In this document: one piece after another, positions 1 through 64,000 of the stretch
Numbering within the stretch: the stretch's first letter is position 1
How the letters are laid out: the number at the start of each line of letters is the position of its first letter
NCBI RefSeq assembly: GCF_016899935.1
Contig: NZ_JACJJK010000002.1
Span: forward strand, 1-64,000
Direction: 5' to 3'
Source of the DNA: Olsenella uli
GTDB lineage: Bacteria > Actinomycetota > Coriobacteriia > Coriobacteriales > Atopobiaceae
Length of the DNA stretch: 64,000 bases
Notes under the pieces: generated by a model
The model's input: the letters and a program-made list of their open reading frames with translations, nothing else
What the model was told of the DNA's origin: nothing
The model's database searches: none
Made by a program: the position numbers and the translations under genes

Positions 1-818
1 TGGGTGTCGGCGCCGGCCGCCTCGAGCGCCTGGCGGGCGCCGTTGTCGACGGCGGAGGCGTCGCCCCACATGACGTCAACGTTGTTGGAGTTGATCCACT
101 GCTCGGTGAGCTTGGTGCCGAAGGAGGCGTCGGTGAAGCCGGCCTCGAAGTTGTACTGGCCGGTGACGCCCTCGTTGACCTTCTGGGCCGCGGCGAGGTA
201 GGCGGAGTACTTGGTGGTGGTGGAGGGCAGGCGCATGCCGCCGATGAAGCCGATGGACTTGGTCTGCGTCATGAGGCCCGCGACCACGCCGGCCAGCGCG
301 CCCGTCTGGACGAAGTCGGGAAGCACGGTCTCGACGTTGTCCATGACCTCGCAGTCGGTCATCTCGGTCTCGGGGTCGGTGTTGGTGATGAGGAAGTGGA
401 CGTTGGGGTGCGTCTCGGCCGCCTCGGTGATGACCTCGGCCCACGTGGAGGCAAACTGGTTGCCGTTGCCCACGATGAGGTCAACGTCCATGTCAACGTA
501 GGTCTGGGCAGCGGTGGCCGCGTCGGCGTCGGCGGTGTTCTCCTTGGGCTCGAGCATCTCCCAGTTGGGGTGGCTGTCCACCGCACGCTGGAGCGACTCG
601 TAGTGGCCCTGGTCCCAGCCGCCGTCGGTGATGATGCCGCTCATGATCATGGCAACGCGGTAGCTCTTCTCGCCGCCCTCGGAGGCGTCGCCCTCCGTGC
701 CCTGGCCGCTGTCGCAACCGGCGAGGGCCAGCGCCGCGGCGCTGCCGAGGCCGAGCCCCAGCGCGGCGCGCCTCGAGACCATCATGGAGCCGAGCTGGCT
801 GGTGTTGTTCTCGCTCAT
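1..818 (-). CDS. BMP-family substrate-binding lipoprotein (C-terminus cut by window edge)
   Basis: This is the extracytoplasmic binding protein of a basic-membrane-protein (BMP/Med) type ABC importer; family members usually bind nucleosides. The N-terminus carries an arginine pair (SRR), a hydrophobic stretch and a lipobox ending in LAGC, so it is probably a membrane-anchored lipoprotein. After that come BMP-like segments such as MIMSGIITDGGWDQ and GFIGGMRLPS. The start ATG at 818 follows an AAAGGA ribosome binding site. The reading frame stays open to base 1, so the 3' end is missing. It follows the two permease genes and the ATPase on the same strand after a gap of about 180 bp, so it may have its own promoter. 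Substrate is inferred from neighbours: the purine-degradation genes upstream suggest purine nucleosides or bases. Confidence 0.9.
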   Translation of the reverse strand, partial: MSENNTSQLGSMMVSRRAALGLGLGSAAALALAGCDSGQGTEGDASEGGEKSYRVAMIMSGIITDGGWDQGHYESLQRAVDSHPNWEMLEPKENTADADAATAAQTYVDMDVDLIVGNGNQFASTWAEVITEAAETHPNVHFLITNTDPETEMTDCEVMDNVETVLPDFVQTGALAGVVAGLMTQTKSIGFIGGMRLPSTTTKYSAYLAAAQKVNEGVTGQYNFEAGFTDASFGTKLTEQWINSNNVDVMWGDASAVDNGARQALEAAGADT

Positions 819-995
819 ATCTTGGTCCTTTCTCGTTACCATTGCGTCCAACGTCTTTGGGCGCGTTCCCTGTCACCCTCTGCGGCCCGTGCTGCGGGAC
901 CGACAGCGCCCCTCTTTTTATGATAAAGCAAGTCGGCCCGCCCGCGCAGACGTGATGCCGGCGCCTGCGGGCCGCGTTGGTCCCACGCGCCCGCG

Positions 996-1931
996 CTAGC
1001 GCTGCTCGCGCAGGTACGGCTTGCCGCTCGCCTTGGGGCCGGCGCTCCTGGAGCCAAAGAAGATGAGCGCCACGATGGTGAAGACGTACGGGATCATCTT
1101 GAAGAACATGATGGGCGCGGCCTGGAACTGGGCCTGGAGCGCCACGCTCGTGCCGTCGAAGAAGCCGAAGAGCAGGCTCGCGCCAAGGACGCCGAAGGCG
1201 TTCCAGCGACCGAAGATGAGCGTCGCCAGGGCTATGAAGCCGCGACCCATGACGATGCCGTCGGTGTAGATGGGCGTGTAGCACAGCGTGAGGAAGGCGC
1301 CGCCTGCGGCCGCGAGCGCGCCGCACACGATGCAGGCCACGTACTTCATGCGCACGACGTTGATGCCGAGGGTCTCGGCCGCCTGGGGGTTCTCGCCCAC
1401 GGAGCGGAAGGAGAGGCCGGCGCGGAAGCGGCTGAAGAAGACGGCCACGCAGGGCACCAGGAGAAAGGCCAGGTACGCCACAGGCGTCTGGTTGAAGAGG
1501 GCGTCACCGATGAAGGGGATCTGCGAGAGCCCGGGGATGGCGAGGCTCGCCATCTGCTCGCCGGTGGCGTTGGCGGGGTTGGCGCCCACGAAGAGGTTGT
1601 AGCCGAAGAGGGCGATGGCGGGCGCGAGGATGTTGATCGCCATGCCCGTGACCACCTGGTCGGAGCAGAGCGTGACCGTGCAGAAGGCGTAGATCATGTT
1701 GATGACGATGCCCGCGAGCATGGCCACCAGAAAGCCCAGCCACAGGTTGCCCGAGACCTTGGCCACGGCAAAGCCCACGAAGGCGCCGATGGCCATGATG
1801 CCCTCGAGTCCGATGTTGACCAGGCCGCCACGCTCGGAGAAGAGCTCGCCGAGGGACGCCAGGAGGATGGGCACGGCGCCCATCGCCATTGCCTTGAGAA
1901 TCGTAGGCAGGGCAGTGATGAAGGCATCCAT
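996..1931 (-). CDS. ABC transporter permease, BMP/nucleoside type (second permease)
   Basis: This 311-residue integral membrane protein belongs to the BPD_transp_2 family and resembles NupP/YufQ of the BMP-type nucleoside importer. About eight hydrophobic segments are visible, along with the family-typical GGLVNIGLEGIM stretch near residue 35. The start codon overlaps the TAA stop of the preceding permease gene as TAATG, so the two are translationally coupled. It pairs with that permease and the ATPase further upstream to form the membrane part of the importer. The specific substrate cannot be read from the sequence. Confidence 0.92.
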   Translation of the reverse strand: MDAFITALPTILKAMAMGAVPILLASLGELFSERGGLVNIGLEGIMAIGAFVGFAVAKVSGNLWLGFLVAMLAGIVINMIYAFCTVTLCSDQVVTGMAINILAPAIALFGYNLFVGANPANATGEQMASLAIPGLSQIPFIGDALFNQTPVAYLAFLLVPCVAVFFSRFRAGLSFRSVGENPQAAETLGINVVRMKYVACIVCGALAAAGGAFLTLCYTPIYTDGIVMGRGFIALATLIFGRWNAFGVLGASLLFGFFDGTSVALQAQFQAAPIMFFKMIPYVFTIVALIFFGSRSAGPKASGKPYLREQR

Positions 1932-3025
1932 TACGCGTTCGCCTCGACTTTCTTGGTCTTGGAGCCCATAGATGCGATGAAGGCCTTGATGGCGGGGAGC
2001 TTGATCATGGCCATGCCGGCCACCGCGAAGATGATGATGAGGCCGCGCGTGATGTCGATGATGGCCGTGGGGACGCCGATGACGCTCTGCATCATGGTGC
2101 CGCCCGTGGAGAGAATGCCGAAGAGGATGGCCACGACGATGGCGGCAACCGGGTTGAGCTGGGCAATGAGCGCGATGGCCACGCCGTCGAAGCCAAAGCC
2201 CGAGCCAAAGCCGTCGGCGAGACGGTAGGGCGCCTTGCCCAGAAGCTCGATCGAGCCGCCCATGCCGGCGATGGCGCCGGAGATGATGAAGGAGAGCAGG
2301 ACGAGCCGACGCACCGGGAAGCCGTTCACGCGCGCGGCGACCTGGTTCATGCCCGTGGCGCGGATCTTGAAGCCGAAGGAGGTGCGGAAGAGCACGTACC
2401 AGATGACGAGGCCCAGGACGATGGCCATGAGCACGCCGATGTGGGCGCTCAGGAGCTCGGGCAGGCGGCCGTCCTTGGGGATGGCGGGCGTCTTGGGCAG
2501 GCCCTGGTCGGAGAAGAGGTTCTTGAAGACGAACTCCATGAAGTACATGGCCACGTAGTTGAGCATGATCGTGGTGATCATCTCGTTGAGGCCGCGCGTG
2601 ATCTTCATGATGCCCGGGAGCAGGCCCCAGATGCCGCCGACCACGATGCCGGCGATGAGGCCGAGCGCGAGCGCCGCCGGGCCGGTGAGCCCCAGCCCAA
2701 AGACGGTGAGGGCCGTGGCGCAGCCGCCCATGATGAACTGTCCCTCGCCGCCGAGGTTGAAGACGCCGCACTTGTAGGCGAAGACGGCCGCGAGGCCCGT
2801 GAAGATGAGCGGGCAGGCGCGCTCGAGGGTCTTGCCGATCTTGGGCAGGTCGCCGAGCGAGCCCTGGAGCAGCGCGGCGTAGCCCTGCAGCGGGTTCTTG
2901 CCCAGGCAGGCGATGATGATGGCGCCCACGATGAGAGCGAGCAGCACCGAGGCGATGGGCGTGAGGACCATGAGGGTCCTCTCGCGCCGCTCCTCCGCGC
3001 TGAGCGTGTGCTTTGACTTGGTCAC
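1931..3025 (-). CDS. ABC transporter permease, BMP/nucleoside type (first permease)
   Basis: This 364-residue membrane protein is homologous in layout to YufP/NupQ-type permeases. A charged N-terminus (TKSKHTLSAEERRER) is followed by a first hydrophobic segment at about residues 20-42. The conserved CGVFNLGGEGQFIMGG motif (near residue 90) is shared with the partner permease. It begins 12 bp after the ATPase gene ends and overlaps the next permease by one base. With these genes it forms an importer located directly downstream of the molybdenum hydroxylase gene, which favours a role in purine or nucleoside uptake by context only. Confidence 0.92.
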   Translation of the reverse strand: MTKSKHTLSAEERRERTLMVLTPIASVLLALIVGAIIIACLGKNPLQGYAALLQGSLGDLPKIGKTLERACPLIFTGLAAVFAYKCGVFNLGGEGQFIMGGCATALTVFGLGLTGPAALALGLIAGIVVGGIWGLLPGIMKITRGLNEMITTIMLNYVAMYFMEFVFKNLFSDQGLPKTPAIPKDGRLPELLSAHIGVLMAIVLGLVIWYVLFRTSFGFKIRATGMNQVAARVNGFPVRRLVLLSFIISGAIAGMGGSIELLGKAPYRLADGFGSGFGFDGVAIALIAQLNPVAAIVVAILFGILSTGGTMMQSVIGVPTAIIDITRGLIIIFAVAGMAMIKLPAIKAFIASMGSKTKKVEANA

Positions 3026-3037
3026 CGTTGTTACCTC

Positions 3038-4549
3038 CTACTTCCCTGCCATGGCGAGCGAGATCTCCTTGATGGGCGGGTTGGCGCCGGGGTAGGTGCC
3101 CATGACCTCGCCCTCAAAGAGAACGACGATGCGGTCCGAGAGCTTGAGGACCTCGTCGAAGTCGGCCGAGATGAGCAGAACGGCGCAGCCCGCGTCTCGC
3201 TGGGCGACGATCTGGTTGTGGATGAACTCGGTGGCGCCGATGTCGAGGCCGCGCGTGGGGTAGACGGCCACGAGCAGCGAGGGCGAGCCGTCGAGCTCGC
3301 GGGCGAGAATGACCTTCTGCTGGTTGCCGCCCGAGAGACTGCGCGCCGTCTGGTTGACGGAGGTGCAGCGGATGTCGTTCTCCTGGCGCTTCTCCTCGGC
3401 AAACTCGGCGATGGCGCCCATCTTGAGCCACGCGCCGTGGCCGGAGGAGAACCGGTCCGAGGTGGTCTGCTTGAGCACGAGGTTCTCGGCCACGGTCATG
3501 TCCCCCACGAGGCCCATCTTGTTGCGGTCCTCGGGGATGTTGCCCACGCCCGCGCTGATGAAGGCGTCCGGTGAGAAGAGCGCGATCTTGGCGCCGTCAG
3601 GGCCGCTGACCTCGCCGGACTCCGGGGAGATGAGACCGGTCACGAGCTCGGCGAGCGGGGTCTGGCCGTTGCCGTCGATGCCGGCCACACCCAGGATCTC
3701 GCCGCGGTGGATGGTGAGCGAGACGTCCTTGAGGCCGCCGTGCTTGACCTCGGGGTGATAGGAGACGTCCTTGAGGGTGAGCTCGGGCTCGCCGGGCTTC
3801 TCGACCTTCTCGTAGACGCTCTCGGTAAACTTCTGTCCGATCATGAGGTCGGCGAGCTCCTGCTCGGTGGTGTCGGCCACGCGCACCGTCTCGACGGACT
3901 CGCCGCGGCGCAGCACCGTCACGCGGTCGGAGATCTGCATGACCTCGCGCATCTTGTGGGAGATGAAGATGATCGACTTGCCCTCGTCGGTGAGCGAGTT
4001 CATGATGTCGAAGAGGCCCTGGACCTCGAGGTCGGTGAGAACGGCCGTGGGCTCGTCGAGGACGAGCAGCTCAGCGCCGCGGAACAGCACCTTCATGATC
4101 TCCACGCGCTGCTGCATGCCGATGGACATCTCGCCCACGCGCTCGTCGAGGTCGATCTCGAGGCCGTAGCGCTCCATGAGCTCCTCGATGGCCTTGCGGT
4201 CGTCGGCCTTCTGGAGCATCGGGGACTTGTGGCGCTTGTCGCCGAGGATGATGTTCTCGAGGCCCGTCATGTTCTCGATCAGCATGAAGTGCTGGTGGAC
4301 CATGCCGATGCCCTGGGCCACGGCGTCCGCCGGGGAGGCGATCCTCACCTCCTTCCCGTTGAGGGCGATCGTTCCCTCCGTCGGCTGATAGAGGCCGATG
4401 AGGACGTTCATGAGCGTGGACTTGCCCGCGCCGTTCTCGCCGAGCAGCGTGTGCACCTCGCCCCGCTCCACTTCCAGGTTCACGTTCTTGTTCGCGTAGA
4501 ACGAACCGAAGCGTTTGCTGATGTTCGTCATTCTCAGCAACTCGGCCAT
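3038..4549 (-). CDS. ABC transporter ATP-binding protein with two ATPase domains, BMP/nucleoside type
   Basis: This 503-residue protein has two ABC domains in tandem, as in YufO/NupO and sugar-type ATPases. The first has a Walker A GENGAGKST near residue 36, and its Walker B is VLDEPTAVL. The second domain has no intact Walker A (GIDGNGQTP in its place) but keeps LSGGNQQK, the usual pattern for this family in which one site is degenerate. ATG at 4549 is preferred over the GTG at 4558 because AAAGGTGG lies six bases before it. It is the first gene of the importer set and begins about 96 bp after the hydroxylase gene ends. Confidence 0.93.
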   Translation of the reverse strand: MAELLRMTNISKRFGSFYANKNVNLEVERGEVHTLLGENGAGKSTLMNVLIGLYQPTEGTIALNGKEVRIASPADAVAQGIGMVHQHFMLIENMTGLENIILGDKRHKSPMLQKADDRKAIEELMERYGLEIDLDERVGEMSIGMQQRVEIMKVLFRGAELLVLDEPTAVLTDLEVQGLFDIMNSLTDEGKSIIFISHKMREVMQISDRVTVLRRGESVETVRVADTTEQELADLMIGQKFTESVYEKVEKPGEPELTLKDVSYHPEVKHGGLKDVSLTIHRGEILGVAGIDGNGQTPLAELVTGLISPESGEVSGPDGAKIALFSPDAFISAGVGNIPEDRNKMGLVGDMTVAENLVLKQTTSDRFSSGHGAWLKMGAIAEFAEEKRQENDIRCTSVNQTARSLSGGNQQKVILARELDGSPSLLVAVYPTRGLDIGATEFIHNQIVAQRDAGCAVLLISADFDEVLKLSDRIVVLFEGEVMGTYPGANPPIKEISLAMAGK

Positions 4550-4645
4550 ACCTACCACCTTTCAGGGTCCTGTGTCGTCCCACCCAGCTATAGTACCTGC
4601 ACCGCGCGGTTTCGTCCCCCTGGTCACGTCATCGCAACCCTCGCC

Positions 4646-7423
4646 TCACTTCCTCGCATAGGGCGTGTCATCGAGCGGCAACCTCGTCTGGAGCCGGCCG
4701 GTGAGGGCGCGGTAGGCGTTCTGCACCGCCGGGGCAGTGGGAATCGTGGCGATCTCGCCGATGCCCTTGCCGCCGTAGGCCACCGGGAGCAGCTCGTCCT
4801 TCTCGACGTAGATCGCGTGGATGTCGGGGATGTCGGGGGCACGGAAGAGGCCCAGCGTGCCAAAGCGCTCCTGCGGCACGCAGTCCTTGAGGTCGAAGCG
4901 CTCCCTGAGCGCGTATCCCATGCCCATGAGCACGCCGCCCTCGATCTGGCCCTGGATGGCGATGGGGTTCACCACCTTGCCGGCGTCGTGCGCGGCCCAG
5001 ACCTCGCTCACGCGGCCGTCATCGTCCAGAATCACCACGTGCGTGGCAAAGCCGTAGCAGATGTGGCTCTTGGGATTGGGCACGTCCGCGCCGAGCTTGT
5101 CGGTCTTCTCGAGGTACTCGTAGCCAAACTCGCAGCCCTCGAGCGCGCGGATGGCGGACGACGGGTCCTTGGGGTGCAGGCCCTCGCCGGCGCGAAGGTG
5201 GGCGCCCCAGCCCTCGTAGGGCGTGCCGTCCAGATACTCGGAGGTGATGCCGTCGCCCCGGGCGCGGACGGGCCCCTCGGGCGCGCCCTCGCCCGCCTCC
5301 ACGCGCAGCATCGCGTCGCGCAGCAGGAAGGCGGCGCCGCGCACGGCCTCGCCCGTCACGACGGTCTGGCGCGAGCCGGAGGTGGTGCCGGAGTCCGGCG
5401 CGGCCTCGGTGGAGCACTCGCCGTTGGCGACCTGCGTGCGCGGCAGGCCCGTGGCCTCGACGATGTCCTGGAGAAAGACGGTGTTGCAGCCCTGGCCGAT
5501 GTCCGAGGTGGCGGCGTAGGCCACCGCCACGCCCCCCTCGACGCGGATGAGGCAGCGCCCGGCGTCCGGCAGCCCCACGCCCACGCCGGCGTTCTTCATG
5601 GCGCAGGCGATGCCCGCGTGCCCGGGATGGGCCTCGTAGGCGTCCTTGACGGCGAGCAGGGTCTCCTTGAGCGCCGTCGAGCAGTCGGCGATCTGGCCGT
5701 TGGGCAGCACCTCGCCCGGCTCGATGGCGTTGCGGAAGCGAATCTCCCACGGCGAGATGCCGACCTTCTCGGCGAGAAGGTCGATGAGGCACTCGAGCGC
5801 GAACTCGCTCTGGCACACGCCAAAGCCGCGGAACGCCCCTGCGGGCGGGTTGTTGGTGTACCAGCCGTAGCCGCGGATGTCGGTGTTCTGATAGCGGTAG
5901 GGCCCCACGGAGTGCGTGCAGGCGCGCTCGAGGACCGGGCCGCACAGGCTCGCGTAGGCGCCGGTGTCGAAGTTGATCTCGCAGTCGAGGCCGGTGAAGA
6001 TGCCGTTCTCGTCGCAGCCGAGGGTGAAGGTCCCCTCCATGTAGTGGCGCTTGGGATGGAAGTTGATGGACTCCTGGCGCGTGAGCCTGCACTTGACGGG
6101 GCGCTGGAAGTGGTAGGCGGCGAGCGCGGCCAGATGCTGCACGGAGACGTCCTCCTTGCCGCCGAAGCCGCCGCCCACGAGCATGGTCTCCACGACCACG
6201 CGGTCCTGCTCGTCGTCCCAGCCAAACATGTGGGCGATCTCGTGGCGCGAGTCGTAGGCGCCCTGGTCGCTGGACTGCACCCACACGCCGTTCTTGTACG
6301 GGTGGGCGACGGCGCACTCCGGCTCCAGGAACGCGTGCTCGGTGAAGGGCGTCTCGAAGGTCCGCGTCACGGTGTGGGCGGAGCTCGCGAGCGCCGCGGC
6401 CGCGTCGCCGCGGGTCACGTGGCGCTGCTGGCAGATGTTGTTCTCGAGAAGGACCTCGTTGCCGAAGGCGTGGTAGCTCCTGTGGAGGATCGGCGCGCCC
6501 TCGGCGCGGGCCTCGGCGATGGAGCGGACAGGCTCGAGCACCTCGTAGTCGACCTTCACGAGCCTCTTGGCGCGCGCGAGCGCCGCCTCGTTCTCCGCCA
6601 CCACGAGGGCGATCGCGTCGCCCACGCAGCGGGTGACGTCGCCCTCGGCGATCATGACGTCCCAGTCCTGAATGAGGTGGCCCACCTGGTTGACCGGCAC
6701 GTCGCGCGCCGTGAGGACGCCCAGGACGCCCGGCACGGCCTCGGCCTTGGAGGCGTCGATCCTGAGCACGCGGGCGCGCGGGTGGGCGGCGCGCACCGCG
6801 CTTGCGTAGGCGAGGTCGGGATAGTCGCGCTCGTCGATGTCGTCCGGGTACTTGCCATAGCCCAGGACCTTGGGGCGAACGTCAACGCGGAAGGCCCGCT
6901 CGCCCACGCCGTAGGTGTCGCCGCGCTCGAGGGCCTCGTCGATCTGGGCCTCCCCGCGCAGCACCCTGGCGGCAAGCAGGATGCCCTCGATGATCTTCTT
7001 GTAGCCGGTGCAGCGGCAGACGTTGCCGCGGATGGCGCGCTTGACCTCGTCCTCGGTGGGGTCGGGGACGTGATGGATGAGGCCCGCCCCGCTCATGACC
7101 ATGCCGGGGATGCAGAAGCCGCACTGCACCGCCCCCACGGCGCCGAAGGCATAGACGAAGGCCTCCTGCTCCCTCGCGGGCAGGCCCTCCACGGTCACGA
7201 TGTCGTGTCCCGCGGCCAGGCGCGTGGTGAGGACGCACGCCTTGGTGGCGCGGTCGTCCACGAGCACGGTGCAGGTCCCGCACGCACCCTCGGAGCAGCC
7301 GTCCTTGGCGCTTGTGATGTGGAGGTCGTCGCGCAGGTAGCGAAGGAGCGGCTTGTCCTCGTGGGTGACGCGCTCCTCGCCGTTGACGGTGAAGCGGTAC
7401 TCGGCGCTTGCGCTTGCAGTCAT
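4646..7423 (-). CDS. xdh: FAD-less molybdenum hydroxylase (selenium-dependent xanthine dehydrogenase type)
   Basis: This 925-residue fusion joins an N-terminal [2Fe-2S] iron-sulfur domain to a molybdopterin-binding subunit. Cluster ligands are visible at C43, C48, C51 and C63, and a second set at C100, C103, C135 and C137 (the CGFC and CRCTGY motifs). The molybdopterin part begins near residue 165 and contains GGGFGGKE and the AFRGFG loop. No FAD domain is present in this protein or next door, which is the layout of the selenium-dependent xanthine dehydrogenase group used by gut anaerobes. Start ATG 7423 follows AGGAGGG. The likely reaction is hydroxylation of hypoxanthine or xanthine, inferred from the family and the ygfK/ssnA neighbours. 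No in-frame UGA was seen. Confidence 0.9.
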   Translation of the reverse strand: MTASASAEYRFTVNGEERVTHEDKPLLRYLRDDLHITSAKDGCSEGACGTCTVLVDDRATKACVLTTRLAAGHDIVTVEGLPAREQEAFVYAFGAVGAVQCGFCIPGMVMSGAGLIHHVPDPTEDEVKRAIRGNVCRCTGYKKIIEGILLAARVLRGEAQIDEALERGDTYGVGERAFRVDVRPKVLGYGKYPDDIDERDYPDLAYASAVRAAHPRARVLRIDASKAEAVPGVLGVLTARDVPVNQVGHLIQDWDVMIAEGDVTRCVGDAIALVVAENEAALARAKRLVKVDYEVLEPVRSIAEARAEGAPILHRSYHAFGNEVLLENNICQQRHVTRGDAAAALASSAHTVTRTFETPFTEHAFLEPECAVAHPYKNGVWVQSSDQGAYDSRHEIAHMFGWDDEQDRVVVETMLVGGGFGGKEDVSVQHLAALAAYHFQRPVKCRLTRQESINFHPKRHYMEGTFTLGCDENGIFTGLDCEINFDTGAYASLCGPVLERACTHSVGPYRYQNTDIRGYGWYTNNPPAGAFRGFGVCQSEFALECLIDLLAEKVGISPWEIRFRNAIEPGEVLPNGQIADCSTALKETLLAVKDAYEAHPGHAGIACAMKNAGVGVGLPDAGRCLIRVEGGVAVAYAATSDIGQGCNTVFLQDIVEATGLPRTQVANGECSTEAAPDSGTTSGSRQTVVTGEAVRGAAFLLRDAMLRVEAGEGAPEGPVRARGDGITSEYLDGTPYEGWGAHLRAGEGLHPKDPSSAIRALEGCEFGYEYLEKTDKLGADVPNPKSHICYGFATHVVILDDDGRVSEVWAAHDAGKVVNPIAIQGQIEGGVLMGMGYALRERFDLKDCVPQERFGTLGLFRAPDIPDIHAIYVEKDELLPVAYGGKGIGEIATIPTAPAVQNAYRALTGRLQTRLPLDDTPYARK

Positions 7424-7433
7424 GATGACCCTC

Positions 7434-7925
7434 CTACCTGCTCGCAAAGAGGCCGAACGCGTCGGCGATGGCGCCGCGCGGGCACCTGGTCGCACACATG
7501 CCGCACGAGATGCAGAGCGCATGGTCGATGCGCGCGCAGCCGTCCACGACGCGGATGGCGCCCAGGGGGCAGGAGCGCGCGCAGAGGCCGCAGCCGATGC
7601 AGCTCGTGGCACAGACCTTGCGCGCCACGGGACCCGGGTCGGGGCTCACGCAGCGCACGGTGATGCGCTGGTCGGGGTCGACCATCTCGATCACGCCCTG
7701 CGGACAGGAGCGTGCGCAAAGACCGCAGCCGCGACACGCCTCGCGGTCCACAACGGCAACGCCGCGCTCGCCGATGCTCACGGCACCAAAGCGGCAGGCC
7801 TCGACGCAGACCCCGCAGCCAACGCAGCCGTGCTCGCAGCACGCTCCGCCCTCGATCGCGGGGGTGCCGCCGCCGCAGCGCACGAACGCCACGGGACGCG
7901 GCCTGCGCGAGCGCTTCTCACCCAT
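7434..7925 (-). CDS. Polyferredoxin with four [4Fe-4S] motifs, RnfB-like N-terminus
   Basis: This 163-residue electron carrier has four consecutive CxxCxxCxxxC motifs (GCVGCGVCVEAC, ACRGCGLCARSC, SCIGCGLCARSC, LCISCGMCATRC). They are preceded by a short cysteine-containing stretch (CGGGTPAIEGGACC) like the RnfB-type iron-sulfur domain. It should bind four [4Fe-4S] clusters. GGGGAG lies just before ATG 7925, and the gene ends 10 bp before the hydroxylase start, so the two are co-transcribed. It probably moves electrons between the FAD-less hydroxylase and the YgfK flavoprotein; this is an inference from gene order. Confidence 0.85.
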   Translation of the reverse strand: MGEKRSRRPRPVAFVRCGGGTPAIEGGACCEHGCVGCGVCVEACRFGAVSIGERGVAVVDREACRGCGLCARSCPQGVIEMVDPDQRITVRCVSPDPGPVARKVCATSCIGCGLCARSCPLGAIRVVDGCARIDHALCISCGMCATRCPRGAIADAFGLFASR

Positions 7926-8005
7926 GTCTCTCCCCTCTTTCCAGCTTCTGCCGACTCCTCTCGCCGACAGGTCGCCCCTCGCGCCGCCCCTCTCGGCGAG
8001 CAGGG

Positions 8006-8050
8006 CCCCCTGTGTCCGGTTCGTACCCGGCACAAACCGGACACAGGGGG
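8006..8050. repeat. Perfect inverted repeat between ygfK and the ferredoxin gene
   Basis: Two perfect 16-bp arms (CCCCCTGTGTCCGGTT at 8006-8021 and its complement at 8035-8050) flank a 13-base loop. The right arm ends 8 bp from the ygfK stop codon. On the minus-strand transcript it would form a strong hairpin with no U-run, so it may act as an mRNA stabiliser or attenuator inside the operon rather than a full terminator. Confidence 0.8.
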
Positions 8051-8057
8051 ATGGTCG

Positions 8058-11054
8058 TTACTTGGCCAGCAGGTAGGCGTAGTCGTCGCGGACCGCGCGG
8101 ATGGTGAGGCGCACGTCCTCGGGCAGGCCGCAGGCGGCGTCGTCCACGTCGTAGACGCCGTCGGAGCCGGCCAGGCGCACGCGGAACGTGCCGTCGGGCA
8201 GCGGGAGGAAGCCGCGGTTCTCGCTCGCGTCCATGTCCTCGGCGCTCCAGAAGAGCGTGAGCTTGTCCTTGTACGGACGGCCGCTCCACGGGCAGAAGAC
8301 GGCGCAGTTGCCGCACTCGTTGCACATGCCGTCCACGTGGACGACCTGCTGCTGCGCGAGGCCCGGAACCTTGATGGCAACGTTCGCGCGGTTGGGGCAG
8401 ACGTCGCAGCAGACCTCGCAGACGGTGGCGCAGCCCAGGCAGCGGCTCGTGGTGCAGCCGGCCACATCGAGGCAGACCTCGCCCTTGCGCGCCATGATGG
8501 CGTCCAGCTTGTCCGCGCGGACGTTCTTCTCGGCGTACCTGTTGAAGTCGACGCCGGCCAGATCGCGCGCCACGGCCTGCGCGTCGGCGATGGCCTCCAC
8601 GAAGGTGGCCGGCCCGCGGCGGCAGTCGCCGGCGGCCCAAACGTGGTCCACGCCGGTGGCGGTGCCGGCCGGGCGTCCGCGACGGTCCGTCTCCACGCCC
8701 GCGCCCTCGTAGAGCCCGCGCTCGATCTGCTCGCCCACGGCGCAGATCACGGCCGTGGCCGGGACGTCCACGGTGTCGCCCGTGGGCTCGGGGCGACGGC
8801 GCCCGGACTCGTCCGGCTCGCCGAGGCGCATGACGTCGCAGGTGAGCACGCCGTTCTCCACGCCGACCGGGGCGAGAAGCTCCATCAGCTCCACGCCCTC
8901 CTCGAGGGCCAGCTGCAGCTCCTCCTCGTCCGCCGGCATCTCCTTCTTGGTGCGGCGATAGACGATGCGCACGTTCTGCACGCCCTCGGCACGCTTGGCC
9001 ACGCGCGCGGCGTCCATCGCGGTGTTGCCGGCGCCCACGATCACCACGTCGGTGCCCAGCTCCATCGGCTCGCCGGACTTGGCGGCCTCGAGGAACTCCA
9101 GGACGTCGATCTCCTCGCCGGCCTTGAGGCCCACCTTGCCCGGCGCCCACGCGCCCGTGGCCACCACGACGTCGGTGAAGCCCTCGTCGAAGAGCTCGGC
9201 CACGCTCGTGACCTCCCGCTCCATCTGGACCTGCGCGCCAAAGGCGAGGCAGAGCGCCACGTCCTTGTCGATGTCGTCGTCAGAGATGCGGAAGCTCGGG
9301 ATGACGTGGCGCGCCACGCCGCCGAGACTCCCCGTGCGCTCGATGATCGTCACCTTGGCGCCGGCGCGCGTGAGGAAGAACGCCGTGGCCAGGCCCGCCG
9401 GGCCGCCGCCCACGACCGCCACGTTCTTGTCGGCCGCAGAGGCAAGCCGAGTCGGACCGTCCGCCCGGAGCTTCTTTACGACCTCGTCGAAGCCGCCGCG
9501 CGCGGCGTCCAGCTTGTGACCGCGGATGCGCGCGCCGTCGGGCTCGTAGAAGGCGCGCTCACACTTGGCACCGCAGGGGTGCGGGCAGAGGTTGCCGGTG
9601 ATGTGCGGCAGGGCGTTGCGCTCCACGATGATCTGCAGGGCCTCGGCGAACTTGCCCTCGTCCACACGGGAGAGGTAGGCCGGGATGTCCTGCTGGATGG
9701 GGCAGCCGGTGCGGCACGGCGCCGTGAAGCAGCTCATGAGCGGCAGCTCCGCGTCGATCTTGTGCGGCTTGGCCGGCTTGATGGGCTTCTGGTAGTCAGG
9801 CCCGGAGGCCACGCGGGCCGCGAGCTCGGTCACGGCGTCCACGTCCACGACGTCTGCGCGCGGCGCGCCGGCGAGAAGACCGGCGATCTGGAAGAAGCGC
9901 TCATAGCCGCCCGGCTTGAGGACGTTCGTCGCCATGGTGATCGGCCAGATGCCGGCCGCGTAGAGGTCACGGATGTTGCGCGCGTCGGCGCCGCCGGAGT
10001 AGGAGATGCGCAGGCGCCCGTCAAACTGGCGGGCGATGCGGCGCGCCAGCTCGATCGTGAGCGGGAAGAGCGAGCGGCCGGACATGTACATCTCGTCGCT
10101 CGGAAGCTCGCCGCGCGTGACGTCCACCGGGAACGTGTTGGTGAGCTTGACGCCGAAGGCGAGGTTCTTCTCGGCGCAGAGCTTGATCAGGCGCTCGAAC
10201 ATCGGCACGGCGTCGACCCACTGCAGGTCCTCGCGGAAGTGCGTGTCGTCGAAGACGATGTAGTCAAAGCCGAGCTCGTTCAGGCGCGACCGCGCGAAGT
10301 CATAGCCCAAAAGCGTCGGGTTGCACTTGATGTAGGTGTTCACGCCCTTCTCGGTGATGAGGTAGGTGGCGATGCGCTCGATCTCGTCCGGCGGGCAGCC
10401 GTGGAGCGTGGACTCGGTGACGGAGGTGGACACCTGCGGGGAGACCCCGTTCACGAAGTCGGCGTCCACGTTGGCGAAGCGGTCGAGGTTAGCGAGGGCC
10501 CAGTCGCGGCACTCGGCCCAGACCTCCGTGCCGGAGGCGTCCTTCATGCCCTCGATGTAGCGGTCGACCTTCTCGGACTTGATGCCCTCGAGGCTGTAGC
10601 CCACGGACATGTTGAAGACGAAGCCGTCCGGGTCCCCGAGGCCGTACTCGCGGGCGATGAGCTTGCACGCCCACCAGGCCTTGACGTACTCGGCGAAGGC
10701 CTGCGGCACCGTGAGCTCAGTGGACCACTCGCAGTTGTAGCACTCGTCCTCGGCCACGATGCAGGGCTTGTTCACGCAGGCGGAGAGCTCCTCGCCGTCC
10801 ATGACCTGCACGGTCTTGAGCTCGAAGAAGCGCGAGCCGGCCACGTAGGAGGCGATGATGTTCTGCGCGAGCTGGGTGTTGGGGCCGGCGGCCGGGCCGA
10901 AGGGCGTCTCGATCCTCTCGGCAAAGATGGGTTCGGCGCCGCCCTCGTGGTGGTAGGCCTTGCGCACGCCGAAGATGGCGCCCTGGGTCTCGTGCTCGGT
11001 CAGGACCCAGTCCATGACCTGCGCAAACGGCATCGGCCTCATGACGTCGCTCAT
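8058..11054 (-). CDS. ygfK: YgfK-type putative selenate reductase / flavoprotein oxidoreductase
   Basis: This 998-residue protein matches YgfK in size and layout. It has an N-terminal dihydroorotate-dehydrogenase-like barrel (about 1-430), then a glutamate-synthase-small-subunit-like part with CRTGCPIQQDIP and CPHPCGAKCE cluster ligands. An FAD/NAD(P)H domain follows with GGGPAGLA near residue 550 and GAGNTAMD near 670, and a C-terminal ferredoxin domain carries CNECGNCAVFC. YgfK is encoded with molybdenum hydroxylases and SsnA in purine-degrading anaerobes; the selenate reductase name comes from an E. coli phenotype, and its exact substrate is unsettled. It starts at ATG 11054 after GGAGAGGAG. 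It is a good candidate for the electron acceptor or donor of the hydroxylase next door. Confidence 0.93.
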   Translation of the reverse strand: MSDVMRPMPFAQVMDWVLTEHETQGAIFGVRKAYHHEGGAEPIFAERIETPFGPAAGPNTQLAQNIIASYVAGSRFFELKTVQVMDGEELSACVNKPCIVAEDECYNCEWSTELTVPQAFAEYVKAWWACKLIAREYGLGDPDGFVFNMSVGYSLEGIKSEKVDRYIEGMKDASGTEVWAECRDWALANLDRFANVDADFVNGVSPQVSTSVTESTLHGCPPDEIERIATYLITEKGVNTYIKCNPTLLGYDFARSRLNELGFDYIVFDDTHFREDLQWVDAVPMFERLIKLCAEKNLAFGVKLTNTFPVDVTRGELPSDEMYMSGRSLFPLTIELARRIARQFDGRLRISYSGGADARNIRDLYAAGIWPITMATNVLKPGGYERFFQIAGLLAGAPRADVVDVDAVTELAARVASGPDYQKPIKPAKPHKIDAELPLMSCFTAPCRTGCPIQQDIPAYLSRVDEGKFAEALQIIVERNALPHITGNLCPHPCGAKCERAFYEPDGARIRGHKLDAARGGFDEVVKKLRADGPTRLASAADKNVAVVGGGPAGLATAFFLTRAGAKVTIIERTGSLGGVARHVIPSFRISDDDIDKDVALCLAFGAQVQMEREVTSVAELFDEGFTDVVVATGAWAPGKVGLKAGEEIDVLEFLEAAKSGEPMELGTDVVIVGAGNTAMDAARVAKRAEGVQNVRIVYRRTKKEMPADEEELQLALEEGVELMELLAPVGVENGVLTCDVMRLGEPDESGRRRPEPTGDTVDVPATAVICAVGEQIERGLYEGAGVETDRRGRPAGTATGVDHVWAAGDCRRGPATFVEAIADAQAVARDLAGVDFNRYAEKNVRADKLDAIMARKGEVCLDVAGCTTSRCLGCATVCEVCCDVCPNRANVAIKVPGLAQQQVVHVDGMCNECGNCAVFCPWSGRPYKDKLTLFWSAEDMDASENRGFLPLPDGTFRVRLAGSDGVYDVDDAACGLPEDVRLTIRAVRDDYAYLLAK

Positions 11055-11069
11055 TGTTGCTCCTCTCCG

Positions 11070-11100
11070 ATGTGGAAAGGGGACAGTCCCTTTTCCACAT
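11070..11100. repeat. GGGAC-n-GTCCC palindrome (family B) between ssnA and ygfK
   Basis: Arms of 15 bp (11070-11084 and 11086-11100) flank a single central base, with one mismatch. The core GGGGACAGTCCC is shared with elements at 23803, 25519 and 33880. The outer sequence (ATGTGG/CCACAT) is nearly the same as in the 25519 copy. It sits 15 bp upstream of the ygfK start, so the transcript would carry the hairpin just ahead of the ygfK ribosome binding site. Confidence 0.85.
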
Positions 11101-11163
11101 GTGGTGCACCGGCGAGACCGCGCGCCGGCGAAGGATGAATCGGCCCCGCGGAGGCCGTCGGTC

Positions 11164-12516
11164 CTAGTACGTGCGCTCGTTCAGCGTGCCCCAGAGCTTC
11201 TTTGACTGCTCGAGGGTCCAGGCGTTGATGCGCTCCTCGTCAAAGGCCACGAACTCGCGGTCCTTGTAGAGCACCTTGCCGTTGACGATGGTGGTGCGGC
11301 AGTTCTTGCCCATCATGCCGAAGAGCATGTGGCCGTCGATGTTCTCGTCCGAGAAGGGCGTGAAGACCGGGTAGTCCATCACGATGACGTCGGCCGCAGC
11401 GCCCGGCTTGAGCGCGCCGATCTCGCGCCCGAAGTAGGCGCTCGCCATGGCGGGGTTGTTCTGGAAGAGCATCGTCATGGCCTCGACCCAGCCCACGTTG
11501 GGCATGGCCGCGTTGTGACGCTGGATGATGAGGAAGACCTTGAGGCTCTCCAGCATGTCGTGCGTGTAGGCGTCCGTGCCCATGTGCACCGGAATGCCGC
11601 GGCGGAAGAACTCGAGCACCGGCGCGCAGCCCACGGCGTTGCCCATGTTGGACTCGGGGTTGTTGACGATGTGGGTGCCGGTCTCCTTGATGATGTCCAT
11701 CTCGGCGGGCGTGACGTGGATGCAGTGGCCGAGCATCGTGCGCGGGCCCAGGAGGTCGTGCTGCAGCAGCCGCTCGATCGGCGAGATGCCGCCGCGGTTG
11801 AGACGGCTGTCCCAGACGTCGTTCATGCCCTCACAGACGTGGATGTGGAAGCCGGTGAGGCCGGCGTTGGCCTCGGCCATCTTGTCCATCGTCTCGTCGG
11901 AGAGCGTGAAGGTGGCGTGCCCGCCGAACATCGCGGCGATCATGGAGTTGCCCTCGGCCTGGGCCCGGGCGGCCCACTGCGCGAACTCGGCGTTCTCGGC
12001 GATCGACTGGTCGCGCTTCTCGTCGCCGCGGCGGTCGGAGGTCTCGTAGCAGAGGCACGCGCGGATGCCCGTCTCCTCGCAGACGTCCTTGATCGCAAAG
12101 AGCGAGCCCGGTATCTCGCAGAAGCTCGCGTGGTGATCGAAGATTGTGGTCACGCCGTCGCGCAGGCTGTCCAGCACGGTGGCGTAGGCGCTCGCGCGCG
12201 TGCCGTCGAGCGTGAGGTTGTCGTCGATCTTCCACCACTGCTGCTCGAGGTTCTCCAGGAAGTTGTGCGGGTTGCAGCCCTTGATGGAGAGGCCGCGCGC
12301 CAGGCCGGAGTAGATGTGGGTGTGGCAGTTCACCAGGCCCGGCATGATGACGCCGCCGTGGGCGTCCACGTATTCCGCAGCGGGGTTGGCGGCGCGCAGG
12401 GCGGCCTCGTCGCCCACGCCCGCGATCTTGTCTCCGTCGATCAGAACGGCACCATGCTCGAAGTAGGGGCTTGCAGGGTCGCGCGTGATGACGCGTCCGT
12501 TTCCCACGAGAACCAT
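11164..12516 (-). CDS. ssnA: Putative aminohydrolase SsnA (amidohydrolase family)
   Basis: This 450-residue metal-dependent hydrolase belongs to the guanine/hydroxypurine deaminase-like amidohydrolase superfamily. The metal ligands are visible in order: NCHTH (HxH) near residue 67, FHIHVCEG, GHCIHV, and the aspartate in MGTDAYTHD. The length matches SsnA (about 440). ATG 12516 is preferred over an upstream in-frame ATG because TTGGAGAG precedes it directly. It heads the minus-strand cluster with ygfK, the ferredoxin and the hydroxylase, as in purine-degradation loci, and probably deaminates an aminopurine. The precise substrate cannot be told from sequence. Confidence 0.92.
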   Translation of the reverse strand: MVLVGNGRVITRDPASPYFEHGAVLIDGDKIAGVGDEAALRAANPAAEYVDAHGGVIMPGLVNCHTHIYSGLARGLSIKGCNPHNFLENLEQQWWKIDDNLTLDGTRASAYATVLDSLRDGVTTIFDHHASFCEIPGSLFAIKDVCEETGIRACLCYETSDRRGDEKRDQSIAENAEFAQWAARAQAEGNSMIAAMFGGHATFTLSDETMDKMAEANAGLTGFHIHVCEGMNDVWDSRLNRGGISPIERLLQHDLLGPRTMLGHCIHVTPAEMDIIKETGTHIVNNPESNMGNAVGCAPVLEFFRRGIPVHMGTDAYTHDMLESLKVFLIIQRHNAAMPNVGWVEAMTMLFQNNPAMASAYFGREIGALKPGAAADVIVMDYPVFTPFSDENIDGHMLFGMMGKNCRTTIVNGKVLYKDREFVAFDEERINAWTLEQSKKLWGTLNERTY

Positions 12517-12646
12517 GTCTCTCCAATCGCCGTCGCATACCCGTGCGAGAAGACGTCCGGACATGTCCCCGACATGCGTCGACATGCCCCCGGCGCCGTG
12601 TCAATTCCTATTATGAGGTTGGATGATGTCGGAATTCTTACAAAAT

Positions 12647-12741
12647 GTCTGCTAGCAAAAAAATCTGTCAGACGGTAGGAAGCGGCGGGCGAACGGCAGG
12701 TGAGGGCGTTTCTTTGCGGTTATAGTTACGTTAAAATAACG
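12647..12741. promoter_or_regulatory. Divergent ssnA/regulator control region with two inverted repeats
   Basis: The 252-bp gap between ssnA and the divergent regulator is distinctly A+T-rich compared with its surroundings. It contains GTCTG/CAGAC arms (12647-12651 and 12669-12673) and a tighter dyad CGTTA-aaa-TAACG (12729-12741) placed 28 bp before the regulator start. Both are candidate binding sites for the regulator. No convincing -35/-10 pair could be assigned. Confidence 0.4.
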
Positions 12742-12768
12742 ATTCCAATCACTCAGGGGGAGGACGCA

Positions 12769-13425
12769 ATGGACCGCACGCAACTCGACTTCTACCGTCG
12801 CCTTGCCAGGGCGATCGCCCTGCAGTTTGGAAGCGGCTGCGAGGTTGTCATCCATGACCTCACGTCCGACCCCTCCCACCCCATCGTTGCCATTGAGAAC
12901 GGCCACGTCACCGGCCGCAAGGTGGGCGACGGTCCCTCCCGCGTGGTGCTCGAGACCCTGCACGCGAGCAAGGGCCGGCACTTCGAGGACCGCATCGGCT
13001 ACCTCACCAGGACGGCGGACGGCAAGATTCTGCGCTCCTCTACCATCTTCATCAACGACGACGCGGGCAACGCCGTGGGCATCCTCGCCATCAACTACGA
13101 CATCACCCTCCTGCGCGCGACGCGGGGGCTTCTCTCCGAGCTCTGCGACACCGAGCCCGAGCCCGGCGCGCACGAGCCCGAGCCCATCGTCCGCAACGTG
13201 GCCGACCTGCTCGACGACCTCATCGAGCAGAGCGTGGAGCTCGTGGGCACGCCCGTGGCCCTCATGACGCGCGAGGAGAAGGTCCAGGCCATTCGCTACC
13301 TCAACGACACCGGCGCCTTCCTCATCACCAAGTCAGGCTACAAGGTGTGCAAGTACTTCGGCATCTCCAAGTACACCCTCTACAGCTACCTCGACGAGGC
13401 CAAGAACGGCCCCAAGGAGGCGTAG
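12769..13425 (+). CDS. YheO/DauR-like transcriptional regulator with PAS-type sensor domain
   Basis: This 218-residue regulator has a YheO-type PAS-like domain at about residues 10-110 (LDFYRRLARAIALQFGSGCEVVIHDL, then GHVTGRKVGDG) and a DauR-type helix-turn-helix domain at about 160-215 (YLNDTGAFLITKSGYKVCKY, then GISKYTLYSYLDE). ATG 12769 follows GGGGGAGG. It is transcribed divergently from ssnA, the usual arrangement for a pathway regulator, so it probably senses a purine-type metabolite and controls the ssnA-ygfK-hydroxylase cluster. The ligand is not evident. Confidence 0.88.
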   Translation: MDRTQLDFYRRLARAIALQFGSGCEVVIHDLTSDPSHPIVAIENGHVTGRKVGDGPSRVVLETLHASKGRHFEDRIGYLTRTADGKILRSSTIFINDDAGNAVGILAINYDITLLRATRGLLSELCDTEPEPGAHEPEPIVRNVADLLDDLIEQSVELVGTPVALMTREEKVQAIRYLNDTGAFLITKSGYKVCKYFGISKYTLYSYLDEAKNGPKEA

Positions 13426-13454
13426 CCGGGCGCCTGCGAAGAGCTCTCGGCGCG

Positions 13455-13862
13455 CTACCCGAGCGCGGCGCAGTACGCGGGGGCGTCCATGCTGGGGACG
13501 CGCGACCCGCGATAGGCCGACGCGTCGCGCGTGACGATTGCCTCGGCGCCCAGAAGCTCCGCCGTCGCGCGGACGATGCCGTCCTCGAGGTCCGGCTCGT
13601 CCGACGCGAAGGCCGCGTCCAGGACGGGACCCGTGAGCTCGGCCACCTCCATCAGCGCTCGGAAGTCGTCCAGCCGCGCCCGCACGAGCCCCTCGTCGTG
13701 ATAGTGACGACACAGGATGTAGTAGGCGTCCTTGATGCCGGCCGCGAGGATCACGGGCGTCTTATCCTCTGCGGAGAGTAGCGCCTCGAGCAGGTCGACG
13801 GCATCGTGGTGCCTCTCGCGCGTCGCGCTGAGGTAGTCGAGGATGATGCTGGTGTCGAGCAC
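13455..13862 (-). CDS. PIN-domain toxin of a type II toxin-antitoxin pair
   Basis: This protein of about 135 residues has the PIN ribonuclease layout. It starts VVLDTSIILDYLS with the first catalytic Asp, continues with a central glutamate-containing region, then EPDLEDGIVRATAELLGAEAIVTRD with the later acidic residues. Such toxins cleave RNA until neutralised. No ATG is available at the right place. GTG 13862, four bases after the antitoxin stop codon, is the likely start, which fits translational coupling to the antitoxin. Confidence 0.8.
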   Translation of the reverse strand: MLDTSIILDYLSATRERHHDAVDLLEALLSAEDKTPVILAAGIKDAYYILCRHYHDEGLVRARLDDFRALMEVAELTGPVLDAAFASDEPDLEDGIVRATAELLGAEAIVTRDASAYRGSRVPSMDAPAYCAALG

Positions 13863-13866
13863 GACC

Positions 13867-14154
13867 CTAGCCAAAGCGCCTCGCCCGCTCCTCGTCGAGC
13901 AGCTCGCGGTCGCTCTTGTCCGATGCCCAAGCCGGCTCACGCGAGACATCCTGCTCGATGGCGGCCGTGAGCGCGTGAAGGCGCTCGAGGCGCGCGCGAC
14001 GGCTGGCCGCCTCGGGGTCAGCCGGGTGGATGGTGACCCACGGCCTGTTGTTCTTGAGCACCACAAGTGTTGACCCCAGCTCGTTGACCTGCGCAGTCAG
14101 CTCGCTGAATCGGTTCTTCGCCTCACGGACGCCCACCGCAGAAAGCTCCGTCAT
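13867..14154 (-). CDS. Phd/YefM-type antitoxin
   Basis: This 95-residue DNA-binding antitoxin opens with the Phd/YefM signature (VGVREAKNRFSELTAQVNELG) and the LVVLKNNRPWVTIHP strand. A charged, probably disordered C-terminus follows that would wrap the toxin. ATG 14154 follows GAGGGAGG. It directly precedes the PIN toxin and should repress its own operon by binding upstream. Confidence 0.85.
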   Translation of the reverse strand: MTELSAVGVREAKNRFSELTAQVNELGSTLVVLKNNRPWVTIHPADPEAASRRARLERLHALTAAIEQDVSREPAWASDKSDRELLDEERARRFG

Positions 14155-14169
14155 ATCAGCCTCCCTCAA

Positions 14170-14204
14170 CGTAGCTACAGCATACACCTTTGTAGCCACA
14201 TCGG
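14170..14204 (-). promoter_or_regulatory. Putative promoter/operator of the Phd-PIN operon
   Basis: Just upstream of the antitoxin ribosome binding site lie an 8-bp palindrome GTAGCTAC (about 14170-14177) and a partial copy (GGCTAC) around a TATGCT sequence that could be a -10 element. Antitoxins of this class bind such palindromes over their own promoter. No operator consensus is available to confirm it. Confidence 0.4.
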
Positions 14205-14246
14205 GTACGCGTTCGCGCAGGCGCTTCTCGCCCGACGTCACACCAG

Positions 14247-15227
14247 CTAGTTCACGCCGCGGAAGCCGCGACCGATGATCTCCGAGCTGCTCGTGATCGT
14301 GATGAAGGCACCCGGGTCCTGCGCGCGGACAAAGAGGCGCAGCTTCATGGCCTCGCGGCGTGAGAGTACGCTCGTGAGGATGGTCTGTCGCCTACCGGAG
14401 TAGGCGCCCCAGCCAAACTGCACCGTGGCCGTGCGGCCGAGCTTCTTGACGATGAACTCCTCCACGTCGCGCGGGTGGTCGCAGATGACCTGGCAGACCT
14501 TGCGCTGGCGGATGGACTCGATGAAGCCGTCCACCACGAACGTCTTGCCGATGAGCGCGAGCACGCAGTAGAGGCCCACGCGCGCCCCGTAGAGCCCGAT
14601 CGCCGCCACGACCACGGCCACGTCCACGGCAAAGAGCGCCTTACCGATCTCCAGGTCCGTGCGCTTGCGCAAGATCATGGCCAGGATGTCCGTGCCGCCG
14701 GTGGACGCGCCGATGTCAAAGACCAGCGCCGAGCCCACGGCGGGCAGCAGCACCGCAAAGCAGACGTCGAGCCACAGGTCGCCGGTGATGGAGGCCGTGA
14801 CCGGGAACAGCCACTCGAAGAGCGAGGTGTAGCCGGAGAGCGCGAACGACGCGAACGCGCTCCACAGCACCGCCCTGCGCTCCAGAAAGACCAGGCCGAG
14901 AAGAACGAGCACGGCGTTCAGGATCCACATGTACGCCGAGACCGGAAGCGCCGGCAGCGCGGTGTTGAGCAGGATCGCAAAGCCCGTGGTCCCGCCGAAG
15001 GCCAGGTGGTTGGGCGTCTTGAAGAGCACGAGCGCCACGGCGGTGAGGATGAGGCCCGCGTTGAGCAGGCCAAAGAACTGCGGAAAGCTGTAGGCCATAC
15101 GCCGACGCGAGAGCTTCTCCGCCCGGCGCGCCTCGTCGGGCGTCATCTCCCCCGCGACCGGCTCGACAGTCTCCTCGACCTGCACGTCCTTCTCGCCCAC
15201 CGCTGGCTCCCCTCCGCGCGCGACCAC
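14247..15227 (-). CDS. YitT family membrane protein (DUF161/DUF2179)
   Basis: This 326-residue integral membrane protein has five or six hydrophobic segments, starting with FPQFFGLLNAGLILTAVALVLF. The family-typical GGTTGFAILLN and GASTGGTDILAMI loops are present, followed by a C-terminal cytoplasmic DUF2179-like domain (KVCQVICDHPRDVEEFI, then GRRQTILTSVLSRRE). Its molecular function is unknown in the family. The start is uncertain: GTG 15227 has a weak upstream site, and a shorter start at an internal Met (MTPDEARR or MAYSFPQF) is possible because the first 40 residues are polar and unlike the family. Confidence 0.85.
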   Translation of the reverse strand: MVARGGEPAVGEKDVQVEETVEPVAGEMTPDEARRAEKLSRRRMAYSFPQFFGLLNAGLILTAVALVLFKTPNHLAFGGTTGFAILLNTALPALPVSAYMWILNAVLVLLGLVFLERRAVLWSAFASFALSGYTSLFEWLFPVTASITGDLWLDVCFAVLLPAVGSALVFDIGASTGGTDILAMILRKRTDLEIGKALFAVDVAVVVAAIGLYGARVGLYCVLALIGKTFVVDGFIESIRQRKVCQVICDHPRDVEEFIVKKLGRTATVQFGWGAYSGRRQTILTSVLSRREAMKLRLFVRAQDPGAFITITSSSEIIGRGFRGVN

Positions 15228-15289
15228 GCCCTTCGGCTCGGAAGTCTAGCAGGTTGCACCGGTCAGGTCAGCGAGAGGCACGCCGCAAC

Positions 15290-15355
15290 TCAAGTGGAGC
15301 ATACGGACGTTTCTGGCTGCCAGAGGCCCAAAAAACGTCCGTATGCTCCACTTGA
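15290..15355. repeat. Inverted repeat, family A (CAAGTGGAGC...), copy 1
   Basis: Perfect 23-bp arms at 15290-15312 and 15333-15355 flank a 20-base loop. The arm contains CAAGTGGAGCATACGGACG. A second element with nearly the same arm sequence lies at 26057-26124 in an unrelated gap, so this is a dispersed palindromic repeat family and not only a local hairpin. It is located between the gatB 3' end and the YitT gene. Confidence 0.9.
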
Positions 15356-15399
15356 ACATCACTTGTCCGAAGGAGCGGCCGAGAAGTACGGGCGGGCGC

Positions 15400-15479
15400 A
15401 CGGGGAGACCCCGCCCCTTCGTTAAGCGGGATCTTCCGCGCAGCGCAGTCCCGCGTACGAAGGGACGGGGTCTCCCCGT
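15400..15479. terminator. Long hairpin downstream of gatCAB
   Basis: Arms at 15400-15422 and 15457-15479 match over 23 bp with one mismatch (core CGGGGAGACCCCG). The 34-base loop itself contains GCGGGA/TCCCGC, which can extend the structure. It begins 13 bp beyond the gatB stop, so it probably terminates or stabilises the gatCAB transcript. There is no U-run. Confidence 0.65.
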
Positions 15480-15492
15480 CTGCCCCGGGCCC

Positions 15493-17001
15493 CTACGACT
15501 CGAGCCGCTCCGCGAGCATCTTGTTGAAGGCCTTGGGGTTGCCCGAGCCCTTTGCCGCCTTCATGCACTGGCCCACGAGGAACCCGAGCACCTTCTTGTT
15601 GCCGTCGCGGAACTGCTGGACCTGGTCTGTGCAGCGGTCCAGCACCTCGTCCACGATGGCGCCGAGCGCGCCGGCGTCCGTGGACTGGCGCATGCCGTGG
15701 GCGTCCACGTAGGCGGCCGGGTCCTCCTCGGTGCCGTTGACCGCGTCGAGCACCTCGCGCGCCTGGGCGAACGTGATCGCGTCCTCGGCGAGAAGCCCCG
15801 ACAGGCTCGCGACCTGCGCCGGCGTGAGGGCGTCGTAGCTGGGCACGAGGTTCACCATGACCTTGGCCACGGTTTCCACGTTCTTCTCGCCCGCCGCGGA
15901 CAGCGTCTGCTCGAAGAAGGCCGCGACCGTCGGGTCGCCCGCGAGCTGGGCGGCGTCGGCGCGCTTGAGGCCGTAGTCGGCCATGTAGCGGTCACGCTTG
16001 GCGTCCGGCAGCTCCGGGATCCGCGCCCGGCAGCGCTCGACGAACTCGTCGGAGAGGTCGAACGGCGCGAGGTCCGGGTCCGGGAAGAGGCGGTAGTCGT
16101 CCGCGGTCTCCTTGACGCGCATGACCACGGTGCGGCGCCGCGAGGGCTCCCAGTGGCGCGTCTCCTGATAGACGATGCCGCCCTCCTCGAGCACCTCGGC
16201 CTGGCGGCAGATCTCGTACTCGAGCGCGTCGTGCAGGCTCTTGAACGAGTTTATGTTCTTCATCTCGGTCTTGGTGCCAAACTTCGTCTCGCCGCGGCGA
16301 CGCAGCGAGATGTTGCCGTCGCAGCGCATGGAGCCGCTCTCGAGCGAGCAGTCGGAGATGCCGAGCGTGAGGAACGTCTGGCGCAGCTTCTCCATGAAGA
16401 GGCGCGCCTCCTCGGGCGTGCGCAGGTCGGGCTCGGTAACGAGCTCGATGAGCGGCGTGCCGCAGCGGTTGTAGTCGATGAGGGACTCGGTGGCCGCCGT
16501 GATGCGACCCTCCTCGCCGCCCACGTGGACCATCTTGGCGGCGTCCTCCTCCATGTGGATGCGCAGGATCCGGATGGGCGCCACGTAGCTGCCGTCGTCG
16601 TTCTTCTCGACCGTGGAGTCCGGGCGCTCCTTGGCGCCGGCGCCGGCAACCTCCAGGTCCAGGTGGCCGTGCATGCAGAACGCCACGGGCCCCTGCGTGG
16701 TCTGGAAGTTCTTGGCCATGTCCGGGTAGAAGTAGTGCTTCCGGTAGAACATGGAGTGGCGCTGGATCTCGCAGTTGGTGGCCAGGCCCGCCATGACGAT
16801 CGACTCGATGGCCTTCTCGTTGGGGACGGGAAGGGCGCCCGGCATGCCCAGGCAGACCGGGCAGACGTTGGTGTTGGGCGGGTCGTCGTGGCTGAGGCGG
16901 CAGTTGCAGAACATCTTGGTCTCGAGCGCGGTGAGCTCGGTGTGGACCTCGAGGCCGATCACGGCCTCCCAGTCGCGCAGGACCTCGGCGAGCTTCTTCA
17001 T
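15493..17001 (-). CDS. gatB: Aspartyl/glutamyl-tRNA(Asn/Gln) amidotransferase subunit B
   Basis: This 502-residue GatB of the GatCAB complex phosphorylates and amidates Glu-tRNA(Gln) and Asp-tRNA(Asn). The N-terminus has the conserved VIGLEVHTEL, followed by zinc-type cysteines (CNC, CPVCLGMPG). GMPGALPVPNEKAI, RCGTPLIELVTEPD and the C-terminal tRNA-binding YqeY-like tail (GKKVLGFLVGQCMK-like end) are also present. Length is typical (about 475-500). It overlaps the gatA stop by four bases (ATGA) and is the last gene of gatC-gatA-gatB. Confidence 0.97.
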   Translation of the reverse strand: MKKLAEVLRDWEAVIGLEVHTELTALETKMFCNCRLSHDDPPNTNVCPVCLGMPGALPVPNEKAIESIVMAGLATNCEIQRHSMFYRKHYFYPDMAKNFQTTQGPVAFCMHGHLDLEVAGAGAKERPDSTVEKNDDGSYVAPIRILRIHMEEDAAKMVHVGGEEGRITAATESLIDYNRCGTPLIELVTEPDLRTPEEARLFMEKLRQTFLTLGISDCSLESGSMRCDGNISLRRRGETKFGTKTEMKNINSFKSLHDALEYEICRQAEVLEEGGIVYQETRHWEPSRRRTVVMRVKETADDYRLFPDPDLAPFDLSDEFVERCRARIPELPDAKRDRYMADYGLKRADAAQLAGDPTVAAFFEQTLSAAGEKNVETVAKVMVNLVPSYDALTPAQVASLSGLLAEDAITFAQAREVLDAVNGTEEDPAAYVDAHGMRQSTDAGALGAIVDEVLDRCTDQVQQFRDGNKKVLGFLVGQCMKAAKGSGNPKAFNKMLAERLES

Positions 17002-18503
17002 GCGAGCTCACCCCCCTTCCCGGCACAGGCGGGCGCGACGGGGGCCCCCGCGCCGTCGGGCGAGAAGGACCGCTCGATCGCGCGCGCGAACGTGAGCAGC
17101 GTGGCGTCGGCGAAGGCCGGGCCCTGCAGCTGCGCGGAGACCGGCAGGCCGGACTGCGCGCCCAGGCCCAGCGGCACCGAGATGCCGCCGTTGCCGACGA
17201 TGTTGTTGGAGATCGTGAACAGGTCGGATGCGTACATCTGCGTGGGATCGCTCAGCTCGCCGAACCTGAACGCCGTGCGCGGCGCGGCCGGCATGAGGAT
17301 GACGTCGCACTGCTCGTAGGCGCGGGCGTAGTCGGCCGTGATGAGGGTACGGACCTGCTGCGCCGGGTAGTAGTACGTGTCGTAGACGCCGCTGGAGAGG
17401 AGGTAGGCGCCCAGCATCTGACGGCGCTTGGCCTCCTCGCCGAAGCCGTGCGCGCGGGAGAGCGAGGTCTGCTCGGCCAGCGTGGCACAACCCTGCTCCT
17501 GGTAGCCGTAGCGCACGCCGTCGAAGCGCGCGAGGTTGGAGAAGGCCTCGCACGGCGCGATCACGTAGTAGGCGGCGATGGCGGAGGCGATGTTGGGGAG
17601 GTCGACCTCCACGAGCTCGGCGCCCTGGTCCTGCAGCGCGCGACCGGCGGCGGTGACGGCGTCGCGCACCTCGTCGGTGAGGCCGGCGGCCTCCATGAGC
17701 GCGGGCACGACGCCGACCTTGCGGCCCTCGATGGGGTCATCCAGGTGGGCGAGAAAATCGGTCTCGCAGGGCTGGCTCGTGGAGTCCCACGGGTCGCGCC
17801 CGCCGGCCGTGAGCGCGTTCATGGCCAGGGCCACGTCCTCGACGCGGCGACCGAAGGGACCGACCTGGTCGAGCGAGGAGCCGAAGGCCACCACGCCGTA
17901 GCGGCTGACCGCGCCGTAGGTGGGCTTGAGGCCCACGACGCCGCAGAGCGAGGCCGGCTGGCGGATGGAGCCGCCGGTGTCCGAGCCCAGGGAGACCGTG
18001 ACCTCGCCGGCGGCGACGGCTGCGGCCGAGCCGCCCGAGGAGCCGCCCGGCACGCGCGCGGTGTCCCAGGGGTTGGCCGTGGGGTGGAAGGCGGAGGACT
18101 CGGTCGAGCTGCCGAAGGCGAACTCGTCCATGTTGGTCTTGCCCACGGGCGTGGCACCGGCGTCGAGCAGGCGCTGGACGCAGGTGGCCGTGAACGTGGA
18201 CTCGTAGTTGGCGAGCATGCGCGAGGCGCAGGTGGTGCGGGTGCCCACGAGGTGCATGTTGTCCTTGAAGGCCACGGGCACGCCGGCGAGCGGACCGAGC
18301 TTCTCGCCCGCCGCGCGGGCCTGGTCCGTGGCCTCGGCGGCCGCGAGCGCGAGGTCCGCGGAGACCTGCAGAAACGCCTTGACCTCGCCGTCGCGGGCCT
18401 TCACGGCGTCGAGCGCGGCGCGGGCCACCTCGGTTGCGGTGAAGTCGCCGTTTGCGACGCCCGCCGCGATCTGGCGCGCGGAGAGCTGGTCGAAGTTGGC
18501 CAT
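16998..18503 (-). CDS. gatA: Aspartyl/glutamyl-tRNA(Asn/Gln) amidotransferase subunit A
   Basis: This 501-residue amidase-signature enzyme supplies ammonia from glutamine to the GatCAB complex. The amidase signature is clear: the catalytic lysine lies in PVAFKDNM (about residue 80), and GGSSGGSAAAVAAGEV and SLGSDTGGSIRQPA carry the catalytic serines. Length matches GatA. The start ATG overlaps the gatC stop as TAATG, and the stop overlaps gatB. Confidence 0.97.
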   Translation of the reverse strand: MANFDQLSARQIAAGVANGDFTATEVARAALDAVKARDGEVKAFLQVSADLALAAAEATDQARAAGEKLGPLAGVPVAFKDNMHLVGTRTTCASRMLANYESTFTATCVQRLLDAGATPVGKTNMDEFAFGSSTESSAFHPTANPWDTARVPGGSSGGSAAAVAAGEVTVSLGSDTGGSIRQPASLCGVVGLKPTYGAVSRYGVVAFGSSLDQVGPFGRRVEDVALAMNALTAGGRDPWDSTSQPCETDFLAHLDDPIEGRKVGVVPALMEAAGLTDEVRDAVTAAGRALQDQGAELVEVDLPNIASAIAAYYVIAPCEAFSNLARFDGVRYGYQEQGCATLAEQTSLSRAHGFGEEAKRRQMLGAYLLSSGVYDTYYYPAQQVRTLITADYARAYEQCDVILMPAAPRTAFRFGELSDPTQMYASDLFTISNNIVGNGGISVPLGLGAQSGLPVSAQLQGPAFADATLLTFARAIERSFSPDGAGAPVAPACAGKGGELA

Positions 18504-18820
18504 TACGCGTCACCTCCCGCCTCGCCGAGGATGGACGGCACGCGGAAGCTGCGGTCGCGGGAGGCGCCGGCGTTTGAGAGCGCCACGTCCACGGGCAGGT
18601 GGCGCACCGCGTCGTCCGGCACGTCGTCCGCCATCACGTTGGAGAGGTCCCCGATGGGGTGGAACGTGGGCTCCACGCCCTCGAGGTCGTACTGGCGGAT
18701 GGGCTCCAGCAGGTCGATCGCGTCGTTCATGTACGCGGTCATCTCGTCGAGCTCCTCGGGCGTGAGCGCGATCCGCGCGTAGTCCGCGATGCCCGCGACG
18801 TCTTCTCTGGTTAGGGGCAT
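18503..18820 (-). CDS. gatC: Aspartyl/glutamyl-tRNA(Asn/Gln) amidotransferase subunit C
   Basis: This small 105-residue GatC stabilises GatA in the amidotransferase complex. It shows the family pattern: an N-terminal helix region (LTREDVAGIADYARIALTPEE), the LEPIRQYDLEGVEPTFHP segment, and a C-terminal LSNAGASRDRSFRVPSIL that wraps around GatA. ATG 18820 follows TAGGAGGA. It is the first gene of the gatCAB operon. Confidence 0.95.
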   Translation of the reverse strand: MPLTREDVAGIADYARIALTPEELDEMTAYMNDAIDLLEPIRQYDLEGVEPTFHPIGDLSNVMADDVPDDAVRHLPVDVALSNAGASRDRSFRVPSILGEAGGDA

Positions 18821-18846
18821 GGGTCCTCCTATCTACACTGCGCCCC

Positions 18847-18852
18847 ATTCTA
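18847..18852 (-). promoter_or_regulatory. Likely -10 element for gatCAB
   Basis: TAGAAT on the minus strand, 26 bp upstream of the gatC start and ahead of its ribosome binding site. The same hexamer recurs upstream of the genes at 27083, 28165 and 60195. No good -35 is seen here. Confidence 0.45.
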
Positions 18853-18999
18853 CGACAGGCCGACACGGGCCACCCGCGCGCGCACGAGGCCGTATCCCCG
18901 CTGAAATCTTCCCGTTTTGGGCACCGCGCTTGACGCTCTTCTCGGCAACGCATGCGTCCTGTGCCCCACAACCGGACGTGACCCGATGCCCTTCTCGCC

Positions 19000-19123
19000 A
19001 GTACGCGCTTTCCTACGTTTTGGCGCCCAATTCCGTTGGCAATCGCGTATTGGCTTCCGTCGATACGCGATTGCCAACGTTTTTGGCGTCTCATTTGTTG
19101 GAAGTCGCGTATTGGCGAGAAGC
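19000..19123. repeat. Tandem composite repeat of 62 bp containing inverted halves (array E)
   Basis: The 413-bp gap between gatC and the next gene holds two copies of a 62-bp composite unit. Each has an inverted half (TACGCG...TTTTGGCG, at 19000 and 19062) and a direct half (GTTGG...TCGCGTATTGG, at 19035 and 19097). The middle direct and inverted halves form perfect 17-bp arms (19034-19050 and 19063-19079). The rest of the gap, 18853-18999 and 19124-19220, shows no gene or other clear structure. Confidence 0.8.
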
Positions 19124-19233
19124 GAGCGCCACGCCCCAACCTTACGAAAGTGAAAGCCCACAGTAAGCCGCATCGATGGCCCCGCGACGGCACCCCTGCG
19201 AGGATTGAGCCAGCAACCACGAAGGAGGTCACC

Positions 19234-19332
19234 ATGAAGAAGCTCATCTTCATCGCGTTCGTCGTCATCGCCGGGCTCGCCGTCATTCTCGACGACGGAA
19301 AGCCGCGCCCGCGGATGTACCGCCACCGCTAG
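19234..19332 (+). CDS. Small hydrophobic peptide of 32 residues
   Basis: This tiny reading frame encodes a single membrane segment (KKLIFIAFVVIAGLAVIL) followed by a polar, basic tail (DDGKPRPRMYRHR). It is too short for standard gene calls, but its ATG is preceded by an excellent ribosome binding site, GAAGGAGGTCACC, with optimal spacing. Its stop codon shares CTAG with the stop of the convergent symporter gene. It resembles no family I can name. A role as a small membrane protein or a toxin-like peptide is speculative. Confidence 0.6.
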   Translation: MKKLIFIAFVVIAGLAVILDDGKPRPRMYRHR

Positions 19333-20312
19333 GCCGCGTCGCCCCGCTCCCCGTCGCGCTCCGCCGCGCGCTCGGCTCGCCCCAGCCGCCGCAGCAGGCT
19401 CCCGTAGAGCGCGGCGAGCACCTGCTGGAAGAGGGTCCCGATGACCACGGGGAACATCACCTCGCCGGGGAAGTACTCCCCCGCGATCACGGCGCCGGCC
19501 GAGATGTTGCGCATCCCCACGAGGTAGGTCATCGAGACCGCCTGGTCGTGCGGGCGGCGCAGCAGGCGCGCGACGAGCAGCCCCAGTGCGTAGCCGCACG
19601 TCGCGAACACGGCGATGAACGCCGCCACCGCCACGAGCGTGGGCGTGAGGTGGCGCACGTAGGGCGCCACGCCGGTGGCGTTGGTCAGGATCACCAGCAC
19701 GAGCGCGATCTTGGCCGCTGGCGCGATCACCGGGGAGAGCTCGCGCGCCGCGCGCCCGTGAGAGACGTCGTTGGCCAGCGTGCCCGCGAGCGCCGGCAGC
19801 GCGATCGAGACCACCATCTCCCCCATCATCCGCGCGGCGTCCACCTCCACCGTCTGGCCCAGGAGCAGGTGCAGCGTGAGCGGAATCGTGAACGGCGCCG
19901 CCACCGTGGAGACGAGGATCGTGGCGAGCGAGAGCGCCGGGTCGCCGCCGAGCATGTTGGTCCACATGGCCGCGACCACCGCCACCGGCACGCTGTACTC
20001 GAGCACGACCCCGCAGACGAGGTTGGGGTCCGCGCCGAAGAGCGCCGTCGCCAGCGCGCACGCGGCGCACGGCATGGCGACCGTGGCCAGCGCCAGCGAG
20101 ACCACCATGGGCACCGGGTGGCGCACCGTCCGCGCGAGGTTGGCAAAGGTGTTGGAGAGCGCGCTCTGGAACGTCATGAAAGCAAAGAGCGGCGTGACCA
20201 GCGGGTGCATGACCCCGATCTGCGGGAACAGCACGCCCAGCACCACGCACGCGGGCGAGACGAACGCCATGTGGCTCCCGATGAAGCCGCCGAGCCGCTT
20301 CCACGCATCCAT
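19329..20312 (-). CDS. Bile acid:sodium symporter (BASS/SBF) family transporter
   Basis: This 327-residue membrane protein has about nine or ten hydrophobic helices. Family-like features include the PLVTPLFAFMTFQSAL segment near residue 40, EYSVPVAVVAAMWTN, and late helices with MTYLVGMRNISAGAVIAGEYFP. BASS proteins move organic anions with sodium; the substrate is not predictable here. ATG 20312 is chosen because it begins just before the first hydrophobic stretch and follows GGGGAGG, although the spacing is long. Longer upstream starts would add 41 non-hydrophobic residues with no family character. Confidence 0.85.
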   Translation of the reverse strand: MDAWKRLGGFIGSHMAFVSPACVVLGVLFPQIGVMHPLVTPLFAFMTFQSALSNTFANLARTVRHPVPMVVSLALATVAMPCAACALATALFGADPNLVCGVVLEYSVPVAVVAAMWTNMLGGDPALSLATILVSTVAAPFTIPLTLHLLLGQTVEVDAARMMGEMVVSIALPALAGTLANDVSHGRAARELSPVIAPAAKIALVLVILTNATGVAPYVRHLTPTLVAVAAFIAVFATCGYALGLLVARLLRRPHDQAVSMTYLVGMRNISAGAVIAGEYFPGEVMFPVVIGTLFQQVLAALYGSLLRRLGRAERAAERDGERGDAA

Positions 20313-20453
20313 GCCAGCAGGAACCTCCCCTTCGCACGTCCCCGCACATGGTAGTTCCCGCTGCGGCACGCGGCGCGGCGCCGTAACGCGGCCGCAAACA
20401 CCCGTGCGGCCGACACGCACTTGTAACGAAGCCACGTTTTTCTCGCCCGGCCC

Positions 20454-20483
20454 TTGCCTTTAATTCCCCACTCATTACTATGA
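20454..20483 (+). promoter_or_regulatory. suf operon promoter with overlapping dyad
   Basis: TTGCCT (20454-20459) and TACTAT (20476-20481) are separated by 16 bp and make a plausible sigma-70-type promoter ahead of sufC. The -10 element lies inside the dyad TCAT-tact-ATGA (20472-20483), a candidate operator. The Rrf2-type regulator at the end of the operon is the obvious candidate to bind it. Confidence 0.6.
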
Positions 20484-20535
20484 ATTAGGCGAAAAAGGCG
20501 CGGGCCCCGCGGTCCGCGAGAAGAAAGGCGGACCC

Positions 20536-21348
20536 ATGTCCACTCAGCTGCTCAACGTGAGCTCCCTCTCGGCGGGGACCGAGGACAAGCCCATCCTGCA
20601 CGGCGTCGACCTCGCCGTGGGCGCGGGCGAGTGCCACGTCCTCATGGGACCCAACGGCGCCGGCAAGTCCACGCTCGGCCACGTCATCATGGGCGACCCG
20701 GCCTACCGCGTGACCGGCGGCTCCATCACCTTCGACGGCGCGGACGTGACCGAGCTCTCCGCCGACAAGCGCTCGCTCGCCGGCATCTTCCTCTCCTACC
20801 AGGCGCCCGTCGAGGTGCCCGGCGTGCCCCTCTACAGCTTCCTGCGCTCGATCTGCCAGATGCGCCCTGAGCTCAAGACCACCGCGCGCAAGTTCCGCCA
20901 GCGCGTAGGGGAGATCGCCGACCAGCTGGAGCTCGACCAGGGCTTTCTCATGCGCGAGCTCAATGTGGGCTTCTCCGGCGGCGAGAAGAAGAAGATCGAG
21001 ATGCTGCAGCTGCTGCTGCTCCAGCCCAAGCTCGCCATCCTCGACGAGACGGACTCCGGCCTTGACGTGGACGCGCTGGGCATCGTGAGCCGCGGCATCC
21101 AGGCCTACCGCGAGCAGGTGGGCGGCGCGCTGATTGTGATCACGCACAACACGCGCATCCTCGAGCGCCTTGAGGTGGACCGCACGCACGTCATGGTCCA
21201 CGGCCGCATGGTGGCCGAGGGCCCGGCCGAGCTCATCGCGGACATCGACAAGAACGGCTTCGAGCGCTTCACGGGCGCGGCGGCCGGCCAGGACGCCGAG
21301 AGCTGCGCCGAGTGCCCGGGCTGCCCCAAGGCGGGTGACGCCCAGTGA
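20536..21348 (+). CDS. sufC: Fe-S cluster assembly ATPase SufC
   Basis: This 270-residue ABC-type ATPase drives the SufBCD scaffold. It has Walker A GPNGAGKST at about residues 38-46, the signature SGGEKKK near 150 and Walker B LAILDETDSGLDVDAL. The Suf-specific YQAPVEVPG stretch is also present. The tail has four extra cysteines (CAECPGC), unusual for SufC. It is the first gene of sufC-B-D-S-U-rrf2. Ribosome binding site AGAAAGGCGG precedes ATG 20536, and its end overlaps sufB by four bases. Confidence 0.97.
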   Translation: MSTQLLNVSSLSAGTEDKPILHGVDLAVGAGECHVLMGPNGAGKSTLGHVIMGDPAYRVTGGSITFDGADVTELSADKRSLAGIFLSYQAPVEVPGVPLYSFLRSICQMRPELKTTARKFRQRVGEIADQLELDQGFLMRELNVGFSGGEKKKIEMLQLLLLQPKLAILDETDSGLDVDALGIVSRGIQAYREQVGGALIVITHNTRILERLEVDRTHVMVHGRMVAEGPAELIADIDKNGFERFTGAAAGQDAESCAECPGCPKAGDAQ

Positions 21349-22766
21349 GCGACCAGCGCCGCCGCACCGAGGTCGCCGACGTCGATCGCTCCCTCTACGA
21401 CTTCACCAAGTCCGAGGAGGGCTACGAGCGCTACGACGACGGCCTGACGCCGGAGATCGTCCGCGCGATCTCCGCCAAGAAGGACGAGCCGGAGTGGATG
21501 CTCGAGATGCGCCTTTCCGCGCTCGAGGAGTACCACCGCCGCCCGATGGCCCCCAACTGGGGCCCGAGCATCGCCGGCCTTGACCTAGACCACATCTCCA
21601 CGTACGTCTCGCCCAAGACCAAGCAGGCCAAGAGCTGGGACGACGTGCCCGCCGACATCAAGGACACCTTCGAGCGCCTGGGCATCCCGGAGGCGGAGCG
21701 CGAAAGCCTCGCCGGCGTGGGCGCCCAGTACGACTCGGAGATCGTCTACCACAACATGCGCGAGGACGTGGCCAAGCAGGGCGTGGTCTACACCACGATC
21801 GAGGACGCCCTCCACGACCCGCAGTGGGAGCCCGTGGTGCACCAGTACTTCGGCACGCTGATCCCGCCCACCGACCACAAGTTCGCGGCGCTGCACTACG
21901 CCGTGTGGAGCGGCGGCTCCTTCGTCTACGTACCCGCCGGCGTGACGCTGCCCTACCCGCTGCAGAGCTACTTCCGCCTCAACGCAGCGGGCGCGGGACA
22001 GTTCGAGCACACGCTCATCATCGTAGAGCCGGGCGCTGACCTGCACTTCATCGAGGGCTGCTCGGCGCCCAAGTACTACGAGGCCAACCTCCACGCCGGC
22101 GCGGTGGAGCTCTTCGTGAAGGACGGCGCGCGCCTGCGCTACTCCACGATCGAGAACTGGTCCAAGAACATGTACAACCTCAACACCAAGCGCGCCACGA
22201 TCGGCGCCGACGCCAAGATGGAGTGGGTCTCCGGCAGCTTTGGCAGCCACGTGAGCTACCTCTACCCCACCACCGTCATGGCGGGCGACCGCTCCAGCTG
22301 CGAGTTCACCGGCATCACCTTCGCCGGCGCCACGCAGGACCTGGACACCGGCTGCAAGGTCATCATGAACGGCGCGGACACCACGGCGTCCGTGAGCACG
22401 AAGTCGATCTCCAAGGACGGCGGCGTGAACACGTTCCGCAGCTCCGTGGTGATCGGCCGGCGGGCAGACCGCGCGCGCTGCAGCGTGAGCTGCCAGAGCC
22501 TCATGCTCGACGACATCTCCCGCTCCGACACCATCCCCGCGATGGACGTCCGCAACGCCACCGCGCAGGTGGGCCACGAGGCCACGATCGGCCGCATCTC
22601 GGACGACACGGTGCTCTACCTCATGAGCCGCGGCTGCTCCGAGGCCGAGGCGCGCACGCTCGTGGTCAACGGCTTTGCCAACCCCGTCTCCAAGGAGCTC
22701 CCGATGGAGTACGCCGTGGAGATGAACAACCTCATCAAGCTCGAGATGGAAGGGGCCATAGGATGA
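21345..22766 (+). CDS. sufB: Fe-S cluster assembly protein SufB
   Basis: This 473-residue SufB is the cluster-building subunit of SufBC2D. Typical stretches include YDSEIVYHNM, YAVWSGGSFVYVPAGV, IEGCSAPKYY, the HAGAVELFV region and RAGRADRARCSVSCQSLMLDD-like C-terminal core (RADRARCSVSCQSLML). Start is a GTG that overlaps the sufC stop as GTGA, implying translational coupling. Length is normal for the family. Confidence 0.97.
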   Translation: MSDQRRRTEVADVDRSLYDFTKSEEGYERYDDGLTPEIVRAISAKKDEPEWMLEMRLSALEEYHRRPMAPNWGPSIAGLDLDHISTYVSPKTKQAKSWDDVPADIKDTFERLGIPEAERESLAGVGAQYDSEIVYHNMREDVAKQGVVYTTIEDALHDPQWEPVVHQYFGTLIPPTDHKFAALHYAVWSGGSFVYVPAGVTLPYPLQSYFRLNAAGAGQFEHTLIIVEPGADLHFIEGCSAPKYYEANLHAGAVELFVKDGARLRYSTIENWSKNMYNLNTKRATIGADAKMEWVSGSFGSHVSYLYPTTVMAGDRSSCEFTGITFAGATQDLDTGCKVIMNGADTTASVSTKSISKDGGVNTFRSSVVIGRRADRARCSVSCQSLMLDDISRSDTIPAMDVRNATAQVGHEATIGRISDDTVLYLMSRGCSEAEARTLVVNGFANPVSKELPMEYAVEMNNLIKLEMEGAIG

Positions 22767-23863
22767 CGGCCGAGAAGAACGGCGCACTCGTGGCCGAGGC
22801 CACCGGCGCCGCGCCCGAGCTCACCCTCGAGCGCGTCAACGTGGCCCCCGCGCAGACGTGGAACCGCCTGCGCACGAACGACATCACGCTCACGGTGCCC
22901 GCGCCCGGCCGCGCCGGCGACGTGTACTTCTCGCTGCCGCGCCTCTTCGAGGGCGTGGAGTGCGGGATGGGCCGCGCCGTGACCGACTGGGTGGAGTCCC
23001 AGGCGAAGGGCGCCCGCTACGTGGAGGTCCCGCGCGGCGAGAAGCGCGAGGAGCCGATCGTGGTTTCCGTGGGCGCGGGCGAGGTCGCCGACACGGGCGT
23101 CATGGTCCGCGCCGGGGCCGAGGTCACCATCGTCGTGGTGGCGGGCGCGGGCGAGAAGGACGACGCGGCGGGCACGTCCGCGTCGCTCCTGCGCGTGATC
23201 GCCGAGCGCGGCGCGCGCGTCCACCTGCACGAGTACGTGAGCGCGGGCGCCGCCCAGCAGCACCTCGAGAGCGTGGGCATCACTGCCGCGCGCGACGCCC
23301 GCGTGGACGTGCGCCAGTACCTGCTCGGCGGCGGGACCGTCGCGCTGGGACTGGCCTGTGACCTCGCCGGCGACCGCGCACGGATCGACCTCGGCTGCCG
23401 CTATCACGCGGCCGGCACGGAGGTCCTGGACGTGAACGAGGTCGTGCGCCAGCGCGGGCGCGACACGCGCTCCGAGCTCGCCTACAACGGCGTGCTCGAG
23501 GACGCGGCCAAGAAGTCCCTGCGCACCACGATCGACCTCGTCCACGGCGCCAAGGGCGCACAGGGCAACGAGGCCGAGACCGTGCTCGTGCTGGGCGACG
23601 ACGTGGTCAACAAGACGCTGCCCACGATCCTCTGCGACGAGGACGACGTCGCCGGCAACCACGGCGCCACGATCGGCTCGGTGAGCCCCGAGCAGCTCGC
23701 GTTTCTCGCCAGCCGGGGCCTCTCCCGCGCGGACGCCGAGCGGCTCTTCGTGCAGGCCGTCTACGAGGACGCCCTCCTCCACGCCCCCTGCCCCGAAGCC
23801 CGTCTGTTAATTGGGGACAGTCCCCAATTAACAGAAACTTTTGATGAGGATGGGGAGGCGTGA
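22763..23863 (+). CDS. sufD: Fe-S cluster assembly protein SufD (with palindrome-encoded tail)
   Basis: This 366-residue SufB/SufD-family protein is the partner of SufB. The beta-helix core and the C-terminal VLGDDVVNKTLPTILCDEDDVAGNHGATIGS and LFVQAVYEDAL segments fit SufD. It overlaps sufB by ATGA. Unusually, codons 347-358 are a perfect 33-bp palindrome (23803-23835) that encodes LLIGDSPQLTE, so a dispersed repeat has been captured in frame near the C-terminus. The N-terminus begins MTAEKN, a short tag seen on several unrelated proteins in this window. Confidence 0.93.
   Translation: MTAEKNGALVAEATGAAPELTLERVNVAPAQTWNRLRTNDITLTVPAPGRAGDVYFSLPRLFEGVECGMGRAVTDWVESQAKGARYVEVPRGEKREEPIVVSVGAGEVADTGVMVRAGAEVTIVVVAGAGEKDDAAGTSASLLRVIAERGARVHLHEYVSAGAAQQHLESVGITAARDARVDVRQYLLGGGTVALGLACDLAGDRARIDLGCRYHAAGTEVLDVNEVVRQRGRDTRSELAYNGVLEDAAKKSLRTTIDLVHGAKGAQGNEAETVLVLGDDVVNKTLPTILCDEDDVAGNHGATIGSVSPEQLAFLASRGLSRADAERLFVQAVYEDALLHAPCPEARLLIGDSPQLTETFDEDGEA
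23803..23835. repeat. Perfect GGGAC-n-GTCCC palindrome (family B) inside sufD
   Basis: Arms TCTGTTAATTGGGGAC (23803-23818) and its exact complement (23820-23835) flank one base. The inner AATTGGGGAC is shared with the element at 33880-33908, and the GGGAC-n-GTCCC core with those at 11070 and 25519. This copy is inside coding sequence, 28 bp before the sufD stop codon. Confidence 0.92.
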
Positions 23864-25098
23864 TGGACATCCGGGAGAACCCCTATCGCGCGGACTTCCC
23901 GCTCCTGGCGGCGCACCCCGAGATCGCGTTTCTCGACAGCGCGGCCACCGCGCAGCGCCCCGCCTGCGTGCTGGACGCCCAGCGTCGCTTCTACGAGACC
24001 ATGAACGCCAACCCGCTGCGCGGGCTCTACAGCCTCTCCGTGGCGGCCACCGAGGCGATCGCCGCTGTGCGCGCGCAGGTGGCGGCGCTCATCGGCGCGC
24101 CCGACGCGCGGGACGTGGTCTTCACGCGCAACACGAGCGAATCGCTCAATCTCGTGGCCAAGTCGTACGCCCCGCTCGTCCTGGGCCCCGGCGACGAGGT
24201 GGCCATCACGATCATGGAGCACCACTCCAACCTCATCCCGTGGCAGGAGGCCTGTCGCGCGGCCGGGGCGCGCCTCGTCTACCTCTACCCGCAGAAGGAC
24301 GGCACGCTCACGGACGCGGAGATCGCCGAGAAGATCGGGCCGCGCACGCGCATCGTGGCGGCCGCGCACGTCTCCAACGTCATGGGCTGCGAGCTGCCCG
24401 TTCGCAGGCTCGCGGACGCCGCGCACGCCGTGGGCGCCGTGATGGTCGTGGACGCCGCGCAGTCCGTCCCGCACCTGCGCGTGAACGTGGACGAGCTGGG
24501 CGCGGACTTCCTGGCCTTCTCCGGCCACAAGGCGCTCGGCCCGATGGGCGTGGGCGTGCTCTGGGGCCGCCATGACCTTCTCGACCAGATGCCGCCGATG
24601 CTCACCGGCGGCGAGATGATCGACTCCGTGCGCGAGCAGGACGCCACGTGGGCGCCCGTGCCCGAGAAGTTCGAGGCCGGCACGCAGGACGCCGCCGGCA
24701 TCTATGCCACTGGCGCCGCCCTTGCCTACCTCACGGAAACCGTGGGCCTTGATGCCGTGGCCGAGCGCGAGGCGGCGCTCGTGGCCTACGCGTTCGAGCG
24801 CCTGGGCGAGCTGGGCTTCGTCGATCTTATCGGCAGCCCTGACCCAGCGCGCCACCACGGTGTCATCAGCTTCAACGTGCGCGGCGTTCACCCGCACGAC
24901 GTGGCGAGCATCCTCGACGCCTCCGGCGTGTGCATCCGCGCCGGCCACCACTGCGCGCAGCCGCTGCTCGCGTGGCTCGGCGTGGAGAACCTCGCCTGCT
25001 GCCGCGCGAGCCTCGCGTTCTACAACGACGCCGCCGACGTGGACCACCTCGTCGACGGCCTTAGCCAGGTCTGGGGGATCTTCCATGGCAGCAACTGA
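23863..25098 (+). CDS. sufS: Cysteine desulfurase SufS
   Basis: This 411-residue PLP enzyme removes sulfur from cysteine for the Suf machinery. Landmarks are RGLYSLSVAATEAI, EHHSNLIPWQ (the active-site histidine region), DAAQSVPH, the PLP lysine in FSGHKALGPMGVG near residue 224, and the C-terminal RAGHHCAQPLL holding the catalytic cysteine. ATG 23863 overlaps the sufD stop as TGATG and follows GGGGAGG; a GTG three bases earlier is possible. It overlaps sufU by 14 bp. Confidence 0.96.
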   Translation: MDIRENPYRADFPLLAAHPEIAFLDSAATAQRPACVLDAQRRFYETMNANPLRGLYSLSVAATEAIAAVRAQVAALIGAPDARDVVFTRNTSESLNLVAKSYAPLVLGPGDEVAITIMEHHSNLIPWQEACRAAGARLVYLYPQKDGTLTDAEIAEKIGPRTRIVAAAHVSNVMGCELPVRRLADAAHAVGAVMVVDAAQSVPHLRVNVDELGADFLAFSGHKALGPMGVGVLWGRHDLLDQMPPMLTGGEMIDSVREQDATWAPVPEKFEAGTQDAAGIYATGAALAYLTETVGLDAVAEREAALVAYAFERLGELGFVDLIGSPDPARHHGVISFNVRGVHPHDVASILDASGVCIRAGHHCAQPLLAWLGVENLACCRASLAFYNDAADVDHLVDGLSQVWGIFHGSN

Positions 25099-25519
25099 CC
25101 TCTACAACGCGGCCTTCATGGACCACGTCTCGCACCCCGACTACAAGTACCAGCTGGAGGACGCCGACTGCAGCCACGAGGGCGTGAACCCCTCCTGCGG
25201 CGACGAGCTCACGTTCTCGGTGAAGTTCGCTGATGACGGCACCATCGAGGAGGCGGCGTTCACCGGTCACGGCTGTGCCATCTCCCAGGCGAGCGCGGAC
25301 ATCATGAGCGACCTCATGATCGACAAGACGCCCGAGGAGGCGCGCGAGCTCTGTGGACTGTTCATGCGCATGGTTCGCGGCGAGGAGACCGACGAGGCCG
25401 CGCTCGAGGCGCTGGAGGACGGCGTGCTTTTGCGCGACATCGCGCACATGCCGGCGCGCGTGAAGTGCGCCGAACTTGCCTGGCGCACCCTCGACGAGAT
25501 GCTCGAGGCCCGCGCGTGA
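25085..25519 (+). CDS. sufU: Fe-S assembly sulfur-transfer protein SufU
   Basis: This 144-residue SufU receives sulfur from SufS and passes it to SufB. The zinc/sulfur ligands are visible in NPSCGDE (with the preceding conserved region), in GHGCAISQAS, and in the late RVKCAELAWRTL. ATG 25085 lies inside the end of sufS (14-bp overlap) and follows GGGGGA. The TGA stop codon ends on the first base of a palindromic element. Confidence 0.94.
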   Translation: MAATDLYNAAFMDHVSHPDYKYQLEDADCSHEGVNPSCGDELTFSVKFADDGTIEEAAFTGHGCAISQASADIMSDLMIDKTPEEARELCGLFMRMVRGEETDEAALEALEDGVLLRDIAHMPARVKCAELAWRTLDEMLEARA

Positions 25520-25549
25520 TGTGGAAAAGGGACTGTCCCTTTTCCACAT
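25519..25549. repeat. Perfect GGGAC-n-GTCCC palindrome (family B) after sufU
   Basis: Perfect 15-bp arms (25519-25533 and 25535-25549; ATGTGGAAAAGGGAC) flank one base. It begins on the last base of the sufU stop and ends 12 bp before the rrf2 start, so it separates the assembly genes from their regulator in the transcript. The arm sequence is nearly identical to the 11070 copy. Confidence 0.92.
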
Positions 25550-25561
25550 GGAGGTGATGAG

Positions 25562-26011
25562 ATGGCGGGGATGTTCTCGACCAAGGGGATGTACGCGCTG
25601 CGGGCGATGGCCGACCTCGCCGCGCACGACGGCTGGGTGTCGCTCGGCGACGTCGCGCGCCGCCAGCACATCTCGCGCAAGTACCTCGAGCAGGTCATCT
25701 CCCTCATGCACAAGGCCGGCTACGTGGAGAGCCAGCGCGGCAAGGGCGGCGGCTACAAGCTCACGCGCGCCCCGGAGGACTACACGCTTGGCGAGCTGCT
25801 GCGCGCCGCCGAGGGCTCGCTCGCGCCGGTGAGCTGCCTCGACTGCACCAACGAGGAGATCTGCCCGCAGGTCGGCACCTGTCCCACCGTGGGCGTCTGG
25901 CGCGACCTCGGCCGCGTGACGGCGAGCTACCTGGACTCCAAGACGCTCGCCGACCTCGTGCGCGACCCGGGCTCCGGCGACGACGCCCCCTGCACCGCCA
26001 AGCCGATGTAG
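25562..26011 (+). CDS. Rrf2-family transcriptional regulator with four cysteines
   Basis: This 149-residue Rrf2/IscR-like winged-helix regulator has the family start MFSTKGMYALRAMADLA, a recognition-helix region (ISRKYLEQVISLMHKAGYV) and the wing GKGGGYKL. Cysteines at 92, 95, 101 and 107 are suitably placed to hold an [Fe-S] cluster, though the spacing differs from E. coli IscR. GGAGGTG precedes the ATG. As the last gene of the suf operon it probably senses cluster status and represses the operon. Confidence 0.92.
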   Translation: MAGMFSTKGMYALRAMADLAAHDGWVSLGDVARRQHISRKYLEQVISLMHKAGYVESQRGKGGGYKLTRAPEDYTLGELLRAAEGSLAPVSCLDCTNEEICPQVGTCPTVGVWRDLGRVTASYLDSKTLADLVRDPGSGDDAPCTAKPM

Positions 26012-26056
26012 CGCGACGCGGTCTCGGCCGCACGTTCTTCTCGCCCGCCGCCTTGA

Positions 26057-26124
26057 CTCAAGTGGAGCAGACAGACGTTTTCCGCCCCCTTTGGCGAGAA
26101 AAACGTCCGTATGCTCCACTTGAG
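26057..26124. repeat. Inverted repeat, family A, copy 2
   Basis: Arms of 24 bp at 26057-26080 and 26101-26124 pair with two mismatches, and the loop is 20 bases. The right arm reads exactly as the complement of the family A arm at 15290 (core CAAGTGGAGCATACGGACG). It lies between the convergent rrf2 and aldolase genes. Confidence 0.9.
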
Positions 26125-26144
26125 CGAGACAAAGCCGTCCATAC

Positions 26145-26180
26145 AAAAACGCCCGGCCCCGCGCGCTGCGGGACCGGGCG
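26145..26180 (-). terminator. Rho-independent terminator of the aldolase gene
   Basis: On the minus strand a 12-bp stem (GCCCGGTCCCGC with GCGGGGCCGGGC, one G-T pair) with a 5-base loop is followed by GTTTTTG. It starts about 30 bp after the aldolase stop codon. Confidence 0.85.
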
Positions 26181-26210
26181 CCTTCATGCGGCGATGCGCC
26201 GGACGTGAGC

Positions 26211-27083
26211 CTACGCCCAGCCCTTGCCCTCGGAGCCGAACTCGACGATGAGCTCCTTGGTGCGCTCGACGATGGCGTCGCGGCCGGGCTTGAGGAGCTT
26301 GCGCGGGTCGTAGCCCTTGCCCTGCTGGTCCTTGCCGGCCTCGATGTACTTGCGGGTGGCCTCGGCGAAGACGACCTGGAGGTCGGTGTTGACGTTGATC
26401 TTGGAGATGCCGAGGGAGATGGCCTTCTGGATCTGGTCCACGGGGATACCGGTGCCGCCGTGCAGGACGAGCGGCAGGTCGCCGGTCAGGGCCTTGATCT
26501 CACCGAGGCGCTCGAAGGAGAGGCCGGCCCAGTTCTCGGGATAGATGCCGTGGATGTTGCCGATGCCGCAGGCCAGGAAGTCGACGCCCAGGTCAGCGAT
26601 GGCCTTGCACTGCTGCGGGTCGGCCAGCTCGCCGTTGGAGGCGACGCCGTCCTCGACGCCGCCGATGCCGCCGACCTCGGCCTCGACGGAGATGCCCTTG
26701 GCGTGGGCGGCCTTCACGACCTCCTCGGTGCGCTTGAGGTTGAGGTCGAAGGTCTCCTCGTGGGAGCCGTCGTACATGACGGAGGTGAAGCCGGCCTCGA
26801 TGCACTTGAAGACGTCCTCGTAGGTGCCGTGGTCGAGGTGCAGCGCCACGGGCACGGTGATGTTCTTGTCCTCGACGAGCTGCTTCACGATGTCGGCGAC
26901 GACCTTGTAGCTGATCTGCCACTTGGCGGCGCCGGAGGTGCACTGGATGATGACCGGGGACTGCAGCTCCTCGGCGGCGTCGAGAATCGAGGACGCCCAC
27001 TCGAGGTTGTTGGTGTTGAACGCGCCGACGGCGTAGCGGCCCTTCTCGGCGGCCTGGAGCATGGCAGTGGCGTTGACGAGCAT
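26211..27083 (-). CDS. fba: Class II fructose-bisphosphate aldolase
   Basis: This 290-residue zinc aldolase of glycolysis/gluconeogenesis has the family start LVNATAMLQAAEKGRYAVGAFNTNN. Metal/catalytic residues sit in LHLDHGT (H82, D84, H85), GIGNIHGIY carries another zinc histidine, LHGGTGIP holds the third, and KINVNTDLQ binds phosphate. ATG 27083 is chosen over an ATG 12 bp upstream because GGAGGT lies between the two, perfectly spaced for the downstream one. It is monocistronic, with its own terminator. Confidence 0.96.
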   Translation of the reverse strand: MLVNATAMLQAAEKGRYAVGAFNTNNLEWASSILDAAEELQSPVIIQCTSGAAKWQISYKVVADIVKQLVEDKNITVPVALHLDHGTYEDVFKCIEAGFTSVMYDGSHEETFDLNLKRTEEVVKAAHAKGISVEAEVGGIGGVEDGVASNGELADPQQCKAIADLGVDFLACGIGNIHGIYPENWAGLSFERLGEIKALTGDLPLVLHGGTGIPVDQIQKAISLGISKINVNTDLQVVFAEATRKYIEAGKDQQGKGYDPRKLLKPGRDAIVERTKELIVEFGSEGKGWA

Positions 27084-27131
27084 GTTGACCTCCATACGTT
27101 GTTGAAAAACACGTTGGGCAGAACCGGCTCT

Positions 27132-27137
27132 ATTCTA
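27132..27137 (-). promoter_or_regulatory. Likely -10 element for the aldolase gene
   Basis: TAGAAT on the minus strand within GGGGTAGAATAG, 48 bp upstream of the aldolase start, is the same hexamer as before gatC, the M18 peptidase and the gene at 60195. A dyad GTGAA-atcg-TTCAC (27254-27267) lies near the divergent gene and may be an operator. Evidence for both is weak. Confidence 0.4.
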
Positions 27138-27279
27138 CCCCAGACCAGCTGGTATGGGGCCCGCAGGAGCGGCTTTTTCCGCCGGCTTGTAAGGTCTTCG
27201 TGGCGTTTGGCGCGCCGCCGCACGTCAGAGGCCGCAACGGGTACGGTTGAGGTGTGAAATCGTTCACGGAAGGAGCCTC

Positions 27280-28074
27280 ATGGCCGAGAAGAACGAGCGG
27301 TCCGGCGGCATCCTCGGGGACTTCTCCGTCTCCCAGCTGCTCGCGACGGCGCTCGCCGCCGCGACGTCGTTTGCCCTCTCCACGCAGATCGGCATCGCCG
27401 GGTCGATCATCGGCGCCGTCGTCGGCGCGGTGGCCTCCGCCGTGGCCACGCAGGTCTACCGCAACATCCTCACCTCGTCCGCCGAGAAGCTCCGCGCGCT
27501 CGGGACCGACGGCCCGGAGGACGCGAGCGAGACGCGCCCGCGGCCGGCGCGCTCGGTCTCCGGCCGGGCGCAGGTCGAGGAGGTCGCGCCCACGGGCACG
27601 CCAGTCGCCCCGCCCGAGGTGCGCGACGCCGCCCACGAGCGCGAGCGCACGCGCACCCGCCGCCGCGTGGCGCTCATCGCCGCCGCTGCGGGCGTCGTGG
27701 CCGTGCTCGCCTTCGCGCTCGTGGTGAGCTTGGCCACGCAGGGCTCCGGCATCGGGACCAAGCCGCAGGCGAGCGCGCCGGTCGTCGAGGAGGGTGCGCA
27801 GCAGCCCAGCGAGCCCCCAGCCCCAGAGGCCACGCCCGAGGACGACACCGCAGACGAGACGGATAGCGGCGAGCCCGCCGAGGACGACGCGGCGCCCGCG
27901 CCGTCCGCGCCCACGGACGACGGCGCCACCTCGTCCCCGACCGACGACGCCCCGGACACGCAGGACGGCACCACCACGCCGGACACCGGCGACTCAACCG
28001 ACGGGAGCCAGCCCACAGACGGCGGGAGCGCCGCTCCGTCCGACCCGACCTCCGGCACCGCGCCCACGAGCTGA
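27280..28074 (+). CDS. Membrane protein with Asp/Thr/Pro-rich extracellular tail, function unknown
   Basis: This 264-residue protein is not recognised. Residues about 12-65 are small and hydrophobic (LLATALAAATSFALSTQ, then GIAGSIIGAVVGAVASAVA), and a second clear membrane helix lies near residue 130 (VALIAAAAGVVAVLAFALVV). After it comes about 110 residues of low-complexity Asp, Thr, Pro, Ser and Gly, likely exposed outside the cell. It begins MAEKN after GGAAGGAG. It stands alone, divergent from the aldolase gene. A surface or wall-associated role is a guess from the tail only. Confidence 0.75.
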   Translation: MAEKNERSGGILGDFSVSQLLATALAAATSFALSTQIGIAGSIIGAVVGAVASAVATQVYRNILTSSAEKLRALGTDGPEDASETRPRPARSVSGRAQVEEVAPTGTPVAPPEVRDAAHERERTRTRRRVALIAAAAGVVAVLAFALVVSLATQGSGIGTKPQASAPVVEEGAQQPSEPPAPEATPEDDTADETDSGEPAEDDAAPAPSAPTDDGATSSPTDDAPDTQDGTTTPDTGDSTDGSQPTDGGSAAPSDPTSGTAPTS

Positions 28075-28102
28075 CCCGACCACCGGTCCTTCTCGCCCGT
28101 CC

Positions 28103-28131
28103 TTCTCGCCCGCCGCCCGAGTGGGTAGAAT
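28103..28131 (+). promoter_or_regulatory. Putative promoter of the M18 aminopeptidase
   Basis: TAGAAT (28126-28131) is preceded at exactly 17 bp by TTCTCG (28103-28108). The -35-like hexamer is part of the recurring CTTCTCGCC nonamer, present twice here (28089-28097 and 28102-28110). The region CCCGCCGCCCG upstream of the -10 is repeated before the gene at 60195. Confidence 0.45.
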
Positions 28132-28164
28132 CATCTGCGGCACAACGATCGAGAAGGGAGCCAC

Positions 28165-29574
28165 ATGGAGCGTCCGAACGCCTGGAAGGACTACACCCCC
28201 GAGCAGCTCGACGAGCTGCACTACCTCTGCGAGGGCTACAAGGCCTTCATCTCCGACAACAAGACCGAGCGCGAGTGCTGCGCCGCGTCCGTGACCATGG
28301 CCGAGGAGGCCGGCTACGTGAGCCTGGCGAGCCGTCTGGAGGCCGGCGACGAGCTCAAGCCCGGCGACAAGGTCTACGCCGTCAACCGCGGTAAGAGCCT
28401 CATGCTGCTGCACCTGGGCACCGAGCCGCTGGAGCGCGGCGTCAACATCCTGGGCGCCCACATCGACTCGCCGCGCCTGGACGTCAAGCAGGACCCCGTC
28501 GAGGAGAGAAACGAGCTCGTCACGCTGGACACGCACTACTACGGCGGCGTCAAGAAGTACCAGTGGGTCACCATGCCGCTCGCCATCCACGGCGTCGTGG
28601 CCAAGAAGGACGGCAGCGTCGTGAACGTGGTGATCGGCGAGGACGAGGCCGACCCGGTCTTCTGCATCACGGACCTCCTCCCCCACCTGGGCAGCCAGCA
28701 GATGGGCAAGAAGGCCTCCGAGGTCATCGAGGGCGAGATGCTGGACGTCCTGGTGGGCAACCGCCCGGTCGTGATCGACGAGAAGGACGGCGAGAAGGAC
28801 GAGGACGCCGAGAAGTCCCCGGTCAAGGCCGGCGTGCTGGACATCCTGCGCGAGCAGCTCGGCATCGAGGAGGAGGACCTGCTCTCCGCCGAGCTCGAGG
28901 TCGTGCCCGCCGGAGCCGCCCGCGACCTGGGCCTGGACCGCTCGATGATCCTCGGCTACGGCCAGGACGACCGCTCCTGCGCCTACACGAGCCTCGTGGC
29001 GCAGCTCGACGCCGAGGCGCCCGCGCGCACGGCCGTCTGCCTGCTCGTGGACAAGGAGGAGATCGGCTCGGTGGGCGCGACCGGCATGACCAGCCACTTC
29101 TTCGAGGACACGATGGCCGAGGTGCTCGAGCTCGCCGGCCAGGGCGGCCCGCTCGCGCTGCGCCGCTGCCTCGCCGCCTCCAACATGCTCTCGAGCGACG
29201 TCTCGGCCGGCTTTGACCCCACGTTCGCCAGCGTCTTTGAGCCCAAGAACAGCTGCTACCTGGGTCACGGCCTCACGTTCAACAAGTACACGGGCAGCCG
29301 AGGCAAGTCCGGTTCCAACGACGCGGACGCCGAGTACGTGGCCACCATCCGCCGCGTGATGGACGAGGGCGGCGTGCACTTCCAGACCGCCGAGCTCGGC
29401 AAGGTTGACGCGGGCGGCGGCGGCACGATCGCCTACATCCTGGCCACCTACGGCATGAACGTGATCGACTGCGGCGTGCCCGTGCTCTCCATGCACGCGC
29501 CGTGGGAGGCCACGAGCAAGGCCGACGTCTACGAGGCGTATCGCGGCTACCGGGAGTTCCTGAAGCTCGCGTAG
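28165..29574 (+). CDS. M18 family aminopeptidase
   Basis: This 469-residue zinc aminopeptidase of the M18 family (ApeA/ApeB type) releases N-terminal residues from peptides in the cytoplasm. Metal-binding motifs are NILGAHIDSPRLD (His and Asp), DKEEIGSVGATG (Glu-Glu) and VLSMHAPWE (His near the end). Length fits. An acidic/lysine-rich insert (EKDGEKDEDAEK, about residues 206-217) interrupts the sequence and consists of GAGAAG-type codon runs. GAAGGGAG precedes ATG 28165. Confidence 0.93.
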   Translation: MERPNAWKDYTPEQLDELHYLCEGYKAFISDNKTERECCAASVTMAEEAGYVSLASRLEAGDELKPGDKVYAVNRGKSLMLLHLGTEPLERGVNILGAHIDSPRLDVKQDPVEERNELVTLDTHYYGGVKKYQWVTMPLAIHGVVAKKDGSVVNVVIGEDEADPVFCITDLLPHLGSQQMGKKASEVIEGEMLDVLVGNRPVVIDEKDGEKDEDAEKSPVKAGVLDILREQLGIEEEDLLSAELEVVPAGAARDLGLDRSMILGYGQDDRSCAYTSLVAQLDAEAPARTAVCLLVDKEEIGSVGATGMTSHFFEDTMAEVLELAGQGGPLALRRCLAASNMLSSDVSAGFDPTFASVFEPKNSCYLGHGLTFNKYTGSRGKSGSNDADAEYVATIRRVMDEGGVHFQTAELGKVDAGGGGTIAYILATYGMNVIDCGVPVLSMHAPWEATSKADVYEAYRGYREFLKLA

Positions 29575-29594
29575 GGCATTCGGCTGCTGCAACG

Positions 29595-29632
29595 ACGGCC
29601 GCCCCGGCTTTGGCTGGGGGCGGCCGTTTTTC
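29595..29632 (+). terminator. Rho-independent terminator of the M18 aminopeptidase gene
   Basis: A perfect 11-bp stem (ACGGCCGCCCC and its complement) with an 11-base loop is followed by a run of T. It begins about 20 bp after the stop codon. Confidence 0.88.
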
Positions 29633-29638
29633 TCGCTC

Positions 29639-29716
29639 AATAGCATACACTGGGTAACGCAAAAACCGTAAACGCCGAGAAGAACTTTCAGGTTTCCACG
29701 CCCAGTGTATGCTATT
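29639..29716. repeat. Inverted repeat with 16-bp perfect arms
   Basis: Arms AATAGCATACACTGGG (29639-29654) and its exact complement (29701-29716) flank 46 bases that include CGCCGAGAAG. It lies just beyond the peptidase terminator and ends 20 bp from the convergent transporter gene. With the genes convergent it could stop transcripts from either side, but it lacks a T-run. Confidence 0.85.
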
Positions 29717-29736
29717 CGCAAAACACCCGACGGCAA

Positions 29737-30516
29737 TCAGCCGAGAAGGGCCATCACGGCGCGCTTGGCGGCGAGGTACTGGTCGGTGAGCTCGAAGCTC
29801 TCGGACGCCACACGCTCAACGGGCACGATGCCGGCCACGTGGCTCGGCTCGCCGGCCGCCGGCGCGCCCGCAAGGACGTAGATACGGCTCGCCATGGAGA
29901 CGGCCTCGTCCACATCGTGCGTGATCACGAGCGCGGAGAGCCCCAGCTCCGCGGCCACGTCCACGAACCAGCGGCGCACGTCCGTGCGCGTGAGCGCGTC
30001 GAGCGCGGAGAAGGGCTCGTCGAGCAGCGTCACGTCCGCGCCCATGAGGTAGGTCCGCAGGAACGCCGCGCGCTGCCGCATGCCGCCGGAGAGCTCGCTC
30101 GGCCACTTGAGCTCGCAGCCCGCGAGACCAAAGCGCTCGAAGAGCGGCGCCGCCTTCGCGCGCGCCTCATCGCGCGACATGCCCGCGAGCACGAGCGGCA
30201 GGCACACGTTGTCGATGATGCGACGGCTCGGCAGCAGCAGGTCCTTCTGCAGCATGTAGCTCACGCGCCCCGGGCGCCCGGTCACGTCCTCCCCGTGCAG
30301 GAGGACGCGACCGGAAAGGGGCGTCGTGAGGCCGGCGAGCGCGTGCAGGATCGTGGTCTTGCCGCAGCCGGAGCGGCCGACGAGGCAGCACACCTCGCCG
30401 GGCGCCACGTCAACGGTGACGTCCTCCACGACGACGTGCTCCCCGTCCCAGGAGAGCGTGAGCCCCTCGGCGGAGAGGGCCGGGGTCTGCGCGTTCTTCT
30501 CGCCAGCTGTGGTCAT
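29737..30516 (-). CDS. thiZ: Thiamine(-precursor) ABC transporter, ATP-binding protein ThiZ-like
   Basis: This 259-residue ATPase of the nitrate/taurine/HMP importer type has Walker A GRSGCGKTT, signature LSGGMRQR, Walker B VTLLDEPFSALD and the switch histidine in VITHDVDEA. It is the last gene of a four-gene operon under a TPP riboswitch, which points to thiamine or its pyrimidine precursor as substrate. The N-terminus MTTAGEKN carries the recurring EKN tag. It ends next to a long inverted repeat. Confidence 0.92.
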   Translation of the reverse strand: MTTAGEKNAQTPALSAEGLTLSWDGEHVVVEDVTVDVAPGEVCCLVGRSGCGKTTILHALAGLTTPLSGRVLLHGEDVTGRPGRVSYMLQKDLLLPSRRIIDNVCLPLVLAGMSRDEARAKAAPLFERFGLAGCELKWPSELSGGMRQRAAFLRTYLMGADVTLLDEPFSALDALTRTDVRRWFVDVAAELGLSALVITHDVDEAVSMASRIYVLAGAPAAGEPSHVAGIVPVERVASESFELTDQYLAAKRAVMALLG

Positions 30517-30519
30517 GCG

Positions 30520-31566
30520 CTACTCCAGGAAGGAGAGGTCGTAGCCGGCGTTGACATCGAGCTTGTTGGCCACCAGGTCGTTGTCGTTCAGCCACTGGTA
30601 GAAGGCCGCCCAGCGGTCGGGGTCGATGACGCCCCAGCTCTCGGCGTCGGCCACGTACTGGTCGGCGAGGTAGGTCTGGCTCTGGTGGACGAGGTCGGCG
30701 TCGAGCTCGGGCACCTGCGCGCAGAGGATGTCGGCTGCGGCGTCGGGGTTCTCCACGGCGTACTCGTAGCCCTTCTTGACCGCGCGCAAAAACGCCTTCA
30801 CGGCCTCGGGGTTGTCCTTGGCAAAGTCATCGTTGGCGGCGATGACCGGCGTGTAGTAGTCAAAGACCGGGTCGATCGAGATGAAGCTGAAGTAGTTGTA
30901 CGGGAAGTCCTGCACCACAGCGTTCTGGACGGCCCAGGCCTCGTAGACCCACACGGTGTCGAACATGTTGGCACGCAGGCCGCTGACCTCGTCGTCCACC
31001 TCGTAGGGCACGAGCTCGACCTTGGACCAGTCGCCGCCGTCGGCCTCCACGCAGTGCTCGACCGTGGCCTGCTCGACGGGCATGTTCCAGGTGGCGTAGG
31101 TGTGGCCCTCCATGGCAGCCGGGTGCGTGATGCCGTCCTCCTCGCGGCTCATGATGCCGGAGGTGTTGTGCTGGATGACGGCGGCCACGGCCGAGTAGGG
31201 CATCGGCTGGTCGGAGGCCAGGTTGTTGGCGATGTAGTCCTGGTAGGAGACGCCCATCTGCGCGCCGCCGGCGCCGATGAGGGCGTCCGCACCGTCCGCG
31301 GGCGGCTGGACGATCTCCACCTCGAGCCCCTCGTCGGCGAAGTAGCCCTGGTCGAGGGCCACGTAGATGCCCGTGTGGTTGGTGTTGGGGGTGTAGTCCA
31401 GGACAAAGGAGATCTTGGTCGTGTCGCCCGCGCCGCCCTCGGAGCCGCCGGTGGCGGACTGGTCGGACGTGCCGCCGCACGCGGCGAGCGCGGTCGTGGC
31501 CGCAGCGCCGCCGGCAACCGCGAGGAACTGGCGACGGTTGAGGTTCGTGAGGTTCTTATCGGTCAT
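30520..31566 (-). CDS. thiY: Thiamine(-precursor) ABC transporter, substrate-binding lipoprotein ThiY-like
   Basis: This 348-residue NMT1/THI5-like binding protein has an N-terminus with a twin-arginine-like motif (NRRQFLAVAGG) and a lipobox ending LAAC, so it is exported and lipid-anchored. Family features include ISFVLDYTPNTNHTGIYVALDQGYF at the start of the mature domain and GAQMGVSYQDYIAN. Such proteins bind formylaminopyrimidine or HMP, breakdown products of thiamine. It overlaps the permease gene by 11 bp and precedes the ATPase gene by 3 bp. Confidence 0.93.
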   Translation of the reverse strand: MTDKNLTNLNRRQFLAVAGGAAATTALAACGGTSDQSATGGSEGGAGDTTKISFVLDYTPNTNHTGIYVALDQGYFADEGLEVEIVQPPADGADALIGAGGAQMGVSYQDYIANNLASDQPMPYSAVAAVIQHNTSGIMSREEDGITHPAAMEGHTYATWNMPVEQATVEHCVEADGGDWSKVELVPYEVDDEVSGLRANMFDTVWVYEAWAVQNAVVQDFPYNYFSFISIDPVFDYYTPVIAANDDFAKDNPEAVKAFLRAVKKGYEYAVENPDAAADILCAQVPELDADLVHQSQTYLADQYVADAESWGVIDPDRWAAFYQWLNDNDLVANKLDVNAGYDLSFLE

Positions 31567-32335
31567 TGTTGTTCCCTTCCGCCCTCTTCCAGGGCATGAA
31601 CGCGCGCTGGGCGAGCTCGACGAGCTTCATGAGGCCCAGCGACAGGGCCGTGATGACGATGATCGACGCAAAGAGCCGATCGTAGGAGAAGGACTTGCGC
31701 ACGCGCGTCATGTAGACGCCGAGGCCCGCGTTGCCGCCGAGCCACTCGGCAATGACCGCGCCGACGATGGCGTAGGTCGCCGAGATGCGCAGACCCGAGA
31801 AGAACTGCTCGGCTGCGGCGGGCAGCTTGGCGTACCAGAAGATCTGCCGGCGCGACGCGTTCATCGTGCGCATGAGGTCGATGACGTCGGGGTCCACCGA
31901 GCGGAAGCCCGAGACCAGCGAGACCGTGATCGGGAAGAACGTGGAGAGGATCACCAGCACGATCTTGGGCAGCGCCCCGTAGCCGAGCCACAGCACCAGA
32001 AGCGGCGCGATGGCCACGGTGGGGATGGTCTGCGAGACGGTCATGAGCGGCTCGAAGGCCAGGTAGAACGTCTCGAAGCGGTCCATCAGCACCGCAAAGA
32101 CAAAGCCCAGGGCCACGCCTGCGGCAAGGCCGGCGGCGGCCTCCGCGAGCGTCACGACGCAGTGCCCGGCGATGAGCTGGGCGTCCTCCACGAGGGCCGC
32201 GACCACCTGCACCGGCGTGGGCAGCAGGAAGTTGGGCACGAGGCCCACGTCCACGGCCAGCTCCCAGACCACGAGCAGCGCCGCGAGCGCGACCAGCGGC
32301 ACGGCGACGCGGCGGGCCTTGCTCGGCGCGGACAC
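31556..32335 (-). CDS. thiX: Thiamine(-precursor) ABC transporter, permease ThiX-like
   Basis: This 259-residue BPD_transp_1 permease has about six membrane helices. The EAA-type cytoplasmic loop is visible around RTMNASRRQIFWYAKLPAAAEQFFSGLR. A GTG start at 32335 is one base after the stop of the preceding gene. The TPP riboswitch upstream and the ThiY/ThiZ neighbours fix its role as the membrane channel of the importer. Confidence 0.92.
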   Translation of the reverse strand: MSAPSKARRVAVPLVALAALLVVWELAVDVGLVPNFLLPTPVQVVAALVEDAQLIAGHCVVTLAEAAAGLAAGVALGFVFAVLMDRFETFYLAFEPLMTVSQTIPTVAIAPLLVLWLGYGALPKIVLVILSTFFPITVSLVSGFRSVDPDVIDLMRTMNASRRQIFWYAKLPAAAEQFFSGLRISATYAIVGAVIAEWLGGNAGLGVYMTRVRKSFSYDRLFASIIVITALSLGLMKLVELAQRAFMPWKRAEGNNNDR

Positions 32336-32336
32336 G

Positions 32337-32675
32337 CTACGCCGCCTCGACGCTCTTCTCGGCGAACTCGGGGTCGCCGGGGTGATACTTGCCGATCTTG
32401 CGGTCCGTGGACATGACGTCGCCCTCGGGCCGGAAGTTGATCTTGGCGTAGGTCATCATGTGACTGCAGCCCGCCTTGGCGCCCACGAGCTGGCAGTTCT
32501 TGAGAATCTCCATGCAGGTCTCGTAGTCGCCCTCGATCGCCGTCTCGAACGGGCCGACGAAGTAGTCGACCCCCGTGGAGTCGATGTAGGCGATGACCGC
32601 ATCCACCGCGTCGCACGTGGCGTCGTCGGTGGTGGCGTCCATGGGCAGGAACTGGATCGCGACCGAGCAGTTCAC
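32337..32675 (-). CDS. Thiamine-binding protein of the YkoF/MTH1187 (DUF77) family
   Basis: This 112-residue soluble protein has the ferredoxin-like fold sequence of COG0011 (VAIQFLPMD, then VDAVIAYIDSTGVDYFVGPFETAIEGDYETCMEIL). Members bind thiamine or HMP in the cytoplasm. It is the first gene after the TPP riboswitch. The start is GTG 32675 after GGGAGGG, and that site is next to a small hairpin that may block it. Confidence 0.85.
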   Translation of the reverse strand: MNCSVAIQFLPMDATTDDATCDAVDAVIAYIDSTGVDYFVGPFETAIEGDYETCMEILKNCQLVGAKAGCSHMMTYAKINFRPEGDVMSTDRKIGKYHPGDPEFAEKSVEAA

Positions 32676-32689
32676 GCGCCCTCCCTTCC

Positions 32690-32706
32690 GGGTGCCCTGG
32701 GCACCC
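32690..32706 (-). promoter_or_regulatory. Hairpin at the ribosome binding site downstream of the TPP aptamer
   Basis: A 17-nt palindrome, GGGTGCCC and GGGCACCC around one base, lies between the TPP aptamer and GGGAGGG of the first gene. It ends 3 bases before that site. It is a candidate expression platform that hides or frees the ribosome binding site. Confidence 0.5.
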
Positions 32707-32743
32707 CGTCTGTCGTAGGCGCCCTGCGCTGCGCGCGAAGCTC

Positions 32744-32832
32744 GTCCCTACGCCGGCATTACCCGGATCAGGTTCCTGGGTCAGGGCCGCGTTGCTGGGC
32801 CCTATCTCAGCCGGCGTGCGCCAGCCCCCCGC
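32744..32832 (-). ncRNA. TPP riboswitch (THI element)
   Basis: The minus-strand RNA contains the conserved TPP aptamer parts in order: GGGGGGCTGG, GGCTGAGAT, CCTGACCC, GAACCTGATCCGGGTAAT, and GCCGGCGTAGGGA closing the stem. It precedes the four thiamine-transport genes and should turn them off when thiamine pyrophosphate is plentiful. Control is probably at translation, since no terminator with a U-run follows. Confidence 0.95.
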
Positions 32833-32873
32833 TGTCGGTGACAGTGTAGCACGCGCGTGCCGGCCCCCGTGGA

Positions 32874-32998
32874 CTTGTCTGGGCAAACACTTCGAACGAG
32901 TTCCGGGGCACGGACTTATCTGGGTCGCGATGACCTGCCCGTTTGTCGCGGGGCGGTCGTATCTGGGTCGAAGTGATTCCAGAAGTTTGCCCAGATAG
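32874..32998. repeat. TATCTGGG repeat array, copy 1 (array C)
   Basis: Three direct copies of a (C/T)T(A/G)TCTGGG(C/T) core at 32874, 32915 and 32958 are followed by one inverted copy at 32989 (GCCCAGATAG). Start-to-start spacings are 41, 43 and 31 bp. The last direct and the inverted copies can pair as a hairpin. A second array with nearly the same layout lies on the other side of the next gene. Confidence 0.85.
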
Positions 32999-33073
32999 CC
33001 AAGGGGGATTCGGGTAGGCTGGGAGAGCGTGGAAGCGACGAGAAAGACGCGGGACGAGAAGAACGGAGGGGTC

Positions 33074-33670
33074 GTGACCGGGAGGACGCACCTGGCGGTC
33101 GGCGTGGCGGCGGCGCTCGTGGCCGCAGGGCCGACGGCGGGGCTCACGGGCCTGGCCGTCGCCGCAGCAGGCGGGGCGGTGGGCGCCGTCCTGCCCGACC
33201 TCGACGTCCGCGACACCGCGCACCCCTGGCGCGAGCGTCTTGCCCGCGTCGGCGCCGCCGTGCTGCTCGTCTGCGCGCTGGCGCTCGACGCCGCACGCGG
33301 CGGCGTGCTCATGCGGGCGGCAACGGAGCGCGGTCTCGGGCCGGTCCTGCTCGGGGCTGTCGCTCTTCTCGCCCTCGCGTGCGCGGCGTGGCTCTCCGCG
33401 CACCGCTCCTTCGCGCACTCGCTGCTCGCGCTCGCGGGCTTCACCGTGGCGACGCACCTCGTCTGCCCGCCGCTCGCGCCCTCCGTGGCGCTCGGCTTTG
33501 CCACGCACCTCGCGCTCGACGCGCTCAACCACCGCGGTCTGCGTCTCCTCTGGCCGCTGCGCCACGGCTTCGCCGCCGACCTGTGCAAGACCGGCGGCGT
33601 CGCGGACGCGTGCCTACTCGTCGCGGCGCTCGCCGCCATCGCTCTCGAATGCTGGGGCGCGCTCGCCTAG
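33074..33670 (+). CDS. YdjM-like membrane-bound metal-dependent hydrolase
   Basis: This protein of about 198 residues belongs to the LexA-binding/YdjM family (DUF457-like). Conserved polar motifs lie between membrane helices: TGRTHLAVG near the start, LPDLDVRDT, HRSFAHS and FATHLALDALN, which supply the histidines and aspartates typical of the family. Its substrate is unknown. GTG 33074 is preferred because family members begin with this TGRTHL motif and GGAGGGG is close by; a GTG at 33029 would add 15 residues. Repeat arrays flank the gene on both sides. Confidence 0.82.
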   Translation: MTGRTHLAVGVAAALVAAGPTAGLTGLAVAAAGGAVGAVLPDLDVRDTAHPWRERLARVGAAVLLVCALALDAARGGVLMRAATERGLGPVLLGAVALLALACAAWLSAHRSFAHSLLALAGFTVATHLVCPPLAPSVALGFATHLALDALNHRGLRLLWPLRHGFAADLCKTGGVADACLLVAALAAIALECWGALA

Positions 33671-33713
33671 CTCCGCCCACCGCAACAGCGGTCCCACCGC
33701 ATCCGGAACCCGC

Positions 33714-33838
33714 CTTATCTGGGCACATAATTTGAACCACTCCTCTTGAGCCCCTTATCTGGGCTTCGCTGAGCTGGCGTTATCTTGAACGATTTGCTTA
33801 TCTGGGCAGTTTTGGTTGAAGAAGTTTGCCCAGATAAG
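33714..33838. repeat. TATCTGGG repeat array, copy 2 (array C)
   Basis: Direct copies of CTTATCTGGGC at 33714, 33754 and 33797 are followed by an inverted copy at 33828 (GCCCAGATAAG). Spacings are 40, 43 and 31 bp, almost the same as the first array at 32874. Both arrays share GAAGTTTGCCCAGATA at their end; the rest of the sequence between cores has diverged. Confidence 0.88.
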
Positions 33839-33879
33839 AGCGAGGGCGGCGGACGGGGCGCAGCGGCAACCGCAGAGGG

Positions 33880-33908
33880 TGTAAATTGGGGACTGTCCCC
33901 AATTCACA
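33880..33908. repeat. GGGAC-n-GTCCC palindrome (family B) before the dehydrogenase gene
   Basis: Arms of 14 bp (33880-33893 and 33895-33908) with one mismatch flank one base. The inner AATTGGGGAC matches the copy inside sufD. It lies 16 bp before the start of the dehydrogenase gene, so it would be in its 5' leader. Confidence 0.85.
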
Positions 33909-33924
33909 GACAAGGGAGTGGGAC

Positions 33925-34908
33925 ATGAAGATCTTTGCCTACGCGCTGCGCCCCTATGACGAGCTGGGGTATCTCGACGAGCTCAGCCGCGAGCTCGGCT
34001 TTGAGTACGGCTGGACGGCCGACTACCCCACCCTCGACAACGCCCCGCTCGCCGCCGGCGCGGACGGCGTCTCCATCATCACGAACCCCATGACGCCCGA
34101 GCTGCTCGCCGCGTACCGCGAGCTCGGCGTGCGCGGGCTCGCCACGCGCTCGATCGGCTACGACCACATCGACCTCGCTGCGGCGCACGAGCTGGGCATT
34201 CGCGTGGGACACGCGACCTACCCGCCCGAGGGCGTGGCAAACTACACGATCATGCTGATGCTCATGGCGCTCCGCAAGGTCAAGCTCGTGATGCGCGGCG
34301 CGGCGGCGCAGGACTTCTCGCTCGTCGGCAAGATCGGACGCGACCTCTCGAGCTGCACCGTGGGCGTGGTGGGCACGGGCGCGATCGGCGCCTGCGTGGT
34401 GCGCCACCTCCAGGGCTTTGGCTGCCGCGTCCTCGCGTGCGACCCCGTGGAGAAGAACGAGCTCGCGGGGCTCGCCACGTACGTGGGCCTGCCCGAGCTG
34501 CTCGCCAGCTCGGACGTGGTCACCCTCCACGCGCCGGGCCTGCCCGAGAACCACCACATGATCGGGGCTGCTGAGCTCGCGCAGATGAGGCCCGGCGCCG
34601 TGCTCGTGAACGCCGCGCGCGGGAGCCTCGTCGACACGGAGGCGCTCGTGGCGGCCATCGAGTCCGGGCACCTCGGCGGGGCCGCGCTCGACACCATCGA
34701 GCACGAGGAGGGTCTCTGCTACCTGGACCGCAGCCGCGACGCCCTGCCCAACCGCGATCGCGCGATCCTCTGCGCCTTCCCCAACGTCATCGTCTCGCCG
34801 CACATGGCGTTCTACACCGGCGAGGACGTGGCAGGCATGGTGCGCAGCAACGTTGAGGCGCTCATCGCCTTTTCCGCAGACGGCGAGACCCCCCACGAGG
34901 TGCGCTGA
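33925..34908 (+). CDS. D-isomer-specific 2-hydroxyacid dehydrogenase (D-lactate dehydrogenase type)
   Basis: This 327-residue NAD-dependent dehydrogenase resembles D-lactate dehydrogenase. It has the nucleotide-binding motif VGVVGTGAIGACVVRHL near residue 150. The catalytic arginine lies in NAARGSLVDTEAL, glutamate in the TIEHEEG region and histidine in NVIVSPHMAFYT. It probably makes D-lactate or a related acid in fermentation. ATG 33925 follows AGGGAG; an earlier in-frame TTG lies inside a palindrome and is unlikely. Monocistronic. Confidence 0.92.
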   Translation: MKIFAYALRPYDELGYLDELSRELGFEYGWTADYPTLDNAPLAAGADGVSIITNPMTPELLAAYRELGVRGLATRSIGYDHIDLAAAHELGIRVGHATYPPEGVANYTIMLMLMALRKVKLVMRGAAAQDFSLVGKIGRDLSSCTVGVVGTGAIGACVVRHLQGFGCRVLACDPVEKNELAGLATYVGLPELLASSDVVTLHAPGLPENHHMIGAAELAQMRPGAVLVNAARGSLVDTEALVAAIESGHLGGAALDTIEHEEGLCYLDRSRDALPNRDRAILCAFPNVIVSPHMAFYTGEDVAGMVRSNVEALIAFSADGETPHEVR

Positions 34909-34992
34909 AACCCCGACGGCCGCGCGGACCGGGCCCGGTGCCCACGACGCCCGCCCGTCGGCGCGTGGCGGCCGCAGGTCGTGCGAGCAGTC

Positions 34993-35445
34993 CTAGGCCT
35001 CCGCGCGGACGCCGAGCTCGCGGCAGAGGATGCGGGCGGCCTCGCCGGCCGCGATCGCGCAGTTTTGCTGACAGCCGGCCACGCGCTCGGCGCTCCCCCA
35101 CTCCATGCCGCGCGTGAGCACGCGGCAGCAGGGCGTCCGGTGCCCCGTGCCCACGCAGAAGGCGTCGTGCAGCTCGGCCGCGAGCGGCTTGGCGCGCTCC
35201 TTGGTCCCCAGCATGAGGCCGAGAAACGCCACGCCGCCGGCGAGCGCCCCGCAGATGCAGCCCGACCCGCCGACCCCGGCGCCCATGCCGGCTCCCGCCG
35301 CCACGACCGAGCGCGGGAAGTCCGGCTCGAAGGCGTCCCAGAGCGCGGCGATCACGGACTCGCCGCAGTTCATGTGGTCCGGCCCCGGGCGGTTGTTGGC
35401 CCGCGCGGCCGCCTCCACGGCCCCGATGCTCACGCGATCACGCAT
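34993..35445 (-). CDS. C_GCAxxG_C_C family protein (putative redox protein)
   Basis: This 150-residue protein carries the cysteine pattern of the C_GCAxxG_C_C family: MNCGESVIAALWD, then GSGCICGALAGGVAFLG, CC in RTPCCRVLTRG, and two more cysteines in AGCQQNCA. Members are thought to bind metal or act in redox reactions, but none of this is proven. It is the last gene of the minus-strand run that begins with the DUF1836 regulator, 28 bp after asp23. GGGGGAGAAGG precedes the ATG. Confidence 0.88.
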   Translation of the reverse strand: MRDRVSIGAVEAAARANNRPGPDHMNCGESVIAALWDAFEPDFPRSVVAAGAGMGAGVGGSGCICGALAGGVAFLGLMLGTKERAKPLAAELHDAFCVGTGHRTPCCRVLTRGMEWGSAERVAGCQQNCAIAAGEAARILCRELGVRAEA

Positions 35446-35473
35446 GTCCTTCTCCCCCGCAGGTCGCGGCCGG

Positions 35474-36013
35474 CTACTCCTCGTCGTCCTCGGGCTCGTC
35501 CCGGCGCGGCTTGCGCGAGCGCTGCTCGATCTCCTCGGGCGTGAGGACGTCCTCGATGCGCAGGTTGACGCCCGCCACCTCGAGGCCCGTCATGCCCGTG
35601 ACCTGCTTGACCACGGCGCGCTTGACGTCCTCGAAGACCTGCGGGGCGTACGCGCCGTACTCGATCAGCACAGAGATGTTCACGCGCACGGCGCTCTCGG
35701 GGGTGACCTCGACGGTCACGCCCGCCGTGGAGTCGCTCGCGCCGAAGGCGTCCTGCACGCGGTTGAACCAGGTGCCCTTCATGCCGACCACGCCCGGGAC
35801 CTCGCGCATGGCGATCGCGACGATCTTCTCGATGACCCCGTTGGAGAAGGTGAGCGAGTCCTCGGAGTCCACGTCCTCGTCGTCGGTGAGCGCCTCGATG
35901 TCGGTGCCTGCGGCGTCGGTCTCGGCGAGCGCCGTCTGGGGCTCGTCCGCGACGGCGAGCGCGCCGTCCTTCTCGGCGTCCTTGGAAAGCGTCTTGTCTT
36001 CGGTCTTGCTCAT
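35474..36013 (-). CDS. asp23: Asp23/Gls24 family envelope stress response protein
   Basis: This 179-residue protein has a low-complexity acidic N-terminus (about 1-55) followed by the Asp23 domain: LTFSNGVIEKIVAIAMREVPGVVGMKG, VTVEVTPESAVRVNISVLIEYG and VFEDVKRAVVKQVTGMTGLEVAGVNLRIEDVL. Asp23 coats the membrane via the AmaP anchor and responds to alkaline or cell-envelope stress. Both amaP and a DUF2273 gene are just upstream. GGAGTGGG precedes the ATG. Confidence 0.94.
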   Translation of the reverse strand: MSKTEDKTLSKDAEKDGALAVADEPQTALAETDAAGTDIEALTDDEDVDSEDSLTFSNGVIEKIVAIAMREVPGVVGMKGTWFNRVQDAFGASDSTAGVTVEVTPESAVRVNISVLIEYGAYAPQVFEDVKRAVVKQVTGMTGLEVAGVNLRIEDVLTPEEIEQRSRKPRRDEPEDDEE

Positions 36014-36067
36014 GTCCCACTCCTCGCTGCCGGGGCGCGCGACGCCCGTGGCCAGAACTCGCAGCCG

Positions 36068-36421
36068 CTAGTTACGTGAAAAGAGCCGACGGACCAGGTC
36101 CATGATCTTGGAGTCGCCGTCGAGCGCCTGCCCGATCGCCACGCCCACGGTCACGAGCGCCACGATCACGAGGGCCTTGAACAGGCCGAGCACCAAAAAC
36201 AGCACCGCAACGACGAACCCGAGGACGCCGCCCCAGAAGGCGTGCTCGTGCCCCGGGAACGTCCGGCGCACCCAGGCGGACAGGCGCGCCGACCCGTCGC
36301 GCACGGCCTCCCCGACGGTGTAGGAGCCGTCGTCCGCCGGCGCCTCGGGGGCGTCCGGCGCGGGGCGCCCGCCCTTCTCGTCCAGCTCTATCCTGGGTCG
36401 CGGGGTCCTCTCGTCCGCCAT
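36068..36421 (-). CDS. DUF2273 small membrane protein of the Asp23 operon
   Basis: This 117-residue protein has a polar N-terminal half and two hydrophobic segments (GGVLGFVVAVLFLVLGLFKAL and VIVALVTVGVAIGQALDG), the DUF2273 pattern. In Gram-positive bacteria it is encoded between amaP and asp23 and is thought to help anchor Asp23 at the membrane. The gene starts 3 bp after amaP ends. Confidence 0.9.
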   Translation of the reverse strand: MADERTPRPRIELDEKGGRPAPDAPEAPADDGSYTVGEAVRDGSARLSAWVRRTFPGHEHAFWGGVLGFVVAVLFLVLGLFKALVIVALVTVGVAIGQALDGDSKIMDLVRRLFSRN

Positions 36422-36424
36422 GGC

Positions 36425-37078
36425 TTACGCCTCCCTCTCGGTCTCTCGGGCGGGGCCCATGGAGACGGTGATCTCGCTCGTGGTGTCGTCCGGGGACGCC
36501 GCCGCGGGCTCGGGCGCCGCCTCGGCCGTGGCCTCGACGCCCTCCTCATGCGCCGCGAGCGTCACGGACTCGGGCTCCACGAACTCCAGGCTCACGTTCT
36601 CGACGGTGTCGCCGCAGACGGCGGCGAGGCCGTCCACCAGCTCCGTGTGCAGCTCGGCGCCCTTGGCCACCACGTCGACCGTCTGGCGCGGCAGCACGCG
36701 CACGTGCACGCGGACGTGGCCGCGCGGCTTGGCGTCCACGCGGACGCGCGCGGCGGTGCAGGTGCCGTCCGCCTCCACGATGTGGGAGGCCTGCGCGGCG
36801 ATGGCGTCGCGGGTGACGGAGATGACGCCGCCGTCCACCGAGGCGACCTCGACCGTGCGCACGCGCCGGCCGGCAAAGAGCGCGCGGACGAGAAGGACGA
36901 GCAGGCCCAAACCGCTCACGACCAGGCACGCAAAGACCGCGAGCGCGTAGGGCTCGAGGTAGAGCAGCGACGTGGCCGCATCCGTCCACGGGCCGTACCA
37001 CGTGAGCGTGAGCGCCCCGAGGGCGAAGAGGTCCGCAAGCACGAAGATGACCGTGCAGAGACGCTTGAGTCCGCGCAT
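36425..37078 (-). CDS. amaP: Alkaline shock response membrane anchor protein AmaP
   Basis: This 217-residue protein has two N-terminal membrane helices (LCTVIFVLADLFALGALTLTW and ALAVFACLVVSGLGLLVLLV) followed by an Asp23-like cytoplasmic region (GGVISVTRDAIAAQASHIVE, then VRVHVRVLPRQTVDVV) and an acidic tail. AmaP holds Asp23 at the membrane. ATG 37078 is used because TTGGAGACTC precedes it; an upstream TTG overlaps that site. It begins 12 bp after nhaA ends. Confidence 0.92.
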   Translation of the reverse strand: MRGLKRLCTVIFVLADLFALGALTLTWYGPWTDAATSLLYLEPYALAVFACLVVSGLGLLVLLVRALFAGRRVRTVEVASVDGGVISVTRDAIAAQASHIVEADGTCTAARVRVDAKPRGHVRVHVRVLPRQTVDVVAKGAELHTELVDGLAAVCGDTVENVSLEFVEPESVTLAAHEEGVEATAEAAPEPAAASPDDTTSEITVSMGPARETEREA

Positions 37079-37090
37079 GTGAGTCTCCAA

Positions 37091-38494
37091 TCAGACGCCG
37101 TTCCGAGGGCGCTTCCCCCTAGGATACCCCTTCGCCCGGACCGATTTTCCCGGCTTGAGGAACAGGCGGCCGAAGAGGGTGCCGAGCAGGGCGGACGCGA
37201 GCGAGCCCAGAAGGATCGCGCACTTGGCCGCGATCGCGTTGGCGGGATCGGCGAAGGCGAGGCCGGTGATGAGGATCGACATCGTGAAGCCCACGCCGCC
37301 CATGAGGCCGACGGTGACCACCTGCGGCCAGTCCATGCCGCGCGGCAGGCGTGCGAAGCCCAGGCGCACGAGCAGCGCCGTCATGCCGATGATGCCCGCC
37401 GGCTTGCCCACGACGGCGCCGAGGAAGACCCCGTGCGCGACGGGGCTCGTGAGCACGGAGGGCAGGCTGGCGCCCACGAGGTGCAGCTCGGCGTTCACGA
37501 AGGCAAAGAGCGGCAGCACGCAGAAGTTCACTGCGACCGAGACGTAGCGCTCCATGCGCTGCAGCGGCGGCGTCACGTGGTGCATGACGCGCTCGACGCG
37601 CCAGGCGCCCTCGGTGAAGTCGTGCTGGCCGAGGACGTGATGGGCGTCGTCGTAGGTGTCGTCGAGGTCCCGGGCGCGCTCGCCGAGCCAGCCGCCCAGC
37701 TCGGAGAGGCGAACGTCGGAGCGGCTCGGCAGCGCGAAGGCAAGGATCACGCCCGCGAGCGTGGCGTGGACGCCTGAGTTGAACATGCACGCCCACAGCA
37801 CAAGGCCAACGGCCACGTAGGGGCCCACGGAGTAGACGCGCGCCCGGTTGAGCGCCGCGAGCACCGCCACGAGCGCGAGCGACGCCGCGCACCACGCGAG
37901 GTCGGGCGTCTGACCGTAGAAGAGCGCGATCACCACGATGGCGAGGATGTCGTCGGCGATGGCGAGCGTCTGGAAGAAGACCTTGGTCTCGGGCGAGACG
38001 CGCCGCCCGAGCAGGGACACCACGCCGAGCGCGAAGGCGATGTCGGTGGCGATGGGCACGGCCCAGCCCTGCGGCTCTCCGCCGGACGCCACGTTGACGG
38101 CAAGGTAGATCAGGGCCGGCACCGCCACGCCGCCCACCGCCGCGAGCATGGGCAGGGCCGCCTGGCGCGGGCGCCGGAGCTGCCCCACCGTCATCTCGTA
38201 CTTGAGCTCGATGCCCACGAGCAGGAAGAAGACCGCCATCAGGAAGTCGTTCACGAACTGCTCGACCGTGAGCGAGACCGAGAGGCGGCCCGCGCCCACG
38301 GAGAGCGGCAGCGCGAGGACGTGCTCCACACCCTCGTAGAGCGGGGAGTTGGCCACCAGGAGGGCGAGAAGGGCCGCGCCCACCATGACCGCGGCGGCCA
38401 CCGTGCCGTTGCCGGTCACCCGGGCGAGGGAGCCGCGCCGCTCCAGGCGCCGCACGACCGCAGGCTCGTCGAAGATGGCCCCGGGCCGCGTCAT
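37091..38494 (-). CDS. nhaA: Na+/H+ antiporter NhaA
   Basis: This 467-residue NhaA exports sodium in exchange for protons, mainly at alkaline pH. Conserved stretches include FLLVGIELKYEMTVG, PIATDIAFALGVVSLLG with the paired aspartate region, FFQTLAIADDILAIVVIALFY with the Asp-Asp sodium site, and GMTALLVRLGFARLP. Its ATG overlaps the DUF1836 gene stop by four bases (ATGA), and amaP follows 12 bp later, so the antiporter sits inside an envelope/alkaline stress operon. The C-terminus is rich in Lys/Arg. Confidence 0.95.
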   Translation of the reverse strand: MTRPGAIFDEPAVVRRLERRGSLARVTGNGTVAAAVMVGAALLALLVANSPLYEGVEHVLALPLSVGAGRLSVSLTVEQFVNDFLMAVFFLLVGIELKYEMTVGQLRRPRQAALPMLAAVGGVAVPALIYLAVNVASGGEPQGWAVPIATDIAFALGVVSLLGRRVSPETKVFFQTLAIADDILAIVVIALFYGQTPDLAWCAASLALVAVLAALNRARVYSVGPYVAVGLVLWACMFNSGVHATLAGVILAFALPSRSDVRLSELGGWLGERARDLDDTYDDAHHVLGQHDFTEGAWRVERVMHHVTPPLQRMERYVSVAVNFCVLPLFAFVNAELHLVGASLPSVLTSPVAHGVFLGAVVGKPAGIIGMTALLVRLGFARLPRGMDWPQVVTVGLMGGVGFTMSILITGLAFADPANAIAAKCAILLGSLASALLGTLFGRLFLKPGKSVRAKGYPRGKRPRNGV

Positions 38495-39090
38495 CGTCGC
38501 TCGCCCCCGGCGTCGAGCAGGAGCGTCTGCTCGACGTAGACCCGCGTGGCGAGCGACGCCACGGCGGCCTCGATCAGGCGGGCGAGCTCGGGGTCGAGGC
38601 TCTTCTCGCCGTGCGGCTCCCCGATGCCGGGGTCGAACGCCCCCTCCTCCGACGCGGGCGAGAAACACGCGGCGAGCGAGCGCTCGAGCAGGCCGCAGGT
38701 CTCGTCGTAGAGCCAGGCGAGGTCGACCCCCGAGGCGTAGATGCGCTCCATGAGCTGCTTCACCTGCGCGATGGAGAACACCCGCTTGAACGCGCAGACA
38801 AAGAGCAGGGAGGCCAGGTGGCGCCTCGTGTAGCGCTTCTTGCGCGGCGCAGGGATGACGCCCTGCTTGACGTAGTTGTTGACCATCGAGCCGGTCACCG
38901 TCGCGTCGCCGGGGACCCGCATGAACTCGAGCTCCTGCGTCACGAGGGTGAGCACCTGGTCGAGGTAGAGCTCGATGCGCGGCATCTCGCCGATGCGGGT
39001 GATGTGGAGCGCGCGCATGCGCTCCGCGAGCGCCCGGCGTGCCTCGACGTCGACGTGCGGGAGCGCGACGATCTTGTCCTTCTCGCCCAT
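38491..39090 (-). CDS. DUF1836 protein (MerR-like putative regulator)
   Basis: This 199-residue protein has the DUF1836 domain at about residues 30-150: LDQVLTLVTQELEFM, VTGSMVNNYVKQGVIPAPRKKRYTRRHLASLL (a MerR-like DNA-binding region) and VFSIAQVKQLMERIY. It starts MGEKDK, the recurring tag. It leads the nhaA-amaP-DUF2273-asp23 run and is a likely regulator of it, possibly through the dyad in its upstream gap. The function is inferred. Confidence 0.85.
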   Translation of the reverse strand: MGEKDKIVALPHVDVEARRALAERMRALHITRIGEMPRIELYLDQVLTLVTQELEFMRVPGDATVTGSMVNNYVKQGVIPAPRKKRYTRRHLASLLFVCAFKRVFSIAQVKQLMERIYASGVDLAWLYDETCGLLERSLAACFSPASEEGAFDPGIGEPHGEKSLDPELARLIEAAVASLATRVYVEQTLLLDAGGERR

Positions 39091-39129
39091 GTGCCCCTCC
39101 TGTGCAGTTACCGAAAAGCAGACAATCTA

Positions 39130-39140
39130 GTATTGAATAC
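39130..39140. promoter_or_regulatory. Dyad in the DUF1836/degV divergent promoter region
   Basis: GTATT-g-AATAC is an 11-bp perfect dyad in the only A+T-rich stretch of the 114-bp gap between the divergent genes. It is a candidate binding site for the MerR-like DUF1836 protein. No clear promoter hexamers could be assigned on either strand. Confidence 0.35.
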
Positions 39141-39204
39141 CATGTTTGGGGGCGGTACGCTCCCATCATAGCGAACGTCAGCCTCGACACGCTTTGGGGG
39201 GACC

Positions 39205-40062
39205 ATGAACGACCAGCGCATCGCCGTCATCACCGACTCGGGCACGGACACGCCCGCAGACTTCGTCAGGGAGCACGACGTGCGCGTCATCCCGCTGCGC
39301 ATCAACTACTCGGACGGCTCCAGCTACGAGAACGGCGTGGACATCACGACCGAGGACGTGGTGCGGCGCTTTGAGGAGGAGATTCCCACCACATCGCTTC
39401 CCTCCCCGATGAAGATCCAGGACACCCTCGAGCAGGCCCGGCGCGACGGCTATGCGGGCGCCGTGGTGGTGACCATCTCCTCCGGGCTCTCCGCCACGCA
39501 CGAGACGGTGAGCATGGTCGCGCGGCAGATGGACGACTTCCCCGTCGTGGTGGTGGACACCAAAAGCATCGGCGTGGCGGCGGGCATGGTCGTCATGGAG
39601 GCGGTGCGCCAGGTGGAGGCCGGGATGCCGCTCGAGCGGCTCGGCAGCGTGCTCACGGCCGTGAGCGAGCGCGTGCGCGTGTACTTCTCGGTGCAGAAGC
39701 TGGACTTCCTGCGCAAGGGCGGGCGCATCAGCGAGGCCGTCTACCGCGTGGGCTCCGTGCTCAACATCAAGCCGGTCCTCACCTGCGACGAGGCCGAGGG
39801 CAAGTACGTGATCGAGAAGAAGCCGCGCGGCTGGCAGAAGGCGCTGAGGACGCAGATCGACCTCGTCGCCGAGCAGGCGGCGCGCTGGCGACAGGTGCGG
39901 CTGGCCGTCTGTACCTACGACCCGGCGCTGCGCGGGGAGCTCGAGGCGCGCCTGCGCGAGCGCGTGGACAACGCCGTCGAGCTCATCAGCTGCGGCATCT
40001 CCGCCGACCTACTCGTGCACACGGGCCCCACGCTCGTGGGCATGGCGGTCATGGGCATGTGA
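39205..40062 (+). CDS. DegV family fatty-acid-binding protein
   Basis: This 285-residue DegV protein belongs to the family that binds fatty acids for the FakA/FakB kinase system in Gram-positives. Typical stretches are IAVITDSGTDTPADF at the start, TSLPSPMKI, VVTISSGLSATHET (lipid head-group contact), VVDTKSIGVAAGMVV and the LDFLRKGGRISEA loop. No FakA partner is in the window. GGGGGGACC precedes the ATG. Confidence 0.93.
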   Translation: MNDQRIAVITDSGTDTPADFVREHDVRVIPLRINYSDGSSYENGVDITTEDVVRRFEEEIPTTSLPSPMKIQDTLEQARRDGYAGAVVVTISSGLSATHETVSMVARQMDDFPVVVVDTKSIGVAAGMVVMEAVRQVEAGMPLERLGSVLTAVSERVRVYFSVQKLDFLRKGGRISEAVYRVGSVLNIKPVLTCDEAEGKYVIEKKPRGWQKALRTQIDLVAEQAARWRQVRLAVCTYDPALRGELEARLRERVDNAVELISCGISADLLVHTGPTLVGMAVMGM

Positions 40063-40076
40063 CGAGCTCGCGGGGC

Positions 40077-40160
40077 GGAGGGGCGAGAAGGTCCGGCGCT
40101 CGGACAGCTTGCCGAGAAGGGCGCTCGGCAAGAACTCGCGGCGGACCTTCTCGCCCCTCC
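40077..40160. terminator. Bidirectional terminator-like cruciform between degV and mtnN
   Basis: Perfect 19-bp arms (40077-40095 and 40142-40160, core GGGGCGAGAAGGTCCG) enclose a second perfect 9-bp hairpin (CTTGCCGAG, 40108-40116, with 40124-40132). It occupies the gap between two convergent genes. The outer arms contain the recurring GGCGAGAAG nonamer. There is no T-run. Confidence 0.75.
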
Positions 40161-40199
40161 GGCGGCGTTCGTCGCTGCGGGCCATGGAACCGAAGGTAA

Positions 40200-40901
40200 T
40201 TACAGCGCGGCGACCAGGTGGGCGACGATTTTCGCGCAGTGGTGGGCGGCGGCCTGCTCGAACTGGGCGTAGGTGACGGTCTGGCCCTCGGTGCCGGGCT
40301 TGTCCGAGATGGCGCGCACCACGACGAAGGGAACGCCGTTGAGCGTTGCCACCTGGGCGATCGCAGCACCCTCCATCTCGCAGCAGAGCGCGCCGAAGGT
40401 GTCCACGATGCGCTCGCGGTCCGCCTCGGCGGAGATGAACTGGTCGCCGGAGGCCACGCGGCCGGGCACGGCGCGCACCTCGGGCGCCACCTGCGCGGCG
40501 ACCTCCAGCGCGGCCGCACGCATCCGCGCATCGGCGACGAACTCCACGCGGTCGCGGCCGGGAATGAGGCCGGGCGCGTAGCCGAGCGGCGCCACGGTGA
40601 AGTCGTGCTGCACGCAGTCCGTGGCCACCACGAGGTCGCCCACGTCGAGCGCCTCCGGGTCGAGCGAGCCGGCGATGCCGGTGTTGATCAGGTGCGTCAC
40701 GCCAAAGCGGTCCACGAGCGCCTGGGCGCAGACGCCGGCGTTAACCTTGCCGATGCCGCACTTGACCACGACCACGCCCTTCTCGCCCAGGCGTCCCTCG
40801 TAGAAGTCCATGCCCAGGGCCGAGGTGACCTCCTGGTCGAGCAGGCGCTCGCGCAGCAGCTCCACCTCAACGTCCATGGCCCCGATGATGCCGATCTTCA
40901 T
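40200..40901 (-). CDS. mtnN: 5'-methylthioadenosine/S-adenosylhomocysteine nucleosidase
   Basis: This 233-residue nucleosidase hydrolyses SAH and MTA to adenine plus the ribosyl thio compound. Features are IGIIGAMDVEVELL at the start with the active-site glutamate, GIGKVNAGVCAQAL, INTGIAGSLDPE, the MEGAAIAQVA substrate-binding motif and RAISDKPG with the catalytic aspartate. It follows luxS by 9 bp; together they turn SAH into homocysteine and the autoinducer-2 precursor. Confidence 0.95.
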   Translation of the reverse strand: MKIGIIGAMDVEVELLRERLLDQEVTSALGMDFYEGRLGEKGVVVVKCGIGKVNAGVCAQALVDRFGVTHLINTGIAGSLDPEALDVGDLVVATDCVQHDFTVAPLGYAPGLIPGRDRVEFVADARMRAAALEVAAQVAPEVRAVPGRVASGDQFISAEADRERIVDTFGALCCEMEGAAIAQVATLNGVPFVVVRAISDKPGTEGQTVTYAQFEQAAAHHCAKIVAHLVAAL

Positions 40902-40910
40902 GTGATCCCC

Positions 40911-41399
40911 CTAGCCCTCCGGATAGACGAGGTGCGCCTCGTCGATGTGCTCGAGCGTGTTCGTGAGGTAGCGGCGCGCCCACCACTGCGCAGCCGCGAG
41001 GTCCGCGTCGTGCCAGTTGCCGCACTCCTCCGGGCGCGCACCGGGGATCTCACCCGTGAAGTCACGGACGAACTCGAAGGTCGCGCGCACGAGCGGCGCC
41101 ACCTCGGCGGAGGTGTGCTCGCCAAAGAGGATGAGGTAGAAGCCCGTGCGGCAGCCCATCGGCCCGAAGTAGACCACGCGGTCGCGCCAGGCGGGGTCGT
41201 TGCGCAGGTAGGTGGCGCCCAGGTGCTCGATCGCGTGCACGGCAGCCGTGTCCATCACGGGCTCGCGGTTGGGCGCGGTGAGGCGCAGGTCAAACGTGGT
41301 GACCACGGCACCCGTGGCCGCGTCGGCGTCCACGCGGCTCACGTAGACCCCGGGCTCGAGCACGAGGTGGTTGACGGTGAAGCTGGCGATCTTGTCCAT
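40911..41399 (-). CDS. luxS: S-ribosylhomocysteine lyase LuxS
   Basis: This 162-residue metalloenzyme splits S-ribosylhomocysteine into homocysteine and DPD (AI-2 precursor). Metal ligands are visible: HAIEH (H55, H59) and the later cysteine in ECGNWHD (C126). The catalytic cysteine is in GPMGCRTGFYL (C83). Length is exactly typical. CAGGGAGCC precedes the ATG. The gene is cotranscribed with mtnN. Confidence 0.97.
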   Translation of the reverse strand: MDKIASFTVNHLVLEPGVYVSRVDADAATGAVVTTFDLRLTAPNREPVMDTAAVHAIEHLGATYLRNDPAWRDRVVYFGPMGCRTGFYLILFGEHTSAEVAPLVRATFEFVRDFTGEIPGARPEECGNWHDADLAAAQWWARRYLTNTLEHIDEAHLVYPEG

Positions 41400-41534
41400 G
41401 AGGCTCCCTGCGACGCGGTTCTTCTCGCCCCCAGTGTAGCCCACGGACCGCGCTCCCCCGCCTCGCGCAAAAGTTTGGGACAAACTGAGCGCAGCCCCGT
41501 GTTCCAGGTAGACCACGACGACGAGAGGAACGGG

Positions 41535-42041
41535 ATGCCCAGACGCGTGACGAGAGACGACGCGTTCCTGCGGGAGGCGATGCGCGGGCACGGGGCGAGC
41601 GTGCTCAGGCTGGCGCTCGCGCAGACCGGCTCGCGCGCCGACGCCGAGGACGTCTACCAGGACGTCTTTGTGGCGCTGGCCTGCAGCGACACGGACTTCG
41701 CCGACTCCGACCACCTGCGCGCGTGGCTGCTGCGCGCCACGCTCAACCGCTGCCGGGACCTCACGCGCTCGTGGTGGCGGCGGCACGCGCAGTCGTTCGA
41801 CGCGCTGGGGATCGAGGTGGCGCAGGGCGAGAAGGACGAGGCGCCCTGGACCGACGCCCAGATCTGGAAGGCCGTGCAGCGGCTCCCCGAGCGCTACCGG
41901 GCGGTCATCCACCTGCGCTACGTGGAGCAGCTGCCCGCGGACGCCATCGCGGCCGCGTGCGGCATCTCGGAGTCGGCGGTGCGCACGCGCCTCTCGCGTG
42001 CGATGGGGAAGCTGAGGGTCTACCTGGGAGGTACGTCATGA
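41535..42041 (+). CDS. ECF-type RNA polymerase sigma factor
   Basis: This 168-residue sigma-70-family factor has region 2 at about 20-85 (DAEDVYQDVFVALA, then HLRAWLLRATLNRCRDLTRS) and region 4 near 115-160 (LPERYRAVIHLRYVEQLPADAIAAACGISESAVRTRLSRAMGKLR). ATG 41535 follows GAGAGGAA. The next gene overlaps by ATGA and looks like its membrane anti-sigma partner. ECF genes often regulate themselves, but the upstream stretch has no consensus I can assign. Confidence 0.93.
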   Translation: MPRRVTRDDAFLREAMRGHGASVLRLALAQTGSRADAEDVYQDVFVALACSDTDFADSDHLRAWLLRATLNRCRDLTRSWWRRHAQSFDALGIEVAQGEKDEAPWTDAQIWKAVQRLPERYRAVIHLRYVEQLPADAIAAACGISESAVRTRLSRAMGKLRVYLGGTS

Positions 42042-43192
42042 GCGAGAAGAACCACGTGGAGAAGCGTCTGAGCCGGTTCCTTGGGGGGGTGCGCCCGAGC
42101 GCCGGGCTTGACGATGCCGTGCTCGATCGCGTGCACGAGCTGCGGGCGCGGGAGGCGGAGCCGGAGCGCCGCGTTCTTGTCACCCGTCGCGCCGCGCTCG
42201 TCGGGGCCGCAGGGTGCGCCGTCACGGCCGGGCTCGCGCTGGGGCTGCCGGCGCTCCTGCGGCCGGAGGACGGAGTCGCCGAGAGCGCCTTTGGCCTGGT
42301 CATCGCCCAGGCGGCCGAGACGGGCGAGGCCGTCGCCGTGGAGGCCACGCCCGACGGCCTCATGCCGCAGGACGGCACGTACGGAAGCTGCCTCGTGCTC
42401 TCGCTCAACCTCAGCGCGAGCGGCGACGGCCTCGCGTCCGTGACGTACCGCGTGACGAACAGCCCTGTGGAAAAGGTCGACCGGCCGAGCGTGCACGAGC
42501 CGATCTACGAGTATCCCGTCGTCTCGCTCTCCACCGAGGAGGGCGGCGTTGACTCGTTCACCGTCGACTGCGCCCCCGACGCGGACAACGGCGCCGCCTA
42601 CCTCACAATCGACAACGAGGATGCCTACTGGGCGGCGGACGAGACGCTCACGCTGCTCAAGGCGTGGCTGGAGCTCCAGACGTCGTGGGCCCCCGACAAC
42701 AGCGAGTACGACCAGCGCGAGGGCGAGACGGACGAGCAGCACCTCCGGCGCGTCGAGGAGCTTGACGCACGGGCGAAGGCGGACCGCCAGGCGTTGCAAC
42801 CCCAGATCGAGGCCGCGCACGAGGCCTACCTCGAGAGCTTCCGCGCGCACGCCGCCACGACGGAGGGCTTCGTCGCGTGGGAGCGCTCGCTCTACCTGAA
42901 CTCCTTCATCTGCGCGGAGGACGCCTTCGAGCAGGCGCGGCTGGAGGCGGTCGCGACCTTCTCGGGCGGCGGCGCGCAGACGCGGGGCTACCGCATCACC
43001 CTGGTGGACGGCTACGAGCAGGTGGTCTCCGAGCGCTTCGACGCGCTGCTCGCCATCGACGACGACTTCTCGCAGTGCCTGGAGGAGGAGCTTCCCTGGC
43101 ACGAGTACCCCACGCCGACCGCCGAGCAGATCGCCGCGGACCCGCGCCTCTCGGAGCCGATCTTTCAGATCGAGGACGTGACGGAGGGGTAG
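42038..43192 (+). CDS. Single-pass membrane protein, putative anti-sigma factor
   Basis: This 384-residue protein has a short cytoplasmic N-terminus (about 1-48), one membrane helix (AALVGAAGCAVTAGLALGLPALL, about 51-73) and a long acidic extracellular part of about 310 residues with coiled-coil-like stretches. The layout and the four-base overlap with the ECF sigma gene suggest an anti-sigma regulator that senses something outside the cell. No zinc-binding anti-sigma motif is present, so this is inference. It starts MSEKN after GGGAGGT. Confidence 0.75.
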   Translation: MSEKNHVEKRLSRFLGGVRPSAGLDDAVLDRVHELRAREAEPERRVLVTRRAALVGAAGCAVTAGLALGLPALLRPEDGVAESAFGLVIAQAAETGEAVAVEATPDGLMPQDGTYGSCLVLSLNLSASGDGLASVTYRVTNSPVEKVDRPSVHEPIYEYPVVSLSTEEGGVDSFTVDCAPDADNGAAYLTIDNEDAYWAADETLTLLKAWLELQTSWAPDNSEYDQREGETDEQHLRRVEELDARAKADRQALQPQIEAAHEAYLESFRAHAATTEGFVAWERSLYLNSFICAEDAFEQARLEAVATFSGGGAQTRGYRITLVDGYEQVVSERFDALLAIDDDFSQCLEEELPWHEYPTPTAEQIAADPRLSEPIFQIEDVTEG

Positions 43193-43204
43193 ACAGGGCG
43201 CGCG

Positions 43205-43459
43205 GCTCCAGGAATTGCCGACCATGTCCCGGTGCGCCCTAAGAATTGCGGACCTTGTTCCAACGCATTCTAGGAAAACCCGCCCTTGCTCCAAGGAGCT
43301 CTAGAAATCTGCGTCCTTGTTCCACGGGAAGGCTGTACGCGACACAAAACCCCTGGATTCCCGATGCACCCTGGGAACAAGGGCCGGACTTTCTAGAAGC
43401 CGCCGGGACAAGGGCCCGATTTTCTAGACCACCCCGGGACAACCCCCGCGATTCCTAGA
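43205..43459. repeat. 31-bp-period direct-then-inverted repeat array D1
   Basis: Four direct degenerate units begin at 43209, 43240, 43271 and 43302, spaced exactly 31 bp. After a less clear stretch (43333-43355) come four inverted units with anchors at 43361, 43393, 43424 and 43455. The unit consensus resembles CTAGGAATCGCCGCCCTTGT followed by CC and a variable part. It fills the gap between two convergent genes. Confidence 0.88.
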
Positions 43460-43472
43460 CGCGCCGCGCCCG

Positions 43473-44237
43473 CTACAGCGCGCTCGCGAGCCAGGGACGC
43501 CCCGAGAGCGCACGCGCCAGGCGGTCCTGCGCGGCCGAGAAGACCACGTCGGGCAGCACGTGCAGGCGAATCTCCCCCTGCGTGCCATATGCCGTGAAGG
43601 CCGAGAAGACCACGTCGGTCTCGAACGCGGGGTCGAGAAGATCGGCGAGCTCGCGCGCCGCCACGAGGCAGCACTCGTCCGCCACGGCGTTGAGGTCGGC
43701 CCCGGGCACCACCGCGATCGGCACGCCGCAGTAGCCGGCGCTCCAGCCCGTGATACGCGTGAGCGCGGTCTTGGAGAGCACCGAGTTGGGGATGACCTCC
43801 TCCGCGCCGCCGCGCATGCGCACCGTGGTGGAGCGCCAGGTGACGTCGGTCACCTCGCCGGTGACGCCCCCGACCGTGATGTAGTCGCCGGGCTGCACGG
43901 ACTTGCTCACCATAAGGCTGATGCCGCTTATGATGTTGGAGATCGTGTCCTGCATGCCGAGCGAGACGGCGAGCGAGACCACGCCGAGGGCAGCGACAAA
44001 GCCGGCGGGGTCCACGCCAAAGACCGGCTGCAGCACGCTCAGCAGCGCGCACGCCCAGATGAGCCCGCGCACGATATTGATGAAGATCGAGGCGCTCGGC
44101 AGGTTGGAGGCGTCGAGCGCGCGGTGCATGAGACGCACCACGACGCGCTGAATCACGAGCGCGATGACGACCGCCACGACGAGCGTCGCGCCCCGGTCGA
44201 GCCACCCGCCCAGGTCAACGCCGATGAGATGCTCCAT
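43473..44237 (-). CDS. mscS: Small-conductance mechanosensitive channel (MscS family)
   Basis: This 254-residue MscS-type channel opens under hypo-osmotic shock. It has three N-terminal membrane segments. The last is the pore helix, with VAALGVVSLAVSLGMQDTISNIISGI, followed by the beta domain (QPGDYITVGGVTGEVTDVTWRSTTVR) and PNSVL. It lies 18 bp after the hipA stop codon, so it is probably read from the hip operon. The family assignment is firm; physiological cues are inferred. Confidence 0.94.
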   Translation of the reverse strand: MEHLIGVDLGGWLDRGATLVVAVVIALVIQRVVVRLMHRALDASNLPSASIFINIVRGLIWACALLSVLQPVFGVDPAGFVAALGVVSLAVSLGMQDTISNIISGISLMVSKSVQPGDYITVGGVTGEVTDVTWRSTTVRMRGGAEEVIPNSVLSKTALTRITGWSAGYCGVPIAVVPGADLNAVADECCLVAARELADLLDPAFETDVVFSAFTAYGTQGEIRLHVLPDVVFSAAQDRLARALSGRPWLASAL

Positions 44238-44255
44238 CGTCCCTTCCTCCGTTCG

Positions 44256-45551
44256 CTACGCGTCTCGTCCGAGACAATACTCGCTCAGTATCCTCACGCG
44301 GGGCGCCATGTCCTCGATCAGGTCCTCGGCGACGTAGGGCGTCGACTCCAGCACGTCCCCGAACGCACCCTCCGCCGCACCGCGAACGCCCCCGACCAGC
44401 CCCTCGACGAGCGGGCTCGCCAGACGTCTGAGCGCCGCATCCCTGATCCCCAGGTCGGCGGCGAGCACACGGAAGCTGGCGGGCGTCACCTCGTCGATCG
44501 TCCGCGCGTCGCCGACGCGCATGGCGAGACGCCTTGGGTGCTTGGGGAAGCAGGTCGTGCTCACGATGTCATACGCGGGCGCAAGGGAGACCAGCGCCCC
44601 TCCGCCGCGATCCGGGCCGTCGTGAAGCATCGAGAAGTTCTTGAGGTGGGCATCGCAGTTTCCCACGAGATAGTTGAGGCACACCGTCTGGGCCAGGCGC
44701 GCCACGTCGCCTGCGGGTCGTGTGCCGCGCCTCCTCAGGAGCTCCGCCATCACACGGATGCTACCGCCACCGAGCTCGGCATACTTGGAGCCCCCGGTGA
44801 CCCCCAGCGCCTGGGCCATGTCCTCCTGATGGACCCGGGAGATCGCCATGCCCCCGGCCGTGCGCGACACCAGCCGGTCGAACCTCTCGACGGCCAGCAC
44901 GGGATTCCCAAATCCCAGAAGCCGCACGTCGACGACATCCAGCCCGCAGCGACGCGCGGAGGACATGCAGAGAAACTCTATCTCCGGCAGGTCGCGCAGA
45001 TGACTCGCCTTGAGGATGTGCGTACTCGCGGACAGGCCGACGGGGCGAAGCCAGCGCCCGCCCCCCGTCGCCTCGCCGTCCCACGCGAGCGCCGTCTTTA
45101 ACTGGGTGCCCGCCAGCGAGAGACGCGTCACGACGTTCTCGCGCGCCACGCTCGGGTCGTCGAGGAACATCCCGCGCAGCGCGCCCTCGTCGAGCGTCTC
45201 GTATTCCCCGACGTCCAGCGGAAGCTCAGGCGGGCGATCGAGCACCAGCACGTCGCCGACGCACTCCCTTCCGCAGGCGACCAGCATGCCGACCCAGTCC
45301 TCCTCGGCAAGGCCGAGCTCCGCAGCCAGGGCGGCCCGCGCGCGACCCTCGGCGAGAAGCCCCTCGAAGTAGGGGCGAAGCTCTGTCCCGTCGAACCTCC
45401 CCTCCCTCAGGGGGAGCGAGAGGGACAGTGGGGTGGCCCCGGGCTTTGCCAGGTAGCCGGCATCATACGAGAAGGACTCACCGGACTCGCCAAGCGTTCC
45501 CACGAGGACGGGGATTGCCCGGTCGAGCCGATAGACGAGATGGGCCGGCAT
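44256..45551 (-). CDS. hipA: HipA-family serine/threonine kinase toxin
   Basis: This 431-residue HipA-type toxin kinase phosphorylates a cytoplasmic target (GltX in E. coli) and causes dormancy. The N-terminal subdomain has LVGTLGESGESFSYDAGYL and LSLSLPLREGRFDG. The glycine loop is SLAGTQLKTAL, and the catalytic stretch is NYLVGNCDAHLKNFSML with the Asp and Asn, then LAPAYDIVST. ATG 45551 begins one base after the hipB stop codon. mscS follows closely. Confidence 0.95.
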   Translation of the reverse strand: MPAHLVYRLDRAIPVLVGTLGESGESFSYDAGYLAKPGATPLSLSLPLREGRFDGTELRPYFEGLLAEGRARAALAAELGLAEEDWVGMLVACGRECVGDVLVLDRPPELPLDVGEYETLDEGALRGMFLDDPSVARENVVTRLSLAGTQLKTALAWDGEATGGGRWLRPVGLSASTHILKASHLRDLPEIEFLCMSSARRCGLDVVDVRLLGFGNPVLAVERFDRLVSRTAGGMAISRVHQEDMAQALGVTGGSKYAELGGGSIRVMAELLRRRGTRPAGDVARLAQTVCLNYLVGNCDAHLKNFSMLHDGPDRGGGALVSLAPAYDIVSTTCFPKHPRRLAMRVGDARTIDEVTPASFRVLAADLGIRDAALRRLASPLVEGLVGGVRGAAEGAFGDVLESTPYVAEDLIEDMAPRVRILSEYCLGRDA

Positions 45552-45552
45552 C

Positions 45553-45768
45553 TCAGCCCCTCGGCTCGACAAGGACGTCGACTCCCAGCATGGTCAGGAC
45601 CTGCAGGACCTTGCCGACCTCCGCCGACCCCTTGCCGTTCTCGAGCTGCGACAGAAACGTGACGCCGACGTCCGCAAGACCGGCGAGCTCCGCCTGCGTC
45701 ATGCCCTGGCGTCGACGCTCCGCGCGGATGACCTCGCCCAGGTCCGCAGAGCTTCTCACCTGGCTCAT
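45553..45768 (-). CDS. hipB: HipB-family antitoxin and repressor
   Basis: This 71-residue helix-turn-helix protein (XRE type) has LGEVIRAERRRQGMTQAELAGLADVGVTFLSQLENGK carrying the DNA-binding helices, then GKVLQVLTMLGVDVLVEPRG. It neutralises HipA and represses the operon. ATG 45768 is chosen because AAAGGAG is correctly spaced; an earlier in-frame ATG lies in the operator. Three operator palindromes upstream fit autoregulation. Confidence 0.94.
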   Translation of the reverse strand: MSQVRSSADLGEVIRAERRRQGMTQAELAGLADVGVTFLSQLENGKGSAEVGKVLQVLTMLGVDVLVEPRG

Positions 45769-45777
45769 ACCCGCTCC

Positions 45778-45873
45778 TTTATGCGTCCGCATAAAAACGT
45801 GTCATGACCATCCTAATTTATGCGTTCGCATAAATCAACCGAGATGGAGGCGCTGTTTATGCGTTCGCATAAA
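45778..45873 (-). promoter_or_regulatory. hipBA promoter with three HipB operators spaced 39 bp apart
   Basis: Palindromes TTTATGCG-nn-CGCATAAA occur at 45778-45795, 45817-45834 and 45856-45873, each start exactly 39 bp after the last. On the minus strand TTGATT (45833-45838) and TAGGAT (45810-45815) are separated by 17 bp, and the middle operator fills that spacer. The first operator covers the hipB ribosome binding site and the third is upstream of the promoter. Confidence 0.88.
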
Positions 45874-45909
45874 TCGCGGGGGGCAAGCCGGACAGGGCAG
45901 CCTCTCGCG

Positions 45910-48402
<2,493 letters not shown>

Positions 48403-48492
48403 GAAGCCCCCACGTTCTTCTCGGTGACTGCGTGCCCTACGAGTGTAGCGGCATGACCGGACGGCAATTGCCGGGATCTGGCTACCCGACAA

Positions 48493-48563
48493 ATGCTGAC
48501 AAAGGTGTCAGGGCAGTTTGTCATGTTTTTCATAACAAACTGCCCTGACACCTTTGTCAGCAT
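48493..48563. repeat. Perfect 29-bp-arm inverted repeat between marR-like gene and pcrA
   Basis: Arms 48493-48521 and 48535-48563 match perfectly with a 13-base A+T-rich loop. Each arm also contains a smaller palindrome, CTGACA-aagg-TGTCAG. It is about 12 bp beyond the stop of the MarR-like gene (minus strand), so it can act as that operon's terminator, and it lies upstream of the pcrA start. Confidence 0.9.
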
Positions 48564-48575
48564 CCGGCAGGTCGG

Positions 48576-49127
48576 CTACTTGCGCTTCTTGACGCCGCCG
48601 AAGATGTCGTCCTTGTCGTAGGTGAGGCTGTAGGCAATCTCGAGGCCGCGCAGCAGCTCGCGGGCATCGTGCTCCCCCATCTTGCTCAGCGTGGCGGCAA
48701 GGCTCGAGACCCCATCGGAGCTGTCCTCGTTGGCATGGCAGCGGCCCTCGTCGGTGCAGTAGACGAGCACGCGGCGCCGGTCCTCCTTGTCCTGCTCGCG
48801 GACCACGTAGCCCTTCTCCTCGAGCGAGTCGATGATGCGGGTCATGCGCGGCCGCGTGTACCCGAGCGTCTTGGCGAGCTCGGAGGGCGTCATCGCCTCG
48901 TCCTGGCGCGAGATGTACTCGAGCACCGGGTCCTCGCCCATCGACATGCCGTACGCCGTCCCGATGGAGCCCTTGGCGACCCCCCGGGAGTACATGATGA
49001 GCTTCTTTGCGGCGTCCTCGTAATCCATCTGCTTGCAGCGGGCCCTTTCATCGAAACGCGGCGGAGCGGACGCGTCAAGCACGTCCTCTGACTGGTTAAT
49101 AGTAGCAACTTTCCCCGTGCCTCGCAT
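48576..49127 (-). CDS. MarR-family transcriptional regulator
   Basis: This 183-residue winged-helix protein has a MarR core at about 70-150: TPSELAKTLGYTRPRMTRIIDSLEEKGYVVREQDKEDRRRVLVYCTDEG includes the recognition helix and the wing with the Asp-Arg pair. A 45-residue N-terminal extension precedes it. ATG 49127 follows GAGGTG. It ends a run of genes that starts with the mannose PTS, 14 bp after the HAD gene, so it may regulate that locus; the ligand is unknown. Confidence 0.9.
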   Translation of the reverse strand: MRGTGKVATINQSEDVLDASAPPRFDERARCKQMDYEDAAKKLIMYSRGVAKGSIGTAYGMSMGEDPVLEYISRQDEAMTPSELAKTLGYTRPRMTRIIDSLEEKGYVVREQDKEDRRRVLVYCTDEGRCHANEDSSDGVSSLAATLSKMGEHDARELLRGLEIAYSLTYDKDDIFGGVKKRK

Positions 49128-49141
49128 TTCGTTCACCTCTT

Positions 49142-49981
49142 TCAAATAAGCGAGAAGATCGTCTCGGCGAGGCCGTCGTGGTCGTTGTCGAACGCCGTCA
49201 CCCGCGACGCGGCGTCGCGCACCTCGGCGGGCGCGTTTGCCATGGCCCAGCTCTCCCCCACCGCGCGCAGCATGTCGATGTCATTGCGGCCGTCGCCGAA
49301 GGCGGCCGCGTCCGCGGCGCTTACCCCCAGATGCCGGCAGACGGCCTCGACCCCCTCGGCCTTGCTCACGCGGCCGTCCATCACCTCGCAGAGGATGGGC
49401 GACGAGCGCACCACGGCGAGGTTGGGGAACGCCGCGCCCAGCTCGCGCTCCGCCCGCTCCACCGAGGCCGGCTCCCCCACGAGGAGGAACTTGTGGAGGC
49501 CCCGCTCCGAGAAGTGCTCCTCGAGCGTTCCCTCGACGGACTCCACGCCCACGATGCGCTCCTCGCGCGCCACGCGCGGGTCCGAGCGGTCCGACGTCAC
49601 CCACGTGTGATAGCCATACGCCATGCAGCAGACGTCCGGCAGGGCGCAGACCACGTAGTCACGCACCTCGAGCGCGCACCCGAGCGCGATGGGCCTGCTC
49701 AGGAGCTCCGCCCCGGCGGCGTCGAGCACGTAGGCGCCCCCGTAGCACACGACGGGCCCCGCGTTGCCGAGCTCGCGGCGAATCTGTTCGAGCGCCTCGG
49801 GCATGCGCGCCGAGACGAGCACGAACGGGACGCCGCGCGCTCCGAGCCCGCGCACCGCCGCGGCCGTGCGTGGGCTCACGCGATGCGAGCCGTCGAGCAG
49901 CGTCCCGTCAACGTCGCTGAACACGACCGCGGGCAGGCTGCCCCCACGTTCTTCTCGCCCGCTGTCAGCCCTCTTCGTCAT
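49142..49981 (-). CDS. Cof-type HAD hydrolase
   Basis: This 279-residue HAD phosphatase has motif I in VVFSDVDGTLLDG, motif II in VLVSARM, and the conserved lysine in SKAEGVEAVCRHLG with GDGRNDIDML as motif IV. The C2 cap between residues about 85 and 190 fits the Cof subfamily, which acts on sugar phosphates. It overlaps the isomerase-like gene by 17 bp, and AAGGTGG precedes ATG 49981. A role in sugar phosphate turnover is suggested by the neighbours only. Confidence 0.92.
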   Translation of the reverse strand: MTKRADSGREERGGSLPAVVFSDVDGTLLDGSHRVSPRTAAAVRGLGARGVPFVLVSARMPEALEQIRRELGNAGPVVCYGGAYVLDAAGAELLSRPIALGCALEVRDYVVCALPDVCCMAYGYHTWVTSDRSDPRVAREERIVGVESVEGTLEEHFSERGLHKFLLVGEPASVERAERELGAAFPNLAVVRSSPILCEVMDGRVSKAEGVEAVCRHLGVSAADAAAFGDGRNDIDMLRAVGESWAMANAPAEVRDAASRVTAFDNDHDGLAETIFSLI

Positions 49982-51740
49982 GGTGACCACCTTCCGTCCC
50001 GCGCACGCTCGCGCGCACGAACATGATTGGACCCTCGCAGCCGGCCGCGGGCCTGACCTCGTAGGCCCCCACGGCGGCCGGCACGATGAAGGTCTCCGCA
50101 TAGTGCACCGTCAGGGGCTCGAAGGCGCCCCCGGGGCTTCTGACCACCGCCTCCGCGCCCGCCACCAGGTTGAGCACGTTGAGCGTCCCGCGCGTGTCCA
50201 GGCGCGCCGACCCGCCGGGCGCCACCGTGTAGCGCCGGCACAGGATGGGCTCGAGCTCATGCAGGCCCGTCACCTCCACGCGGTCGGCGCCGCCGGGCTC
50301 GTCGACGTCATGCGCGCGGTTGACGAGGTTCTTCTCCACCCACTCGGTCGTGCGGTCCCAGCGGATGACCTTGCCCCCATGCTCCAGGTGCACCGGGCGG
50401 GGACGCCCGTCAAGGCCGAGCCGACCCCAGTCCCAGAGCTTGAAGGTGAAGAGGTACGGCGTGGCGCTGATCTCCAGCACCATCGTCCCCGCACCCGAGC
50501 AGTGGACCGTGCCCGCCGGGATGAGAAAGTGGTCGTGCGGCCGTGCCGGGACGCGGTTGACGTAGCGCTCGGCATCGAAGGGGGCGCCGCCGGCGTTGGC
50601 GTCCTCGAGCGCGCCCATCATCTCCCCTGGGTCCACCCCCTCGCGAAGGCCCAGGTAGACGCAGGCCCCTTCCTCCGCGTCCAGGAGGTAGTAGCTCTCG
50701 TCCTGCGTGTAGGCCATGCCGAACTCCCGGCGGATGTAGTCCGTCGTGGGATGGACCTGCAGGCTCAGGTTCTGCCCGCCCATGGTGTCGAGCAGGTCAA
50801 AACGGATGGGGAACTCCGCCCCAAAGCGCGCGTAGACGCCCTCGCCGAGAAGCGCGCGTGGCCTCAGGAGCGTGAGGTCCATGGCGGGCAGGCGCACGAC
50901 GCCGCTCTCCAGATCGAAGGCGATCGCGTTCTCCTCCGGGACGCCGTCGAAGGACCAGGCGTAGTTGGGCGCGTCCGCGGGCAGGCCAAAGCGCTCGCGC
51001 ATCCACTGGCCGCCCCAGACGCCCGGGTCGAAGTAGGGCTCGGTCCTGAAGGGGCGACTGGACGCCGCGTCGAGGGCCTCCTGGAGCGCCGCGCCCGTCA
51101 TGGCCCGCGGGACGCCCCGCTCGTCGGTCCCCACCACGTAGTCCGCCCGTCCGAGCAGGCCCGCCTTGTGCCGGTCGGCGACGCGCCACTCCACGAAGTA
51201 GCCGCGCTTGACCTTGCGCAGCACGTCCTCGTCCCCGTTGTCGCAGCCGTAGCTGGGCATGCCGGCGCGGTAGCGCAGCTGAATCTCCCAGCGCGTCACG
51301 TCCAGGTAGACGAGCACATCGCCGGGATGCACGAGCGCCGCCCCAAAGCCGCAGACGAGCACGAGGCCGCTCACGCCCTCGACGCGCCAGCGCGCAGCGA
51401 GAAGGGCGCGGGCGTCCATGAACTCCTCGAGCCCGCAAAAGCACATGCGGCCGAAGACCCGGTCGTCCGTCAGGAAGGGCTCCATGCGACGCGTAAGCTC
51501 GGCGGGCTCGGGAAAGAGCGTCCGCGTGTCCACGACCGCGTCCGGGCGCAGGCGGACCATCTGCGAGATGACCTCGTCATCCCAGACGCCGGGATAGGAG
51601 TCGCACACCAGGACGCAGCGCCCGCCGTTCTGCGCGCGGACCTCCCCCACGCGCCTAGAGAGCTCGGCGAGAAGGGCGTCATAGCCCACGATCGCCCGGT
51701 GCCCGGGCACGCGCACGGTCGGATGTCTGTCGTATGCCAT
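49965..51740 (-). CDS. Phosphomannose-isomerase-like protein with extra N-terminal domain
   Basis: This 591-residue protein, about twice the length of a simple class I mannose-6-phosphate isomerase, has the cupin isomerase part at about 237-590. It starts YFDPGVWGGQWMRERFG, with LSLQVHPTTDYIRREFG carrying the QVHP zinc ligand and FLIPAGTVHCSGAGTMVLEIS later. The first 230 residues are a separate domain without a clear motif; weak similarity to kinase-like folds is possible. The mannose PTS upstream supports a role on mannose-6-phosphate. It overlaps the HAD gene. Confidence 0.85.
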   Translation of the reverse strand: MAYDRHPTVRVPGHRAIVGYDALLAELSRRVGEVRAQNGGRCVLVCDSYPGVWDDEVISQMVRLRPDAVVDTRTLFPEPAELTRRMEPFLTDDRVFGRMCFCGLEEFMDARALLAARWRVEGVSGLVLVCGFGAALVHPGDVLVYLDVTRWEIQLRYRAGMPSYGCDNGDEDVLRKVKRGYFVEWRVADRHKAGLLGRADYVVGTDERGVPRAMTGAALQEALDAASSRPFRTEPYFDPGVWGGQWMRERFGLPADAPNYAWSFDGVPEENAIAFDLESGVVRLPAMDLTLLRPRALLGEGVYARFGAEFPIRFDLLDTMGGQNLSLQVHPTTDYIRREFGMAYTQDESYYLLDAEEGACVYLGLREGVDPGEMMGALEDANAGGAPFDAERYVNRVPARPHDHFLIPAGTVHCSGAGTMVLEISATPYLFTFKLWDWGRLGLDGRPRPVHLEHGGKVIRWDRTTEWVEKNLVNRAHDVDEPGGADRVEVTGLHELEPILCRRYTVAPGGSARLDTRGTLNVLNLVAGAEAVVRSPGGAFEPLTVHYAETFIVPAAVGAYEVRPAAGCEGPIMFVRASVRGTEGGHHDEEG

Positions 51741-51798
51741 GATCTTCTCTCACTTGATCGTCGCGCGCATTCTCCGGTTATCCCCACGATGCCACCGG

Positions 51799-52182
51799 CT
51801 AGCTGTCGTTCTCCTCGCTCTTGTCGTTCTTCTCGCCTTTCGCGTTCTTCTCGCCGCCCTTGCCCTTCCCGTGCTCGAGGGCCCACTCGTCGAGGTCCAC
51901 GCCGGCAGCCGCGAGGATGTTCCTCACGTTCTTCTTAGCGTTGGTGGTCCCCACCTTGAGGACCGCCGAGACGAGCGCCCCCACGACGAGCAGCACGACC
52001 CCCAGCACGCCAAAGCCCGTCCCGCCCCCGCCGTAGAAGCCCCAGTAGCCCACGATGAAGCCGATGGCCAGAAGCGAGTAGCCGATGCGCAGCCAGACGT
52101 TGAGGCGCTGGATGGCGTCGGTCTGGAGCTTGGCCTCGCGGATGAGGTCGTCGCGGGTCCAGTTGGAGGTGTCGAGTGCCAT
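51799..52182 (-). CDS. Small membrane protein with lysine/glutamate-rich tail
   Basis: This 127-residue protein has two membrane helices (IGYSLLAIGFIVGYWGFYGGG and GFGVLGVVLLVVGALVSAVLKVG), then a short helix and a tail GGEKNAKGEKNDKSEEN. The tail is coded by two in-frame copies of the 12-mer GTTCTTCTCGCC read on the other strand, so repeat expansion may have shaped it. It lies between the PTS IID and isomerase genes. I do not recognise the family. Confidence 0.75.
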   Translation of the reverse strand: MALDTSNWTRDDLIREAKLQTDAIQRLNVWLRIGYSLLAIGFIVGYWGFYGGGGTGFGVLGVVLLVVGALVSAVLKVGTTNAKKNVRNILAAAGVDLDEWALEHGKGKGGEKNAKGEKNDKSEENDS

Positions 52183-52204
52183 GGGAGTTCCTCTCTATGG
52201 GGCT

Positions 52205-52235
52205 GCCCGGGCCGCAGGGGAGATGCGGCCCGGGC
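52205..52235 (-). terminator. Hairpin after the PTS IID gene
   Basis: A perfect 12-bp stem (GCCCGGGCCGCA, 52205-52216, with 52224-52235) and a 7-base loop lie about 45 bp after the IID stop. There is no T-run. It may partly end the PTS transcript before the smaller genes that follow. Confidence 0.6.
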
Positions 52236-52280
52236 TCTGAAGGAGGACGCTCAAGCGAGCGTTCAGCGGTCGTGCGGGCC

Positions 52281-53132
52281 TTACGCGGCCGTGGCGATCG
52301 TGGCGGCGCCGAAGAAGCCACAGCACGCGCCGAGGAAGGCGATCACGAGCAGGATGAGCATCGTGATGATCGGGCTGACCTTCTTCTTGGACATGAGCCA
52401 CCAGCAGAAGACCGTGAAGATCAGGGGCAGCAGCTTGGGGTAGATGCCGTCGAGCGTGCCCTGCAGGGTTCCGCCGCCCGGGAGCGTGAGGGCCGTGGTG
52501 ATGGAGACCCACGTGGCGTCAACCGCACCGATGACGATCGTGCCGACCATCACGATGGCCTCGCGCAGGGCCTGGGCGTTGGGGCCCACGAGGGCCTCCA
52601 CGGCATCACCGCCGAGCTTGTAGCCCTGGTAGTAGGCGAAACGCATGCCGAAGTAGGCGAGCAGGTTCCAGACCACGATATAGAAGATCGGGCCGAGCAC
52701 GGACCCGCCCTCGGAGAGGCCCATGGCGATGCCGAGCAGGATCGGGATCAGCGTGCCCACGATCAGGGAGTCGCCGATGCCGGCGAGCGGGCCCATGAGG
52801 CCGGCACGGATGCCGTTGATCGTATCGTCATCGACGGGCTGGCCGTTGGCGCGCGCCTCCTCGAGGCCCACGGTGACGCCGACGATCATGGTGCCGATCT
52901 GCGGCTCGGTGTTGAAGAACGCGGAGTAGGTCTGGAGGGCCTTGGTCTGGTCGTCCTTATTGTCGTAGAGGTCCTCGACGATCGGCAGCATGGAGACCAG
53001 GTAGCCGAAGGTCTGCATGTGCTCCTGCGAGAAGCACGTGAGGTTGCCGTAGTACCAGTTGCGGAAGGACTTGGCGAGGGCCTTCTTGGAGACCTTGCGG
53101 CCGTCCTTCTGATCGGCGGTGGTGTCAGCCAT
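52281..53132 (-). CDS. PTS mannose/fructose/sorbose family, IID component
   Basis: This 283-residue membrane protein of the mannose-class PTS has features including ALAKSFRNWYYGNLTCFSQEHMQTFGYLVSMLPIV at the start and PLAGIGDSLIVGTLIPILLGIA. It forms the translocator with IIC. The ATG overlaps the IIC stop codon as TAATG. It is the last of the four PTS genes in order IIA-IIB-IIC-IID. The exact hexose is not certain. Confidence 0.95.
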   Translation of the reverse strand: MADTTADQKDGRKVSKKALAKSFRNWYYGNLTCFSQEHMQTFGYLVSMLPIVEDLYDNKDDQTKALQTYSAFFNTEPQIGTMIVGVTVGLEEARANGQPVDDDTINGIRAGLMGPLAGIGDSLIVGTLIPILLGIAMGLSEGGSVLGPIFYIVVWNLLAYFGMRFAYYQGYKLGGDAVEALVGPNAQALREAIVMVGTIVIGAVDATWVSITTALTLPGGGTLQGTLDGIYPKLLPLIFTVFCWWLMSKKKVSPIITMLILLVIAFLGACCGFFGAATIATAA

Positions 53133-53995
53133 TAGATGTCCTCCTCATCCTCGTCGTCAACGGTGGAGGCGTTGAGCGCACCTGCGGCGCCCACGCGCTC
53201 GACCTTCAGGCGCAGCGTAGTGATCTCGTAGTTGATGAGCGCGAAGAAGCAGGCGATCGCGGAGGCGGCGATGAGGTTGCAGCCCATGACCGCAGCGAGC
53301 GTGAAGCCGAAGAAGAACGGCAGGAAGTCGGTGGCCTTGGTGATGACCTGCTTGAGCAGGATGGCGATACCGACGCAGGGAAGCAGCGAACCCACGGCGA
53401 ACAGGGTCTTCATGGGGATGCCGTCCATGGGCAGGCTCGCCAGCAGGTTGTTCACCGCGTCGCCGCCAAAGTAGACGAGCAGGAACGTGGGCAGGAAGGA
53501 GCAGATGATGTGGGAGATCCAGGGCAGGACCATGTCGACGAGGTAGAGCTTGTGGGTGTCGCCCTTCTCGAGCCACTTCCAGCCCATGGCCTGCCAGGCC
53601 AGGTTGATCGTCGCGGTGCCGTAGAACAGGATGGCGCCGAGGGTGCCGCACGTGGCGCCGAGCGAGGTCGCGAGGGCCGCAGCCTCCGCGCTGCCGGCGT
53701 CAAGCCCCTGGGCCTTGACGGCGATGAGGGCGAGCGGGATGCCGATGTAGCAGGCCGCGCGGACGTCGGCCGAGACGGTGCCGCCGGGGGTGACGAGGGC
53801 GATGTAGACCACCTGGATGGCCATGCCGACGAGAATGCCGTCGGTGACGTCACCCAGGATGATGCCGACCACCAGGCCGGCGACGAGCGGGCGGCCGAGC
53901 GTGTAGTTGCCGATGGACGTGCCGCCGAGGCCGGGCATCGAGGCCAGGCAGGCGAACAGTCCGAGCAATGCGGCCTGGAACGCGTTGATTACCAT
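53132..53995 (-). CDS. PTS mannose/fructose/sorbose family, IIC component
   Basis: This 287-residue membrane protein is the transport channel partner of IID. Conserved stretches are INAFQAALLGLFACLASMPGLGG, RPLVAGLVVGIILGDVTDGILVGMAIQVVYIAL and GGTVSADVRAACYIGIPLAL. ATG 53995 follows AAAGGTGG; a GTG 9 bp earlier is less likely. A stable hairpin lies in the gap between this gene and IIB. Confidence 0.95.
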   Translation of the reverse strand: MVINAFQAALLGLFACLASMPGLGGTSIGNYTLGRPLVAGLVVGIILGDVTDGILVGMAIQVVYIALVTPGGTVSADVRAACYIGIPLALIAVKAQGLDAGSAEAAALATSLGATCGTLGAILFYGTATINLAWQAMGWKWLEKGDTHKLYLVDMVLPWISHIICSFLPTFLLVYFGGDAVNNLLASLPMDGIPMKTLFAVGSLLPCVGIAILLKQVITKATDFLPFFFGFTLAAVMGCNLIAASAIACFFALINYEITTLRLKVERVGAAGALNASTVDDEDEEDI

Positions 53996-54047
53996 ACGTA
54001 CCACCTTTCTAGTGCGTGGGCCCGTGAGGGCTCCTGCAGCCTGTCAC

Positions 54048-54073
54048 CGGGCGCCCTCCCGGGCGGGCGCCCG
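54048..54073 (-). other. Hairpin between PTS IIB and IIC genes
   Basis: CGGGCGCCC (54048-54056) pairs perfectly with GGGCGCCCG (54065-54073) around an 8-base loop. It falls in the 99-bp gap in the operon and may set different amounts of the soluble IIA/IIB and membrane IIC/IID messages. Confidence 0.55.
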
Positions 54074-54094
54074 ATGTCGTGCACGAAGCGAGGG

Positions 54095-54598
54095 CTAGTC
54101 GGTGTAGCCGAACTGGCCGCGGAACTTGTCCCAGGGGCCCGTCTCCTTGTCGGGGATCAGGCGGAAGTCCACGGCGTAGCCCTTCTTGGAGATGGCCTCC
54201 AGGGCGTCGGCCTCCTCCTGGGTGATGGACTGGTTGTTGCCGATCTTGGTGGTGCCGGGACGGTCGTTGCAGGGCCCCACGATGACGGTCTTGACGTCAT
54301 CGGGCACAAAGCCAAAGTTCACGAGGATCTCGGCCATGTCCACCGGGTTCTTGGTGATCAGGAAGTAGCGGGTCTTGCTGTCGAGGACGGTCTGGGCCTT
54401 CTCCTTGAAGTGGTCCATCGTCCAGACGAAGGTCTTCTTGTCCGGCGCTGCGCTCTTGTAGGCGCTCTTGAGCACCGGGTTGGACGCCGCGGCATCGTTG
54501 ACGGCGATGATGCCGTCGCAGGGGTACTCGACCGCCCAGCGCGTGACGGTCTGACCGTGGATCATGCGGTCGTCGATGCGAACGAACGAAACTGCCAT
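54095..54598 (-). CDS. PTS mannose/fructose/sorbose family, IIB component
   Basis: This 167-residue soluble phosphocarrier opens SFVRIDDRMIHGQTVTRW, with phospho-accepting histidine H14. It takes phosphate from IIA and passes it to the sugar during transport. ATG 54598 follows GAAGGAG; an earlier start would add six residues. The gene lies 45 bp after the IIA gene. Confidence 0.95.
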   Translation of the reverse strand: MAVSFVRIDDRMIHGQTVTRWAVEYPCDGIIAVNDAAASNPVLKSAYKSAAPDKKTFVWTMDHFKEKAQTVLDSKTRYFLITKNPVDMAEILVNFGFVPDDVKTVIVGPCNDRPGTTKIGNNQSITQEEADALEAISKKGYAVDFRLIPDKETGPWDKFRGQFGYTD

Positions 54599-54643
54599 GT
54601 CTGCTCCTTCTCTCATGCAGCGGACCTTCCGCCGCGCTTCTTA

Positions 54644-55075
54644 CTAGAGGTCCTCGTCCTCGTCATTGTCGCCGAGGTCGAGCTCGACCTCGCGCATGGC
54701 CGCCTGGCCCTCGGAGACAGCGGAGGCGCAGAGGGCCATCGGATCGTCCGTCTGCAGGTCAAAGGCCGCCGTGAGCGCCATCGGCAGGCTCACGCCGCCA
54801 AAGGCGCGCGTGCGGGCGAGCAGCCCGCGCCCGGCGAGCACGTTGAGGGCGTTGGTGAGCGGGGACCCGCCGATGATGTCGCCCATGACGATGACCTCGT
54901 CGCCCTCGCCGATCTTCTCGACCACCTTCTCCAGCTCGGCGACGTACTCGTCGGCGCCCTCGCCGTCGCGCAGGCTGCAGCTCAGGATGTCCTCGCGCTT
55001 GCCCACCAGCATGTCGAGCACGCTGTGCAGGCCCGGCGCGAACGTGCCGTGGCTCACCAGAAGCAGATACCTCAT
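54644..55075 (-). CDS. PTS mannose/fructose/sorbose family, IIA component
   Basis: This 143-residue IIA of the mannose class has the active-site histidine in LLLVSHGTFAPGL (H9). MGDIIGGSPLTNALNVL is the family-typical loop, and an acidic tail follows. It is the first gene of the PTS operon, separated from the upstream hydrolase gene by 455 bp of regulatory and repeat DNA. Confidence 0.94.
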   Translation of the reverse strand: MRYLLLVSHGTFAPGLHSVLDMLVGKREDILSCSLRDGEGADEYVAELEKVVEKIGEGDEVIVMGDIIGGSPLTNALNVLAGRGLLARTRAFGGVSLPMALTAAFDLQTDDPMALCASAVSEGQAAMREVELDLGDNDEDEDL

Positions 55076-55144
55076 GTCGTTTCCTCTCGCGTGATTGTCG
55101 GGGCCGCTTTTCAGGTCCCTGTTCGTGATTTGATTGTTGCTATT

Positions 55145-55215
55145 AACTATTAACGGGGCAATCGGATAGTTGCCAGCGGTAACTATTCGTCGGTTAACGG
55201 TAGCAACTATTTCGG
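55145..55215 (-). promoter_or_regulatory. PTS operon upstream region with repeated ACTAT/ATAGT sites
   Basis: AACTAT or its complement occurs at 55145, 55165, 55181 and 55205 in an A+T-rich stretch, several inside longer matches (TTAACTATTAAC, GGTAACTATTCG, AGCAACTATTTC). They look like multiple sites for one repressor or activator. No clear -35/-10 pair could be fixed. The remainder of the gap (55250-55540) is a repeat array. Confidence 0.5.
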
Positions 55216-55249
55216 TTTGAAACTACAATCACGGCATACCGAGGCGTGG

Positions 55250-55543
55250 CCTTCTAGGAAAAGACGGCCTTGTACCAGCGGATTCTCATAATTCGCGCCC
55301 TTGTCGCATGGGTGTCTAAGAAAACGGGACCTTGGCCACCGGAACCGGCCTACAGGTGCGCACGGGCGGGAATTCCTAGAGTCGCGCGGTACACGGGCGG
55401 CGATTCCGGGACGCCACCGGGACAACCCCGGCGATTTTCGGAAGGGCTCGCGACAAGGGCGGCGATTCCCGGACGCCGCCGGAACAACCCCGGCGATTCC
55501 CGGACCGCGCGGCGACAAGAACGCCGATTCCTAGAATCGCTCC
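55250..55543. repeat. 31-bp-period direct-then-inverted repeat array D2
   Basis: Three direct units have anchors at 55254, 55285 and 55316. After an unclear stretch come six inverted units with anchors at 55376, 55407, 55438, 55469, 55500 and 55531, every step exactly 31 bp. The CTAG of the last unit provides the TAG stop codon of the hydrolase gene. The units are degenerate, not identical. Confidence 0.9.
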
Positions 55544-56556
55544 GCCCAACGGCCGAGAAACGCGCCCACGGCGCCCCAGTAGCGCCCCGGGTCGGCGAAG
55601 ACGGAGCAGCAGTGACCAGCGCCCGAGAAGGTCACGAGCTCGTGGCCCGTCCCCGCAGCCGCGAGCTCATGGGCCATCGCGACGGGGACCACGCGGTCGA
55701 GCTCGCCGTGGAGCAGCAGCACCGGCACCCGCACGTGCGCGAGCGCGTCGACCGGACGGGCGAGGCGCAGGTCGTACCCGCCGGGCGCGCGCAGGAGCCG
55801 GCGGCGCGCGACGTCGAGCAGCGGGTGCGCCGCGACCGGTGGCGTCCCGAGCGAGCCCGTCTCCACGACGTTTTCCGCCGCGCGCCAGAAGTCGGCGTAG
55901 CCCGAGTCCGCCACGCAGGCGAAGACCTGCGGCGGGAGGTCCTTCTCGGCAGAAGCCATGAGGCAGGAGGCGGCGCCCATCGAGATGCCCATGAGCGCCA
56001 CGCGGGCGCCCTCCCCCGCCCGGGCCGTGACCCAGCGGGCCCACGCCACGAGGTCGCGCCGGTCGAGCCAGCCGCAGCCCACCCAGTCCCCGCCGCTCGC
56101 CCCGTGGGCACGCAGGTCGCAGAAGAGCAGGTTGAAGCCCATGTCGGCAAGCCGCCGGGCGAAGGTGAGGCCGGCGCGCCAGTTGTCGTGGTAGCCATGG
56201 GCAAAGACGACCCAGCGCGGGGAGTCCGGCCGGCACGCGAGCGCGTGGCCGACGAGGCGGGTCCCGTCGTCGGAGGCCACGGACACGTCCTCCACGCCTG
56301 CGGGCAGCTGATGCAGCCAGCGCCAGGTACGGTCGGCCTCCTCGGCGCGGTCCCACTCCATGACCTCCCCCTCGTGCGCGGAGAGGCCCGGGGACATGTC
56401 GCGCACGCGCGCGTCGCCGCCCCCGCCGAGGTAGGGCCCCAGCTCCTCGGAGCCCAGGTCGCGCTGCGGCCCCAGGACCGCCGGCAGCAGCCTGCCGGCG
56501 AGCGCCGCCGCGACGAGCCCACGAACGGCCGACGGCCTCCTGTTCCTCTCGTTCAT
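55531..56556 (-). CDS. Alpha/beta hydrolase, membrane-anchored or secreted
   Basis: This 341-residue alpha/beta hydrolase has an oxyanion loop VVFAHGYHDNW, nucleophile elbow LMGISMGAAS (GxSxG), the acid in the LLHGELDRVVP region and the histidine in SGAGHCCS. A positively charged N-terminus and a short hydrophobic stretch (VRGLVAAALAGRLLPAVLG) suggest membrane association. The substrate is unknown. ATG 56556 follows GAGGAGG, 8 bp after the phosphatase gene. Its stop codon lies in repeat array D2. Confidence 0.88.
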   Translation of the reverse strand: MNERNRRPSAVRGLVAAALAGRLLPAVLGPQRDLGSEELGPYLGGGGDARVRDMSPGLSAHEGEVMEWDRAEEADRTWRWLHQLPAGVEDVSVASDDGTRLVGHALACRPDSPRWVVFAHGYHDNWRAGLTFARRLADMGFNLLFCDLRAHGASGGDWVGCGWLDRRDLVAWARWVTARAGEGARVALMGISMGAASCLMASAEKDLPPQVFACVADSGYADFWRAAENVVETGSLGTPPVAAHPLLDVARRRLLRAPGGYDLRLARPVDALAHVRVPVLLLHGELDRVVPVAMAHELAAAGTGHELVTFSGAGHCCSVFADPGRYWGAVGAFLGRWAERF

Positions 56557-56564
56557 AGGCCTCC

Positions 56565-57011
56565 TCACAGCGCGGCGAGCAGCGCCTCGCACCCGGCGAG
56601 CACGTCGCGGTACGTGGCGTCGAAGTCGCCGGTGTACCAGGGGTCGGCCACGTCGCCGGGCCGGCCGGTCCAGTCGAGCAGCCGGCTCACCTTGCCGTCC
56701 GGGTCGGCGCCGAGGATCCGCCGCAGGCCCCGGGCGTTCTCCGCGTCCATATAGATGATGTGGTCCCACGAGCCGTACTCGTCGCGCCTGACCTGCCGCG
56801 CCCGGTGCCGCCCGACCGGGATCCCCTCCGCGCGCAGCTTGGACACGGTCCCGTGATGGGGCGGGTTGCCGAGCTCCTCGCGGCTCGTCGCGGCGGAGTC
56901 GATCGTGAACTCGTCCGCGCGGCCGACGCGGCGGGCGAGCTCCTCCATCACGAACTGGGCCATCGTCGAACGGCAGACGTTGCCGTGGCAGACAAAGAGG
57001 ATGCGGATCAT
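56565..57011 (-). CDS. Low-molecular-weight protein-tyrosine phosphatase
   Basis: This 148-residue phosphatase carries the signature VCHGNVCRS (CX5R; catalytic C8, R14) at the start and the acid loop DPWYTGDF near residue 123. Such enzymes reverse tyrosine phosphorylation, for example in capsule or wall polysaccharide control. The hydrolase gene follows by 8 bp and the carboxypeptidase gene is just upstream. Confidence 0.94.
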   Translation of the reverse strand: MIRILFVCHGNVCRSTMAQFVMEELARRVGRADEFTIDSAATSREELGNPPHHGTVSKLRAEGIPVGRHRARQVRRDEYGSWDHIIYMDAENARGLRRILGADPDGKVSRLLDWTGRPGDVADPWYTGDFDATYRDVLAGCEALLAAL

Positions 57012-57053
57012 GGAGAGCCTTTCGGGAGACGCGGGCGCTATTCGGTCATGACG

Positions 57054-58475
57054 CTAGCGCCGCAGGTGGCTGCCGCCGTGCCGGCCGCGCTGCGCAGGGG
57101 TCGCCTTCCGGCGCGACGGCCCGGCGCCGCGACGGCGAGCGTCGGCGGCCCGGCGACGGTGCACGTGGGCGTGAACGCCCGCCACGAGCCCGACGACAAG
57201 GACCAGCGCGACCACCGCCGCGACGGCGTACATGACGAGGGTCGGGTTGTTGGTGACCCACCAGTCCACATAGGCCGGGATCGAGAGGGACATCGCGTGC
57301 GCCACGCCCGCCGAGACCGTGCCGAGCCGCCGCTCGCCAAGGGCGACCGAGACCGTGCCGAGCTCGCGGCCCTCGCTGACCGGCGCCTGGATCGAGCCGC
57401 TCCACGACGGCGTGAGCGTCAGGTCGTCGATCGTGGTGTCGGCCGGGACCGTGGCGTAGATGGTCGTCGTGGCCGCCGCGTCGACCTTCTCGCCGTCGCT
57501 CGAAAGGGTCACCCCGACCTCGCCCACGACGTCGCCGATGCGCACGACGTCGCCGGTCCGCCAGGCCCCGAAGCCCCACTCCAGAAGCGAGCGCATGTCG
57601 TAGAAGCTGCCCGCCACGCCGTCGGCGTCCTCCTCCATCGGCGCGCCGAGCACGACGCCAATGAGGGTCCGGCCGTCGCGCTGCGCCTCGGTGATGAGGC
57701 AGCGGCCCGCGTCGTAGGTCGAGCCAGTCTTGCTCGCCACGATCGCGTCGCCCATGTAGACGGGGCTCTCCGGGTCGAGCAGCGTGTCGGTGTTCTCGAG
57801 CGTGCGGGCCTCGTTGTCCCCCGTGGCGGGGATGTCCCAGGTCGCGCTGCCCGCGATCTCCGCGAACTCGGGGTGCTTGAGCGCCTCCTCGAACATGAGC
57901 AGGAGGTCGTGGGCCGTCGAGTAGTGGTCGTCGTCGTGCAGGCCGCAGGGGTTGACGAAGTGCGTGCCCGTGCACCCGAGCTCGACTGCCCGCTCGTTCA
58001 TCATGTCGACGAAGTCGTGCCAGTCCCCGCCCGCGACGTAGCGCGCGAGCACGTAGGAGGCGTCGTTGCCGGAGGGGATGAGCAGGCAGGCCAGAAGGTC
58101 GCGGACGCTCAGCGTGTCGCCCACCTTGAGGCCCGCCACCGAGCTGTCCCAGGTGACCTCGTCGAGGTCGTGCTCCTCCACGGTGACCATGTCGTCGAGG
58201 TCGGCGTTCTCGAGCACCAGGAGCGCCGTCATGACCTTGGTGATCGAGGCGGGGTAGGCGCGCTCGTCGGCCCCCTGCGCGTAGAGCGTCGTGTTGGTCT
58301 CGCGCTCGACGAGCAGGGCCCGGGTGCAGGAGAGCGCCGGCGGCTCGTCGGCGGACCAGGTCGCCTCGGGCGCGTCCTCTGCGGCGGCGGGCGCGGGCGC
58401 GGCCCCCAGCGCGCACGCGAGGGCGAGCAGCAGGACGAGAAGCGCGGCGAGGTGCGCGCGGCGGCTGGTCTTCAC
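57054..58475 (-). CDS. Serine-type D-Ala-D-Ala carboxypeptidase (penicillin-binding protein, S11 family)
   Basis: This 473-residue peptidoglycan D,D-carboxypeptidase has an N-terminal signal peptide (about 1-32) and the three active-site motifs: SITK (S77, K80), SGN (135-137) and KTGS (249-252). A C-terminal beta-rich region follows, then a membrane helix (VMYAVAAVVALVLVVGLVAGV) and a basic tail. It trims the stem peptide of the wall and is anchored at its C-terminus. The gene starts 9 bp after uppP ends. Confidence 0.94.
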   Translation of the reverse strand: MKTSRRAHLAALLVLLLALACALGAAPAPAAAEDAPEATWSADEPPALSCTRALLVERETNTTLYAQGADERAYPASITKVMTALLVLENADLDDMVTVEEHDLDEVTWDSSVAGLKVGDTLSVRDLLACLLIPSGNDASYVLARYVAGGDWHDFVDMMNERAVELGCTGTHFVNPCGLHDDDHYSTAHDLLLMFEEALKHPEFAEIAGSATWDIPATGDNEARTLENTDTLLDPESPVYMGDAIVASKTGSTYDAGRCLITEAQRDGRTLIGVVLGAPMEEDADGVAGSFYDMRSLLEWGFGAWRTGDVVRIGDVVGEVGVTLSSDGEKVDAAATTTIYATVPADTTIDDLTLTPSWSGSIQAPVSEGRELGTVSVALGERRLGTVSAGVAHAMSLSIPAYVDWWVTNNPTLVMYAVAAVVALVLVVGLVAGVHAHVHRRRAADARRRGAGPSRRKATPAQRGRHGGSHLRR

Positions 58476-58484
58476 GGCAACCCC

Positions 58485-59402
58485 CTAGCCGACGAGGGCG
58501 AACCAGGCGATCACGGCGACGCCGAGCACGATGCGGTACCAGCCGAACGGCTTGAAGTCGTGGCGGCGCACGAACGCCATGAGGAAGCGGATGACCGCGA
58601 GCGAGACCAGGAACGCCACGACGCACCCCACGCCGAGCACGGCCGCCTCGGTGCCCGAGAGCGCGTTGCCCGCGAGGAAGTACTTCACGAGGCGCAGGCC
58701 GCTCGCGCCGAACATGACGGGGATGGCGAGAAAAAACGTGAACTCGGCGACCACGGTGCGCGAGCAGCCGAGCAGGAGCCCGCCGATGATGGTGGAGCCG
58801 GAGCGCGACGTGCCGGGCACGATCGAGAGCACCTGGAAGAGGCCGATGCCGATCGCGGTCCTCCAGTCGAGCGCCTCGAGCGTCCGCACCCGGGCGCCGG
58901 CGTCGGCGAGCTCGGAGCGCGTGGGGGCGTCGCCGAGGTCGGGGGCCGAGAAGTGCCGGCCGGAGGAGGCGAGGGAGGCGGCGCGGCGCTCGCGCACGGT
59001 CTCGATCACGATGAAGGCGACGCCGTAGACGACGAGCGCCGCCGCGATCACGAAGGGGCTGCCGAGGTTGGCCTCCATCCAGTCGTCGATGGGGATGCCG
59101 ATCGCGGCGGCGGGGATGCAGGCCACGATCGTCTTGCCCCAGAGCGACCACGTGTCGCGCTTCTCGCCCGCGCTCTTGCTCGGGGAGAAGGGGTTGAGCC
59201 GGTGGAAGAACATCACGCAGACGGCGAGGATCGCGCCGAGCTGGATGACCACGAGGAACATGTTCCAGAAGTCCTCGGAGACGTCCATGGCGAGGAACTG
59301 GTTCAGCAGCAGCATGTGCCCGGTGGACGAGATGGGCAGCCACTCGGTCACGCCCTCCACGACGCCGTACACCGCAGCCTTGACGAGCTCTATGAGGTCC
59401 AT
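58485..59402 (-). CDS. uppP: Undecaprenyl-diphosphatase UppP
   Basis: This 305-residue membrane phosphatase recycles the lipid carrier for wall synthesis. Signature motifs are [15 protein letters not shown] near residue 15 and [13 protein letters not shown] near residue 195. About eight helices are visible. A polar insert between them ([18 protein letters not shown] to [13 protein letters not shown]) makes it longer than the E. coli protein. ATG 59402 follows GGAAGGA. It pairs functionally with the carboxypeptidase just downstream. Confidence 0.95.
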
Positions 59403-59569
59403 GGTCCTTCCTTCAGCCGACAGCGTTCCTATAGTGGCGCAAGCGGCGCCCGCGCGGCGTCCCGCCACCGAAAATCTACGCCGTTTGGCGGTCCCGAGCT
59501 GCCGGACGGCGCCCCGTGGGGAATAAGAGCCGCAGCCTCCGAAACGGCCCGCAGCGGAAGGAGCCCACC

Positions 59570-60031
59570 ATGACCGAACCAACCACCTCCTACCAGGACC
59601 TCGGCTACGACAAGATCTTCGTCTCCCTCGACGGCTCGGACGAGCAGGACAAGGTGCTCGACCGCGCCATCGTCATGGCGGCGAACGACGAGGCCGAGCT
59701 CTACATCGGACACGTGATCGACTCCACCGCGCTCGAGGCGGCGGGGACCTACCCCGTCGACATTGTCCCCAGCCTGGAGCGTACCTTCCGGGAGTCCATC
59801 GCCGAGAAGGTCCGCGTGGCGGAGGGGATGCCGGGCATCAAGAAGGTCGAGGTGCTCGTGCGCGCCGGGCGCATCCGCGAGACCCTCAAGGACGAGATGC
59901 TCGACGTGATCCAGCCGGACCTCGTGATCTGCGGGGCGCGCGGCCTCTCCTCGATCAAGTACGCCATCCTCGGCTCGATCTCCACCTTCCTCACCCGCAA
60001 CACCGACTGCGACACCCTGATCATCAAGTAG
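59570..60031 (+). CDS. Universal stress protein UspA family
   Basis: This 153-residue single-domain Usp has the starting [20 protein letters not shown] strand-loop-helix. The ATP-binding signature lies near the end: [17 protein letters not shown], fitting G-2x-G-9x-G-S. Ribosome binding site GGAAGGAG precedes the ATG. It is alone on its strand, divergent from uppP. Cellular role is general stress survival, not more specific. Confidence 0.93.
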
Positions 60032-60063
60032 CCGGACGTCCCGCACGGCCCGCATGGCCTCCC

Positions 60064-60091
60064 GTCGGCCCCGTCGCACGGCGGGGCCGAC
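60064..60091 (+). terminator. Hairpin after the Usp gene
   Basis: A perfect 10-bp stem (GTCGGCCCCG with CGGGGCCGAC) and an 8-base loop lie 32 bp beyond the stop codon. No T-run follows, so it is a weak terminator candidate. Confidence 0.5.
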
Positions 60092-60125
60092 TCGTGCAGA
60101 AACGGTGTTTCCCGCCGCCCGTAGG

Positions 60126-60131
60126 TAGAAT
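60126..60131 (+). promoter_or_regulatory. Likely -10 element for the secreted coiled-coil protein
   Basis: TAGAAT lies 63 bp before the start, preceded by CCCGCCGCCCG also found before the M18 peptidase promoter. The -35 is unclear. Confidence 0.4.
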
Positions 60132-60194
60132 GGGAGGGTCTGTACGCTCGTGCGCCCGTCCCGACCGGTCGCCCAACGACGGAGGAATTCTGAC

Positions 60195-61274
60195 GTGATA
60201 GCAGGTAAACGCACGGGAACGAGAGTCTTTGGCGTCCTTCTCGCCGGTCTTCTCGCCTGTGCGGCGTGCCCGTTCGTCGCCCGGCCCACCGTGGCCGCCG
60301 CCGACCCGATGGGCGAGCTCCAGGAGATCCAGCAGCAGATCGAGCAGGGCAACGCGGACTACGAGGCAGCCACCGCCCAGGTCGAGGAGATCCAGGGCCA
60401 GATCGACGAGAACGAGGACCGCATCGCCGAGATCGAGGCGGAGCTGCCGGACGCCCGGGACCGCGCCGCGTCGTCCATGCGCACCCTCTACAAGATGCAG
60501 CAGAGCTCCGGCGGCCTCGTGGAGCTGCTGCTCGCCTCCGATGACTTCTACGACCTCCTCTCCACGGTGCAGTACCTCGACGTCATCCAGTCCAGCAGCA
60601 CCGACGCCCTCGACGAGCTCGTCGCGCTCGAGGGCGAGCTCGAGATGACGCGCGCCAGCCTCAGCTCGCAGATGGAGGAGGCGGAGGAGCAGCAGGCCGA
60701 GGCCGAGGCCGCGCTCGAGGCCGCCAACGCCGCCCGCGCCGAGCTCCAGGCGCAGATCGCCGCCCAGGAGGCCGCCGAGGCCGCCGAGCGCCAGGCCGCG
60801 CTCGAGGCGGCCCAGAAGGACCAGGGCAACTCCTTCACCACAGAGTCCGGCAACCAGGCGCCGGTCGAGGTCCCCTCCTCGCCCAACGCCGGCAGCGTCG
60901 ACTGGAACATGGACCGCGAGTCCTTCATCAGCAGCTGGGCGTCGCGCATCGACGCCTACCTCGCCGGCTCCCCCCTCGCCGGGCAGGGCCGCACCTTCGC
61001 CGAGGCCGCCTGGGAGTACGGCGTGGACCCGCGCTTCTCGCCCGCGATCTCCATGGTCGAGAGCACGCAGGGCCGCTACTGCTTCCTCCCCCACAACGCC
61101 TGGGGCTGGGGCAGCTCCAGCTGGGGCAGCTGGGAGGAGGCCATCTGGGACCACGTGGCCGGCCTCGCGGCGGGCTACGGCGGCCAGCTCACCTACGCCG
61201 GCGCCCTCAAGTACTGCCCGCCCAACGCGGACCACTGGTACACGAGCGTCCTGGCCAACATGCAGCGCATCTAG
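60195..61274 (+). CDS. Secreted coiled-coil protein with lysozyme-like C-terminal domain
   Basis: This 359-residue protein has a signal peptide (about 1-38, with VFGVLLAGLLACAACPF), then a long coiled coil at about 40-215 (LQEIQQQIEQ, then EIQGQIDENEDRIAEIEAEL) like CwlO/PcsB N-terminal domains, a short linker, and a C-terminal domain (about 240-355). That domain has ISMVESTQGRYCFLPHNAWGWGS, typical of lysozyme/glucosaminidase-like folds where the Glu could be catalytic. It probably works in wall turnover at division. GTG 60195 follows GGAGGAA. The TAG stop begins repeat array D3. Confidence 0.85.
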   Translation: MIAGKRTGTRVFGVLLAGLLACAACPFVARPTVAAADPMGELQEIQQQIEQGNADYEAATAQVEEIQGQIDENEDRIAEIEAELPDARDRAASSMRTLYKMQQSSGGLVELLLASDDFYDLLSTVQYLDVIQSSSTDALDELVALEGELEMTRASLSSQMEEAEEQQAEAEAALEAANAARAELQAQIAAQEAAEAAERQAALEAAQKDQGNSFTTESGNQAPVEVPSSPNAGSVDWNMDRESFISSWASRIDAYLAGSPLAGQGRTFAEAAWEYGVDPRFSPAISMVESTQGRYCFLPHNAWGWGSSSWGSWEEAIWDHVAGLAAGYGGQLTYAGALKYCPPNADHWYTSVLANMQRI

Positions 61275-61525
61275 GAATCGCCGCCCTTGTCGCGGGGGCG
61301 CCCGGGAATTGGCGACCTTGTCGCGCGCGCTTCTAAGAAATCCGGGCCTTGTCCCACCGAGTTCCAGGAATCGCCGCCCTTGTCGCAATTTGCTCCGGAA
61401 ATCGTCGGGCTTGCCACGGATATGCGGTCCAACGGGGAACAAGGCCGAACTTTTCTAGAACGCGCCGGGACAAGGTCCCCACTTTTTTAGAACGCTCCGT
61501 ACCAAGGGCGGCGTTTCCCGGATCG
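61271..61525. repeat. 31-bp-period direct-then-inverted repeat array D3
   Basis: Five direct units have anchors at 61271, 61302, 61333, 61364 and 61395, exactly 31 bp apart. Three inverted units follow with anchors at 61455, 61487 and 61518. The first unit starts CTAGGAATCGCCGCCCTTGT and its TAG is the stop codon of the secreted protein gene. The array fills the gap between two convergent genes. Confidence 0.9.
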
Positions 61526-61537
61526 GCTCCCCGTGCC

Positions 61538-62443
61538 CTACGCCGTGAGGTAGACCATCACGATGATGAGGGCAAAGCCCACGAGCTCCGCGCCCGAGAA
61601 GGGCGTGGCCAGCCACACGACCGAGGCGACGGTGGCCGTGACCGGCTCGATGGTCCCGAGCAGGCTCGCGCGCATGGAGCCCGCGTCCTTGACGCCCTGC
61701 AGGTAGAGCGCGTAGGCGCCGAAGGTCCCCGCCACCACGCAGAGCGCGAGCACCGCGACCGCCAGGCCGTCGAGCGCCGGCATGTGCTCCCACGGCCGGT
61801 ACCACGCCGAGAGCACCGCACCCGAGACCAGAAACGCCAGGCCGTTCACCGTGAAGTTGCCCCAGCGCGCCATCGGCGCGGCGGGCAGGACCGCAAGGCA
61901 CGCCGCCGCGACCGCGCAGCCCAGGCCCCACGCGAGGCCCTCCGGCGGGAGGTTGAGCTGACCGGGGTTGCCGCCCGTGGCCACGAGGTAGGTCCCCACA
62001 AGCGCGAGGCCCACGCCCAGAAGCTCGCGGCGGCGCGGGCGGCGGCGCATCTTGAGGCACACGTACGCCAGCACGAGCACCATGCCCAGGCTCTGCATGA
62101 TCGTGGCCGTGGCGGAGTTGGTCCAGTCGATCGCCTCGAGGTAGGCGACCTGCGAGAAGAGAATCGCCGCAAAGCTCACGCCGAGAACCTGCGCCAGGCC
62201 GCTCGGGCTTCTCAGCACGCCCGCCAGCTGCTCGCGGCCGCGCGCGGTCAGCGCCGCGGCGGCGAGGAAGAGCCAGCAGGCCGTGAGCTCGCGCACGCAG
62301 ACGAGCCACAGCGGGTCGATCGCGTAGGTGTCCATGAGCCACTTGGAGACGGTCCCGTTGAGGCCCCAGAGCGTGCCGCCCACCAGCGTCGCCACGATGC
62401 CGCGCCGGATGCGCCGTCTCTGCTCGTCGTCCTTCTCGCCCAC
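61538..62443 (-). CDS. EamA/DMT-superfamily transporter
   Basis: This 301-residue drug/metabolite transporter family protein has ten hydrophobic helices in two EamA repeats. The first begins GIVATLVGGTLWGLNGTVSKWL. The second begins near LAWGLGCAVAAACLAVLPAAP, with SMRASLLGTIEPVTATVASVVWLA near the end, the family motif. GTG 62443 follows GGAAGGGGG; the start reads VGEKDDEQ. Substrate is not known. Confidence 0.9.
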   Translation of the reverse strand: MGEKDDEQRRRIRRGIVATLVGGTLWGLNGTVSKWLMDTYAIDPLWLVCVRELTACWLFLAAAALTARGREQLAGVLRSPSGLAQVLGVSFAAILFSQVAYLEAIDWTNSATATIMQSLGMVLVLAYVCLKMRRRPRRRELLGVGLALVGTYLVATGGNPGQLNLPPEGLAWGLGCAVAAACLAVLPAAPMARWGNFTVNGLAFLVSGAVLSAWYRPWEHMPALDGLAVAVLALCVVAGTFGAYALYLQGVKDAGSMRASLLGTIEPVTATVASVVWLATPFSGAELVGFALIIVMVYLTA

Positions 62444-62535
62444 GCGTCCCCCTTCCTCGCACAGCGGTCGATAGCCTACCACGGCCCGCCTGCGCTATGC
62501 TCGACGCTGAGAGATTTGCGTCCAAGGAGAAGAAC

Positions 62536-64000
62536 ATGGCCGAGAAGAACTTCACAGAGCCGCGCGCCGAGCTCGCCGCGGGCACGCGCCACGCCGGCTT
62601 CACCGTCACGTCCGCGGAGCCGCTGCCCGAGCTCTCCGGGACGGCCTACGTCATGCACCACGAGGCCACCGGCGCCCGCGCACTGTGGCTGGCCTGCGCG
62701 GACGTCAACAAGGCCTTCGCGATCAGCTTCAAGACGCCGCCCGCCGACGACACGGGCGTCTTTCACATCCTGGAGCACTCGGTGCTGTGCGGGTCGGAGC
62801 GCTACCCGGTGAAGGAGCCCTTCGTCAACCTGCTCAAGACGAGCATGCAGACGTTCCTCAACGCACTCACCTTCCCCGACAAGACCATGTACCCGGTGGC
62901 CTCGACCAACACGGCCGACCTCGAGAACCTCATGAGCGTCTACCTGGACGCGGTGCTGCACCCCGCGATCTGGCACCGCCGGCGCATCTTCGAGCAGGAG
63001 GGCTGGCACCTGGAGGCGGCGGACGGCGGCACCCTCAGCTACAACGGCGTGGTCCTGAACGAGATGAAGGGCGCGATGTCCGACCCCGACGACGTGCTCT
63101 ACCAGGCCCTCACGCGCCGGCTCTTCCCCGACACGTGCTACCGCTTTGAGTCGGGCGGCAACCCGCGCGCCATCCCCACCCTCACCTACGAGGCCTTCCT
63201 GGACACCCACGCGCGCCACTACGCGCCGTCCAACGCCTACGTCTTTCTCTACGGCGATCTGGACGTGGACCGCGAGCTCGCCCTCGTGGACGAGGCCCTG
63301 CGCGGCGCCACCGAGCGCGGGGCGGGCGCGCCGAACGAGCTCGCTCCCCAGGCACCCGTGCGCGCCGAGCGAACGGAGGTCCGCATGGCAACGGCGCCGA
63401 GCAACTCCGAGGTCGGGCTCTCCTACGTCATCGGCACGGCGGCCGACCGCACGCGCGTGCTCGCGGCGGACGTCCTGCTCGACGCCCTCTGCGGCTCCAA
63501 CGAGGCGCCCCTCAAGCGGCGCGTGCTGGACGCAGGCCTCGCAGACGACTTCTCCGCCACGCTCATCGACGGCGTGCTCCAGCCGCAGGTCATGTTCACG
63601 CTCAAGGGCCTGAGGCCGGGAGCGGGCGAGAGGTTCCGCGCGCTCGTGGAGTCCACCTGCGCCGAGCTTGCCGAGGGCGGCATCCCGCGCGACAAGCTCG
63701 AAGCCTCGCTCGCCCAGGCCGAGTTCAACCTGCGCGAGGGCGACTGGGGCGGCTACCCTGACGGCGTGGCGCTCGCCATGCAGGCGATGTCGAGCTGGCT
63801 CTATGACGACGCGCGGCCCGTGGACTACCTGCGCTACGAGGACGCGCTCGCCACGCTCAAGCGCGGCCTTGCCGAGGGGCTCTTCGAGCGGCTGCTGCGC
63901 GAGCTCGTCTGCGAGAGCGCGCACTGCGCCGAGGTCGAGCTCGTGCCCGTGGAGGAGGGCGACGCGGACGAGGAGGCGGCCGAGCTCGCGCGCCTGCGCG
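62536..64000 (+). CDS. M16C family zinc metallopeptidase (C-terminus cut by window edge)
   Basis: These are the first 488 residues of a large PreP/Cym1-type insulinase-family peptidase, which usually has about 970 residues. The inverted zinc motif HxxEH is in VFHILEHSVLCGS (H77, E80, H81), and NEMKGAMSDPD carries the further zinc-binding Glu. The frame stays open to base 64000. AAGGAGAAG precedes the ATG; it starts MAEKN. It likely degrades peptides in the cytoplasm. Confidence 0.93.
   Translation, partial: MAEKNFTEPRAELAAGTRHAGFTVTSAEPLPELSGTAYVMHHEATGARALWLACADVNKAFAISFKTPPADDTGVFHILEHSVLCGSERYPVKEPFVNLLKTSMQTFLNALTFPDKTMYPVASTNTADLENLMSVYLDAVLHPAIWHRRRIFEQEGWHLEAADGGTLSYNGVVLNEMKGAMSDPDDVLYQALTRRLFPDTCYRFESGGNPRAIPTLTYEAFLDTHARHYAPSNAYVFLYGDLDVDRELALVDEALRGATERGAGAPNELAPQAPVRAERTEVRMATAPSNSEVGLSYVIGTAADRTRVLAADVLLDALCGSNEAPLKRRVLDAGLADDFSATLIDGVLQPQVMFTLKGLRPGAGERFRALVESTCAELAEGGIPRDKLEASLAQAEFNLREGDWGGYPDGVALAMQAMSSWLYDDARPVDYLRYEDALATLKRGLAEGLFERLLRELVCESAHCAEVELVPVEEGDADEEAAELARLR

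Follow-up and report, generated by a model that had tools for sequence, protein, structure and literature searches.

The D2 array of Olsenella uli is probably a solo member of a genome-wide set of arrays, dyad-symmetric and in helical phase, which are the putative sites of a cognate protein whose gene lies elsewhere in that genome. Because such arrays flank a nuclease-like gene, and the relatives of its product have array sequences of their own, arrays and gene look, on comparison of their sequences, like a previously undescribed pairing of a protein with DNA sites that match it. The pairing of protein family and array type is well supported; binding of the arrays by the cognate protein is what we infer, and cleavage by the family protein is only suggested by its sequence. 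No description of such an array-protein system was found in the open-licence literature searched. The window, the whole stretch of 64,000 nucleotides that was analysed, is taken from a genome of 2,125,402 bases in 131 contigs, designated G000.

D2 and its sister arrays

D2 consists of nine type I units of 31 bp, located with a PWM that was trained on the window and 35 stretches around D2 blastn matches in G000. The left arm (55250-55342, minus strand) contains three units, which start at 55250, 55281 and 55312, and the right arm (55353-55538, plus strand) six, with a period of exactly 31 bp and starts at 55353, 55384, 55415, 55446, 55477 and 55508. A dyad spacer of 10 bp (55343-55352) lies between the arms, giving a start-to-start step of 41 bp where the strand changes, the lone step that is not 31 bp. 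The strict 31-bp period of the original prediction, with three units in one orientation and six in the other, was thus recovered, since all same-strand steps are 31 bp. Two further gaps had been assigned to the same family, and both hold type I arrays between convergent genes. D1 (43204-43462) has seven units, four on the minus strand and three on the plus strand, and D3 (61267-61525) has eight, five minus and three plus, with one 32-bp step. They are of the same kind as D2, although the switch is 73 bp in D1 as opposed to 41 bp in D3. Together the three arrays account for 24 clustered units, close to the 25 or so that had been estimated. The junction at which D3 lies also carries an array in the related genome G014 (L143). 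In an information-weighted autocorrelation of the window, in which lags of 15-79 were considered with multiples of three excluded, the top lag was 31 (z 11.5, at D2), as predicted, followed by 62 (z 10.7), 32 (z 5.8, in D3) and 43 (z 4.4).

D2 is located upstream of an EIIA-like gene (mannose-type PTS; 54644-55075, minus strand) and is bordered on its other side by an alpha/beta-hydrolase-like gene (55531-56556, minus strand); both are ORFs whose names are inferred. In a scan of 75 flank proteins, in which individual proteins were not itemised, two matched the EIIA-man Pfam family and two matched hydrolase families. Among named records, those nearest to the EIIA-like protein come from Olsenella and Thermophilibacter. 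The stop codon of the hydrolase-like gene lies inside the CTAG of the last D2 unit. Such an overlap, in which the CTAG of the outermost unit contains the TAG stop of the neighbouring gene, occurs in the window at 55531-55533 and 61272-61274 and, with the same offset (-8), in six of 38 clusters.

Could the arrays be operators or insulators for the neighbouring genes? The position of D2 upstream of a PTS gene, the intergenic location of the arrays and the presence of an array beside a MarR or ABC transporter gene in some genomes would agree with such a role. Whether copies lie mainly at gene ends had been proposed as a check. All 38 clusters in G000 are intergenic, but the genes that flank them are mixed in orientation (16 --, 10 +-, 7 -+ and 5 ++, as determined with our own simple gene caller) and there is no orientation preference. 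Ten clusters are situated between convergent genes, and one lies between a murG-like and a murC-like gene of the same orientation. The array neighbours examined are mixed and largely housekeeping genes, which makes an operator role in a single pathway unlikely. The EIIA-like gene, moreover, has upstream a promoter-like stretch at about 55130-55225 (TAGTTGC...GTTAACGG...AATAGTTACCGCTGACAACTA, here on the other strand) that is separate from the array and is kept in the relatives compared, whether the array is present or absent. Operators or insulators are therefore considered very improbable. A promoter reading was set aside on inspection alone.

Number, motif and geometry of the arrays in G000

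A blastn search of G000 with D2 yielded 125 matches at E <= 10, and the PWM scan identified at least 38 clusters of five or more units, with 391 units. The number of clusters is a lower bound because at least one more dyad (C81:21004) lies outside the stretches scanned. The consensus of the type I unit is about cCGgGACAAGGgCGgCGATTCCtaGA. Same-strand steps are 31 bp in 277 of 303 cases, and the 44 minus-to-plus switches measure 41 bp in 32 cases and 42 bp in four. When a whole turn is defined as within 1 bp of 20, 31, 41, 51, 62, 72, 82 or 93, whole-turn spacing is observed in 534 of 536 same-strand neighbour steps of three genomes (G000, G014 and G004), in a scan that retains only the best of those units that lie 10 bp or less apart on a strand. 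The units are directed outward from the dyad and form arms of up to 15 units. Innermost units often differ from the others: CGCG or TGCG precedes CAAGG in 34 of 64, whereas GCGA or GGGA predominates in the units adjacent to them. The consensus is asymmetric, its sole palindrome being the inner 4 bp, CTAG/CCGG. At step 25-26 of the unit, CG or TA is found in 297 of the 391 units and TG or CA in just 60, a bias that points to a self-complementary inner step. The suggestion of a phased protein-binding array is supported, short of proof, by the whole-turn spacings of 31, 41, 51 and 62 bp, by the dyad symmetry and by the candidate protein gene between two arrays that is described below.

The units are not recent tandem copies of each other, in agreement with the original prediction: mean identity is 0.60 within clusters and 0.58 between clusters. 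It is 0.63 for next neighbours, and a search for near-copy neighbours among the units uncovered only a modest local excess.

A nested RNA hairpin, which had also been proposed, would be transcribed and would act as an RNA or a terminator. It would account for the dyad symmetry, and the RNA of D2 folds better than shuffled sequences (z -3.4 and -2.4); the folding is not decisive because any inverted array folds well. In a search for compensatory change in the G000 and G014 clusters, units of mirror rank were no closer to each other (0.609, 205 pairs) than other units (0.601, 1,174 pairs; p 0.18), which leaves the hairpin unsupported. The arms often have unequal numbers of units, and the spacings by DNA turns, with mixtures of 31 and 41 bp in relatives, would be needless for a hairpin. 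This explanation can hardly be credited.

Arrays in related genomes

Many more copies exist in the genome and in its relatives, as the original prediction would have it. R1, a model built from sequence alone on the central 134 bp, detects only type I/II-like motifs; at E <= 0.001 it had hits in 11 of the 31 genus genomes. At E <= 1e-6 and with stricter filters, it matched nine of 140 genomes of the family, all of them within this genus (35 genomes). Many of the 20 genus genomes without an R1 match hold other array types. In G014, a type I genome, the stretches taken contained 22 clusters, with steps of 31 bp in 131 of 135 cases and switches of 41 bp in all 22. In G004, at least 21 clean arrays were found in the 21 stretches taken. 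They display a type II motif, GGAA...TTCCgGGACG, and a different period, in that 82 of 98 steps are 41 bp and 13 are 31 bp, with 16 of 21 switches at 41 bp. The same junction may be occupied by different types in different species. Arrays at the EIIA junction are of type I in L059 and L060, of type III in L067 and L068 and of another type in L075, and those at the coaD junction are of type I in G000, G003, G014 and G025 and of type II in G004 and G016.

At 12 junctions common to G000 and G014, the identity between units, taken in the better of two orientations, was 0.63, compared with 0.575 (sd 0.037) for random pairs. As the same junctions carry arrays whose units barely exceed random similarity, it was concluded that place, phase and motif persist while the remaining sequence is rewritten. 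Arrays have also been gained or lost at conserved junctions between the two genomes. Gene adjacency is kept in nine of ten array gaps with both neighbours mapped and in 87 of 93 gaps without an array, counts that show array gaps not to be general synteny breaks.

These comparisons bear on whether the arrays are selfish repeats of the REP/BIME kind, propagated by copying and mobilised by an enzyme that the flanked gene encodes. A repeat-flanked gene together with dispersed solo repeats, the patchy presence of the arrays, the junctions that carry an array in only one of G000 and G014, and the tandem duplication of whole dyads (three each in L022, L026 and L051) all favor this explanation. So does the number of similar unit pairs from different clusters, which exceeds that in column shuffles both at 24 or more of 31 identical positions (1,889 versus 794) and at 26 or more (272 versus 56). 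The excess can, however, result from linked columns or old shared ancestry, and near-identical pairs are rare, with 12 of 73,946 at 28 or more positions and 2 expected. Arguing further against such copying are the near-random similarity of the same-junction arrays in G000 and G014 and the conservation of many junctions. Spreading by copying is accordingly regarded as an unlikely, although serious, alternative to a set of protein sites.

In two places, arrays border a segment of several genes, which had prompted the idea that they mark cassette boundaries; in view of the adjacency counts, the two cases are kept as side observations. In G008 (L103, 9387-16496), two type I arrays surround a 6.6-kb PTS/SIS/GntR segment that shares 97.9% identity with G014, or 93-95% towards its ends; outside it, mazG is 85.1% identical and mfd 78-95% in blocks, so that there is no sharp border towards mfd. 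Transfer of the segment, with arrays near its ends, is possible from these identities. In G029 (L105, 7791-11094), an ABC/FtsX gene pair lies between two type II arrays; the corresponding place contains a single array in G004 and a single array plus another gene in G000.

A gene family with its own arrays at part of its loci

The candidate partner of the arrays is a family of proteins of roughly 360 aa that is encoded outside the window. In G014 (L191), type III arrays at 5418-5525 and 6742-6849 surround one gene, the product of which has 352 aa and no Pfam match at E <= 0.001. A search with this protein yielded 6 to 16 matches per genome in the 31 genomes of the genus (E <= 0.001). The type I member of G000 is located at C49:250062-251105, as delimited by the match (ORF of about 364 aa); in L190 this gene, at 12021-13112, is enclosed by type I arrays at 11457-11745 and 13127-13661. 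In G000, G003, G025 and G014, a type I gene has a type I array on either side, the orthologues in the last three genomes being 75-76% identical, whereas the 66% identical orthologue of G016 has two type II arrays on its sides. Type III arrays flank the type III gene of G014 and of G029 and, with just a 27-bp match on the contig-end side, that of G028. In G000 and G014, the neighbours of the type I locus are an ABC transporter gene and, opposite it, a DUF308 gene; for the type I/II locus of G016, G003 and G025, ORF sizes alone suggest the same neighbours.

In a gene-masked scan, arrays of the locus's own motif flanked 14 of 37 family loci on both sides and 22 on at least one side. Among 130 control genes of G000 scanned in the same way, none was flanked on both sides and 20 were flanked on at least one; the controls stem from three G000 contigs that hold 12 arrays and the family loci from many genomes, which makes the matching of the two sets imperfect. 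Eight of the 37 loci had no phased unit on either side (the distant paralogues L284, L287, L290 and L292 as well as L260, L262, L270 and L281). Across the 26 members that had at least three phased links, protein identity correlated with motif similarity (Spearman 0.487; none of 2000 permutations as high), mean motif similarity being 0.86 for the 10 pairs above 70% protein identity and 0.29 for the 159 pairs at 40-50%. Shared descent contributes to this correlation and alone could yield it. A second close paralogue in G000 (C60:176374) has a different motif (CCGACTTGGCAGA, in steps of 41) on both sides; in the 320 kb of G000 scanned, this motif also occurs solo at about 173.6 kb of C60 and about 13.0 kb of C121. 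Two gene-array types thus coexist in one genome.

Other loci show how far gene and arrays are separable. At the orthologous place of G004, no family gene is present, and two units are left between the ABC-like and DUF308-like genes. Since G004 nonetheless has clean type II arrays, either arrays can outlive the gene or another protein uses them. In G029, the orthologue, a type I/II protein (L105, 15779-16855), no longer has Y, H and the second D at the conserved positions and is without flanking arrays, the two type II arrays found being 5-8 kb away; this one case would fit a link between an intact site and the arrays. G008 contains two type I arrays, and among the matches listed for it none had the 47-51% identity to the 352-aa query that is typical of type I orthologues. 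No relative was found in the viral contigs searched with the family protein, and a viral match to the array (L184) was rejected as a chance occurrence of a single unit.

The persistence of arrays in G004 in the absence of the gene at the orthologous place would be expected if the arrays were chromosome-organising sites, nucleoid or loop anchors of an unrelated DNA-binding protein, and if the nuclease-like gene were a hitchhiker that had entered or come to lie beside them. The number of sites (about 40, dispersed, per genome), the unbiased gene orientations and the conserved junctions would likewise suit such a function. Yet many paralogues have their own motif on both sides, even within one genome, which would not be expected of a hitchhiker in common arrays. 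In a screen for alternative binders that covered ParB_N, a single gene was found in each of G000, G003, G004, G014 and G025 and two in G016 and G029, so that no Noc-like ParB paralogue was seen in five of six array-rich genomes. Organising sites of an unrelated protein are considered improbable, and a protein of the flanked family remains the preferred partner of the arrays.

Properties of the encoded protein

In an alignment of 31 members, E181 and H249 are present in all, Y244 and R261 in 30, and D225 and D258 in 29 (numbering of L285). The conserved E, D, H and D are the presumed catalytic residues of what we take to be an EDxHD-like pattern. The Pfam family REase_MTES_1575 (PF18741) matched 17 of the 31 members at E <= 1, with a best value of 1.2e-4; in the case shown, the score was 16.1 bits, under the cut-off of 38.2. 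Other Pfam families that matched at E <= 1 were DUF559 in two members and DUF2726 in five. NCBIfam, searched with three proteins, and PADLOC, searched with four, gave no match. The sole PDB profile match was a weak one to a mobile intron protein, 3r3p (E 0.47; 1.1 with the C-terminal part), presumably I-Bth0305I, an EDxHD homing nuclease with a Vsr fold. Together these similarities weakly suggest that the family has a C-terminal nuclease signature of the Vsr/EDxHD-like kind (PD-(D/E)XK superfamily). Among the type I orthologues, conservation is 0.61-0.69 in the first 80 columns, 0.83-0.90 in columns 121-280 and 0.66 in a tail stretch (columns 321-360). Reading of the motif was tentatively placed in the N-terminal part because the first 80 columns are, together with the tail stretch, the least conserved.

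Proposed mechanism and comparison with known systems

In the model that we favor, the fast-evolving N-terminal part could recognise the array motif. The cognate protein would bind the arrays cooperatively, starting at the dyad, where the innermost units differ, and further protein would be added outward from the dyad along one face of the DNA, with one protomer or dimer for every 31 or 41 bp. More speculatively, nicking or cutting at the arrays might cause their fast rewriting through repair. Taken to its full extent, the model would make the system a bacterial analogue of motif-directed recombination or self-marking: families of Vsr/EDxHD-like nucleases, each with phased dyad arrays both beside its gene and dispersed over the chromosome, would form filaments outward from the dyad, nicking and repair would rewrite the arrays while motif and phase are kept, and protein and motif would change together between species. 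This extended form is offered tentatively and is somewhat doubtful.

Motif and protein also change together, and sites are quickly rewritten, in the case of PRDM9 and the recombination hotspots. The resemblance is one of analogy only, as the present system is bacterial and its proteins are different. Dispersed binding sites are familiar from ParB/Noc-type and iteron-type proteins. The arrays resemble these in that they are many and dispersed and could plausibly be bound cooperatively along one face of the DNA, and differ from them in their long, asymmetric units, directed outward from a dyad, and in the distribution of Noc-like paralogues noted above. With the EDxHD/Vsr-like nucleases (I-Bth0305I, REase_MTES_1575, DUF559), to which it has weak profile matches, the family shares the conserved E, D, H and D. 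It is distinguished by an added variable N-terminal part, by the large number of paralogues per genome and by the flanking arrays of its own motif; to our knowledge, no such arrays flank EDxHD/Vsr-like nucleases.

The layout alone is most similar to that of RAYT genes and REP sequences. As described in PMC3116915, RAYT genes have their own repeat type on their flanks, the repeats are also dispersed between genes, and several types occur per genome. In the RAYT-REP system (REPtron), as in part of the present family (the 14 loci flanked on both sides), a gene has its own repeat type on either side. Unlike RAYT, the family gave no Y1/HUH match (IS200/IS605 kind) in Pfam: none was obtained with two proteins at E <= 5, nor did the families listed for the 31 members at E <= 1 include one. 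REP is a palindrome of 20-40 nt that forms a hairpin, often with a GTAG-type tag, whereas the array unit is asymmetric. In contrast to REP and REPIN, the arrays are long, have one dyad and a phase of 31 or 41 bp, and share a motif with few near-identical stretches. As the defining features of protein and repeat are not those of RAYT-REP, the system was not filed there. Of the BIME-like mosaic element that had been suggested, the layout of repeats and a gene that they flank was found, but unit, geometry and protein are unlike those of REP/BIME and RAYT.

If these interpretations are right, dozens of chromosomal sites in a gut bacterium undergo joint changes of motif and helical period from one species to the next. 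Several types exist within one genus, and the protein-site pair would constitute a natural experiment in the co-evolution of DNA recognition and the sites recognised. Given the nuclease signature, one may ask why a chromosome would retain about forty targets for a protein of this kind. The results also suggest that repeat finders readily overlook phased intergenic arrays, since the units differ at about 40% of positions.

Other repeated sequences

Several other elements were observed in the course of the analysis. An uncultured Collinsella record (L086, 8962-9081) contains a tandem array with a period of 20 bp, about two DNA turns. In the window, GTTCTTCTCG and its complement occur well above the expectation from base composition (11 TTCTTCTCG, 0.07 expected), for example at 48414, 51826 and 51844; the sites lie within genes, between genes and inside some array units. 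A different intergenic element, an inverted repeat with 42-nt arms and a TGACAAAGGTGTCAGGG core, is located at 48484-48572; its junction is occupied by a type I array in G014, and similar hairpins are present in L061. A further inverted repeat, with 60-nt arms that are 75% complementary, extends from 18991 to 19122.
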